Positions 1 to 38,268 of a stretch of DNA of 38,268 nt are shown here, piece by piece. The translations under genes were made by a program, and so were the position numbers. The stretch comes from Spirochaetae bacterium HGW-Spirochaetae-4 (GTDB lineage Bacteria; Spirochaetota; Spirochaetia; Sphaerochaetales; Sphaerochaetaceae), in contig PGXU01000027.1 of NCBI GenBank assembly GCA_002839335.1, positions 1 through 38,268 on the forward strand, written 5' to 3'. The notes under the pieces are model-generated. The model made no database searches. It was given only the letters and a program-made list of their open reading frames with translations, and had not been told where the DNA came from. Within the stretch, counting starts at the first letter, position 1. Each line of letters opens with the position of its first letter.

Positions 1-5
1 AATCA

Positions 6-1292
6 ATGATCGTTATTGTGTTAATTCTATTTTTAATACTGTTATTTGCAGGTATGCCTGTCGCGTTTGTTTTAGGGATATCTTCGCTCTCATACTTTCT
101 CTTAACAGGCTCACTCAACTATCTTTCAATTCTTACATTTAAAGTATTTACCGGTATGGACAATTTTGTTCTCATGGCAGTCCCACTATTCGTGCTGACT
201 GGTGAACTCATGAACAAAGGCGGTATTACTGCGAAATTAGTCGAGCTGTCCAATATGATAGTCGGACGATTTCGAGGCGGATTGGCTTACGTGAACATAC
301 TGGGGAGCATGTTTTTTGCCGGAATCACAGGTTCTGCGTTGGCTGACGTTGCAGCTTTGGGTTCCATGCTCATTCCTGCAATGGAGGAGAACGGTTATGA
401 CAAGGAGTACAGTACAGCAGTTACCGCTGCCTCTGCTATTCAAGGTCCAATTATTCCCCCCAGTATTCCTGCTGTTCTTATTGCTGCTGCAACCGGAATC
501 TCTACAGGAGCACTCTTTTTAGGTGGAGCAATTCCGGGAATCCTGTTGGGAATCTCCTGCTGTATTGTTACCTTCGTGCTTGTGCGAAAGAGAAATTATC
601 CACGAAATGCTAAAAAATATACTCCACACGATGTATTCACCACTATTCGGGAAACCTCTGTAGCCTTGCTCACTCCAGTAATAATTCTCGGAGGTATTCT
701 ACTAGGCGTATTTACTCCAACAGAAGCTGCGGGAGTAGCTGTCCTCTATTCTATTATGATTATCTCACTGGGGAAAAAGCGGCTCAGCTTTAAAGAAATT
801 GGATCAGTTTTGACAAACACCGTTATCGCGACAGCCAAAATCTATCTGATTATTGGTATGGCCTCAATTTTTGCCTGGGTGCTCGCCATTGAGAATATCC
901 CAATGTTAATTGCCGATTTCATAACCGGAATTTCCAGCAACACCTATATAATTTTATTGATTATCAATCTTTTTCTGCTCTTTTGGGGTATGTGGATGGA
1001 TACCGCTCCCTCGATTATGATACTTATGCCATTACTCTATCCAATAGCTACTCGAGTCGGAATCCATCCAGTACACTTCGGTGTCATTACAATTGTGAAT
1101 CTTATGATTGGGTTACTAACACCACCATTTGGCATGGCTCTTTTCTCGGCTCAGACGATAGGAAAGGTGAAGATGAACAAACTCATCAAGGAGCTTGTTC
1201 CCTTCCTTATTGCAGATTTCATTGTCCTGGGTCTGGTTACGATGATTCCCGAGATTTCACTGTTCCTACCAAGACTGTTCGGATTGATATAA
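6..1292 (+). CDS. TRAP transporter large permease (DctM family)
   Basis: This is the large membrane subunit of a TRAP importer, which carries small organic acids or sugar acids across the inner membrane using an ion gradient and a periplasmic binding protein. The 428-residue length is normal for the family. The protein is almost entirely hydrophobic helices. It has the DctM signatures VPLFVLTGELMN (about 59-70) and GSALADVAALGSM (about 108-120), followed by GPIIPPSIP. The start is six bases into the window, so the expected small permease and binding protein should lie just upstream. Two SDR genes follow on the same strand after a 12-base gap, which suggests one operon. The substrate cannot be read from this subunit. 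Family assignment is firm. Confidence 0.93.
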   Translation: MIVIVLILFLILLFAGMPVAFVLGISSLSYFLLTGSLNYLSILTFKVFTGMDNFVLMAVPLFVLTGELMNKGGITAKLVELSNMIVGRFRGGLAYVNILGSMFFAGITGSALADVAALGSMLIPAMEENGYDKEYSTAVTAASAIQGPIIPPSIPAVLIAAATGISTGALFLGGAIPGILLGISCCIVTFVLVRKRNYPRNAKKYTPHDVFTTIRETSVALLTPVIILGGILLGVFTPTEAAGVAVLYSIMIISLGKKRLSFKEIGSVLTNTVIATAKIYLIIGMASIFAWVLAIENIPMLIADFITGISSNTYIILLIINLFLLFWGMWMDTAPSIMILMPLLYPIATRVGIHPVHFGVITIVNLMIGLLTPPFGMALFSAQTIGKVKMNKLIKELVPFLIADFIVLGLVTMIPEISLFLPRLFGLI

Positions 1293-1304
1293 CAGGGAGT
1301 GCTT

Positions 1305-2090
1305 ATGTTTCAGGATTTTACTAATAAAGTTGTGATAGTTACCGGGGCGAGTCAGGGTATTGGGGCAGGTGTAGCAAAACAGTTTGCCAAAAACGAAGCA
1401 AAAGTAGTACTTGTAGCCCGTACGTTACAGAAATTAGAGCCGGTTCGCAATGAAATTGGTGCAGTCTGCAATGCTGAGATGTTTCTTTGTCCTGCCGATG
1501 TTTCCCGTATGGATGAGATTGTAGCTCTGAGAGATCAGGTGCTCCAACAGTATGGAACGGTAGATGTAATTGTGAACTGTGCCGGGGTTACCATGAAGAA
1601 ACAAATTGTAGATATGTCTGTGGAAGAATGGGACACGGTTATAGATACGAACTTGAAGTCGGTGTTCATGATGGCTAAGGTGTTCGGTCGTGATCTATTT
1701 AGAGATTCCGGTACAGATGCAGGTAAATTCATTGCCATCGGTTCGGTTGGGTCCACATTGAGTATTCCTTCGTCGGGAGCTTATTGTGCTTCAAAAGGTG
1801 GTTTGGTGCAGTTAGTGAAAGTACTGGCAAATGAGTGGGCTGAATCTCGTGTGCATGTGAATGCTATTTGTCCTGGATATATCGCGACTCCTCTTTCCGA
1901 TGGGGTTCTGAATGTTCCAGGGGTTATGAAGCGAGTGATATCCCGTATTCCTGTAGGGGCCATTGGCTCGGTGGATGATATTGCTCATGCTACTCTTTTT
2001 CTTTCTTCGCAGGAGGCAAACTATATTACAGGCACCTGTTTGCCGGTTGACGGCGGATTCACTTCAGCTGCGTATACGACGCACAACTAG
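1305..2090 (+). CDS. SDR family NAD(P)-dependent oxidoreductase
   Basis: Classical short-chain dehydrogenase/reductase of 261 residues, interconverting an alcohol and a ketone with NAD(P). Visible motifs are TGASQGIG at 13-20 (cofactor loop), NCAG at 91-94, Ser147, and YCASK with Tyr160 and Lys164 as catalytic residues. The C-terminal PVDGG is typical of the FabG/gluconate 5-dehydrogenase branch. I chose ATG 1305 because GGGAG at 1294-1298 sits six bases before it; a GTG at 1299 would leave no spacing. It lies between the TRAP permease and a second SDR, so it probably oxidises or reduces the imported hydroxyacid or polyol. The exact substrate is unknown. Confidence 0.9.
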   Translation: MFQDFTNKVVIVTGASQGIGAGVAKQFAKNEAKVVLVARTLQKLEPVRNEIGAVCNAEMFLCPADVSRMDEIVALRDQVLQQYGTVDVIVNCAGVTMKKQIVDMSVEEWDTVIDTNLKSVFMMAKVFGRDLFRDSGTDAGKFIAIGSVGSTLSIPSSGAYCASKGGLVQLVKVLANEWAESRVHVNAICPGYIATPLSDGVLNVPGVMKRVISRIPVGAIGSVDDIAHATLFLSSQEANYITGTCLPVDGGFTSAAYTTHN

Positions 2091-2113
2091 AGTTCATTAG
2101 GGAAGGGGAGTAT

Positions 2114-2869
2114 ATGGAAAAGCAGGGACAGGTGGCCTTAGTCACTGGTGCAGCTGGCGGTTTTGGTCAGGCTATAGTTAAAAAGTTGCTCGAGCGGGGG
2201 TATGTTGTTCACGGTCTGGATTATCATAGGGAGCATTTGAAGAGATTGCAGCAATCGTGTAGTACTTATGCACGGGAGCTACATGTACATGTAGTGAACT
2301 TGGAGCTTCTTGATGAGGTGGAGATAGCACTGCAAGCTGTGTTTAAGATTTCTTCGTACGTGAATATCCTGGTAAACTGTGCTGGGGTGTGTACGGGAAC
2401 TTCCATTTGGGAAATGTCGCAAGATGAGTGGGATAAGACGTATGCGATTAATGTGCGTGCTCCATTTTTTCTGTCACAGCGGGTTGGTGAACAGATGATT
2501 TCCCTGGAAGTAGAACCGCGTCGTATTATTAATATTAGTTCTTTAGTGAGTTTTACGGGTGGGATTTTAAGTAGTGCGGCGTATTCGAGTTCGAAGGCGG
2601 CACTTTCTAATACAACAAAGAATTTTGCGAAGGCTTTGGCTTGCTATAATATTACAGTGAATGAGGTTTCTCCAGGTACAGCAGATACTGAGATGGCGAG
2701 AAATTTCATTGGGGATCGGCTCGACGGCTTCAAGGAGCGGATTCCTTTGGGACGACTGTGCACGCCGGAGGATGTGGCGAATGCGGTGATGTATTTTACT
2801 TCTAATGAGGCTAGTTATGTGACGGGGCAAGTGATACATGTGGATGGTGGTATGTATTGTTCCGGGTAA
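2114..2869 (+). CDS. SDR family oxidoreductase, second of a tandem pair
   Basis: A 251-residue short-chain dehydrogenase. The cofactor loop is TGAAGGFG at 11-18, with Phe where most classical members have Ile. NCAG at 88-91, Ser142-Ser143 and the catalytic pair Tyr157/Lys161 in YSSSK are present, and the protein ends in HVDGGMYCSG. GGAAGGGGAG a few bases before ATG 2114 serves as ribosome-binding site. The gap to the preceding SDR is 23 bases, so the two are probably cotranscribed with the TRAP permease. The two SDRs are clearly diverged, so they more likely carry out consecutive or opposite redox steps (for example an epimerisation through a ketone) than act as duplicates. That division of labour is inference. 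Confidence 0.9.
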   Translation: MEKQGQVALVTGAAGGFGQAIVKKLLERGYVVHGLDYHREHLKRLQQSCSTYARELHVHVVNLELLDEVEIALQAVFKISSYVNILVNCAGVCTGTSIWEMSQDEWDKTYAINVRAPFFLSQRVGEQMISLEVEPRRIINISSLVSFTGGILSSAAYSSSKAALSNTTKNFAKALACYNITVNEVSPGTADTEMARNFIGDRLDGFKERIPLGRLCTPEDVANAVMYFTSNEASYVTGQVIHVDGGMYCSG

Positions 2870-3212
2870 AATCAGCCCGGTAGGCGGGGTTTGCCCGGAA
2901 CGAAGCAAATGAGCTCCTCTTTTAGTTGTTCCGGTTTCGGATAGTACCTACATGAGGGGAAGCGCGAGTGCCACGATGAATTGGCCATTTTTACGTAGTA
3001 GATAAGTACCAGAATCCTCTTTATCAAAGTAATGTAAATGATTAGAACTTGGATTTTTTACAGGATTTTAGAAACACGAGTTCCGGGTAGAAAAACCTGG
3101 TTCTTCACATTCCGTCAAATAGTGCTACAAAAGTTCAATACTACTAGATCCTTAAATTGTTTCATTATATTTAAGTTTTCTACCATCCCCCTATGCTTGG
3201 CCGCAAAGACAA
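2870..3212. other. Non-coding stretch after the SDR operon, with a stop-spanning inverted repeat
   Basis: I see no convincing gene here. An 8-bp inverted repeat, GTTCCGGG at 2859-2866 and CCCGGAAC at 2894-2901, spans the stop codon of the upstream SDR. It has no following T-run, so it is not a standard intrinsic terminator but could protect or punctuate the transcript. The rest is A/T-rich filler leading into the IS21 remnant. Confidence 0.4.
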
Positions 3213-3226
3213 TAAGTATTTGCTTT

Positions 3227-3289
3227 TTCCGCCATTTAAAGACCGGTCTTCCGCGAACGGAAGATCTAGCCGTTCCGCAATTGAAGACC
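3227..3289. repeat. Left-end iterated repeats of the IS21 remnant
   Basis: Three copies of the unit GGTCTT-N6/7-CGGAA are packed here. Those at 3227-3244 and 3273-3289 read on the minus strand (TTCCG...AAGACC), and the one at 3245-3262 reads on plus. In IS21-type elements such iterated ends are where the transposase binds. They are the counterpart of the array at 3729-3824. Confidence 0.65.
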
Positions 3290-3302
3290 GGTTGGTGAAT
3301 AA

Positions 3303-3674
3303 TCAGTTTCTATTGAATTGAGCTCTCATGTAGTCTTCACCACAGTTGATGAACTTGGCCTTGCAATGGCAAAGATACTCTTCGTGCAGCAGCCGTAATG
3401 TCACACCTGGTTTGGCAAGTTCCTTTTGAACGTATTCGTATTCCGCAAGTTCATAGATGACATTGGCCGCCTGCTTCCCTGGAAACAGGAGTTTGTAGAC
3501 TTCGTGTTCGGGTTTGTCCTTCACCTTGTCATAGGTGAGCTGCAAAGAATCCGCCACCTTGCAGACATCAAACACTGACTGCTTTGCAATGCGGTAGGTG
3601 CTGGCAATGGCATGCATTGAATCACCAGCTTGACGACGCTCGAGAATGATCTTCACTCTAATCGGTTTCGCCAT
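3303..3674 (-). pseudogene. istA: Truncated IS21-family transposase (IstA, N-terminal quarter)
   Basis: The 123-residue product matches the N-terminus of IS21-family IstA: MAKPIRVKIILERRQAG, a helix-turn-helix around 20-45 (HAIASTYRIAKQSVFDV), and the typical YEYVQKELAKPGVTLRLLHEEY at about 78-99. Full IstA is about 500 residues with an integrase-type DDE core, so three quarters are missing and no catalysis is possible. The frame ends a few codons after the region usually read as YMRTQF, next to the left-end repeats, so an internal deletion probably joined it to that end. AAGGAG precedes the ATG at 3674. The surviving piece keeps only the DNA-binding region and could at most bind the repeats. 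Confidence 0.8.
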
Positions 3675-3728
3675 GATGAGGGACTCCTTGGAAAATTTTC
3701 CAGAAGTCTACCATGGCCATTCCATTCC

Positions 3729-3824
3729 GGTCTTTATGTGCGGAATTGTATCAGACGATCAAATGGTCTTGTTTTACGGAACGGCGGTCTTGAATAACGG
3801 AATCACGGTCTTATTCGCGCGGAA
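3729..3824 (+). repeat. Right-end iterated repeats of the IS21 remnant
   Basis: Four direct copies of GGTCTT-N6/7-CGGAA lie at 3729-3745, 3765-3781, 3786-3802 and 3807-3824. The last three start 21 bp apart, two helical turns, as expected for cooperative transposase binding on one DNA face. They lie immediately upstream of the istA fragment, so they would also cover its promoter region. Confidence 0.7.
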
Positions 3825-3919
3825 AAATCAAGTATTTGCATCTAGAAGAGATACCAACGATACACGCACAGTATAATTGTTTCATTTTATTAAACATATG
3901 TTAAGTAAAAAATTACTCT

Positions 3920-4240
3920 TTATCGCATCTGTTCGGCTGTTTTCTCGTTCTTGCCAGCGTCTCGCTTCATGCTGTAATGGGTGCTCTTGCGAACCTTGTT
4001 CTCATATTCATCAAGTTCGATGTTGGTACGCGATTTCTTCATCTCCTGGACAAGGTCGAAGGTCTCCCTGTCGATGATGGCATCGTGATGATTATCCGAT
4101 CTTTGGACCTCGTAAGGATTGTTCCTGACCCTCTTCATCGCGGGATACTCGGCACCTACCGTCTGTCCAAAGATCGAGTCTCCCGTATACTTTTCATTGG
4201 AGAGGATGTTTTGTCCAGATCTAGAATAAATTTCCTTGAC
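3920..4240 (-). pseudogene. Fragment of a large serine recombinase
   Basis: The minus frame encodes about 106 residues typical of the recombinase domain that follows the catalytic domain in large serine recombinases: IYSRSGQNILSNEKYTGDS, then NNPYEV, then NHHDAIIDRETFDLVQEM and RKSTHYSMKR. The N-terminal catalytic domain with its active serine is missing, and the frame ends where the zinc-ribbon region would begin. The open frame runs a further 40 codons upstream to 4360, but those residues do not look recombinase-like and overlap the promoter and first codons of the ABC binding-protein gene. It is therefore a decayed fragment. With the neighbouring IS21 remnant it marks this stretch as a site of repeated insertion. 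Confidence 0.75.
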
Positions 4241-4264
4241 AGCTCCAGTAACGCATTTTATACT
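4236..4264 (+). promoter_or_regulatory. Near-consensus sigma-70 promoter of the ABC operon
   Basis: TTGACA at 4236-4241 and TATACT at 4259-4264 are separated by exactly 17 bases. Transcription should begin near 4271, inside the first of two palindromes, and run into the binding-protein gene at 4323. The -35 box lies at the boundary of the recombinase fragment. A promoter this strong next to operators suggests tight repression rather than activation. Confidence 0.75.
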
Positions 4265-4270
4265 GAAACA

Positions 4271-4306
4271 TATTCTAATAGAGAATACTGTTCTGTATAG
4301 CAGAAC
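4271..4306 (+). promoter_or_regulatory. Two tandem operator-like palindromes (likely IclR-type)
   Basis: Site A is TATTCTAATAGAGAATA at 4271-4287, with 6-bp arms and a 5-bp centre. Site B is GTTCTGTATAGCAGAAC at 4290-4306, also with 6-bp arms and a 5-bp centre. Their centres are 19 bp apart and they cover the predicted transcription start. Fifteen bases of site A recur in the promoter of the IclR gene at 35051, and site B resembles the palindrome at 34022-34038. Each of the two clusters concerned encodes an IclR protein. Binding by IclR is inference; the repeats themselves are seen directly. Confidence 0.65.
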
Positions 4307-4322
4307 GAAAAGGGAGGAGATT

Positions 4323-5606
4323 ATGAAATCTTTGAAAAATGGGATTGTCATAGGAATCATTATGACAATGATGGTGGCGGGGGCCTCAATGCTCTTCGCC
4401 GGTGGATCGGCTGAAACATCTCAAGAATCTCAAGGTATCGACATGGTGTTCTGGATCTTCCTGAACCCCGAATCGACTGAGGATCCGAGAAGTATCGTTT
4501 TGAAGGAAATTGTTGAGGAGTACAATGCAAACAACCCCTATGGAAATACCATAACGGTTGAAAGCATTCATTGGAGTCGATTTGAAGCTCAAGCAATACA
4601 AGCAGCTGCAGCAAAATCCGGTCCTGACATCATAAACATGTACAGTGATCAATTGAAACAACACATCGCAGGCGGCACAGTACAAGCAATGACTAAATAT
4701 GCCGAAGATTTCCTTGCAACGATACCTGACTACGTCTATACCGTTGATTCTTTAAAAATCAATGGTGATATCTATTCGTTACCATGGGAAAGTAGAACTT
4801 TTGTTCATTGGTATCGATCTGACATTTTCAATAGAGCCCCCGCAAGCCTCGAGGATCTTGCAGATCGTTCTGGAAAAGAATCTGATGCCAATATGATGGG
4901 ATTCGTGATCGGATTGTCGGATGGTTCGAATGCAGCGAGTTTCATGGAATCATTCATTCCCCTCATCCGTTCGGCAGGGGGAGATCTATTCGATTCGAAT
5001 GGTAAGGCAATATTCAATAGTGAAGCTGGGGTGAAGGTACTGGAGTATCTCAAGTCACTTATTGCGAAGAATGCGATGAACAGTGCGTCACTAAGCTTGG
5101 TGGTTGATGATATTATCGACGGATTCAAAGCTGGAACCATCTACTCGATGAATGCTGGAACACAAAGGGCTGCTGCAATACGACAGTCTTCATTGAACAA
5201 CCATATCGAATCTGCACCGATTCCTGGATTTGTAGAGGGTACTCCCGCTCCTGCATTGGTAGCTGGACAGACTTTGGGCATAGGAAAATTTGCAAAAGAC
5301 CCCGCAATGGCCTTTGATTTCATCAAATACTTCTATTCTGTTGAAAATCAAACAAAATGGTTAAAAGCAAATGTGCTTCCTGCACGTGCGGATGTGTACA
5401 ACGATTCTGGCATTAAACAATTGCCAAATTATGACGAGCTGAAAATGTGGAACGAATACGCTGCAACTGGAAGCGTTACGTTCTATCCCGACGATTACAC
5501 AGAAATGGCTGTTCGTCTGGCGAAAGCCGCTCAAGAAGCGATCTTCCGCAATACCCCAGCAAAAAAGGCACTCGATGAGGTTGCTAACTGGTATAACAAC
5601 AAATAA
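4323..5606 (+). CDS. Carbohydrate ABC transporter substrate-binding protein (family 1)
   Basis: Periplasmic binding protein of an ABC sugar importer, 427 residues, typical for extracellular family 1 proteins. Residues 1-26 form a signal peptide with a basic start, a hydrophobic core and an end at MLFAGGSAE; there is no lipobox cysteine at that point. The mature part starts with the usual strand (IDMVFWIFLNPESTED) and contains IYSLPWESRTFVHWYRSDIF near 145-165, a common ligand-binding region of the family. The ATG at 4323 follows GGGAGGAGA. It is the first gene after the strong promoter and operators, followed by an FAD oxidoreductase, an IclR regulator and the two permeases. The ligand is unknown. 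Confidence 0.9.
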   Translation: MKSLKNGIVIGIIMTMMVAGASMLFAGGSAETSQESQGIDMVFWIFLNPESTEDPRSIVLKEIVEEYNANNPYGNTITVESIHWSRFEAQAIQAAAAKSGPDIINMYSDQLKQHIAGGTVQAMTKYAEDFLATIPDYVYTVDSLKINGDIYSLPWESRTFVHWYRSDIFNRAPASLEDLADRSGKESDANMMGFVIGLSDGSNAASFMESFIPLIRSAGGDLFDSNGKAIFNSEAGVKVLEYLKSLIAKNAMNSASLSLVVDDIIDGFKAGTIYSMNAGTQRAAAIRQSSLNNHIESAPIPGFVEGTPAPALVAGQTLGIGKFAKDPAMAFDFIKYFYSVENQTKWLKANVLPARADVYNDSGIKQLPNYDELKMWNEYAATGSVTFYPDDYTEMAVRLAKAAQEAIFRNTPAKKALDEVANWYNNK

Positions 5607-5633
5607 TTGAATATTTAAACGGGTAGGTATTTC

Positions 5634-7118
5634 ATGCGTGATTTTGATGTAATTGTCGCCGGCGGAGGTCCGGCAGGCATCATGGCGGCCCTTGCGGCCG
5701 CCAAGGTTGGGGTGAAAGTGCTTATTATTGAACAAAATGGTTTCCTTGGGGGAGCCTCCACCGCGATGTCCACCGGACCGGTATCACCATTTCACTTTCG
5801 AAATGAACAGGTGGTCAAAGGGATTCCTCAACAGTTCATGGATGCACTAGTTGCTGCAAAAGGTAGCACCGGACATATGAAAACACTCGATCCATATGGA
5901 AGTGGTGATAGTCTGGGCTTCTTCGACAGGGAAAAGTATAAACTGGTGGCAGCCACGATGTTGGAGGATGCCGGAGTCAGGATGCTATTCCACTCGTTTA
6001 TTTCTGGAGTCTCTTTGAATGGAAAAACCGTCACAGGTGTAACAGTCACTAATAAATCAGGGCTGAGAACCTACAGTTCATCGATCGTCATCGATGCAAC
6101 CGGTGATGGCGATGTGGCTGTCATGGCCGGTGCAGAATACATTAAAGGCGAAAAGGATTCTGGGCTTATGCAACCTTGCTCTGCCATGTTTGAAATGGCA
6201 AATGTTGATGAATCAAAGCTATATCGCTATGTACTTGATCATCCAGAAGAATTCGAATGGAAAACCGATGCGATTCCGTTAAGAGCTTTCGATTCCAGGC
6301 TGAAGAAAAACTACTTTGTCATCCAAGGGTTCAAGACATTGGTACAACAAGCAATGGATAGTGGTGAACTGAGATTCGGCAGGAATTCATTATTGATGCT
6401 GAATGGCGTGAACCCGCATAGCATGCATTTCAATTCAACTAGAATAACTGGGATTGATGCGACCGACGCAGAACAATTGACAAAAGGAGAGCTACTCGGC
6501 AGAAACCAAATTGATTCGGTGTCCGAATTTTGCATCAAATACATGCCTGGATTCGAACATTCCTATGTTTCCCGAACCAGTAGCTATTTAGGAGTCCGAG
6601 AAACACGGCATATTATTGGAGAATATATCCTAAATACAGAAGATGTTGTCGCAGGAAGGAAATTTTCCGATGTAGTGAGTCGGGGATACTTCCCAATCGA
6701 TATCCATTCCTACTCGAGCCCAAACGGATACGATGAAGGAGGTGGAAGCTGGGTCACATTACAGGATACGTACGATATTCCCTATCGCTCTCTCGTTCCA
6801 AGGACAGTAGATGGTCTTGTACTCAGTGGCCGTGTGATCTCGGGTACGAGTGGAGCTCACGGATCATATCGAACCCAAGGTGGAATCATGGGAATTGGTC
6901 AGGCTTCAGGTATTGCAGCTGCGATGTGCGTGTTGGATAACGAACAGCCTAGATATCTCGAAGTGAAAAAGCTGCAAAAGAAATTGATATCATTCGGTGC
7001 CTCAGTTTATCGCGATCCTGAGGCTATGGAAAAAGAAGAGGCTATCGCTCGTAAGGCAGTAGAGAATTTTCTCGCAACCCATAAAGAGTTCATCACCGAT
7101 CCAACGAAAATCCAATGA
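5634..7118 (+). CDS. FAD-dependent oxidoreductase (FAD_oxidored-like)
   Basis: A 494-residue flavoprotein. The N-terminal Rossmann fold shows GGGPAG at 10-15 and the ribose-binding Glu33 at the end of the second strand. FLGGASTAMSTGPVSPF follows, and the second FAD motif IDATGDGDVAVMAGAEY lies near 152-168. A C-terminal GTSGAHGSYRTQGGIMGIGQASGIAAA segment closes the FAD site. The pattern is that of the FAD_oxidored family, often found in sugar and cyclitol gene clusters, where substrates are rarely known. It lies 27 bases after the binding-protein gene and 70 bases before the IclR gene. It probably oxidises the imported compound or a derivative in the cytoplasm. No signal peptide is visible. 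Confidence 0.85.
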   Translation: MRDFDVIVAGGGPAGIMAALAAAKVGVKVLIIEQNGFLGGASTAMSTGPVSPFHFRNEQVVKGIPQQFMDALVAAKGSTGHMKTLDPYGSGDSLGFFDREKYKLVAATMLEDAGVRMLFHSFISGVSLNGKTVTGVTVTNKSGLRTYSSSIVIDATGDGDVAVMAGAEYIKGEKDSGLMQPCSAMFEMANVDESKLYRYVLDHPEEFEWKTDAIPLRAFDSRLKKNYFVIQGFKTLVQQAMDSGELRFGRNSLLMLNGVNPHSMHFNSTRITGIDATDAEQLTKGELLGRNQIDSVSEFCIKYMPGFEHSYVSRTSSYLGVRETRHIIGEYILNTEDVVAGRKFSDVVSRGYFPIDIHSYSSPNGYDEGGGSWVTLQDTYDIPYRSLVPRTVDGLVLSGRVISGTSGAHGSYRTQGGIMGIGQASGIAAAMCVLDNEQPRYLEVKKLQKKLISFGASVYRDPEAMEKEEAIARKAVENFLATHKEFITDPTKIQ

Positions 7119-7188
7119 TTACTGAAGGTTTGCGTGTTATTATTCTGCCTGTAGGCAATACTTTGATTTTTTTAGGAGAACGACGGGT

Positions 7189-7989
7189 ATGAAAGAAGCG
7201 AGGGAAAAGCAAATCGAGTCTGTGGTGAAATACAAATCATTGAATAAGGCTTTGAGAGTTTTAGAATGTTTCACAATAGAAAATCCTGAATTGGGAATTT
7301 CCGATATCTCGAAAAAGCTTGGACTTAATAAAAGCAATGTATTCGATATCCTCGCAACATTCGAAGCGAGAGAGTATGTACATAAAGATCCTATGAGCAA
7401 CAAATACTCACTCTATAATGCTTCTTTACGACTTGCAGGAGTCATTAATAGAACGCGGCTTAGCAAGGATGAAGTATCGATTATGGTACGAGATCTTGCA
7501 CGTGAAACGAACGAGACAGTCTATTACGGAATCCTATATAACAACCATGTTATGTATCTTGACTACATGTCTGCCGCCACTGGTGTTGTTCCAATGCAGT
7601 TTATCGGTGCTCCCGCACCACTGCACTGTACTGCTACAGGTAAGGCAATCCTTTCGGTAATGCGTAAGGAAGATGTTGAAGATGTGGTTTCGCTTGGTTT
7701 GGCGCGATTCACTGAGAATACTCTCGCTGATCCTGACAAATTACTGGCAGATCTGGAGAAAATTCGACAACGAGGATATTCGATCGATAATATGGAGCAC
7801 GAATACGGGATAAAAGGAATTGGTATGGTGGTGAAGGACACTACCGGACATCCCTATGCGGCCGTGAGTGTTTCTGGTCCTTCATTGCGTTTCAATGAAG
7901 AATCCATACCGGAAATTGTACGTTTGATCAGAAGACACAGCGGAAAGCTCTCCACTGCGATACTCAACGAACAAGAGGGGGTTATGTGA
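7189..7989 (+). CDS. IclR family transcriptional regulator
   Basis: A 266-residue IclR protein. A winged helix-turn-helix spans about 15-80 (LNKALRVLECF, then GISDISKKLGLNKSNVFDILATFEAREYV). It is followed by the GAF-like effector domain with GAPAPLHCTATGKAILSVM and YSIDNMEHEYGIKGIGMVV. Its DNA-reading helix (LGLNKSNVFDIL) nearly equals that of the IclR protein at 34284-35051 (LDLNKSNVFNMI), so the two may read related operators. The ATG at 7189 follows TAGGAGAA. Unusually, it sits between the binding-protein and permease genes, and its stop overlaps the permease start, so the regulator is probably produced in step with the transporter. A weak hairpin (TGCCT...AGGCA) precedes it. Confidence 0.92.
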   Translation: MKEAREKQIESVVKYKSLNKALRVLECFTIENPELGISDISKKLGLNKSNVFDILATFEAREYVHKDPMSNKYSLYNASLRLAGVINRTRLSKDEVSIMVRDLARETNETVYYGILYNNHVMYLDYMSAATGVVPMQFIGAPAPLHCTATGKAILSVMRKEDVEDVVSLGLARFTENTLADPDKLLADLEKIRQRGYSIDNMEHEYGIKGIGMVVKDTTGHPYAAVSVSGPSLRFNEESIPEIVRLIRRHSGKLSTAILNEQEGVM

Positions 7990-8855
7990 AGAAAAGTAAT
8001 GAATTCTTACTACCGTCGATACTGTTTCTTGGTCCGACTTTGTTATTGGTGACTTTGTTCATTCTAATTCCCATTGTCATTGCATTTCGAACCAGCTTAC
8101 ACGCAACCACATATGCAAATATCGATGCATTCATCGGTTTCGAGCATTACAAATCGATCTTAGGATCATCCGATGGATGGATGGATATTTTTAATTCGGT
8201 CACCTATGTGATGTTTTCTCTGACGATTGTAGTACCATTAGGTATCTTGGTAGGAGTACTCTTGAATCGCAAGATCAGGGCAAGAACTCTTTTCAGAACC
8301 ATACTTATCATTCCTTGGGTATTGTCCCAAACCGTAACAGCCCTACTTTGGAAATGGGTACTCAACTCAAGTTTCGGACCCATTGCACTTTGGTGGCAAC
8401 AACTCACTGGTAGCACGATTGATTTTTTCAACTCGGAAATCGCTGCAAGAGTAACAGTAGTTTTCGCAAACGCTTGGAACACATACCCTATCATCGTTAT
8501 CATCACTTTAGCCGCATTACAAATCATTCCCGAGGAATTATTCGAAGCCGCAAAAGTAGACGGAGCCTCACGGCGAAGCACCTTCTGGCATATTACCCTG
8601 CCTTTACTCATCCCTGCTATCAGCACAATTGTAATTATGCAGAGCATCGAATACTTCAACATGGTAACACTGATATATGTTCTGACCGCTGGCGGACCAT
8701 TCAACGCGACAACCACATTGAGTGTCCGCGCATTTCGAACAGGATTCGACTTCTGGCATATAGGGCTCGGTTCGGCTTTCAGCTTCATTATCTTCATGGT
8801 TAACATCATCTTTAGCAGCTTCTACATTAGGGCATTGAAGGGGAAGAATGCATGA
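7986..8855 (+). CDS. Carbohydrate ABC transporter permease (first, MalF/UgpA-like)
   Basis: Inner-membrane permease of 289 residues with about six membrane helices. The EAA loop that docks the ATPase reads EAAKVDGASRRSTFWHITLPL near 186-206. It starts with GTG at 7986, inside the stop region of the IclR gene (four-base overlap), and its own stop overlaps the next permease by four bases. Both overlaps imply translational coupling. It should pair with the following permease to form the channel for the solute delivered by the protein encoded at 4323. No ATP-binding gene lies in the operon, so a shared MsmK/UgpC-type ATPase encoded elsewhere is expected from knowledge of this transporter family. 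Confidence 0.92.
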   Translation: MKKSNEFLLPSILFLGPTLLLVTLFILIPIVIAFRTSLHATTYANIDAFIGFEHYKSILGSSDGWMDIFNSVTYVMFSLTIVVPLGILVGVLLNRKIRARTLFRTILIIPWVLSQTVTALLWKWVLNSSFGPIALWWQQLTGSTIDFFNSEIAARVTVVFANAWNTYPIIVIITLAALQIIPEELFEAAKVDGASRRSTFWHITLPLLIPAISTIVIMQSIEYFNMVTLIYVLTAGGPFNATTTLSVRAFRTGFDFWHIGLGSAFSFIIFMVNIIFSSFYIRALKGKNA

Positions 8856-9700
8856 AACAAAGAAAATCTTTAGACTGGAACTTTACTGTGGAGGCTTCCA
8901 CCTATACCATACTCGCTATTGCTGTCATATTCACGAGTTTTCCTATCCTCTGGGGGTTGACCACCTCCTTCAAACCGCTTGATCAGATCAACGTATTCCC
9001 TCCCACACTATTTCCAAAACCAGTGGTATTCGATAGCTATATCAAGGTGCTCTTCAGATCAAACTTCAAGGTCTATCTTTTCAACAGTATCTTCATGACT
9101 GGGTTTACAGTTCTCGTATCTACCGCTTTGGCCTCACATGCTGGCTATGCACTCGCTAGGTTCAAAATTCCCCATCGGAAGAATATAATGTTTGCATTAC
9201 TCATGATGGGGATGGTGCCAATTGTTGCTCTTTTGATCCCTTTGTATCTTCTATCAGTCCAGACAGGCCTTTACAACACCCGTTTGGTAATATTATTGAT
9301 CTATGTTGCCTGGCGAACACCAATCATGACATGGATACTCTATGGGTTTTTCAGCCAAGCACCAATTGAGATTGAAGAGGCGGCACGGATCGATGGATGC
9401 ACCCCTGTGGCAACTTTTTACAAAATCATGCTTCCGATCTCCCAATCAGGTCTGGTGTCTAGTGCATTGCTATCGGCAGTATTCGTATGGAACGACTTCC
9501 TCATTGCATTCACCTTCACAACGAAGGAAAATCTGCGCATGGTCTCCGTAGGACTATACAACTACATCACACAGTACGGCATCATTTGGGGAGAACTCAT
9601 GGCAGCAGCTATTGTTTCCATTATCCCAATGATTGTCCTATTCATCCTTATGCAAAGAAAGTTCGTGAGTGGTCTCGCATCTGGTGCAGTAAAAGGATAA
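8852..9700 (+). CDS. Carbohydrate ABC transporter permease (second, MalG/UgpE-like)
   Basis: The partner permease, 282 residues, with a first membrane helix near 18-40, WGLTTSFKP typical of MalG-type subunits just after it, and the EAA loop EAARIDGCTPVATFYKIMLPI near 173-193. It starts at ATG 8852 in an ATGA overlap with the previous gene. It is the last gene of the operon; about 700 bases with no intact gene follow. No clear T-tailed terminator was found directly downstream. Family assignment is firm and substrate unknown. Confidence 0.92.
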   Translation: MKQRKSLDWNFTVEASTYTILAIAVIFTSFPILWGLTTSFKPLDQINVFPPTLFPKPVVFDSYIKVLFRSNFKVYLFNSIFMTGFTVLVSTALASHAGYALARFKIPHRKNIMFALLMMGMVPIVALLIPLYLLSVQTGLYNTRLVILLIYVAWRTPIMTWILYGFFSQAPIEIEEAARIDGCTPVATFYKIMLPISQSGLVSSALLSAVFVWNDFLIAFTFTTKENLRMVSVGLYNYITQYGIIWGELMAAAIVSIIPMIVLFILMQRKFVSGLASGAVKG

Positions 9701-10406
9701 TTGTATGTCAAGCGGATTCCATGGGTGACTAATCGGTCAGTTGGACCTATATATTTGCTCACATGAGAACGGTATGGAACAACCCAAGTCCAACATTGCA
9801 CTATAGAATCTTGAGTTTTCCGTGTTTTTATACTATAAAATCACTAAAAGCTGTTTAAATATTTCTGAGATGAAGAGATAGTTATATTGAGGCTGATTGT
9901 GATGGACCTCTATTATACTATAAATTCACCAGCGACACACATACTTAAAGCTATGTTATTTCATTCAAATAGAATAATTTAGTCCTACTGAAAGAGTTTG
10001 TAGTATAAAAGCGATTAAGAATCACGATAGAATAACAATTATCCTATCTCAAGGATTTCGATACAAGCGGTTAGTCATTGCGAAAATGCTACAAGCCTAT
10101 TGAATTTAGTGAGCGGATACTTCACAAGTGGCTGAATGTACGAAAATACCAGATAATTGTATGCAGCCAAGAACCGGCGTTGGGCAACAAGTTCATCGAT
10201 TTCAGTCTGCTAGCAGCGTGATGAATTTTTGGTGACGGGGGTGAAGACATTTTCTTGGACTCGACAAGGAGAAGGAAATGTATTCACCCCCCTGGGGTAT
10301 TTCTGCTGTATCAAAAACATTTGGGCAAATATTGCTGAGATCCAGGAAGTGATTCATTTCTGGTCTGATCAGATCTCATTACTTGATGGGAAGGGAGGTC
10401 CACTGC
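9701..10406. other. Long non-coding stretch between the ABC operon and the phage relic
   Basis: No intact gene is visible. The DNA is A/T-rich up to about 10070. A minus-strand frame from about 10207 to 10075 stays open for roughly 44 codons with protein-like content but has no start codon and matches no family I recognise; it may be a gene remnant or chance. The most striking structure is the inverted repeat at 10237-10291. The stretch ends at the ribosome-binding site of the portal relic. Confidence 0.4.
10237..10291. repeat. 16-bp inverted repeat with a 23-base loop
   Basis: The left arm GGGGGTGAAGACATTT (10237-10252) and right arm AAATGTATTCACCCCC (10276-10291) pair at 15 of 16 positions. 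The spacer contains AAGGAGAAGG. No T-run follows, so it is not a simple terminator. It could be the two ends of a collapsed mobile element, a phage-derived recognition site or a folded RNA. The function is unknown. Confidence 0.6.
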
Positions 10407-11222
10407 ATGTCAGACCGAACTTCTAAGATATCTACTTTGGATCGATTTATTTCCTACTTTTCTCCCACTTTCGGTATCAAGCGCATTCGTGCGAAAGCTG
10501 CGATTGATGCGTTCGCGTATGGTGGTGGAGGGTATACCGGAGCGAAAACTCGACATGGACTTTCCAATACGGTTTCCGTTGGTGATGATACCGATCATTC
10601 GTTATCAAAACTCCGATCGTATTCCCGATCGCTGGTTACCTATACCACCATTGGTGCTGGGGCTGTGTTCCTCAACGCTTCCAATACCATTGGCAGCGGA
10701 TTGAAGATGCAGCCTTCCATCGTGGAAGGCTTGGTTCCTCTATCGAAGAAACAGATAGAGGCATTGCAAACCCAGATCAAGCAACGTTGGAAACTATGGG
10801 CTGAGAGTACCGATTGTGATTACAATGGACAGTTTACCTTCAATCAGCTTCAGTTTCTCATTTACCTGAGCAAGTGGAGAAATGCATTCTTGTGGTATAC
10901 CCCGCGACGTTCCCGGGAGTATAGGGCCAGGCCATTTCTAGCACCGGTGACCGAGACGATCAAGAAGTTGGATCTGCACTTTGAAAGTGAGATTACAGCC
11001 TATGAGGTCAACTCACTGTTCGGCTTATTCATCAAGACACTTTCTGGTGATACTTCGACGATCCTAGATAAGACTCCGATCACACGCAATCCAGAAAGTC
11101 CTGTGTTAGACATTCCCGATTACTCGTTGGAACCGGGAGTGGCGCTACAGGGAATTCCTCCAACGAGGTTCTTGCGGAAATCCTCCCTGGCACCCCGTTT
11201 CCACATAACCCATCACAGATAG
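10407..11222 (+). pseudogene. Decayed phage portal protein gene (lambda-type)
   Basis: The frame encodes 271 residues resembling the portal protein of lambda-like tailed phages, the ring at the capsid vertex through which DNA passes. Family-like features are the N-terminal LDRFISYFSPTFGIKRIRAKAAIDA, SLSKLRSYSRSLV, GSGLKMQPSI, KQRWKLWAESTDCDYNGQFTF and later FLAPVTETIKKLDLHFESEI. Normal portals are about 500 residues. Roughly a hundred or more residues seem missing between the WRNAFLWY and ARPFLAP segments, and the end runs into a dispersed repeat. GGAGG precedes ATG 10407. No other capsid, terminase or integrase gene is nearby, so this is a stranded prophage relic. The start and first half are well preserved, so decay may be fairly recent. 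Confidence 0.72.
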
Positions 11223-11250
11223 CCCTGAAGTTCGTTCTCCTGGTTGAATG
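11190..11250 (+). repeat. Dispersed intergenic repeat, copy 1
   Basis: The segment containing GTTTCCACATAACCCATCAC and ending near GGTTGAATG is closely similar to 35355-35411 and more loosely to 27900-27952. This copy lacks the left part seen in the other two. It forms the end of the open frame of the portal relic, so the relic was probably cut at this point. Confidence 0.6.
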
Positions 11251-11306
11251 CGGAGTTGCTTGCTGGTCCTGCTCAATAGATGTGAATAATAGAGTGGCTG
11301 GCTGGG

Positions 11307-11954
11307 TTACTTTTTGCTGAACATAAACTCGAGGGCAGCAACCTTGCTGTTATGGATATGGTCATGCAGCACAGCCTTAGCTTTTTGCTCATCACGGACA
11401 AAGAGAGCGTCAATGATCGCAAGGTGTTCGGCCCGGATCTGTTCCAGACGTTGCTTTTGGGGAAACGGGAAGGATGAGTTGCGGATGATCAAGGTGAAAA
11501 GTTGGTTTAGAATGGCTTGCAAGCGAGGTCGATTGCTGCAGGTAGCAATATAGGAGTGAAGATCGTGGTCGACCTTGGCGATTTGAGCGAGGTCGGAATC
11601 CTTGTCGATCGATTTAACCTTGTTTTTCAAATTGGTGAGTTCCTGCAGTTTGATGTTTGGTAATGCTGATTCAAGGGCGAGAAGTTCCATGGCGTCACGG
11701 ATATCGTACATTTCTTCGACATCGTCACAGGAAAGGCCTACGACTTCGGCCCCTTTGTTTGTGGTGAGGGTTACAAGGCGCAAGGCGGCCAATTGGAGTA
11801 GAATATCCCGAATTGGGGTACGGCTCAGGTTGAATTCTTCAGCAAACATTTGCTCGGTAAGCCTATCTCCAGGAGCATACCCACCGTTCATGATTCGATC
11901 AAAGAGAATCTGAAAAACTTCGTCTTTTGAATATTTTTTATTTTTATTTATCAT
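11307..11954 (-). CDS. GntR family regulator, FadR-type (FCD domain)
   Basis: A regulator of 215 residues. The N-terminal winged helix spans about 1-70, with GGYAPGDRLTEQMFAEEFNLSRTPIRDILLQL as the DNA-reading part. An all-helical FCD ligand domain follows, with the metal- or acid-binding Asp and His residues expected in VDHDLHSYIA and in HDHIHNSK near the end. I chose ATG 11954; the longer frame would begin with TTG and read through the palindrome AATTGTATGCAATA, which lies directly upstream of this ATG. There is no obvious ribosome-binding site. The same palindrome recurs between the racemase gene and the TRAP operon, so it probably represses itself and that cluster until a sugar acid binds. 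Confidence 0.9.
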   Translation of the reverse strand: MINKNKKYSKDEVFQILFDRIMNGGYAPGDRLTEQMFAEEFNLSRTPIRDILLQLAALRLVTLTTNKGAEVVGLSCDDVEEMYDIRDAMELLALESALPNIKLQELTNLKNKVKSIDKDSDLAQIAKVDHDLHSYIATCSNRPRLQAILNQLFTLIIRNSSFPFPQKQRLEQIRAEHLAIIDALFVRDEQKAKAVLHDHIHNSKVAALEFMFSKK

Positions 11955-11968
11955 AATTGTATGCAATA
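11955..11968. promoter_or_regulatory. Candidate GntR operator next to its own start codon
   Basis: AATTGTATGCAATA contains the near-palindrome ATTG-TATG-CAAT. An identical 14-mer occurs at 13563-13576. FadR-type GntR proteins commonly bind sites of the TTGTATnCAA kind. Here it abuts the regulator start codon, a position that fits autorepression. Binding is inferred. Confidence 0.6.
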
Positions 11969-12069
11969 TATCAAGGATTATGGACAATGTGCAATGATTT
12001 TATGAAAAAAAACAGCACATATAATTAAAAATTTATCGAATGAACCCAACTATAAATAATTGGTGACGC

Positions 12070-13365
12070 TCACTTTCCCCTTTTTTGGAAATAGAGCTCA
12101 GCAGACCGGACTATCGAGATGCTAGCTTGAGGGTTGATCGTGAGCACATGGTCTATAGCTGTCTGGATGGAAGGGTGCACAATTATTCCGGCTGCTTCCA
12201 TGGGTCCATGCTCGATTCCGGGAGATACTATGTGGAGGGTGAGCCGCCTACGGATACGTTTCATCATGGCTGCTGGTGCTAAGGGCAATGGATCGGCTGG
12301 CATGGGTTCCTCGCCGCGAAGAATGGCTTTTATACGGTCAATATTGTCGTCACGACCGATCAGGACGGGATACATCTCGTGCACGCCGACGCCTTCGGGA
12401 CAGGGGGTAACCAGGATTACATGGCCACCATCCTTAACCATGGATTCGGCGCAGTAGAAGCCTTTTCCCGCTTGCCAGAAGTCGTGGTCGTGGGGATAGG
12501 AGACGGCAATGGCAACATCGCTCTGGGTATCGTATTCCACGAGATAGGCATCGTGGGCTTTGAGGACTCCAGCCCTGTGGGCTTGCTTGAAATGGCCAGC
12601 GACCACATCATAGACTTCTTCGTTTGGAGTGAGAATCGTATTAACGATAAAGTCTAGTCCCACTATATCCACCCAAGCCTCCATCCGGTCGCGTACGGAG
12701 GTCTCATCCATGCCGGTGAGGTTGGCTTCGGTAAGGCCATGGGTGAAATGGAACTGGGTGACAGTGGTTTTACCTGCTACGCCCGGATAGATGATCTTGC
12801 CGCCACCGGACCAGCCCACCGCGCCATGAGGGACGATGCTCCCAATGCCGATTTTAACATCGGCGGAAGCCACCACTTCGTCTATGAATATCTCCACCCC
12901 ATCGGCCGAGGTACCAATACTTCGCAGGTGCGTAGGTTCATCGAAGTGCGATTGGGTGACGTTGTAGGTATTGAAGGCCTCGAGTCCAATCTTGTGGATG
13001 ATCTCCGAATCGGTCATTTTGCGGTGGCTGCCCAAGGCCATGACGATGGTGATTTCAGAAGGAACCACACCGGTGAGGAGGATTTCACGAATCACCACGG
13101 GGAGGATTCTGGCAGCTGGGGTTGGACGGGTGAGGTCGTCGACAATGATCGCAATGCGGTGCTTGCCTGATACGATATTCGCAAGTTGCCGGGTTCCGAT
13201 TGGGTTGCGGATCGCGTGTTCTATACTGGTGTCTAGGTCTCGAACCGGGACCACCTGGGGAAGATCATAGACATGGTGCAATGAGGTGGTTGGCACCACA
13301 CATTCCGATAAAACCGTATCGCTATACGGTAGTGGTATCCGGGTTGTCGTTGCCTTGCTGTCCAT
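12070..13365 (-). CDS. larA: LarA-family nickel-pincer racemase/epimerase
   Basis: A 431-residue member of the lactate racemase family, whose known enzymes racemise or epimerise alpha-hydroxyacids with a nickel-pincer nucleotide. IVDDLTRPTP lies at 74-83. The four residues known to matter in Lactiplantibacillus LarA (His108, His174, Lys184, His200) have counterparts at His114, His180, Lys190 and His206, a constant shift of six, so the active site looks intact. AGGGAG precedes the ATG at 13365. It is divergent from the TRAP operon and downstream of the GntR gene in orientation. No larB, larC or larE cofactor genes lie in the window. Substrate could be lactate or a sugar acid such as gluconate, since homologues of both kinds exist. 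Confidence 0.85.
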   Translation of the reverse strand: MDSKATTTRIPLPYSDTVLSECVVPTTSLHHVYDLPQVVPVRDLDTSIEHAIRNPIGTRQLANIVSGKHRIAIIVDDLTRPTPAARILPVVIREILLTGVVPSEITIVMALGSHRKMTDSEIIHKIGLEAFNTYNVTQSHFDEPTHLRSIGTSADGVEIFIDEVVASADVKIGIGSIVPHGAVGWSGGGKIIYPGVAGKTTVTQFHFTHGLTEANLTGMDETSVRDRMEAWVDIVGLDFIVNTILTPNEEVYDVVAGHFKQAHRAGVLKAHDAYLVEYDTQSDVAIAVSYPHDHDFWQAGKGFYCAESMVKDGGHVILVTPCPEGVGVHEMYPVLIGRDDNIDRIKAILRGEEPMPADPLPLAPAAMMKRIRRRLTLHIVSPGIEHGPMEAAGIIVHPSIQTAIDHVLTINPQASISIVRSAELYFQKRGK

Positions 13366-13562
13366 GGTGTTTCTCCCTGAAATCCTATTTTACCAAGGAG
13401 TATAGGGCCCTCGTGTTATCGGTGTCAACAAGTGTTTCTTGTTCTTTATGGATATTTAACACTTGAAAAATAATAGTCTATGTAAATTAAAATATTACAA
13501 TATAAATAAAAACAAGTGGAACTAACATTTTTCCTACTGGTATGTATCAAACTGTAATCATC

Positions 13563-13576
13563 GAATTGTATGCAAT
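13563..13576. promoter_or_regulatory. Candidate GntR operator upstream of larA and dctP
   Basis: AATTGTATGCAATA is identical to the site touching the GntR gene start at 11955-11968. It lies about 56 bases before the -35 box of the TRAP promoter and about 200 bases before larA, so one site could serve both directions. Regulation is inferred from the shared sequence. Confidence 0.6.
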
Positions 13577-13631
13577 AAATTTAAAATAAAATACAATAAG
13601 GTGTTTTATTTGTTGAATTTTAATTTTATAT

Positions 13632-13661
13632 TTGACAAATCAGCAAACTTGAAAATACAAT
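13632..13661 (+). promoter_or_regulatory. Sigma-70 promoter of the TRAP/amino-sugar operon
   Basis: TTGACA at 13632-13637 and TACAAT at 13656-13661 are 18 bases apart. A start near 13668 would leave a short leader before ATG 13694, which is preceded by GGAGG. Confidence 0.65.
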
Positions 13662-13693
13662 AAAGCATAAGAAACTAAAAATGGAGGTTCTTT

Positions 13694-14704
13694 ATGAAGA
13701 GAGTTGTATTCAATGTAGCGCTTATCCTATTGCTCTCGTGTTCCATGCTGTTCGCAGCGGGTGGAACCGAAACAGCCAAGAAGCAAGAGATTGTTCTTAC
13801 TGTCGCGCACGTGGCGATCGAAGGGCAATACCACCCCTACAACGAAGGGCTGAAGAAGATGCAGGAAGTGCTCGACGAGAAGACTGGCGGTCAGGTGAAG
13901 CTGAAGATCTACGCTGGCGGTTCCTTGTCGAACGATGAGAAAGAGATGTTGAACATGATCAACGCGGATTCGCTGGATATCGCGATTGTAGCGCCCAGTC
14001 CCTTGGCGACCTTTACACCGATTATCAGTATTCTCGGGCTTCCCTATGTATTCAAGTCATTGGATCATGCCGAAGCCATCATGGCCGGTGAGGTTGGAGA
14101 TGTGATGCGGGCCAAGATGATTGAATCGAACTTCTATCCACTTTCCTGGTGGATCGGAAAGGGGTTCAGAAGCGTGAACAGCGCCAGCAAGCCGGTAGTC
14201 ACACCCGCTGACCTCAAGGGGCAGAAGATCCGTGTGATGCAGGATCCTGCCTATATCGATGCGTTCAATGCCTTCGGCGCCAATCCTGTTCCCATCGCAT
14301 GGGGCGAATTGCACACCGCACTGCAGACCAAGACCGTCAATGCCCACGAGAACGATCCTCCGGTCATCAATGAATATGGATTCATTGAATTTGCGAAGTA
14401 TTTCTCACTTACCGAACACTCCCTCATGCCGATTGTCGTGGTGATGAAGGCCAGTAAACTTGAGGCTATGGACCCAGCTATCAAGCAAGCAATTCTCGAA
14501 GCTGCGGATGCCGCTCGCGGTGTGTCGCGCAAAGTTGCCGATGATCAGGTCGCCAAGGCTTATGCCGGAATCGAGAGTCAGGGTGGAATCGTCAATAAGG
14601 TTGATAAAGATGCGTTCTTCGCATTGGCGAAACCAGTTGTCGAAGCTTATAAGACCAAGTTCGGAGCAGAAGGCGCACGGTTGATTGATCTCATGCTGAA
14701 GTAA
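13694..14704 (+). CDS. TRAP transporter solute-binding protein (DctP family)
   Basis: Periplasmic binding subunit of a TRAP importer, 336 residues. Residues 1-21 are a signal peptide ending in MLFAAGGTE. The family pattern is clear: KLKIYAGGSLSND near 74-86, FRSVNSASKPVVTPADLKGQKIRVMQ near 157-180 with the arginine that usually holds a substrate carboxylate, and KTVNAHENDPP in place of the usual VDGQENP. A carboxylated ligand is therefore likely. It is the first gene after the promoter. A stable hairpin at 14727-14759 separates it from the membrane subunits, which could raise its mRNA level relative to theirs. Confidence 0.92.
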   Translation: MKRVVFNVALILLLSCSMLFAAGGTETAKKQEIVLTVAHVAIEGQYHPYNEGLKKMQEVLDEKTGGQVKLKIYAGGSLSNDEKEMLNMINADSLDIAIVAPSPLATFTPIISILGLPYVFKSLDHAEAIMAGEVGDVMRAKMIESNFYPLSWWIGKGFRSVNSASKPVVTPADLKGQKIRVMQDPAYIDAFNAFGANPVPIAWGELHTALQTKTVNAHENDPPVINEYGFIEFAKYFSLTEHSLMPIVVVMKASKLEAMDPAIKQAILEAADAARGVSRKVADDQVAKAYAGIESQGGIVNKVDKDAFFALAKPVVEAYKTKFGAEGARLIDLMLK

Positions 14705-14726
14705 TTCCCATCTGTACTTGATTTGG

Positions 14727-14759
14727 ATGACGGTTAGTCGGTTTGCGCCTAGCCGTCAT
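14727..14759 (+). other. RNA stem-loop between binding-protein and permease genes
   Basis: ATGACGGTTAG (14727-14737) pairs with CTAGCCGTCAT (14749-14759) over 11 bp with one G-U pair and an 11-base loop. No T-run follows. In importer operons such hairpins often protect the upstream binding-protein mRNA, allowing more binding protein than permease; that role is inferred here. Confidence 0.6.
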
Positions 14760-14799
14760 GTGAGACCTTCCAGTAAGAACGTCATGAGGAACTACCTGT

Positions 14800-15297
14800 A
14801 TGTTGAATGAAATCGAAAAAGCGCTTGTTGTATTTGAGAAATGGATGATGTTGGTCGCTACTTGTTTGATCGTGATTGCGGTATCGATGCAGGTGTTCTT
14901 CAGGTATGTGATTCCAGTGTCGGTACCATGGACAGAGGAACTATCGATTATCTCGTTCATTTTCGTGGTCGTCTATGGATCCGCGCTTGCGGTACGCTAT
15001 GACCGACATCTGGGTATCGCAAACATCGTGAATAAGCTCAAGCCAAAAACGTACATCGTCGTCTGGTATGTGAAGAAGATCCTGGTGGTTCTTTTTGTGG
15101 TGCAGGTGCTGATTTTCCGTGCCTTCCCGATTGTCATGCAGGGACTGAGTAATACATACACAATCATCCAGGTCCAGACGTTCTTCGTGCTGGTACAGAT
15201 ACCGATCGCCGCGGCGCTGATGGTGTTCCACCTGGTGTGTTCGATGATTCGCAAGGATTATAAAACTGAGCTCGCCGCTCTTGGGCATGGAGGCTGA
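14800..15297 (+). CDS. TRAP transporter small permease (DctQ family)
   Basis: Small membrane subunit, 165 residues, with four hydrophobic helices. Family features are an N-terminal KALVVFEKWMMLVATCLIV, FFRYVIPVSVPWTEELSIISFIFVVVYGSALAVRYDRHLGI near 37-76 (the VPWTEE segment is characteristic), and a final helix before a basic tail. ATG 14800 follows GAGGA. Its stop ends one base before the start of the large permease, so the two are translationally coupled. Confidence 0.9.
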   Translation: MLNEIEKALVVFEKWMMLVATCLIVIAVSMQVFFRYVIPVSVPWTEELSIISFIFVVVYGSALAVRYDRHLGIANIVNKLKPKTYIVVWYVKKILVVLFVVQVLIFRAFPIVMQGLSNTYTIIQVQTFFVLVQIPIAAALMVFHLVCSMIRKDYKTELAALGHGG

Positions 15298-15298
15298 T

Positions 15299-16576
15299 AT
15301 GCTATTGATACTTTTCGGGGTTTTCCTCCTGGCTATGACAATTAATGTACCGATAGCGTTCTGCTTGGGGATGGGTGTGTATGTGGCGATGGCCCTTACT
15401 ACAAATCTTCCCACGACGGTCATCTCACTGAAGATGTTCTCTATGTTGAACAATTTCTCGTTACTTGCCATCCCTTTGTTCGTGCTTGCCGGTCAGTTGA
15501 TGAACCGCTCAAGCATCACCACCAGACTGTTGATCCTAGCCAAGGCTTTGATAGGTCATGTAAGGGGCGGTCTGGCGATGGCGAATGTGCTAGCGTCGAT
15601 GTTCTTTGGAGGTATCTCCGGTTCATCGCTCGCTGACGTGGCTTCGATTGGGTCTATGGTTATGCCTGAGATGAAAAAAGAGGGCTATGACGAGAATTTC
15701 ACCGGTGCGGTCACGGCTGCATCGGCCACACTTGGAGGTATCATTCCCCCTAGTATCTCCTTCGTGCTCTATGGCACGGTGGCCGGGACTTCGGTGGCAG
15801 CGCTGTTCCTAGCGGGAGTGATTCCAGGAATCCTACTTGGGCTCGTTCAGATGATCTATTGTTCCTTCTATGCACGCACGCACCACCAGCCTATCACTCC
15901 ACGGATGCCGTTCAATGAGATTGTAAAGGTTCTCGGGATAAACGTGATTCCACTTGGAATGCCGGTGATCATCGTCGTGGGTATCTATGGCGGTGTGTTC
16001 ACAGCGACAGAGGCTGGTGTGGTATCGGTGATCTACGCACTGATTGTGGGGACGCTGGTATATCGGACGATAAACTTCAAGGATATTCTGGATTCGTTGG
16101 TGGAGACGGCGCTGGTTACGGCGATTCCTACCTTGATCATCGCATTTTCCGGTGGTTTCGCTTTTCTCAGCTCCTATGATGATGTGCCGTTGCAGTTCAG
16201 TCGGTTTATATCGGCGCTGACGGACAACAAAGTCATGATTTTAATGCTCATCAACGTGATGCTGATGATCATCGGCATGTTCATGGATGGTGCTGCGGTC
16301 TACCCGATCGTCGTGCCGATCTTCCTCCCGATTCTGATGAAACTGGGCATATCGCCTGTCCATTTCGGTGTGATTATCGTGCTGAATCTATCCATCGGGT
16401 TGTTGACGCCTCCGGTAGGCGGAACGCTGTATGCGGCGTGCGCGGTTGGAAGGCTGAATCCGATAGAAGTCACCAAGAAGATGATTCCGTTTATTTTGAT
16501 TGGTACGGCAGTGTTGCTGCTGGTGACGTATGTGCCTTGGATTTCGGAATATCTTCCGAGCTTGATGAAGAAATAA
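15299..16576 (+). CDS. TRAP transporter large permease (DctM family)
   Basis: Large membrane subunit, 425 residues from ATG 15299; GGAGG at 15289-15293 favours this over upstream candidates at 15281 and 15287. Signatures include LLAIPLFVLAGQLMNRSS, GGISGSSLADVASIGSMVMPEMKKEGYDE in two adjacent blocks, and GGIIPPSISFVLYGTVAG. The C-terminal half repeats the typical LNLSIGLLTPPVGG. With the binding protein and DctQ it makes a full TRAP transporter. The genes that follow on the same strand are enzymes with short spacings, so transport and catabolism look cotranscribed. Confidence 0.93.
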   Translation: MLLILFGVFLLAMTINVPIAFCLGMGVYVAMALTTNLPTTVISLKMFSMLNNFSLLAIPLFVLAGQLMNRSSITTRLLILAKALIGHVRGGLAMANVLASMFFGGISGSSLADVASIGSMVMPEMKKEGYDENFTGAVTAASATLGGIIPPSISFVLYGTVAGTSVAALFLAGVIPGILLGLVQMIYCSFYARTHHQPITPRMPFNEIVKVLGINVIPLGMPVIIVVGIYGGVFTATEAGVVSVIYALIVGTLVYRTINFKDILDSLVETALVTAIPTLIIAFSGGFAFLSSYDDVPLQFSRFISALTDNKVMILMLINVMLMIIGMFMDGAAVYPIVVPIFLPILMKLGISPVHFGVIIVLNLSIGLLTPPVGGTLYAACAVGRLNPIEVTKKMIPFILIGTAVLLLVTYVPWISEYLPSLMKK

Positions 16577-16603
16577 TTTAGAGATAAGGAAAGGTGGTGT
16601 GCG

Positions 16604-17617
16604 ATGGAGAAAATTCGATTGGGGTTGGCGAGTCCTGGCATCTGGGGTTCGAATATCATAAAGGCTTCCAAAGAATCCAGCTCGGTGGAGATTGTGGCAT
16701 GCTCGAGCCGGCGGGTGGAGACTGCCCGTAAGGCGGCTGAGGCCTTCGGTATCAAGGCGGTTGCTTCGTACGAGGATCTGCTGGCTGAGGATATCCAAGG
16801 GGTTATCATCGCGTCTCCGCATAGCGAGCATTTGGACCAGACGCGGCTTGCGGCTCAGGCGGGCAAGCATGTGTTAATTGAAAAACCTATCGCGAATACT
16901 GCTAAAGAGGCCAAAAAAATGGTCGCGGCGTGTGAAAAAGCCGGTGTTGTGCTGTCGATCGGGCATTCTCAAAGGCGGTTGGCGGGGCCGCGAACACTAA
17001 AACGTTTGTTTGAGTCGGGTGAGTATGGAAATCCCGTGAACGCGGTGGCTTATGTCGGACTGCAAGGTATCGATATGTATGGCACCAACCATTGGTTGTT
17101 GAACGGAGAAACGAATCCAGGCGGGTCGTTGTACATGATGGGGGTCCACTTTGTGGAGACCTTCCAATATCTGATCGGCCCAATCACTAGCGTGGGAGGG
17201 ATGGTGGTGCGGGATCTAAAGGGCACTACGATTCCCGAAATTGCTGGTGGCATTTTCCAATTTGAGAAGCCATGCCTAGGCTATCTAGGCAGCCATTATA
17301 TTGCTCCTTATAACAGTACCGCGAGTTTCTATTGTGAGAAAGCGATTTTCCATATGGAGAAATTCGGTCGCGAATTGTATATCCAGGATTCAGCATTCCC
17401 AACTATTGAGCGTCGTCCGTTTCCGTTGGATGCGACGCCCTATGACAATCCTGTGCTTGAGGAACTGGAGGAATTCGGGCTGTGCATCCGCGAGGGCAAG
17501 CAGCCGGAGACTGGCGCGGTGGAGGCTATCAGTGCCTTGGCGGCGGTCCAAGGATTGATGGTAAGTGCGAAAGAGCACCGGATGATAGATCTGGCAGAGA
17601 TTATCGCCAAATATTAG
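16604..17617 (+). CDS. Gfo/Idh/MocA family oxidoreductase (first)
   Basis: A 337-residue NAD(P)-dependent sugar oxidoreductase-like protein. The N-terminal Rossmann fold begins IRLGLASPGIWGSNIIKA, where the usual GxGxxG is altered (GLASPGIWG). The diagnostic EKP with its catalytic lysine appears in HVLIEKPIANTAKEAKKM near 91-108, and the C-terminal domain carries PGGSLYMMGVHFVET with a conserved His. Members oxidise sugar hydroxyls, and some use transient oxidation to eliminate a group and cleave a glycosidic or ether bond. It follows dctM by 27 bases. A second, clearly different family member lies further down the operon. The altered cofactor loop is worth noting. Confidence 0.88.
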   Translation: MEKIRLGLASPGIWGSNIIKASKESSSVEIVACSSRRVETARKAAEAFGIKAVASYEDLLAEDIQGVIIASPHSEHLDQTRLAAQAGKHVLIEKPIANTAKEAKKMVAACEKAGVVLSIGHSQRRLAGPRTLKRLFESGEYGNPVNAVAYVGLQGIDMYGTNHWLLNGETNPGGSLYMMGVHFVETFQYLIGPITSVGGMVVRDLKGTTIPEIAGGIFQFEKPCLGYLGSHYIAPYNSTASFYCEKAIFHMEKFGRELYIQDSAFPTIERRPFPLDATPYDNPVLEELEEFGLCIREGKQPETGAVEAISALAAVQGLMVSAKEHRMIDLAEIIAKY

Positions 17618-17628
17618 GGGGAAGAACC

Positions 17629-18063
17629 ATGGACTCATGCATGTACTGTGTGCCAGGGGAAAAGCTGGCCAACCTGATGGCTCCGGTCGCGAAGCTACGG
17701 GTTTCCACGTTGTTCTTGTTGCGCGATCAGTCGTTCGCCGGGCGCTGTGTGTTGATGTTCGAGGATCATTGCAAAGAGGTGGACGAGGTTCCTGAAGGCA
17801 AGAAGTTACCGTTGATGCAGGATCTTTCAGATGCCGTGTCCGCTATACGTGCGGTGTTCAGTCCGGACAAGGTGAATTATGCGATTTTCGGTGATGAGGT
17901 CACGCATCTTCATGTACATCTGGTGCCGAAGCAAAAAGGCGGCACACTGTGGGGCCAGGCCTATTGCGCTCAGGCGGTGGAGGCTGTGAGGCTTTCGCCG
18001 GTAGCTTGGGAAGAGCGCATCGAAGCGGTCAGATTGGCGCTGAATACTCAGGGAGGGAAGTAG
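17629..18063 (+). CDS. HIT family protein
   Basis: A histidine-triad protein of 144 residues, a family of nucleotide hydrolases and transferases. The triad is HLHVHLVPK with His93, His95 and His97. Cys4 and Cys7 (CMYC) match the N-terminal CxxC seen in many HIT proteins. I chose ATG 17629, which follows GGGGGAAG; the open frame extends upstream to 17482 but overlaps the oxidoreductase. Its role in a sugar operon is not obvious: it could hydrolyse a nucleotide-sugar or phosphoramidate intermediate. The next gene starts one base after its stop, so it is cotranslated. The family call is firm and the role open. Confidence 0.85.
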   Translation: MDSCMYCVPGEKLANLMAPVAKLRVSTLFLLRDQSFAGRCVLMFEDHCKEVDEVPEGKKLPLMQDLSDAVSAIRAVFSPDKVNYAIFGDEVTHLHVHLVPKQKGGTLWGQAYCAQAVEAVRLSPVAWEERIEAVRLALNTQGGK

Positions 18064-18064
18064 A

Positions 18065-19132
18065 ATGAATGATGGTGATATGAAAGAACGGACGAAGCGT
18101 TCGATAGAGCTTGGTATGGAATGGTTGTTGTCACAAGAGCAGCAAATCAGCAAAATTTCCGATTTTGCGGCTCATTACAAGGCACCCTACCTGATGGCGG
18201 TCACCGGGCAGCGGGAGCGTTCCGCGCACTATGCCGAGTTACTGGAGAAATCATATCTGCGCGAGGACGGCGACTTTCGCATGTCGGCGGGGGTGAAGGG
18301 GTGGCAGCATATGCCGGCCAGTCCGGGAAACCGCTATATCTATGGCAATGGCTGGGCGATCGCCGGGTTACAGAAGATCGGGGCGTATGGAGCGGTGGCC
18401 AAGGCGCTACCATTCATCCAGAAGTTCCAAGATCCGAAAACAGGTGGTTTCTGCTCTCGGTATGATATAGCAACGCAGAAGGTCGATCCCTCACGGATGG
18501 ATACGTCCTGTACGTGTTCGGCGTTGTTGGCGCTGCTGGCCTGCGGTCGATTTGAAGAAGCGGTCAAGGCTGGTGATTTCCTGGTGCGGATGATTGAAGA
18601 CCAGCCCCAGAGGGACAGGTATTTCTTCACCACCTATGAGGCAGGTAAGGGGATTTTCACGGATGTGTTCCACAACGAGGATGCGACGGCATTCAATAGT
18701 CGCAAGCACTATTGTGTCAGCACAGAGAAGGATGCACTGTACGAAATCGTTTGGTTCCTGGGGATGCCGATGAAGCTGCTGGGGAACCTGTACGACTTGA
18801 CCTGCGACCGCAAGTATCTTGAGGCCGCGGATGCATATTTCAAGTTCTTCAATAAGCTGAGCGAGGGTCGGTGGCATAACAATTCGGGTACCAAGATTAT
18901 GTGGGGGGCGGCGGAGCTGTATGCGTTGACAGGTAGGGAAGACTACCGTGAAGCAGCCGAGCGGTATCTCACCTGGTTGCTGGACAGCCAGCACGAGCAA
19001 GGAGTATGGGTGCATTCGCTCTGGTACAAATCCTTGGAGGAACAGCCGTTCCAAGCGACACTGGACCTGGTGCAGGAATATATTTCGGAGTTCAGCGATG
19101 TGCTGTACTCGTTGAGTCGAATCCATAATTAA
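18065..19132 (+). CDS. Uncharacterised protein, probable alpha/alpha-toroid fold
   Basis: A 355-residue cytoplasmic protein with no signal peptide that I cannot place in a named family. The sequence is made of paired helices repeated along its length: IELGMEWLLSQEQQ, GNGWAIAGLQKIGAYGAVAKAL, CSALLALLACGRFEEAV, MPMKLLGNLYDLTCDRKYLEAA, MWGAAELYALTGREDYREAA. WGAAELYALTG and YREAAERYLTWLLD are the repeat style of six- or seven-hairpin toroids found in glycoside hydrolases, epimerases and prenyl cyclases. Acidic and aromatic residues (RYFFTTYEAGKGIFTDVFHNED) could line a pocket. Its place between a HIT protein and a Gfo/Idh/MocA enzyme suggests it acts on the imported glycoside, but the reaction is unknown. 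Confidence 0.6.
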   Translation: MNDGDMKERTKRSIELGMEWLLSQEQQISKISDFAAHYKAPYLMAVTGQRERSAHYAELLEKSYLREDGDFRMSAGVKGWQHMPASPGNRYIYGNGWAIAGLQKIGAYGAVAKALPFIQKFQDPKTGGFCSRYDIATQKVDPSRMDTSCTCSALLALLACGRFEEAVKAGDFLVRMIEDQPQRDRYFFTTYEAGKGIFTDVFHNEDATAFNSRKHYCVSTEKDALYEIVWFLGMPMKLLGNLYDLTCDRKYLEAADAYFKFFNKLSEGRWHNNSGTKIMWGAAELYALTGREDYREAAERYLTWLLDSQHEQGVWVHSLWYKSLEEQPFQATLDLVQEYISEFSDVLYSLSRIHN

Positions 19133-19143
19133 GAAGGTCATAC

Positions 19144-20232
19144 ATGATAAAGATTGGCATCGTCGGTGTGGGATTGTACGGTTTGAACCATATCATCGCG
19201 CTTAAGCAGCGGGAGTTGTACCAAAAGGATGTGAAACTAGTTGGTTTCGCCGAGATAGATCCGGTGAAGCTGAAGGAAATAGAGGCTGCATATGGCGTTC
19301 CTGGTTTCGCCGATTATCGCGAGATGATCATGAAGACCAAGCTGGATGCGATCACGGTAGTGACTCCAGACCATTTACATTACGCGATCGTGATGGATTG
19401 TCTGAAGGCCGGCATTCCAGTCTTGGTCGAGAAGCCGCTCTCCACATCGTTAGAAGAGGCCAAGGGCATGGCCAAAGCCGCCCGTGAGAAGGGTGTGCTG
19501 CTACAGGTGGACTTCCACAAACGCTTTGATCCGTATCACATCGATTTGAAGCTACGTATTCAGGAAGGAAGTCTGGGCCAGGTCCAGTATGGCTATTGCT
19601 GGATGGAGGACATGTTGAAGGTAGGTACGGATATGATTGGCAAGAAGAGCTGGGGTGACCAAGGATCACCTGGCTGGTTCCTCGCCCCTCATATGGTGGA
19701 CCTGTCCTATTGGCTGATGGATTATCCTCAGCCGATGAATGTTCGGGCGCATGGGTTCAAGGGCAAGTTATCCTCGATGGGGATCGATATCTACGATTCA
19801 ATCAAGACTGAGGTGGAGTTTGCCAACGGGGTGGTGATCACCTATGATACGTGTGTGGTGCTGCCCAACTCCCATGAATCGATTGTCCGGCAAGGAGTCA
19901 AGCTAGTGGGGACGGAGGGGTTCATGGAGGTGAACAGCCAGTACCGGGGAGCCCGGGGCTGTTCCTCGCTGAAGGGGATGGAGACACCAAATCTAGGGAT
20001 GATGTATCGGGATTTTGACAAGAGTGGACGGATGATCCGCAAGGGGTATTTCTCAGAATCCATCTGTGACTTCATCGAAAATCTCACCTATCTGCATGAA
20101 GGCCATAGCTTGGCGGACCTGGAAGGTAGATATGCGTCGGGCGAGCAGGGTGTCGAGATTACGAAGGTGGGAGTGGCTATCCACGAATCAATCCGTAGCA
20201 ATGGCAAGGTGATCGATATCTCCGCATGGTGA
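19144..20232 (+). CDS. Gfo/Idh/MocA family oxidoreductase (second)
   Basis: A 362-residue member with an intact cofactor loop, GIVGVGLYGLNH, and the catalytic lysine in VEKPLSTSLEEAKGM near 98-112. The substrate domain contains LQVDFHKRFDPYHIDLK and GWFLAPHMVDLSYWLMDYPQ, the latter with the usual histidine/aspartate pair. It shares only the family pattern with the first oxidoreductase at 16604, so the two are not a recent duplication. They may act as a pair, one oxidising and one re-reducing the sugar around an elimination step. Spacing to the preceding gene is 11 bases and GAAGG precedes ATG 19144. Confidence 0.88.
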   Translation: MIKIGIVGVGLYGLNHIIALKQRELYQKDVKLVGFAEIDPVKLKEIEAAYGVPGFADYREMIMKTKLDAITVVTPDHLHYAIVMDCLKAGIPVLVEKPLSTSLEEAKGMAKAAREKGVLLQVDFHKRFDPYHIDLKLRIQEGSLGQVQYGYCWMEDMLKVGTDMIGKKSWGDQGSPGWFLAPHMVDLSYWLMDYPQPMNVRAHGFKGKLSSMGIDIYDSIKTEVEFANGVVITYDTCVVLPNSHESIVRQGVKLVGTEGFMEVNSQYRGARGCSSLKGMETPNLGMMYRDFDKSGRMIRKGYFSESICDFIENLTYLHEGHSLADLEGRYASGEQGVEITKVGVAIHESIRSNGKVIDISAW

Positions 20233-20345
20233 GACCAGAGGTGTGATAGTCGTGCGGTAAATCCATAGACCACAAGTTTCGAGAGGGGGCGCTTCTATGC
20301 GGTATGTTCTTGGATTGTGTGGCATGTGGTAGAAGGAAGAATAAG

Positions 20346-21497
20346 ATGGAACTGCAAGGGTATTCGGTTGGTAATGGCAAGCGCGTCTCGGTGCGGATAA
20401 ACGAGGGGTTGATCACAGACTGTTTGGAACTTGAAACCAAGCAGGAGGACGGGTATGTGAGTCCGGGGTTCGTGGATATCCAGGTGAATGGGTATAGGGG
20501 TATCGATTATAGCTCCGAAGCGTTCACAAGTGTCCAGTTGGCGACAATGGTGCGATATCTGGCTGCTGCTGGGGTAACGAGGCATTTGCCTACGATCACA
20601 ACAGCGCCCCAGGGACGCATCCTGGGTTTTATTGAAAAGATCAAACAGGCGCGCTCTGTGGATGCTCTGATTAGCCATGCGGTACCGGGTATCCATATCG
20701 AGGGTCCGTATATCTCTGGTGAGGATGGACCGCGCGGGACGCACGATGCTGCGTTTGTACGCAATCCGGACTTGCGGGAATTTTTCGAATGGTACGAAGC
20801 GTGCGAGGGGTTGCTCAAGATTGTGACCTTGGCACCAGAACTGCCAGGAGCGATGGAATTCATCAAAGAAGTGTCGACTCTGGGCGTAGTGGTGGCTATC
20901 GGCCATACGGCGGCGTCCCGGGAGATCATCCTGCAGGCGGTTGAGGCTGGCGCGAGTCTGTCCACCCATCTGGGCAATGGCTCTGCGGCCAAATTGCCTC
21001 GCTTGAGGAACTTTCTCTGGCCGCAAGTGGCTTCAGATGCCTTGAGCGCTTCCATCATCGCTGATGGGCATCATCTTCCACCCGAAGTAGTGGTGGTATT
21101 TTCGCGGACGAAGGGGTTGGACAATCTCATCCTGGTAAGCGATGTAGCGCCGCTTGGCGGCTACCCCAAAGGGAACTATGCCTGGGGGAACGTATCGGTG
21201 GCGGTGTTCGAGGATGGACATATCGGGCTTCCTGGGACGGAAATATTGGCTGGTGCAGCCCATCTGCTGGATTGGGATATCGCCCATTTCATGCGATACA
21301 CGGGGGTATCATTGGTGGATGCTATACGGCTATGCACGCAGAATGCCGCAAAGCTAATCCATCTGGAGCATCCAACCTGCGCGCTGTCAGCGGGAGAGCC
21401 TGCCGATGTGGTGCAGTTTGCCTATGATGGGAAAGGGGATTCGTTGAGGATCCTGAAGACGGTTATCAACGGCGAAGTGATATATTCACAAGCTTGA
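20346..21497 (+). CDS. nagA: N-acetylglucosamine-6-phosphate deacetylase
   Basis: Amidohydrolase of 383 residues that removes acetate from GlcNAc-6-P, giving GlcN-6-P. Metal and catalytic residues of the E. coli-type single-metal site are visible: Glu119 in GIHIEGPYIS, His187 in AIGHTAAS, His208 in STHLGN, His242 or His243 in GHHLP, and Asp266 in LVSDVAPLGG. The first-strand motif is DIQVNG rather than HxH, as in E. coli NagA. The usual THLYNAM segment reads THLGNGS, a change next to the substrate site. I chose ATG 20346 (AGGAAG upstream); the frame extends to 20304. nagB follows after 29 bases. A decayed copy of this gene's end lies at 22401-22529. Confidence 0.88.
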   Translation: MELQGYSVGNGKRVSVRINEGLITDCLELETKQEDGYVSPGFVDIQVNGYRGIDYSSEAFTSVQLATMVRYLAAAGVTRHLPTITTAPQGRILGFIEKIKQARSVDALISHAVPGIHIEGPYISGEDGPRGTHDAAFVRNPDLREFFEWYEACEGLLKIVTLAPELPGAMEFIKEVSTLGVVVAIGHTAASREIILQAVEAGASLSTHLGNGSAAKLPRLRNFLWPQVASDALSASIIADGHHLPPEVVVVFSRTKGLDNLILVSDVAPLGGYPKGNYAWGNVSVAVFEDGHIGLPGTEILAGAAHLLDWDIAHFMRYTGVSLVDAIRLCTQNAAKLIHLEHPTCALSAGEPADVVQFAYDGKGDSLRILKTVINGEVIYSQA

Positions 21498-21526
21498 AAT
21501 GGGTTGAATACAATGAGGAGTGAACT

Positions 21527-22276
21527 ATGCATGTAGTTGTCGGGAGTTCGGTGGAGCATATGGGGGAATTGGCAGCGATAGCGGGAGCTGAGGCGATCAA
21601 GCGCGCTGTGCAGGCGACGGGCGAGGCGGCGGTCATATTGGCGACAGGCGCGAGTCAGTTCACGATGCTGGACCATCTGGTGAAGCTGGATGTGGATTGG
21701 TCGAAGGTGACGTGTTTTCATCTTGATGAATATGTGGACATCTCGGAAGCGCATCCGGCCAGCTTTAGGAAGTATCTGCGCGAACGCTTCATACAGCGGG
21801 TAGGTAAGGTGAAGGCCTTCCATTTCATCAATCCCGATAAGAATCCACAACTTGAATGCGATAGACTTAGCCGTCTCATCTCGGCAGTGCGCATCGATGT
21901 CGCGTTTCTGGGCATTGGAGAGAACGGCCATCTGGCGTTCAACGATCCTCCAGCGGACTTCAACACCACTGCTTCCTATATCGTGGTGGACTTGGACCAT
22001 GACTGCCGTATGCAGCAGCTGGGCGAGGGCTGGTTCCCAACGTTCGATGATGTTCCCAGCCAGGCCATCAGTATGACCATCTCGCAGATCATCAAGTCCA
22101 AGACGATTATCGCCACGGTTCCAGATACACGTAAGGCCCTGGCGGTGAAAAACGCGGTGGAGGGGCCGGTTTCAGTGATGTGTCCTTCGTCGGTGATGCA
22201 GTCCCATGTTGATTGCACCTTATTTCTGGATCCTGCTTCGTCGGCGTTGTTGGAGAAGAAACCGAGGATCGAGTGA
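21527..22276 (+). CDS. nagB: Glucosamine-6-phosphate deaminase (NagB family)
   Basis: A 249-residue member of the NagB/6-phosphogluconolactonase family, converting GlcN-6-P to fructose-6-P and ammonia. Visible motifs are the phosphate-side LATGASQ (38-44), FHLDEYV with Asp67, and GIGENGHLAFNDPP (129-142) with His135 as the ring-opening base. Relative to E. coli, Asp141 and Glu148 are replaced by Asn133 and Asp140, as in many other members of the family. ATG 21527 follows GAGGAG. Together with nagA it links this operon to glycolysis. The gene ends the well-preserved part of the pathway; the next coding region is separated by a relic. Confidence 0.85.
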   Translation: MHVVVGSSVEHMGELAAIAGAEAIKRAVQATGEAAVILATGASQFTMLDHLVKLDVDWSKVTCFHLDEYVDISEAHPASFRKYLRERFIQRVGKVKAFHFINPDKNPQLECDRLSRLISAVRIDVAFLGIGENGHLAFNDPPADFNTTASYIVVDLDHDCRMQQLGEGWFPTFDDVPSQAISMTISQIIKSKTIIATVPDTRKALAVKNAVEGPVSVMCPSSVMQSHVDCTLFLDPASSALLEKKPRIE

Positions 22277-22400
22277 GGATCGAGGTGGTTCGAGAGGGAG
22301 GAATGGAGAAGCATTTTCCCCCGCGGCTACCGGTTGATCAGTTCCCATTGGTCACTTTCATGCCAGACACTAAACTGACATCAGCTCCGGTGGTGTATGG

Positions 22401-22529
22401 AGAATGCCGCGAAGCTTATCCAGTTTGCCCATGAAAGAAAGGGTGTTCGTTGAGGATACTGAAGACGAATATCAACAGTTAAGAGGTCTATTCATATGCT
22501 TGGGACAGGTTGAATACTACGAGGAGTGG
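22401..22529 (+). pseudogene. Relic of a duplicated nagA 3-prime end
   Basis: This stretch aligns with the last part of nagA and the nagA-nagB junction: AGAATGCCGC (about 21339), then CAGTTTGCC...ATGA (about 21414), TCGTTGAGGAT.CTGAAGACG..TATCAAC, TATTCA, and finally GGTTGAATAC...GAGGAGTG with the ribosome-binding site. By eye about three quarters of bases match. Stops and frameshifts prevent translation as NagA. The present Ldh2-type gene uses the ribosome-binding site that in the original copy serves nagB. Confidence 0.65.
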
Positions 22530-22532
22530 ATT

Positions 22533-23597
22533 ATGCGGATTGAGAGAGCAGTTCTGGAGCGTTTCTGCACTGAGGTATTCATCCATATGGGGTTGCCGAA
22601 GGATGAGGCTGAGGGCAGCGCCCGGGTGCTGGTGGCGGCCGATGCTCGAGGGATAGAGAGCCATGGAGTTGGACGATTACAGCGGTATGTGAACGGGATT
22701 GAACGGGGGGTAATGCAAGGTTCCGCGGTTCCTGTTATCCTCAGGGAAACTCCAATGTCGCGGGTACTGGATGCCCAAGGGGCCATGGGAATGGGACTTA
22801 GCATGCATGCCATGGAATGGGTGATAGAGCAAGCAGGGGTGCTGGGTTTCGCGTGCGCGTCCATCCGAAACTCCAACCATTTTGGTATCGCCGGCTTTTA
22901 TGCTGAAATGGCGGCTAGAAAGAACATGATTGGCATCTGTATGACCAACACGGCGGCGCTTGGAGTGCCGACATTCGCGAAGACTGCGATGTTCGGAACC
23001 AATCCAATAGCTTTCGCGGTACCGTCGCATGGCCGGTTGTTCTCGCTGGATATGTCCACTACCGCAGTAACTAGGGGAAAGGTGGAGGTATATGCACGGG
23101 AGCAGAAAGAGTTGCCACTGGGGTGGGCGGTAGATACCTCGGGCCGGGGGACTGTCGATGCGGGGGCATTGCTTGAGGATATGCTGTTCCAGCGGGGCGG
23201 AGGATTGTTGCCCCTCGGTGGAGAGGGCGAGCGCTTCTCGGGATACAAAGGGTATGGTCTGGCGGTGATGGTTGATATCCTGACTGCGTTGACAAGCGGT
23301 GGGGTTTTTGGCAAATCCGTGCAGGACAGCGCGGCTACTTCGGCTCGGGTGTGTCATTTCTTCGCTGCTATCAGACTGGATATATTCCGCGACCCGGAGG
23401 AATTCAAAAGCGATATGGATAGGTTGTTGGCAGAGTTGTCGCAAGCAGGGCCGGCGGTTGGCGCACGGCGAGTGTACTATGCGGGTTTGAAGGAGCAGGA
23501 GCGCGAGGATGAGTCGAACCGCATAGGTGTTGAGATATCCGAGGTAGTGTACTCAAGGTTGAAGACGCTAAGTGAGAGGCTAGGAATAATGCTATAG
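22533..23597 (+). CDS. Ldh2 family malate/L-lactate dehydrogenase
   Basis: A 354-residue NAD(P)-dependent 2-hydroxyacid dehydrogenase of the Ldh2/MDH2 family (malate, L-lactate, ureidoglycolate and 2,3-diketogulonate enzymes). Motifs include DARGIESHGVGRL near 35-47 with a conserved His, ASIRNSNHFGIAGFYAE near 109-125 with the catalytic His, and FGTNPIAFAVPS. The true start is ATG 22533; the frame runs upstream to 22404 only through the nagA relic. As the last gene of the operon, with a LarA-type racemase divergent at its head, it could oxidise an L-hydroxyacid such as lactate to the ketoacid. A candidate terminator follows at 23648. Confidence 0.87.
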   Translation: MRIERAVLERFCTEVFIHMGLPKDEAEGSARVLVAADARGIESHGVGRLQRYVNGIERGVMQGSAVPVILRETPMSRVLDAQGAMGMGLSMHAMEWVIEQAGVLGFACASIRNSNHFGIAGFYAEMAARKNMIGICMTNTAALGVPTFAKTAMFGTNPIAFAVPSHGRLFSLDMSTTAVTRGKVEVYAREQKELPLGWAVDTSGRGTVDAGALLEDMLFQRGGGLLPLGGEGERFSGYKGYGLAVMVDILTALTSGGVFGKSVQDSAATSARVCHFFAAIRLDIFRDPEEFKSDMDRLLAELSQAGPAVGARRVYYAGLKEQEREDESNRIGVEISEVVYSRLKTLSERLGIML

Positions 23598-23647
23598 CAG
23601 CTCGTTCTGTCTCGGGATGGCTTCCATAACCCATGTGTAATGTTGCC

Positions 23648-23705
23648 AAAAGGGTATCTTATGTCAATTCGCCAAGATATGTACGCTGTTACCAGATACC
23701 TTTTT
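23648..23705 (+). terminator. Candidate intrinsic terminator of the TRAP/amino-sugar operon
   Basis: AAAAGGGTATCT (23648-23659) pairs with AGATACCTTTTT (23694-23705) with one mismatch, and the right arm ends in five Ts. The 34-base loop is long for an intrinsic terminator, so efficiency is uncertain. It is the first such structure after the dehydrogenase stop. Confidence 0.5.
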
Positions 23706-24203
23706 ACATATAAAGAGGGAGCCTTGAAGATAAATCGTTTTTGATGTCGATAATTGAAACGCATGAAGGGAAAAGTCGTTCCTTTCGCGCCTGCTGACTG
23801 ATCGGTAAAACCGTTGAACTCAAGCTTGATTTGAAAGTTCCTAACCGGATAAGGTCCTTAGGGGTTTAGGTGTTCTTGCAAAAAAAAAATAAAATCCTCA
23901 ACATTTTTGAACCTCTAAATTTTTATAGCTATTTCTTGCATTCCTTCCCTAACGAGGATTTTGCGAAAATCCTTCCTGACACCGAGTGTCGGTGGGATGA
24001 CCATGCACGATGGTTCTTTCTGCCTTGGGTAGCATAGGAGCCAGACCAAAGGTTTCCACTATATCGCCAATTGGTCTGTTTCCACTTCTTCCAACCATTG
24101 GTTTCACATATCTGGGAATGAGGCTTCAAGCAACATCGCTTTCCCTGATAGGATGAACTTTGCATGATGGAAGGGAAGTCCCTGTCAACCTGAGTGCCTG
24201 CGT
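23706..24203. other. Non-coding stretch with two adjacent palindromes
   Basis: No gene is recognised. A run of ten As lies near 23880. Two small palindromes stand side by side: AGGATTTT-GCG-AAAATCCT at 23955-23973 and GACAC-CGA-GTGTC at 23978-23990. Minus-strand frames across 23930-24165 are open for up to about 78 codons but match nothing I know. The palindromes resemble ends of a small mobile element or a regulatory site, but the evidence stops there. Confidence 0.4.
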
Positions 24204-24725
24204 TCAGGATTGTTCGTGTGCTTCAAGGATGTGATGGGAAACCATATCACTCAAGCACATGACCTTGCTGCCTTTGCTTTCATAGTAACGCAACATCTCA
24301 TCAATTTTGCGTGTATCATAGCTGGTGATGCAATCCGATAGGACAGTGACGCCATATTCTGCTTTGCATAAGTTGTAACAGGTTGATTTCACGCAAGCGA
24401 CAGCATCCGCTCCTGCTATGTAGAATTCTCCTATTTCATGCTCAATGATGAACTTTGTAAACTCTTCACTGCTTAATGCGTTCCCTTTGTATTTCGTGAA
24501 CACATGTTCCGACACAATGTTCAAGTCTGAAACGAATGCTGCCCCCCGTGTCCCGGGTTTGAACGTCCTCGTTCCTTCGGATAGATTCTCATGCCTGATA
24601 TACACAACATGAATATTGGATTGTACTGCCCAATCAATAGCTTTATTGATAGTGCCGATGACATCCTTGTAGTTCTTGGTTATGTCATTTTGTATATCGA
24701 TTATTACCAAGGCTTTCTTCTGCAT
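24204..24725 (-). CDS. Cysteine hydrolase (isochorismatase family)
   Basis: A compact 173-residue hydrolase of the isochorismatase/nicotinamidase superfamily. The catalytic triad is clear: Asp10 in VIIDIQND, Lys78 in HVFTKYKGNAL and Cys111 in AGADAVACVKST, with the preceding Val-Ala expected to form the family's cis-peptide. Length and layout are closest to small amidases that cleave C-N bonds. AGGAGG lies upstream of the ATG at 24725. It diverges from a WYL-domain regulator gene, with a palindrome in the shared control region, so it is probably the regulator's target. The substrate is not determined by the sequence. Confidence 0.87.
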   Translation of the reverse strand: MQKKALVIIDIQNDITKNYKDVIGTINKAIDWAVQSNIHVVYIRHENLSEGTRTFKPGTRGAAFVSDLNIVSEHVFTKYKGNALSSEEFTKFIIEHEIGEFYIAGADAVACVKSTCYNLCKAEYGVTVLSDCITSYDTRKIDEMLRYYESKGSKVMCLSDMVSHHILEAHEQS

Positions 24726-24776
24726 CGTGATTCCTCCTGATGGGTTGCTTTGTCTCTTGGTTCATTGTACTGTGCA

Positions 24777-24802
24777 ATTGTTGACAACAGTATGGCAACA
24801 AT
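24777..24802. promoter_or_regulatory. Candidate operator in the divergent cysteine-hydrolase/WYL control region
   Basis: ATTGTTG (24777-24783) and CAACAAT (24796-24802) form a perfect 7-bp inverted repeat around 12 bases. A third half-site gives TGTTG-A-CAACA at 24779-24789. The cluster overlaps a TTGACA box at 24781-24786 that would serve the plus-strand regulator. The site is probably bound by the adjacent WYL regulator. Confidence 0.5.
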
Positions 24803-24844
24803 ATACAGCAGTAGCAGAAAAAGTTTCGTACCATTGGTGATCAG

Positions 24845-25786
24845 ATGAAAGTTGACAGGCTTGTAAGTATTATTATGATACTCCTGGACAAAAAACGTAT
24901 AGGCGCACAGGAGTTGGCCGATATGTTTGAAGTCTCGCTGCGCACTATCTACCGCGACATCGACACTATCAACAGGGCAGGTATTCCCGTTCTATCAACG
25001 CCGGGAGTGGGTGGTGGCTTTGAGATCATGCAGGAATACAAGCTTGATAAGAAGGTTTTTTCGACTGCCGACCTATCCGCCATCTTGATGGGGCTTTCCA
25101 GTCTCTCCTCCATGATCCGAGGTGATGAACTGGTGAACGCCCTTGCGAAGGTCAAGAGTTTCATCCCCACCGAGAGAGCGAAAGACATTACCCTGAAAGC
25201 CAATCAGATATGCATAGATATGAGTCCGTGGATGGGCAACAGGAACGTACAACCCTATTTGAAGATACTGAGAACCGCATTGCAAGAGAGCAAGCTGCTT
25301 TCCTTTACGTATGCCGACCGCTACGGGAATAGAACCACACGAACAGCCGAACCATATCAGCTTGTTCTGAAAAGCAGTCATTGGTACTGGCAAGGATATT
25401 GCCACACACGAAATGATTTCCGCTTATTCAAACTTGCCCGCACAGCAAACCTGCAAATCCTTGAAGAGACATTTACTCCTCGAGAGAATCCAAAACCACA
25501 GTTGGATATAACGGATATGGTGGAAACACTGCAAACAGAAATCAGAATTCGCATCCATAGATCAGTCATGGACAGGGTGCTCGAGTATTGTACGTATGAT
25601 CACTTTTCGCCAGACGGTGAAGAGCATTACCTTGTCGGCTTTCCCTTCATAGAGAATGATTATTACTACAATATCCTGTTCGGTTTTGGAGATGCATGCG
25701 AGTGTCTGGGGCCCTTGCACATCCGTACAGAAATCAAGCGTCGAATACATGCCATGGCTACCTTGTACGAAAAGGAGACTGGTTGA
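24845..25786 (+). CDS. YafY-type transcriptional regulator with WYL domain
   Basis: A 313-residue regulator. The N-terminal DeoR-type helix-turn-helix spans about 1-60 (RIGAQELADMFEVSLRTIYRDIDTINRAGIPV), followed by a linker ending in the WYL ligand domain near 140-230 with LSFTYADRYGNRTTRTAEP, SSHWYWQGYCHTRNDFRLFKL and a C-terminal extension. WYL domains are thought to sense nucleic-acid or small ligands. ATG 24845 has only a weak ribosome-binding site. The next gene, a Crp/Fnr-type regulator, starts one base after its stop, so two regulators are cotranscribed. Confidence 0.9.
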   Translation: MKVDRLVSIIMILLDKKRIGAQELADMFEVSLRTIYRDIDTINRAGIPVLSTPGVGGGFEIMQEYKLDKKVFSTADLSAILMGLSSLSSMIRGDELVNALAKVKSFIPTERAKDITLKANQICIDMSPWMGNRNVQPYLKILRTALQESKLLSFTYADRYGNRTTRTAEPYQLVLKSSHWYWQGYCHTRNDFRLFKLARTANLQILEETFTPRENPKPQLDITDMVETLQTEIRIRIHRSVMDRVLEYCTYDHFSPDGEEHYLVGFPFIENDYYYNILFGFGDACECLGPLHIRTEIKRRIHAMATLYEKETG

Positions 25787-25787
25787 A

Positions 25788-26384
25788 ATGGTCAACAAAT
25801 ATGTGGAAACACTCCTTGAAAAGGCTGATGGTCTATCGGACGAGGAGAAGCAAACTCTTGCCGAAAGTCTCCCTGTAAAGACCTATGGCAAAGGACATCA
25901 TCTTCTTAGGCAGGGTGAACCGTACCGGGAATGTTTCTACATTTTCAAAGGGTGTATACGTCAATACTTCCTGGACGATAGTGGTAATGAGAAGACAGTT
26001 GCCTTCTTTACAGAAGGAGATACCGCCGCACTCCTAGATGCCGATTATCTGAAGAACCCTTCTCCCTACTTCTGGGAGTGCACGGAAGAAAGTACGGTTC
26101 TTGTAGGGGATCTTACCAATGAATCGGATATTCTTGATCGGTACCCCTCCCTCCAGAAGCTGATCAGACAAATGCTTGAGGAGAATTTGGGGAAATCACA
26201 GGCGTCCCTTACTACTTTTATATCCTCAACTCCCGAACAACGGTACTTGAACCTGATTCATACCCGGGCGGACCTTCTCGAGAGGGTCCCCCAGTATCAG
26301 ATTGCGAGCTTTCTTGGAATAACGGCAGAATCATTGAGTCGTATCAGGAAACGGCTTTCCTCTTCGTTTTCCCTCCCCGAATAA
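25788..26384 (+). CDS. Crp/Fnr family transcriptional regulator
   Basis: A 198-residue cyclic-nucleotide-binding-type regulator. The sensor beta-barrel covers about 20-120 (KGHHLLRQGEPYRECFYIFKGCIRQYFLDDSGNEKTVAFFTEGD). The C-terminal helix-turn-helix is VPQYQIASFLGITAESLSRIRKRL, near 170-193. No Fnr-type cysteine cluster is visible, so oxygen sensing is unlikely. The start is ATG 25788, one base after the WYL gene; the longer frame overlaps that gene. Its 3-prime end overlaps the convergent membrane-protein gene by 41 bases. Its target may be that gene, though this is only proximity. Confidence 0.88.
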   Translation: MVNKYVETLLEKADGLSDEEKQTLAESLPVKTYGKGHHLLRQGEPYRECFYIFKGCIRQYFLDDSGNEKTVAFFTEGDTAALLDADYLKNPSPYFWECTEESTVLVGDLTNESDILDRYPSLQKLIRQMLEENLGKSQASLTTFISSTPEQRYLNLIHTRADLLERVPQYQIASFLGITAESLSRIRKRLSSSFSLPE

Positions 26385-27024
26385 TCATCCAGAGTGCGAA
26401 TACCATCTCTCCAAGGGTCATCGGAATAGCAAGGATCGATTCGAGACGGCCGGTGAAATCTGAGAAGCGCGGAAGAAAGCCCTCCATTGTGTGTATCAGC
26501 AAGTAGGAGACACCCGCTGCAAGCAGAAGGATACCAAGTACTTTATTTTCATATCTGAAGGACGCAACAGATAGCAGGATCAGGTGGATTCCAAACACTA
26601 TGAGTCCGAAAGACCAGATTCGGTCGAAACGTGTCAGAAGTAACATGACTCTCTGTGTGTTTCCACCCTGGACAGATGAAGATACGGCAACGAGTTGAGA
26701 TACAGCTGCAGCCAGGATCACGGTATAGATCACTCTGAGTCCAGCTGTCATGGCAGAGAACCCCATGTTTTCATTCCTGAAATAGTGGAAGATACCCCAA
26801 CTGACCAACAGGTCTGTTATGATGATTACTACCCAGAAGAGGATTTCCATGTACCATTGTGAGAGGTTTGCTCGTAGGTTGTCCATGGTTTGTTCTGCCT
26901 GAGATATGTCGATGAGTGTGGAATGGATCGCACCGAAAGCGATTCCTGCAGCCACTGCCATGACCAGCAGCGAGATACCAATCACGAGTGCGGTCGACCG
27001 TTTGTTTTCTTTGTTTATAGTCAT
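26344..27024 (-). CDS. DUF4386-like integral membrane protein
   Basis: About 226 residues with six or seven hydrophobic helices: ALVIGISLLVMAVAAGIAFG near 11-30, EILFWVVIIITDLLVSWGIFHYF near 62-84, and further helices to the basic tail RGGKTKRKAVS. The layout and the segment VYTVILAAAVSQL fit the DUF4386 family, which has no known function and is often next to stress or Crp-type regulators. The ATG at 27024 follows AAGGAGAT; the frame extends 17 codons further without a better site. Its end overlaps the Crp/Fnr gene tail to tail, so the two transcripts are antisense over 41 bases. Confidence 0.75.
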   Translation of the reverse strand: MTINKENKRSTALVIGISLLVMAVAAGIAFGAIHSTLIDISQAEQTMDNLRANLSQWYMEILFWVVIIITDLLVSWGIFHYFRNENMGFSAMTAGLRVIYTVILAAAVSQLVAVSSSVQGGNTQRVMLLLTRFDRIWSFGLIVFGIHLILLSVASFRYENKVLGILLLAAGVSYLLIHTMEGFLPRFSDFTGRLESILAIPMTLGEMVFALWMIIRGGKTKRKAVS

Positions 27025-27262
27025 TTCCGGATCTCCTTGTATTCCCAGTATAGGCGATGAAGAAAATTGGTTCATTGACTTTCATCAATGAGTTCTAGGA
27101 AGACCAGTGGAAATTACCATGATAACCTCAGGAAGAGCATATCGATTTGGCTTATTGAAATTTCTGGATAGTCGAAAGGACCCTTCTCAATACAACAATG
27201 AATTCGTATTGCATCCATTTCCACCTGATGGTATATTGGCAAATCTATCTGGGAGGGCAACC

Positions 27263-27670
27263 ATGAAACACACAGGGTCATGTCTTTGTAAGCGTATTGC
27301 CTTTGAGGTTGAGGGGGAATTTGAAGATTTCTATCTTTGTCATTGTTCCCGTTGTCGAAAAGATACAGGATCGGCTCATGCATCCAATTTGTTTTCTTCT
27401 TCAGCAAAACTCACATGGATTTCAGGAGAGGAGCAGGTGAAAACCTATCGGGTTGAAGGAACCCATCATTCAAAGAGCTTCTGTCCACACTGTGGTTCTG
27501 CTCTTCCCACATTGCAAATGGGGGGCTCCTTATTGGTGGTTCCTGCGGGATCACTGGATTCAGATCCCCACATTTCTCCCAAAGGACACATATACGTGGA
27601 AAGCCGGGCTTCATGGGACAATAACTTGGAGAAGATCCCACAGTATCCACAACAACCCCCTGCTTTATAA
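27263..27670 (+). CDS. GFA family protein (glutathione-dependent formaldehyde-activating-like)
   Basis: A 135-residue zinc-binding protein of the GFA/CENP-V fold. Cysteine pairs are CLCKRIAFEVEG near 7-18, CHCSRCRKDTGSAHASN near 27-43 and FCPHCGSALP near 73-82, the standard pattern for two zinc sites. Most bacterial members have no proven substrate. I chose ATG 27263, which follows GGGAGGG; the longer frame from 27107 adds residues unlike the family. It stands alone, with repeats and non-coding DNA downstream. Confidence 0.85.
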   Translation: MKHTGSCLCKRIAFEVEGEFEDFYLCHCSRCRKDTGSAHASNLFSSSAKLTWISGEEQVKTYRVEGTHHSKSFCPHCGSALPTLQMGGSLLVVPAGSLDSDPHISPKGHIYVESRASWDNNLEKIPQYPQQPPAL

Positions 27671-27865
27671 AGCGCCCTGAAGTCAACACCAGAAATCCAA
27701 AATATTGGAGGGACTGTATGAGTGCCTTCCCTACAGTAGAATTGGAGAAACCTACGTCTTGAACAGGAAATCATCCGATTTGGGAAAATTGAAGAGGCTG
27801 TGACTGTTACTTGGGAGGGGCCTCGGATTAAGGGAAGGTTAAGCGTGTGCTTCACTTTCCTCCTC

Positions 27866-27952
27866 AACGGGAGTTATGCATAAATACTTCCCGATACCAT
27901 GTTTTTACATAATACATCAGGAATACCCTGGAAGCTCGTTTCTTGAGCTGAA
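27866..27952 (+). repeat. Dispersed intergenic repeat, copy 2
   Basis: AACGGGAGTTATGCATAAAT, then ACTTCCCGATACCATGTTT, aligns almost without gaps to 35323-35360. The right part is weaker (ACATAATACATCAGGAATACCC against ACATAACCCGTCACAGACAGCC). Downstream it is followed by CTGGAAG as in copy 3. Confidence 0.65.
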
Positions 27953-27985
27953 GCTAGAATAATTTTTTTATGGTATTGGAAGTCG

Positions 27986-28017
27986 CCCAGGGTTGATTGA
28001 TTTCAAGCAACCCTAGG
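27986..28017. other. Stem-loop downstream of the aldolase gene
   Basis: CCCAGGGTTG (27986-27995) pairs with CAACCCTAGG (28008-28017) with one mismatch around a 12-base loop. It lies past the end of the minus-strand operon. On the minus strand it is followed by an A-rich run rather than T-rich, so it is not a standard terminator there; it may still block 3-prime decay. Confidence 0.4.
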
Positions 28018-28128
28018 CAGATGAAGAATGAACTCTTTTTTCCCAATTGCCATAATATGCTTGTTATGGATATGATCCACCCACTAGTGTGGCAAGTTAA
28101 AGTTTTGTCACGGGCTTTATCAGAAAGA

Positions 28129-29001
28129 TTAAAGCCAAGACTCAACTATTTTCAGAGCTTCCCGAACATTTCCCTGCTGTTGATTACTCAACGGTAAGAA
28201 TGGTCGCCGGCATGGTCCACAAGGAACACCCAATACCTCCATAGCATATTTTGCCGCTGAAAAAATACCGTTCTCCACCAACGCTTCAATGAAAGCATTT
28301 AAAGTGGATTGGACCTCCCTAGCCTGAGTCAAATCACCATGAGTAAACCGATCACGAATCTCCTTGAATATTCGTGGACAGATATTTACCGTTGTACCTA
28401 TCGTGGCATGTGCCCCGGCAGTCATACTGTAGAGGTACATCTCATCAAACCCGTTGTACAGGATTTTGTCGGGGAAAGCTTCGTGTATGCGTTCCAATTC
28501 ATAGAGATTCATTGAGGTGTGTTTGATCCCAATGATCCTGGAATCGTTGAGGAGAGATGAATTCATCTTCTTGGAGAAGGTAATACCCGTAAACTGGGGG
28601 ATGTTATATACAATTACACCAATATGTAAAGCTTCCACAACCGAGCGATAATGGTGTTCGACCTCCATGGGTGTGTAGCTGTAGTAGATAGGTGGTATGA
28701 GCGAGACGGCTTGGGCACCACAAGCTTGGGCATGGATGGATAAATCAACCACCGAAGCAGTGCTTAAAGCTCCAGTATGCACAATGAACGGCACTTCGCC
28801 TGACACCTCGGAGGCTACTACTTCCACCAATCTCTTCCTTTCGTTCCTCTCCAAGAGCAGTCCCTCGCCAGAGGATCCGCAACAATAGAAGCCTTCAACT
28901 CCCTGGTCCAATTCATAGTTTACCAACTTTACAAGAGCCTGTTCGTCAAGGTTTCCCTGTTCATCCACAGGAGTCAATAGGGCTGCATAGATTCCATTCA
29001 T
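28129..29001 (-). CDS. NanA-like aldolase (DHDPS/N-acetylneuraminate lyase family)
   Basis: A 290-residue class I aldolase. Schiff-base Lys160 lies in GIKHTSMNLYELERI and the catalytic Tyr132 in VYNIPQFTG; GSSGEG at 42-47 binds the keto-acid carboxylate. LYNGFDEM and the run to the C-terminus resemble N-acetylneuraminate lyase more than dihydrodipicolinate synthase. Family members cleave sialic acid or 2-keto-3-deoxy sugar acids to pyruvate and an aldehyde or sugar. With an enolase-type dehydratase in the operon, a 2-keto-3-deoxy acid is the more likely substrate here, and no sialic-acid kinase or epimerase is present. ATG 29001 follows GGAGAAG. Last gene of the minus operon. Confidence 0.85.
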   Translation of the reverse strand: MNGIYAALLTPVDEQGNLDEQALVKLVNYELDQGVEGFYCCGSSGEGLLLERNERKRLVEVVASEVSGEVPFIVHTGALSTASVVDLSIHAQACGAQAVSLIPPIYYSYTPMEVEHHYRSVVEALHIGVIVYNIPQFTGITFSKKMNSSLLNDSRIIGIKHTSMNLYELERIHEAFPDKILYNGFDEMYLYSMTAGAHATIGTTVNICPRIFKEIRDRFTHGDLTQAREVQSTLNAFIEALVENGIFSAAKYAMEVLGVPCGPCRRPFLPLSNQQQGNVREALKIVESWL

Positions 29002-29106
29002 CACTTTACTTCTCCATATATAGTTGCATTTCCACCAGATTCCCAGGCTTCAAGGCCAGATTTGATCATCCGGTTAATCAGATCTACTTTAAATTACAAG
29101 AGGCAA

Positions 29107-29937
29107 TTACCAAGCTGTCCAACCACCATCCACAACCAGATTCGCCCCTGTCATATATTTTGATGCATCGGAAGCGAGAAAAATAACAGCACCATTGTAT
29201 TCGTCAGCCTGCGCCATTCGTCCCATGGGCATACGCTGGCAGTAGTTTCTTTGGAATTCCTCATCTTGCGTTTCTCTAAAGACACCAGAAGGGGTAAGGA
29301 TGTTCACGCGTATTCCAGATCTTCCCCAGTAGGTAGCGCAATAGCGGGTTAGATTGTATAGCCCGCTCTTGGCCGCCGAATAAGCCACTGGCTTGATAAA
29401 TGGAACGCCAGTCTTCTCCTTCTTATATGCATAAATGTCTTGCACCGGACTCACCATTCCGTAGATGGATCCGATATTGATAATCGATCCCCCGCTAGTA
29501 TTGGCAATCATTAAAGCTCCTACTGCTTGGGTCATGAGGAAGGTGCCCACAAGGTTGACTTCAATGACTTCCCGGAACACTTCCTCGGGAAACTGTTCGA
29601 AAGGACCCGAAACCTCGGGAGGCGCACTGGGCTGGGTATCAATACCTGCGTTATTCACCAGAACTTCTGGAGTCCCCCACTGTTGTACAACTTCCTTAAG
29701 ACCACGATCGATAGATGCCTTGTCGGCAATATTGACAGAGTGTATTGAAAGATTTTCGCTTGCAGCAAGTTCTGGGCCAAAGACAGCTAGCTTTCTTTTT
29801 TCGTCTGCCGAGCGAGAAAAAATAGCGATTCTTGCTCCACGTTCATGGAATTCCTTTACGAATTCGGCACCAATTTGGCCAAAGCCCCCAGTGATTACGA
29901 TAATTTTCCCAGTTATATCAAATAAGGTATCTTTCAT
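29107..29937 (-). CDS. SDR family oxidoreductase (sugar-acid type)
   Basis: A 276-residue short-chain dehydrogenase. Cofactor loop TGGFGQIG lies at 16-23, NNAG follows in the middle, and YSAAKSG holds the catalytic Tyr and Lys. The unusual insertion before it (YAYKKEKTGVPFIKPVA) and the end DGGWTAW resemble uronate/gluconate-type sugar-acid dehydrogenases such as those annotated D-mannonate oxidoreductase. GGAGG precedes ATG 29937. It lies 20 bases after the dehydratase gene and 105 bases before the aldolase, in a transport-dehydration-cleavage operon. It may interconvert a sugar acid and its keto form before dehydration. Confidence 0.87.
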   Translation of the reverse strand: MKDTLFDITGKIIVITGGFGQIGAEFVKEFHERGARIAIFSRSADEKRKLAVFGPELAASENLSIHSVNIADKASIDRGLKEVVQQWGTPEVLVNNAGIDTQPSAPPEVSGPFEQFPEEVFREVIEVNLVGTFLMTQAVGALMIANTSGGSIINIGSIYGMVSPVQDIYAYKKEKTGVPFIKPVAYSAAKSGLYNLTRYCATYWGRSGIRVNILTPSGVFRETQDEEFQRNYCQRMPMGRMAQADEYNGAVIFLASDASKYMTGANLVVDGGWTAW

Positions 29938-29957
29938 GGTTTTCCTCCAGCACACAT

Positions 29958-31055
29958 TTAGGTAGTGAGTCTATCATAGTTGAGTTTCAAACCGATTCCC
30001 GGGGTCTCTGGGATGGTCAAAATGCCGTTTTTGGGCATGGGTGGGTCGATAAATGCAATATTCGAGACCTCTTCGAACATGAAGAGTCGTTCTAAGAAAA
30101 TTCCGTTTGGAGCAGGAGAGAGCACATGCATGTGCATGTATTCCATTCCATGGGGAGCGAAGTAGATATTCCAAGCCTGGGCCATGGCAATTATCTTCTG
30201 CATTTCGGTGACTCCACCGCACCGAGTGACATCACACTGCAAATAGTCGACAGCATTATTAATCAGTAGATCCCGTACTCCGAAACGAGTATATTCATGC
30301 TCACCGGTACCGACGGGTGTACGGGACATGGAACGGAACCGTGAGAGTCCGGGAATGTCGTCTGCAAACACCGGCTCTTCAAAAAATATGATATCCAGTT
30401 CTTCCAAGCGTTCGGCCAACTGTATAGCCGTAGCAGCGGTGAAGGCGTTGTTTGCATCCACCATCAATCCGATTTTTGGTCCTATTGCGTCACGAACAGC
30501 TTGTATTCTAGCAACATCTTCCCCAAGGTTCTTGCCACCGTCGACTCCTACTTTCAGCTTTATCTGTTTATACCCTTTGGCAACCATGTCCAAAGCTTCG
30601 GCAACCAGTTCGTCTTTTGTATAACTGGTCCAACCACCACTTGCGTAAATCGGCAACTCTGTACGGGAACCACCAAGGAGTCGATAGAGAGGAAGTCCAA
30701 CCATTCGGGCCTTGATGTCCCATAGGGCTATATCGATTGCGCTGTAGGCGCAGAAGGCAAGTCCTTTTCTTCCGACACCACGCATGTAATGGAAGATTTC
30801 TTCATAGATGGATTCGGTCTCAAAAGGATTTCTTCCAAGAATTTTCGGTCCAATACCTTTTAGCACCATCTCGCGAATAGCTTCACCGCCGACCTCATGG
30901 TATGTGGTTCCTATACCCTTTAGCCCGTCATTCGTAGTGATTTCCACAATGACATAGCCGATGGTTTCAACGTTCCTGGTAGAGTCGGCGAAATTACCCT
31001 TTATCCTAGTCTCCACAAGATAGACTTGAATATCGCTTACTTTAGTACGCAACAT
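29958..31055 (-). CDS. Enolase-superfamily sugar-acid dehydratase (mandelate racemase type)
   Basis: A 365-residue protein of the mandelate racemase/muconate lactonising branch. The catalytic KxK is Lys166/Lys168, metal ligands are Asp200, Glu226 and Glu252, and the His-Asp dyad of the mandelate racemase subgroup is seen as Asp275 and His302 (APHGME). The branch dehydrates sugar acids to 2-keto-3-deoxy acids or racemises alpha-hydroxyacids. GGAGG precedes the ATG at 31055. It follows the TRAP permease by 19 bases. With the aldolase downstream, dehydration of an imported sugar acid is the simplest reading. The exact sugar acid cannot be read from the sequence. Confidence 0.9.
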   Translation of the reverse strand: MLRTKVSDIQVYLVETRIKGNFADSTRNVETIGYVIVEITTNDGLKGIGTTYHEVGGEAIREMVLKGIGPKILGRNPFETESIYEEIFHYMRGVGRKGLAFCAYSAIDIALWDIKARMVGLPLYRLLGGSRTELPIYASGGWTSYTKDELVAEALDMVAKGYKQIKLKVGVDGGKNLGEDVARIQAVRDAIGPKIGLMVDANNAFTAATAIQLAERLEELDIIFFEEPVFADDIPGLSRFRSMSRTPVGTGEHEYTRFGVRDLLINNAVDYLQCDVTRCGGVTEMQKIIAMAQAWNIYFAPHGMEYMHMHVLSPAPNGIFLERLFMFEEVSNIAFIDPPMPKNGILTIPETPGIGLKLNYDRLTT

Positions 31056-31074
31056 ATGTTCCTCCGTTTAATTA

Positions 31075-32352
31075 TCAACCAACTACCGAGGGCAACCATG
31101 TTGCCAGTCCCGGTATGAATGTGATCAGCAAAAGTGAAATGAATAGAGCAGGGAGATAGATGAGTATACCGGTGTACATATGGGTCAATTTCAGCTTAGC
31201 CACATTTGAGGTGACGAAGAGTGTCATACCTACCGGAGGGGTGACCAGACCTACACATAAATTGATAATCACCACGATACCGAAATGTAAAGGGTCGATG
31301 CCAAATTGGAGGGCAACTGGAAGCAATATCGGAACCATTATTAGCAAAGCTGGTGATTGGTCAAGCAGCATACCTACTATAAGAAGTAGGAAATTGACAA
31401 ATAGAAGGAAAAGCAACGGCGAATTGGCATAGTTGAGGAAGAATGCGGTTACCGTTTGAGGGATCCGCAAGGCAGTGATGACCCAGGCCATTGCCGTTGA
31501 GATGGCAATGATCACCATGACGTTTGCGGTGGTCTTGGCGGTATTCACCAGTGCTTGGTAAAAATCCTTCCAGTTCAAGGTCTTCAGAATGAACTTTGTA
31601 ACTAGAAGTGCGTACAATACTGCAACAGCGGCCGATTCTGTAGCAGTGAAAATACCCGAGACGATTCCGACAATAATGATAATCGGAAGGAGAAGGGATG
31701 GTAGCGTCTGGACAAACGAGTTCCATACCTCTCTCAGAGTGGCTGCCCTTTCCGATTTAGGGTAATCGTTTTTCTTGGCAACGATGAATACAGTAATTAT
31801 TTCAGCGATTCCAATGAGCAGGCCAGGTACGAATCCGGCTAGGAACATCTCACTAACCGATACATTCCCGGCAACGACAGCGTAAATGATCATAATGGTA
31901 CTTGGGGGAATGATGGGGCCTATGATAGCCGAGGCAGCGGTGGTTGATGCTGCGAATTTCTTGGGGTAGCCGGCGGTCTCCATCATGTCTATCTCGATCT
32001 TTCCCAGTCCGGCAGCATCTGCAGTCGCCGATCCACTGATCCCTGCGAAGAAAATTGACGCGAGTATGTTGACGTATGCTAATCCGCCGGTGATGTGACC
32101 CACGAGATTGTTGCAGAAATGGACAATCCGCTGGGTGATACCCCCGGTAGTCATGATTTCACTGGCCAGTATGAAGAGGGGTATTGCCAAGTAGACGAAA
32201 TTATCGACACCGGTGAACATTTTCAATGGGATTATCTGAAGATTGCCTCCAAGAACGCCAAAAGCGAAGATGCTGGTGATACCCATGGAAAAGAGCACAG
32301 GTAAGCCAATCAACATGGTGATGATGAAAAACAATAATATGATAAAAGCCAT
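31075..32352 (-). CDS. TRAP transporter large permease (DctM family)
   Basis: Large membrane subunit, 425 residues. Signatures are VYLAIPLFILASEIMTTGG, FFAGISGSATADAAGLGKIEIDMM and GPIIPPSTIMIIYAVVAG, with LGLVTPPVGM-like text near the end. It belongs with the small permease directly upstream (13-base gap) and the binding protein at 32942. It is diverged from both other DctM proteins of the window, so the three transporters serve different solutes. Confidence 0.93.
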   Translation of the reverse strand: MAFIILLFFIITMLIGLPVLFSMGITSIFAFGVLGGNLQIIPLKMFTGVDNFVYLAIPLFILASEIMTTGGITQRIVHFCNNLVGHITGGLAYVNILASIFFAGISGSATADAAGLGKIEIDMMETAGYPKKFAASTTAASAIIGPIIPPSTIMIIYAVVAGNVSVSEMFLAGFVPGLLIGIAEIITVFIVAKKNDYPKSERAATLREVWNSFVQTLPSLLLPIIIIVGIVSGIFTATESAAVAVLYALLVTKFILKTLNWKDFYQALVNTAKTTANVMVIIAISTAMAWVITALRIPQTVTAFFLNYANSPLLFLLFVNFLLLIVGMLLDQSPALLIMVPILLPVALQFGIDPLHFGIVVIINLCVGLVTPPVGMTLFVTSNVAKLKLTHMYTGILIYLPALFISLLLITFIPGLATWLPSVVG

Positions 32353-32365
32353 GTTTAACCTCGTC

Positions 32366-32905
32366 CTATTCGATAGTTCGTGATTCGAATGGTGCTATTT
32401 CTCCAACCGCCACCCCAATGATCTCCAAGATAGTCTCATAGGAGAGAAGGAGAATACCAATCATGGGAGCGGAAAACAGAATCCACCCGGGTGCCCTCAA
32501 TGTCGAGGAGTGGAAACGGGCATTTTGTTTGATCACCTGCAGTGAGTAGATAAACACCACTGCGAGGAAGACAATCACCAATATGCGGGAGATGTAGTAC
32601 ATGATGGTACGGTTTCTTATGCCCAGTTTATCGTAGATGTAGTTGATTGAGACCATGGAACCTTCGCGAAAGTTTACCCCGACTATAATGTATACCGTCC
32701 ACACGAGGAGATACCTAGCGAACTCTTCTGTAAATGGAAATGAGAAAGAGAAGTATTTTACGATCACGAATCGATACAACACCTGAAATAACAGCGTAAG
32801 GAAACAAATCAAGATGAAAAGCGCACTTACAGCTTCAAGTCCTTTTGCCAACATGGCCGAGCCACTATTCAGTTTTCTGTATATTCTTTTGCCTGGACTA
32901 TCCAT
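32366..32905 (-). CDS. TRAP transporter small permease (DctQ family)
   Basis: A 179-residue small permease with four hydrophobic helices and the DctQ segment FPFTEEFARYLLVWTVYIIVGVNFREGSMVSI near 58-89. GGAG lies upstream of the ATG at 32905. It sits 36 bases downstream of the binding-protein gene, with no hairpin between them, unlike the operon at 13694. Confidence 0.88.
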   Translation of the reverse strand: MDSPGKRIYRKLNSGSAMLAKGLEAVSALFILICFLTLLFQVLYRFVIVKYFSFSFPFTEEFARYLLVWTVYIIVGVNFREGSMVSINYIYDKLGIRNRTIMYYISRILVIVFLAVVFIYSLQVIKQNARFHSSTLRAPGWILFSAPMIGILLLSYETILEIIGVAVGEIAPFESRTIE

Positions 32906-32941
32906 GCAAGTACGCTCCTTTACACCAAATTTCTTTTGAGA

Positions 32942-33973
32942 TTATTTGCGATATGCGTCGAGCGCATCAATCAATGAATCGACCATCTTGTCACCAATTT
33001 CTGCTCGGACAAACGACTGGGTCGCGTTGAAGATGGTGCTGTGCCAAGTCTCCAAGGCTTCTGCTGTCGGCTGTGTGACTATCATACCTTGTTTCTTAAG
33101 GAATTCCAGTCCTTCTTTGTTGCGGATGGCAATGACATCGTTGGCAGCTTTTGTTGCCAATTTCGATCCTTCCATAACAACCTGTTGCAGGTCCTCGGGA
33201 AGCGATGTGAATACACCGTCATTGATGATGTAAGCCATGATGGAGGCCATATGTCCATCCAAGGTCAGGTACTTCTGTACTTCGAAGGTTTTATCCTGGA
33301 TGATATTGAGGATGGGGTTTTCTTGACCATCGACCACGCCGGTTTTCATAGCCATGTACATTTCAGATCCCGGCATAGGTACAGCTCGGGCGCCCATGGC
33401 TTCAACCATTCGGACGGATACCGGATTTTCCATGACACGGAATGTGATGCCGCGGGTGTCTTCCATGGTCTTCACTTCTCGGATCTTATTGGTAAAGTGT
33501 CTGAATCCATTTGAACCAGTGTTCATGATTCGTATGTTCGCTACATTGTTGACCTCTTCAAACATTGATTGTCCCCATTCTCCGTTTAGGACATCATTGC
33601 ATTCTTCAATACTGCCAAAAAGTCCGGGGATGGACAACAACATGGTCGGCTTGTAGATATTGTTAAGCATGCTGATGTTGATCACAGCCATTTCTATGGC
33701 TCCAGAAGAGACACCCTGCACAAACTCCGCGGCGTTGCCGAGTTGTCCGCCGGGGTAGATATCCACAATGATTCTTCCCTTGGACTGCTCTTCAACATAA
33801 TTCTTGAACACTTCTCCATACATGACATCGGGACTGTCGTTGGGGTCCATCGCTGTCGGGGTGTAAGCGAGTTTCAGGGTGTAGACCTTGTCTGCTTTAT
33901 CGACGGTTCCCTGCGCAAATAACAGCGTTGCGCTTGCAATGACCAATAATGCAATTGTCAAAGCTTTTTTCAT
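32942..33973 (-). CDS. TRAP transporter solute-binding protein (DctP family)
   Basis: A 343-residue periplasmic binding protein with signal peptide MKKALTIALLVIASATLLFA (1-20), cut before QGTVDKAD. Family marks are VDIYPGGQLGNAAEFVQGVSSGAIEMAV, ITFRVMENPVSVRMVEAMGA with the carboxylate-binding arginine, and GVVDGQENPI. GGAGG precedes the ATG. The palindrome at 34022-34038 lies 49 bases upstream, as expected for IclR control. It is the first gene of the six-gene minus operon. A carboxylated sugar acid is the likely ligand. Confidence 0.92.
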   Translation of the reverse strand: MKKALTIALLVIASATLLFAQGTVDKADKVYTLKLAYTPTAMDPNDSPDVMYGEVFKNYVEEQSKGRIIVDIYPGGQLGNAAEFVQGVSSGAIEMAVINISMLNNIYKPTMLLSIPGLFGSIEECNDVLNGEWGQSMFEEVNNVANIRIMNTGSNGFRHFTNKIREVKTMEDTRGITFRVMENPVSVRMVEAMGARAVPMPGSEMYMAMKTGVVDGQENPILNIIQDKTFEVQKYLTLDGHMASIMAYIINDGVFTSLPEDLQQVVMEGSKLATKAANDVIAIRNKEGLEFLKKQGMIVTQPTAEALETWHSTIFNATQSFVRAEIGDKMVDSLIDALDAYRK

Positions 33974-34283
33974 TTTCTTCCTCCTTAGGATGCTTCTGGC
34001 ATCGTGATAAAATAGTATGATGTTCTACAATACAGAACAGCATGCTAAATAAAATAACGCTATGCAAATTCTAGAAGAGGTCTGGGTATCTGTCAACAGT
34101 TTTTTTAGGGAAATTGCGTAAAGAAACGCCTTGGATTGAGAAGGATACAAATGGTTCGGACAGAAGAGACGACAATGTTGAATATTCCCAACCTGCGGGA
34201 GCTTCCATGAACGAAACGCAAATGTGTGTACGCAAAGAGAATCGGATCACAATCGCAGGGGTACTATATTTAGATTGTTGCGT
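33974..34283. other. Control region between the IclR gene and its TRAP operon
   Basis: About 310 bases with no supported gene. It holds the palindrome at 34022-34038 near the operon and a TTCTAGAA palindrome near 34068. The rest is the untranslated tail after the IclR gene; no strong terminator is seen, so read-through from the regulator into the operon is possible. Confidence 0.5.
34022..34038. promoter_or_regulatory. Operator-like palindrome upstream of the TRAP/dehydratase operon
   Basis: GTTCTACAATACAGAAC has GTTCT/AGAAC arms. Read toward the operon it gives CTGTTCTGTAT followed by AGAAC, matching site B at 4290-4306 over those parts. The adjacent IclR gene is the likely source of its regulator. 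No clear -35/-10 pair could be assigned beside it. Confidence 0.6.
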
Positions 34284-35051
34284 CTATGTCCTATTCCGTA
34301 TTTCGAAAGACGCCGATATCAAGTTGCGTGCCAATCTTTCAATATCGTCATCAGGAATATGTTGCACGGGGCCCGAGACACACATGCCTCCTATCAGCCG
34401 CCCGTCACGTGCTCTCACGGGAACACCGATACATCGTATCCCTTGCTCGTGTTCGCTATTATCTACAGAGTAACCCCGAGAGGCTGAAAGTTTAAGGTCC
34501 CGCATCAACTCCTCTACCGAAGTTAGGGTGGTCTTGGTGAAAGGAACCAGGTGGTCGTCAAGGTGGACGGAGACCTCCTCTTTAGGAAGAGCGCTGAGTA
34601 TGGCCTTACCCAGGGAGGTGCAGTAGAGCGGGGCTTTTTCCCCCATAAGGGATCGCACCAGATAGTCGTTGCTTATGCTCTTGGGATAAGTGTTGTACAG
34701 ATAAAGGACCTGTGTTCCATGCATGACACCAAAGAGAACAGCATGATTGAGTTCGTTGGAAAGACGTTGCATGATCTGCATGACAATCGCCTGATATTCT
34801 ATCCGGCTGGTAATGACGTATGAGAATTCCAACATCTTGAGGGAAAGCCGATAATGATCTGTCGTAGGATTTTTCTCGACATAGCCGGCTGCTACAAGGG
34901 TAGAGATCATGTTGAAAACATTGCTCTTGTTCAGGTCCAGTTTTTTCGCAATTTCAGTTATACCGAGGTCAGGGGTCTTTGCAGTAAAGCACTCCAGTAT
35001 CTTAAGACACTTATATAATGATTTGACTTTCACTTCACCTGTATTTTCCAT
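34284..35051 (-). CDS. IclR family transcriptional regulator
   Basis: A 255-residue IclR protein. The winged helix covers about 8-72 (LYKCLKILECFTAKTPDLGITEIAKKLDLNKSNVFNMISTLVAAGYV). The effector domain carries MGEKAPLYCTSLGKAILSAL and YSVDNSEHEQGIRCIGVPV. It resembles the IclR protein at 7189 strongly in the reading helix, less in the effector domain, so the two may share operators but answer different effectors. GAGG precedes the ATG. Its promoter (AGTCAA/AGAATA read on plus) overlaps a 17-bp palindrome at 35065-35081, which fits autorepression. It is upstream of and codirectional with the TRAP/dehydratase operon. Confidence 0.92.
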   Translation of the reverse strand: MENTGEVKVKSLYKCLKILECFTAKTPDLGITEIAKKLDLNKSNVFNMISTLVAAGYVEKNPTTDHYRLSLKMLEFSYVITSRIEYQAIVMQIMQRLSNELNHAVLFGVMHGTQVLYLYNTYPKSISNDYLVRSLMGEKAPLYCTSLGKAILSALPKEEVSVHLDDHLVPFTKTTLTSVEELMRDLKLSASRGYSVDNSEHEQGIRCIGVPVRARDGRLIGGMCVSGPVQHIPDDDIERLARNLISASFEIRNRT

Positions 35052-35064
35052 TATTCATTACCTC

Positions 35065-35081
35065 GTTCTCTATTAGAATAC
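35065..35081. promoter_or_regulatory. Operator-like palindrome over the IclR gene promoter
   Basis: Read toward the gene it is GTATTCTAATAGAGAAC. Its central 15 bases, TATTCTAATAGAGAA, are identical to site A at 4271-4285 and lie in the same orientation relative to the gene controlled. It covers the -10 box. Confidence 0.65.
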
Positions 35082-35103
35082 ATGGTAAAAATAATTTAGT
35101 CAA
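35075..35103 (-). promoter_or_regulatory. Sigma-70 promoter of the IclR gene
   Basis: On the minus strand TTGACT (35103-35098) and TATTCT (35080-35075) are 17 bases apart. The -10 box falls inside the palindrome 35065-35081, so a protein bound there would block RNA polymerase. Confidence 0.65.
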
Positions 35104-35613
35104 AGCTAATTGAAGAAACCTCGCTTCGGAAGGACCTGAAATCAAGTGTCGAGAGTTCCTTCGGCGGAGAGTAGGTGGAGAAGTATAGGAAACAAAATTT
35201 TCTCAAGTTACAGGATTGACCAACAGTTTCAAGAGAGGGAGAGGTAGTCGGATATCAAAATGATGTGGACGCCATGGTGACTGATGTTAGGAACTGGTTT
35301 TGGTCTGGGCCTTCCCTTCTCGAACGGGGGTTATGCATAAATACTTCCCGACACCATGTTTCCACATAACCCGTCACAGACAGCCTGGAAGACTGTTTTT
35401 TGGGTTGAATGAGCATATTTTTCTTGGTACCGGGAGTCTCGTTCTTCTTTCCTTCCATCAAGAAGACCTGCAGCATCTGGAGGTGGGTCCCATTCTACAG
35501 GTGTCATCCAATCTGGGCTTTTTTTTGCAATCGAGTACACCCGAAGGCCTTTTGTGATACTCGAAATAGAGGAATATACCAAGCTCGTGCTATACTCGAG
35601 CAAGGAGTAAACT
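35104..35613. other. Non-coding stretch before the nitrilase-family gene, with a dispersed repeat
   Basis: No gene is supported. It contains copy 3 of the dispersed repeat (35323-35411), a run of eight Ts near 35519, and just before the gene a TATACT box near 35590 without a convincing -35. The octamer ATACTCGA occurs twice, near 35558 and 35590. Confidence 0.45.
35323..35411 (+). repeat. Dispersed intergenic repeat, copy 3 (best preserved)
   Basis: This copy spans both parts: the left part AACGGGGGTTATGCATAAAT shared with 27866 and the right part GTTTCCACATAACCCGTCAC shared with 11197. Within it GGGTTATG and CATAACCC form an 8-bp inverted repeat around about 29 bases, as in a small mobile element or a folded transcript end. 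Confidence 0.65.
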
Positions 35614-36579
35614 ATGGAAAAAATAAAGGTCGCGAGTGTACAGTTCCAGCATGCTGCTGGCGACAAAGCACATAATTTGCAGACGATAACTTCGTACGTG
35701 GAGCAAGCAGTACAGCAAGGGGTTACCCTCATAGTGTTTCCTGAAATGTGTATCACCGGATATTGGCATGTACGAAATTTGGATGAACAAGAAGTCCGTC
35801 AGCTGGCAGAACCAGTACCTTCAGGCCCATCAAGTACGTACCTGGTTCAGCTTGCAACTACTCATCAGATGACGATAGGAGCCGGGCTGATTGAAGTTTC
35901 ACCAGAGGGTAAGCTGTTCAATACCTATGTGGTGGCTCTTTCGGATGGCACGGTACACTATCATAGAAAACTGCACACCTTTATCAGTGCCTATATGCAG
36001 AGTGGGGATTCCTACACCGTTTTTGATACACCTCAGGGAGTAAAAGTGGGGGTTCTGATCTGTTATGATAACAATATTGTAGAGAACGTTCGAATAACCG
36101 CCTTAATGGGGGCAGATGTGCTGCTTGCTCCACATCAAACAGGGGGATGTGACTCGGCGAGTCCTAAGGGGATGAAACCCATTGATGTAACCCTATGGGA
36201 AGAGCGAGCGAATAGGGAAGAAGAACTCAGAGCAGAATTTCAAGGGCCCAAAGGAAGAGGTTGGTTGATGCGTTGGCTTCCCTCTCGCGCCCATGATAAT
36301 GGAATATTCCTTGTATATAGCAATGGGGTGGGGCGAGATGACGATGAAGTTCGCACCGGTAACGCCATGATTTTGGACCCCTATGGTGAGGTTTTGGTTG
36401 AAACAACTGCAGTTGGGAATGATATGGTTATCGCAGAGCTTGATCCTTCACTCCTCTCTCGTAGTACTGGGAGGCGATGGATGAAGACGAGACGGCCTGA
36501 TCTGTACGAAATGCTTACCCATCGTATTGGGAATGAAGAAGATACGAGGACTGTACGATTCTCCTATGAGGCGGATTAA
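35614..36579 (+). CDS. Carbon-nitrogen hydrolase (nitrilase superfamily)
   Basis: A 321-residue amidase-type member of the nitrilase superfamily. The catalytic triad is Glu44 in VFPEMCITGY, Lys119 in HYHRKLHTF and Cys150 in VLICYDNN; a second conserved Glu is likely in the loop after Lys119. The layout is that of aliphatic amidase or N-carbamoyl hydrolase relatives, cleaving an amide or carbamoyl group in the cytoplasm. AAGGAG precedes ATG 35614. It seems monocistronic. Its stop lies eight bases from the end of the convergent truncated RloB-like frame, so that frame may have been cut by the rearrangement that brought this gene here. Confidence 0.87.
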   Translation: MEKIKVASVQFQHAAGDKAHNLQTITSYVEQAVQQGVTLIVFPEMCITGYWHVRNLDEQEVRQLAEPVPSGPSSTYLVQLATTHQMTIGAGLIEVSPEGKLFNTYVVALSDGTVHYHRKLHTFISAYMQSGDSYTVFDTPQGVKVGVLICYDNNIVENVRITALMGADVLLAPHQTGGCDSASPKGMKPIDVTLWEERANREEELRAEFQGPKGRGWLMRWLPSRAHDNGIFLVYSNGVGRDDDEVRTGNAMILDPYGEVLVETTAVGNDMVIAELDPSLLSRSTGRRWMKTRRPDLYEMLTHRIGNEEDTRTVRFSYEAD

Positions 36580-36586
36580 CCAATTT

Positions 36587-36745
36587 CTAACGGCGGAGTG
36601 CAATGCTGGTTGAGTAGATAGGTTGTAGAGAATGGATGGTCACGAAGAAATCCTCCTCCTCCAGGTACCGGTTCAGCTCTTGGATATATGCCTTCTCGGA
36701 AGCTCCCTCACACACGATGATTATGTTTCGATTTTGTATATACAC
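36587..36745 (-). pseudogene. Truncated TOPRIM/RloB-like partner of the AAA ATPase
   Basis: A minus-strand frame of 52 codons, too short for usual gene calling. After GTG 36745 it reads NIIIVCEGASEKAYIQELN and on through a charged helix (NRYLEEEDFF), then stops at 36587. The strand followed by EGASE is the metal-binding motif at the start of TOPRIM and RloB-type nucleases, which usually run to about 200 residues. AGGGAAGG, lying at the ATPase stop, serves as its ribosome-binding site, and the gap to the ATPase gene is 16 bases. This matches two-gene AAA ATPase plus RloB/TOPRIM modules linked to phage defence. Three quarters of the protein is lost, so the module is probably inactive. A TTG at 36748 is an alternative start. 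Confidence 0.65.
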
Positions 36746-36761
36746 CAATTAGCCTTCCCTG

Positions 36762-37970
36762 TTAAATATATGAATGGGGGATCCCTGAAAAGGTTCCATC
36801 AAGATACTGTTTCCTGAAGTTGGTCACATTCCTAACACCTTCGAAGTCGGATATCCGCTTGAAAACCGTCCCTCTCTTCAATGTCCTGTTTACGATTCCA
36901 ATTTCGGATACCCGCATCATGTCCTGCTCCATGATATCCGTATTGTGCGTAGTGAAAATCAGCTGTGCATTGGATGTATTGTACCTTCTGTCCTTGAACA
37001 TCCTCACAATCTCTGCAAATAAATACGGGTGGAGAGAGTTCCCCAGCTCATCGATTACAAATATGTTTCCCCTTCTTAGTGCAGTGAGCACAATCCCGAG
37101 CAAACATGCAACTCTCTGAGTCCCCAAGGATTCTTCATTAAAATTAAATTGCACCTCATTTCCAAGAACATCTTCGTGATATGAATTGATCTCGGTTGCC
37201 ATTTTACCCAGCGTATCCTTCTTATATTCCATGCGTGTGATATCGATATCCAATTTCCGCAGGATCGTGACAATATCTTCAAAGGCTTTTTGCGTATCTA
37301 CTTCAGTGTTTGTATTCGCCAATCTGTCCAACCCAAAAGAAAAGGGGAAGTTGTTATCTGAATACACCTCAAGATTATTGGTGATGAATCCATATGCAAT
37401 TGTCAAAGAGTCATTCAATCCTGCATAGTTCTTTCCAACAACTGTGATGAATGGAGTGGTGAACTGTCGTTGTTGATCCAGGCATTCCACCGAGAATATG
37501 GTTTCAAGTTTCTTGGATGAATATACCTCGGTAGCTAAGGCTGTGAACGATGTGGTCCTGTTCGTGATGGAAAAAACGATCTCGCTGTTCTCTACAAGTT
37601 TCTCAGTTACGATCTCCTCCCTGTTTACTTCCAATATATACAGGAACCTCCTGCCTGCTTTCAGGAATTCGAGCTTGAACGAAGTGATATCGTCCTGAGG
37701 ATGCAATTTGTTGGGGGAGACGGTATTCGGGGTGTACCTGTCTCTGATGATCCTGACAAGAGATCCAAAAGCTTTTACGATGTTGGATTTTCCCGAGGCG
37801 TTCGCCCCGTATATTGCCAGACACGGGATGGTCCGGGCATCACCTTCTTCCATGAATGGTAACAATTCCATCTGTCTATGCCCGTTTGGGGCCTTCTTTT
37901 CCGCATACGTCATGGGAATAGTGAGGTCGAGGATCGATCTATAATTTTTAACTTTGAGCGACAATAACAT
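36762..37970 (-). CDS. AAA family ATPase (RloA/AbiL-type, ABC-like head)
   Basis: A 402-residue ATPase of the AAA_15/AAA_21 group. It starts MLLSLKVKNYRSI, the typical first strand. Walker A is GANASGKS at 55-62, the signature-like region is NEESLGTQRVACLLGIVL, Walker B is IFVIDELGNSLHP and a switch histidine lies in LIFTTHNTD. This is the architecture of SMC/RecF-like heads used with nuclease partners in defence modules. I chose ATG 37970, which follows AAAGGAGAG; the frame runs 23 codons further upstream without a good site. The partner gene directly downstream is truncated, so the ATPase may now be an orphan. Function as phage defence is inferred from family and layout. Confidence 0.87.
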   Translation of the reverse strand: MLLSLKVKNYRSILDLTIPMTYAEKKAPNGHRQMELLPFMEEGDARTIPCLAIYGANASGKSNIVKAFGSLVRIIRDRYTPNTVSPNKLHPQDDITSFKLEFLKAGRRFLYILEVNREEIVTEKLVENSEIVFSITNRTTSFTALATEVYSSKKLETIFSVECLDQQRQFTTPFITVVGKNYAGLNDSLTIAYGFITNNLEVYSDNNFPFSFGLDRLANTNTEVDTQKAFEDIVTILRKLDIDITRMEYKKDTLGKMATEINSYHEDVLGNEVQFNFNEESLGTQRVACLLGIVLTALRRGNIFVIDELGNSLHPYLFAEIVRMFKDRRYNTSNAQLIFTTHNTDIMEQDMMRVSEIGIVNRTLKRGTVFKRISDFEGVRNVTNFRKQYLDGTFSGIPHSYI

Positions 37971-38078
37971 ATATTTCCACTCTCCTTTGGGATTCATGTA
38001 CAGTATCATGTTAAAATTCGAGGATGTAAAGATAAACAAAAAAACTGTTTATCTTGCAAATTTGCCGACTCCGTTGTA

Positions 38079-38267
38079 CTACTTGCCTGGAACCCTCCCC
38101 AGTGCCGATACCGCTCGATGAATGTGGTGAATATTGTCTAGGCTGTAGTTTAGCTGGGGCGCGATTAGGTCCCAACGCATGAGGGTGAACTTTCGTCCTA
38201 TACTGTTTCTCGGATTTTCCAAGCAGTTGTGTGGGAAGAGGGAAGGCTGCGCCGGCTCGCTTCCCAT
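38079..38267 (-). CDS. Unrecognised open frame at the window edge
   Basis: A minus frame of 62 codons runs to the end of the window and may continue beyond it. Its end reads RKFTLMRWDLIAPQLNY, then SLDNIHHIHRAVSALGRVPGK. The composition is protein-like, perhaps the C-terminal part of a larger protein such as a transposase, but I recognise no family. It could equally be chance. Confidence 0.25.
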   Translation of the reverse strand: MGSEPAQPSLFPHNCLENPRNSIGRKFTLMRWDLIAPQLNYSLDNIHHIHRAVSALGRVPGK

Positions 38268-38268
38268 C

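Follow-up and report, generated by a model that had tools for sequence, protein, structure and literature searches.

Can the promoter of one importer operon be read by the regulator of another? The question is raised by a 38,268-nt stretch of DNA from Spirochaetae bacterium HGW-Spirochaetae-4 (hereafter the window), which bears an ABC importer cluster and a TRAP importer cluster, each with a gene for an IclR-type regulator (IclR1 and IclR2, respectively), and in which similar palindromes stand in front of the ABC operon, the TRAP operon and iclR2. A sequence-only reading had taken this likeness as a sign of cross-regulation or of a shared regulon. We compared the sites and the two regulators within the genome and with those of related bacteria. 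The best explanation of the whole, which we consider probable, is that the palindromes would be operators of an IclR subfamily with the recognition helix LNKSN, each regulator acting mainly on its own cluster and IclR2 perhaps also at the ABC promoter.

Methods

The genome searched comprises 3.6 Mb in 143 contigs and is 99.86% complete; every genome used here may be incomplete. Words common to two promoters were compared with those of 300 Markov-shuffled promoter pairs. To find relatives of the regulators outside the genus, whole genomes were searched, and the LNKSN loci of G792, G701, G739 and G743, fetched after the motif had been defined, served as out-of-sample loci.

Results

Gene clusters and promoters

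The features of the window are the following; G613 is a genome from the same class but another family.

4236-4264, plus strand: predicted ABC operon promoter, TTGACA-17-TATACT (11/12 consensus matches)
4271-4287, plus strand: site A, N5 element TATTCTAATAGAGAATA, with box 1 at 4272-4276 and box 2 at 4282-4286
4282-4306, plus strand: putative three-box operator, AGAAT-ACT-GTTCT-GTATAGC-AGAAC (boxes 2, 3 and 4), 17/25 bases identical to the G613 operator
4290-4306, plus strand: site B, N7 palindrome GTTCTGTATAGCAGAAC
4323-5606, plus strand: ABC sugar-type solute-binding protein (PF13416/PF01547), first gene of the operon presumed to be controlled
5634-7118, plus strand: FAD-dependent oxidoreductase (PF12831, 387 bits)
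7189-7989, plus strand: IclR1 regulator (PF09339, PF01614), helix LNKSNVFDILATF
7986-9700, plus strand: two ABC permeases (7986-8855, MalF/UgpA-like, and 8852-9700), both with syntenic relatives in G613
28129-33973, minus strand: TRAP operon encoding DctP, DctQ, DctM, an enolase-superfamily dehydratase, an SDR and a DapA/NanA-type aldolase
34022-34038, minus strand: putative N7 operator of the TRAP operon, GTTCTGTATTGTAGAAC, with a third box AGCAT at 34042-34046
34068-34096, minus strand: predicted TRAP operon promoter, TTGACA-17-TAGAAT (11/12 consensus matches)
34284-35051, minus strand: IclR2 regulator (PF09339, PF01614), helix LNKSNVFNMISTL
35065-35081, minus strand: N5 element of the iclR2 promoter, TATTCTAATAGAGAACG
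35075-35103, minus strand: likely iclR2 promoter, TTGACT-17-TATTCT, whose likely -10 box TATTCT is overlapped by the N5 element

The ABC and TRAP operators lie downstream of TTGACA-type promoters and start no more than about 30 bp from the -10 box, as a repressor site would. The substrate of the TRAP cluster is likely a sugar acid: the dehydratase is closest to L-talarate/galactarate dehydratase, and dehydratase, SDR and aldolase all score below the curated cut-offs.

A serine recombinase remnant (PF07508; window 3920-4360, minus strand) borders the ABC promoter. The part of it that matches stops a few bases short of the -35 box, so that the ABC cluster may be an insertion beside mobile DNA. 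A 123-aa frame (window 3303-3674, minus strand) resembles a helix-turn-helix transposase-type protein and has no Pfam match.

Rarity of the shared words

Site A is a perfect 6-bp inverted repeat of the class RTTCT-N5-AGAAY. On rechecking the sequence, the coordinates and letters given earlier for the four palindromes all matched, as did the 15 bases said to be common to site A and the iclR2 promoter site, TATTCTAATAGAGAA, and the letters said to be shared by site B and the TRAP site, CTGTTCTGTAT and AGAAC. The longest word common to any of the 300 shuffled pairs had 12 bases, against 15 for the site A/iclR2 pair; for the 11-base word of the site B/TRAP pair, 2 of the 300 reached at least this length. 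The 14-mer ATTCTAATAGAGAA of the N5 element occurs only twice in the genome, in the ABC and iclR2 promoters. In 138 relatives it gave five scattered single copies and one further copy in the sister genome G123, at the promoter of the iclR2 orthologue. The strict form GTTCT-N7-AGAAC likewise occurs only twice, in the ABC and TRAP promoters.

Degenerate forms are not special by count. RTTCT-N7-AGAAY was found 9 times in the genome versus 11 for the reversed control, and RTTCT-N5-AGAAY 27 times versus 6, most copies lying elsewhere with unrelated spacers. The degenerate counts were rejected as stand-alone evidence; the argument rests on position and exact letters. A scan of the genome with the consensus allowing one mismatch gave two extra matches and no further convincing site; the match inspected lay inside a coding frame. 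Copies of GTTCTGTATTGTAGAAC in G110, G111 and G116, considered as a conserved regulon, fall within transposase genes, IS3-like on inspection, and were judged to be chance occurrences. The word GTTCTCAGGAAGAAC is present in three copies on one contig of the genome (G000:C12, 17110, 20739 and 33695), apparently as a repeat unrelated to the operators.

The regulators and their subfamily

Both regulators belong to the IclR family, with PF09339 (HTH_IclR) and PF01614 (IclR_C) above the gathering score in each. The two had been described as having nearly the same reading helix, and LNKSNVF is indeed identical in IclR1 and IclR2. Judged from the relatives compared, the LNKSN helix is a trait of a whole subfamily and not of this pair alone. 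The two proteins share 33 of 56 residues over the helix-turn-helix domain and 64 of 189 over the rest (about 40% identity overall); a DNA-binding domain more alike than the sensor domain is as expected if DNA specificity was kept and, as we infer, the effectors differ. In a maximum-likelihood tree IclR1 groups with the G613 protein (support 99/95) and IclR2 with that of G667 (96/89), inside the group to which the regulators of family f3 belong (91/92). Having separate partners, the two are old paralogues rather than recent duplicates. A scan of named genomes with IclR1 and IclR2 as queries returned the sister MAG and distant IclR proteins only.

Relatives with the LNKSN helix occur in family f3 (genus g27) and family f29, mostly beside TRAP or other importer operons. 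Nine of the ten LNKSN loci, IclR1 and IclR2 counted, have a strict GTTCT-N7-AGAAC in one of the promoters of the cluster, and the tenth (G282) has a copy with one mismatch, whereas none was found at 67 IclR loci with other helices (297 kb in all), so that the motif goes with the LNKSN regulators. No N7 site was seen at the G667 locus, which has the helix TKSN and lies on a short contig. That the palindromes are operators of a Spirochaetota IclR subfamily with recognition helix LNKSN is a prediction well supported by about ten loci. The locus of G743 has its own N7 and N5 elements in tandem (centres 21 nt apart) beside a single subfamily regulator, with the third box absent.

At G282, short A/T-rich repeats with GTTCT/AGAAC half-sites stand in tandem near the IclR gene (L101, 4480-4725) and also around 1480-1540 of L145. 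At G500, a TRAP binding-protein region is present twice (L169, 6069-7354 and 10753-12368) on either side of the IclR gene, with the same first residues, either by direct duplication or as an assembly artefact.

A three-box operator with an additional box

In seven independent N7 sites read in the gene direction, a third half-site AGAAY was found exactly 3 bases upstream of GTTCT (offset -8), with 29 of 35 matches. Over all offsets the mean score was 12.1 (sd 3.0) and the next best 20, and none of 20000 shuffles reached 29 at any offset. The box is weaker in the out-of-sample loci (15/25 by the same count). It alternates in direction with its neighbours and keeps a fixed spacing beside the palindrome, in G613 as well. 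We propose AGAAY-N3-GTTCT-N7-AGAAC as the basic operator of the subfamily, its direction being presumably given by the third box.

The centres of sites A and B (4279 and 4298) are 19 nt apart, within the 18-22 nt of tandem IclR operators. The third box of the ABC promoter is at the same time the right half of site A, which argues against regarding A and B simply as separate operators. By this layout boxes 2, 3 and 4 form the predicted standard three-box operator, with box 1 (4272-4276) as an extra element that completes the N5 pair.

Comparison with relatives having one of the two clusters

In G613 the ABC cluster has the same gene order as in the window, with identities of 64% for the solute-binding protein, 54% for the FAD oxidoreductase, 54% for IclR1 and 55% and 50% for the permeases. 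Upstream lies TTGACG-17-TACAAT, followed by CGAAC-ATT-GTTCG-GTGATAC-AGAAC and the RBS; only 2 of 200000 shuffles of the upstream region contain such a three-box arrangement. Box 1 is absent from this operator, and no second close regulator of the subfamily was found in G613. The same three boxes in this genome point to a three-box operator that is ancestral to the ABC cluster and explicable without IclR2.

The sister genome G123 (HGW-Spirochaetae-2, PGXW01000047) has the TRAP-IclR2 cluster too, 96% identical at the DNA level, with an identical N5 site at the iclR2 promoter. IclR1 was not found in it; its other IclR matches reach at most about 30% identity to IclR2, whereas IclR1 has 40%. With the N5 site kept and IclR1 missing, IclR2 is the likely, presumed reader of N5. 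The iclR2 promoter of G123 is highly similar to that of the window, so that conservation of the N5 element is weak evidence of selection.

The TRAP operators of the window and of G123 (the latter at L064, 8731-8747) agree in their arms, and their near flanks differ by single bases. The 7-bp spacer is exactly reverse-complemented, the plus strand reading GTTCT-GTATTGT-AGAAC in G123 and GTTCT-ACAATAC-AGAAC in the window, and a tiny inversion between the arms would best explain the difference. It had been argued that all sites have the same orientation relative to the gene controlled. This is true of the letters in the present genome and is not conserved, the G123 spacer being inverted, so the orientation argument fails.

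Discussion

From the letters of the sites, their rarity, their spacing, their position at the promoters and their co-occurrence with one class of regulator, we infer the following scheme. A dimer or tetramer of the regulator would occupy the three-box operator downstream of the -10 box and block transcription of the importer operon until released by an effector, which is probably the compound taken up or something formed in its breakdown. IclR1 would primarily control the ABC operon (4323-9700), and IclR2 the TRAP operon (28129-33973) together with its own gene. Box 1 (4272-4276) would recreate in the ABC promoter the N5 element found elsewhere in the genome only at the iclR2 promoter, and IclR2 may thereby also bind the ABC promoter, which we hold to be somewhat less likely than not.

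How far the two circuits are connected depends on what reads box 1. Of the cross-regulation or shared regulon proposed earlier, a common operator class for two related IclR proteins was upheld over about ten loci, and its symmetric form was not. A single regulon over both importers, with both proteins binding all four sites, would agree with the identical LNKSNVF and with half-sites that are the same across the four operators. We consider it unlikely, since G613 (ABC cluster with an IclR1 orthologue) and G123 (TRAP and iclR2 operators with IclR2 only) have complete operators beside their own regulator, which suffices to explain each three-box operator, and no element common to both clusters specifically implies IclR1 at the TRAP cluster. 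Action of IclR1 there is possible through the common half-site, which is all that speaks for it. The sole argument for a link is the additional N5 box of the ABC promoter, and it suggests one direction only, from IclR2 to the ABC operon. The identical 15-mer, with IclR2 as presumed reader of N5, suggests that IclR2 acts on this operon, and such a one-way link from IclR2 to the ABC importer is our leading, still tentative, reading. It is quite possible that the regulators are instead strictly insulated, the likeness of the N5 elements being a by-product of the subfamily half-site: the three-box operators are ancestral in each cluster, and the N5 next to N7 beside the one regulator of G743 indicates that the ABC element may be read by IclR1 alone. 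Sharing of half-sites, however, does not by itself require the agreement of the two N5 elements over 15 bases, spacer AATAG included. A further step, in which an ABC importer bringing its own IclR was wired into a resident IclR2 circuit by the one extra half-site (4272-4276), is rather doubtful.

Recent duplication of one regulator-promoter block could also account for common sites, both clusters being on one contig and the recombinase remnant bordering the ABC promoter. We regard it as very improbable, because beyond the operator words the promoters have neither long common words nor extended similarity, and because the regulators, at about 40% identity, branch with different relatives (G613 for IclR1, G667 for IclR2). 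Least plausible of all, and barely credible, is that the palindromes are RNA hairpins acting as attenuators in the 5' leader. The N7 sites do lie in transcribed leaders, and one of them was marked as resembling a terminator, though on the other strand. Against this reading, a stem of 5-6 pairs is weak, the letters of the arms are conserved over about ten N7 loci with no paired changes, the third box would not pair, and the N5 site of iclR2 overlaps the -10 box.

Now that an IclR operator of Spirochaetota can be described by consensus, position and class of regulator, importer regulons there should become predictable from sequence. An ABC importer wired into the IclR2 circuit as described above, if real, would show in minimal form how a single added box lets a paralogous repressor capture an operon in nature. 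The system can also serve to test cleanly how far operators must overlap before cross-talk arises between two old paralogous repressors.

The operators can be placed among those surveyed by Suvorova and Gelfand (2021; PMC8222616), whose taxonomic table does not include Spirochaetota. Their group 1 motifs include a subgroup GTT-11-AAC (GTTYCRYW3RYGRAAC), three-box sites are reported in 32 groups, and 94 groups have tandem sites with a centre-to-centre distance of 18-22 nt. As in this subgroup, the N7 sites are 17-bp palindromes GTT...AAC with an A/T-rich centre, near a gene start and beside their own regulator; four of the five outer positions of each half match, whereas almost every site here has T/A in place of C/G at the fifth. 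The three-box operators of PcaU, PobR and HmgR similarly have alternating directions, with one pair spaced as in group 1 and one as in group 2; they differ in half-site letters, and a fourth box is present in the ABC promoter. GenR of Corynebacterium glutamicum, listed with ATTCC-N7(5)-GGAAT in Table 1 of the survey, has half-sites spaced by 7 or 5 bases like N7 and N5, but with another half-site, in control of gentisate use and with one regulator rather than two. KdgR, which responds to 2-keto-3-deoxygluconate, resembles the present system as an IclR protein encoded next to genes for a sugar-acid dehydratase and an aldolase; the two proteins of the window score 131.1 and 138.7 bits against NF011671, the NCBIfam model of KdgR, far below its cut-off of 275 and thus outside KdgR, and the operator is unlike the KdgR consensus. 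The main operator features fit published three-box and tandem IclR operators, except for the fifth half-site base; what ancestry would not lead one to expect is the extra left box (4272-4276), through which the ABC promoter comes to have the same N5 element as the iclR2 promoter.

Follow-up and report, generated by a model that had tools for sequence, protein, structure and literature searches.

Gene pairs of the type analysed here are already known, and the copy in our window (the whole stretch of 38,268 nucleotides studied) is an ordinary decayed module. TOPRIM nucleases carry a Glu motif and a DxD motif, and in the AbiL system of Lactococcus (AbiLi/AbiLii) the gene for such a nuclease follows that of an ATPase. 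For the NetFlax AAA D29:TOPRIM D44 toxin-antitoxin pairs, PMC10440598 gives the AAA partner as the antitoxin in the assayed pairs; in its E. coli assays, AAA partners neutralise RloB-type TOPRIM toxins. In PARIS, AriA sequesters AriB until triggered (PMC12409363), and PMC9122126 describes PARIS, too, as cargo of prophage and satellite hotspots.

In the window, a frame of 52 codons plus stop, the truncated nuclease gene (36587..36745, minus strand), stands behind an AAA ATPase gene. Its GTG start, common to the window and relative G001, lies 16 nt past the ATPase stop and has just 5' of it the Shine-Dalgarno-like AGGGAAGG, which would correspond to the ribosome-binding site that an earlier note on this DNA had placed at the ATPase stop. 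That note had read all 52 residues as the start of an RloB/TOPRIM nuclease. This holds for the first 32 codons (36650..36745, minus strand; 96 nt), which DNA match to G001 contig C17 and protein matches identify as an RloB/AbiLii-type TOPRIM nuclease N-terminus with a VCEG motif, but not for the remainder, where 20 of the 52 residues are non-homologous. TOPRIM motif 1 (the Glu within VCEG) is the only one kept; the DxD is gone.

The makeup of the frame follows from two matches to G001 C17, which lie 23 kb apart on that contig. Positions 36650-38104 match C17 6142-7653 except for a 57-nt gap at 37202/37203, and the hydrolase region 35500-36620 matches C17 30197-31316 (92.9%; 94% for 35603-36620 against 30300-31316). 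The 29 nt between the two are filler, so the frame takes its first 96 nt from the nuclease and its last 34 nt from the chromosomal flank. The junction sequence (36621..36649) has no full match among the loci compared, and none longer than 13 nt among those outside the window's own genome; the flank end (36587..36620) gives the frame its last codons and stop. Behind it, on the chromosomal side of the junction and outside the module, is a carbon-nitrogen hydrolase gene (35614..36579, plus strand; Pfam CN_hydrolase, 1.4e-47).

Profile searches of the fragment, as the earlier note had proposed, gave weak matches: E=0.017 and 15.8 bits to Pfam RloB (PF13707), under the curated cut-off of 31.5 bits, and E=0.0012 to PADLOC AbiLii, with no match to the PADLOC AriB model for the fragment or for two full-length relatives tested. 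Its identity was settled because relatives were compared, and this comparison was decisive. Of 14 other subfamily loci, 11 have a tblastn match to the first 31-36 residues of the frame directly 3' of the ATPase, which rules out a chance ORF; G022 has 21 residues of the nuclease start behind its ATPase, and the shorter stumps of G194 and G047 come to light by alignment only. The fragment is 94% identical over 33 aa to the nuclease of G001, itself frameshifted, and 85-88% identical (E about 1e-16 to 1e-17) to the intact nucleases of G032, G058 and G062.

The close relatives found are Spirochaetes, including Sphaerochaetaceae and Spirochaetales assemblies, and a search among them for the full-length partner and the deletion point located both: seven loci of relatives have an intact nuclease of about 192-205 aa at the same place. 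These partners, together with the relatives' matches, bear out the proposal of a nuclease remnant behind the ATPase, and a partner of ~195 aa in the same position upholds the layout of a two-gene defence module whose nuclease has been cut off. Three of five full-length relatives reach the RloB cut-off (33.5, 33.7 and 41.9 bits; the other two score 25.8 and 25.0), and AbiLii matches the two full-length nucleases tested in part (2.5e-8 and 1.9e-7). The DxD, at positions 71-73, is invariant across four aligned full-length nucleases. PDB sequence searches found no relevant relative, and AlphaFold gave poor models both of a full-length relative nuclease (4 sequences, mean pLDDT 39.8) and of the window ATPase (8 sequences, pLDDT 39.5).

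The ATPase gene (36762..37970, minus strand; 402 codons from ATG) is AbiLi-like by PADLOC (2.5e-68), with a Pfam AAA_21 match at 1.1e-29 and a further PADLOC match to AriA at 4.2e-30; a TTG start upstream (38039) is not conserved. It had been described as apparently intact, and its frame is indeed open, with the nucleotide-binding motifs, which we take to be Walker A/B, signature and H-loop, kept in the alignment. However, it lacks an in-frame segment of 57 nt (19 codons) at 37202..37203 (minus strand) that all 13 other full-length copies have, residues 5, 31 and 327, otherwise invariant among 14 sequences, are changed, and the -35 element is altered. Relatives vary in the deleted segment, which a degenerate copy in G187 lacks as well. 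The family promoter reads TTGAC[A/T]-17-GATA[C/A]T, and its counterpart in the window is a promoter-like TTTACA-17-GATACT (38002..38030, minus strand), in which TTTACA replaces the TTGAC[A/T] of the other full-length copies. Over the -35 lies a 10-nt inverted repeat, AAGATAAACA-N7-TGTTTATCTT (38029..38055, minus strand), that is conserved in relatives; a script gave it as the best palindrome in 16 of 17 upstream regions, two of which (L107 and G007c) belong to one phage, and in the remaining region it can be made out by eye. Its conservation suggests a repressor from outside the ATPase-nuclease pair. A plasmid search with the ATPase returned 140 records, every one below 60% identity.

The pair is found in prophage context in L107, L108 and G007, that is, in two IMG/VR contigs and one genome, where it is flanked by a DUF1492 regulator (phrog_36) and, on the other side, by HNH, small terminase, S-adenosylmethionine synthetase and methylase genes. 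Directly upstream of the window ATPase is a remnant of this phage regulator (residues 99-134 of 142; 38088..38195, minus strand; 55.6% identity), of which G194 keeps 57 residues. Since the regulator tail is kept, the window locus is a fragment of such a prophage, and the module is cargo stranded from a prophage rather than an operon native to the chromosome. Two further copies of this phage backbone, with other cargo where the pair would be, lie in the window's genome, and the backbone is also found elsewhere. Prophages of G000, G001 and G007 (L122, L123, L124, L125 and L126) have other genes at this site between regulator and HNH/terminase, possibly defence or other accessory genes, and two or three full or partial regulator copies surround cargo genes at L122 8156-10438 and L044 4824-8486, as if cargo were swapped by recombination at the 3' part of the DUF1492 regulator. 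The window's genome also has more pairs of an ATPase and an RloB/TOPRIM-like gene (L090 418-2435, L091 2455-4459, L092 3515-5402 and L121 3947-5929). Of these, the C64 pair is intact, the C12 nuclease is interrupted by an in-frame TAG, the nuclease-like partner on C91 is without the first Glu motif, and the C73 pair is OLD-like, a label given by eye.

A survey of 139 genomes of the family yielded 14 full-length ATPase loci of the subfamily in 12 genomes, a count that leaves aside G047 (at a contig edge, 73 aa) and the two viral contigs (L107 equals G007:C18). The nuclease is intact in seven (G032, G058, G062, three loci of G007, and G052) and broken in the other seven: the window, G066 (a stump plus a frameshift), G001 (a frameshift near codon 91), G070 and G193 (one 431-bp deletion in common), G022 and G194. 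These amount to six events, or five if the G001 frameshift, seen in a single metagenome-assembled contig, is a sequencing error; G047, cut by its contig end, looks like one more loss. All 14 ATPase frames are uninterrupted. If inactivations fell by gene length (about 600 versus 1263 nt), the chance of six out of six in the nuclease would be near 0.001, an arithmetic estimate. Searching the 139 genomes with the nuclease found no intact nuclease without an ATPase, and decayed nuclease pieces without one in G003 and G024 only; a looser ATPase search added, apart from G047, no further piece above 52% identity among the matches listed. Both genes of the pair are decayed in G193:C168 and G187:C209. 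Such one-sided loss would result equally if selection favoured the ATPase, if it acted against the nuclease, or if loci in which the ATPase breaks first were lost fast.

We consider it probable that the window holds a dead defence module with the gene of its antitoxin or sensor ATPase left over. The pair would be AbiL-like, an AAA ATPase (sensor/antitoxin) with an RloB-type TOPRIM nuclease (toxic effector), delivered by a Sphaerochaetaceae prophage. In a living copy, the ATPase would be expected to restrain the nuclease until a phage signal arrives, whereupon the nuclease would halt growth; this step of restraint and release is drawn from PARIS and from published assays of AAA/TOPRIM toxin-antitoxin pairs. 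The window's nuclease gene would have been joined after codon 32 to the hydrolase flank by a rearrangement that removed the rest with its DxD active site, and the ATPase, simultaneously or later, would have been shortened by 19 residues, with partial loss of the promoter consensus. Because AAA partners act as antitoxins in the literature, toxin-first loss is the expected death route of such a pair, and the order of decay fits it: seven of 14 loci are broken with a full-length ATPase, and none of the reverse kind was seen in the 139 genomes. Against a dead module, the ATPase frame is open with its motifs kept, the missing segment, being variable and absent from the degenerate G187 copy, may be a tolerated loss, and the gene does not look obviously neutral. 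Its omega against G001 is 0.164, and on the window branch 14 synonymous changes stand beside 9 nonsynonymous ones, of which three fall at otherwise invariant positions; this count excludes 35 differences that could not be polarised. The earlier note had left the choice between a dead module and an ATPase now acting alone; the former fits the window best, and the latter remains for the family.

An ATPase acting alone could be kept as a solitary antitoxin (anti-addiction) that would neutralise the AbiL nuclease of related prophages and so spare the host, a reading that we regard as unlikely for the window. Intact copies of the pair do circulate on prophages, orphan antitoxins provide a precedent (PMC7354431), and the nuclease was lost in separate events with the ATPase never interrupted. 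Comparison of G070 with G193, which have the deletion in common, gives an ATPase omega of 0.165 (p=4.4e-5 against 1), and that of G058 with G062, whose nucleases are intact, gives 0.137. In a branch model of 13 loci (G052 left out), omega is 0.104 on nuclease-less tips, which include time before the loss, and 0.139 elsewhere (LRT p=0.054); tip omega is not raised, so there is no sign of relaxed selection on the ATPase in nuclease-less lineages. However, the omega test is not clean, because the module also recombines between strains, as sequence divergence shows: between G058 and G062, dS is 0.053 in the ATPase, 0.004-0.020 in downstream genes and 0.076 in the upstream gene. Further evidence against a kept ATPase comes from the damage to the window ATPase and its promoter, from the failure to find an intact close nuclease in the window's genome, and from the copies decayed in both genes and the nuclease remains without an ATPase noted above. 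We also think it unlikely that hosts have time and again domesticated AbiL-type ATPases of prophages as solitary antitoxins, dropping the nuclease and retaining the ATPase to silence the abortive-infection nuclease of related prophages (an "anti-Abi" gene derived from the sensor of the system itself). Among the open-access papers listed on AbiL/RloB, orphan antitoxins and Sphaerochaeta prophages we found no report of an orphan AbiL ATPase.

Blocks of window 24201-38104 are collinear with G001 C17 in permuted order, so this region was rearranged after the split of the two species. The junction might instead be an assembly artefact, a misjoin of the hydrolase flank and the nuclease, with the nuclease intact in the cell; in favour of this are the draft state of the assembly (143 contigs), a contig end as close as 230 bp upstream of the ATPase frame, and the block order differing from that of G001 C17. 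We find this very improbable, as the 29 non-matching nucleotides at the joint would be unusual for a k-mer misjoin, the assembly (99.86% complete) has no second copy or leftover nuclease part, and the same kind of loss occurred independently in relatives. A tandem-duplication origin of the junction, in which an intact copy would lie elsewhere, is likewise disfavoured, the G001 match stopping at 38104 with different flanks beyond and no second copy. The nuclease breaks off at nt 96 of the gene in the window, at nt 106 in G070/G193 and at about nt 120 in G066, end points that lie close to one another; we do not claim a breakage hot spot near codon 33, as the stumps of G194, G022 and G047 stop at other places, at about nt 26-62 as taken from the alignment. 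A dispersed repeat of about 100-260 bp occurs at window 11155-11267, 27725-27984 and 35178-35438 and at several places on G001 C17. It is barely credible that the 52 codons encode a small protein with a function of its own, as a mini-TOPRIM or a regulator: the frame retains a start codon and Shine-Dalgarno-like sequence, and short stumps persist in other species, but their ends differ by lineage, save for the one deletion common to G070 and G193, and its sequence is in good part non-homologous, without the catalytic DxD.

The five or six one-sided losses with the ATPase kept offer natural pairs, intact prophage copies against orphan chromosomal ATPases, usable to ask whether the AAA antitoxin of an Abi system outlives its toxin and protects against it. 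The Sphaerochaetaceae prophage cargo site, from the DUF1492 regulator to HNH/terminase, can be mined for defence genes.

Set against the described systems, the pair resembles AbiL of Lactococcus in gene order, in the AbiLi match of its ATPase and in the AbiLii matches of the two full-length nucleases tested. It differs in that the family's AbiLii match is partial and the family pair sits on prophages, and in that the window, with 32 codons of nuclease and an ATPase lacking 19 residues, has no complete AbiLii downstream. The RloB family and the NetFlax AAA D29:TOPRIM D44 pairs (PMC10440598) are like it in that most of the five full-length relatives pass the RloB cut-off; unlike the NetFlax pairs, the window copy is without a toxin. 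PARIS also combines an ABC/AAA ATPase with a TOPRIM effector, and the window ATPase matches AriA; yet that ATPase scores far better with AbiLi, and the nuclease is RloB-like, with no AriB match. Orphan antitoxins and anti-addiction modules (PMC7354431) resemble the window in having a partner gene without its toxin and relatives of the toxin on mobile elements, but the partner here is an AAA ATPase whose neutralising role is putative.
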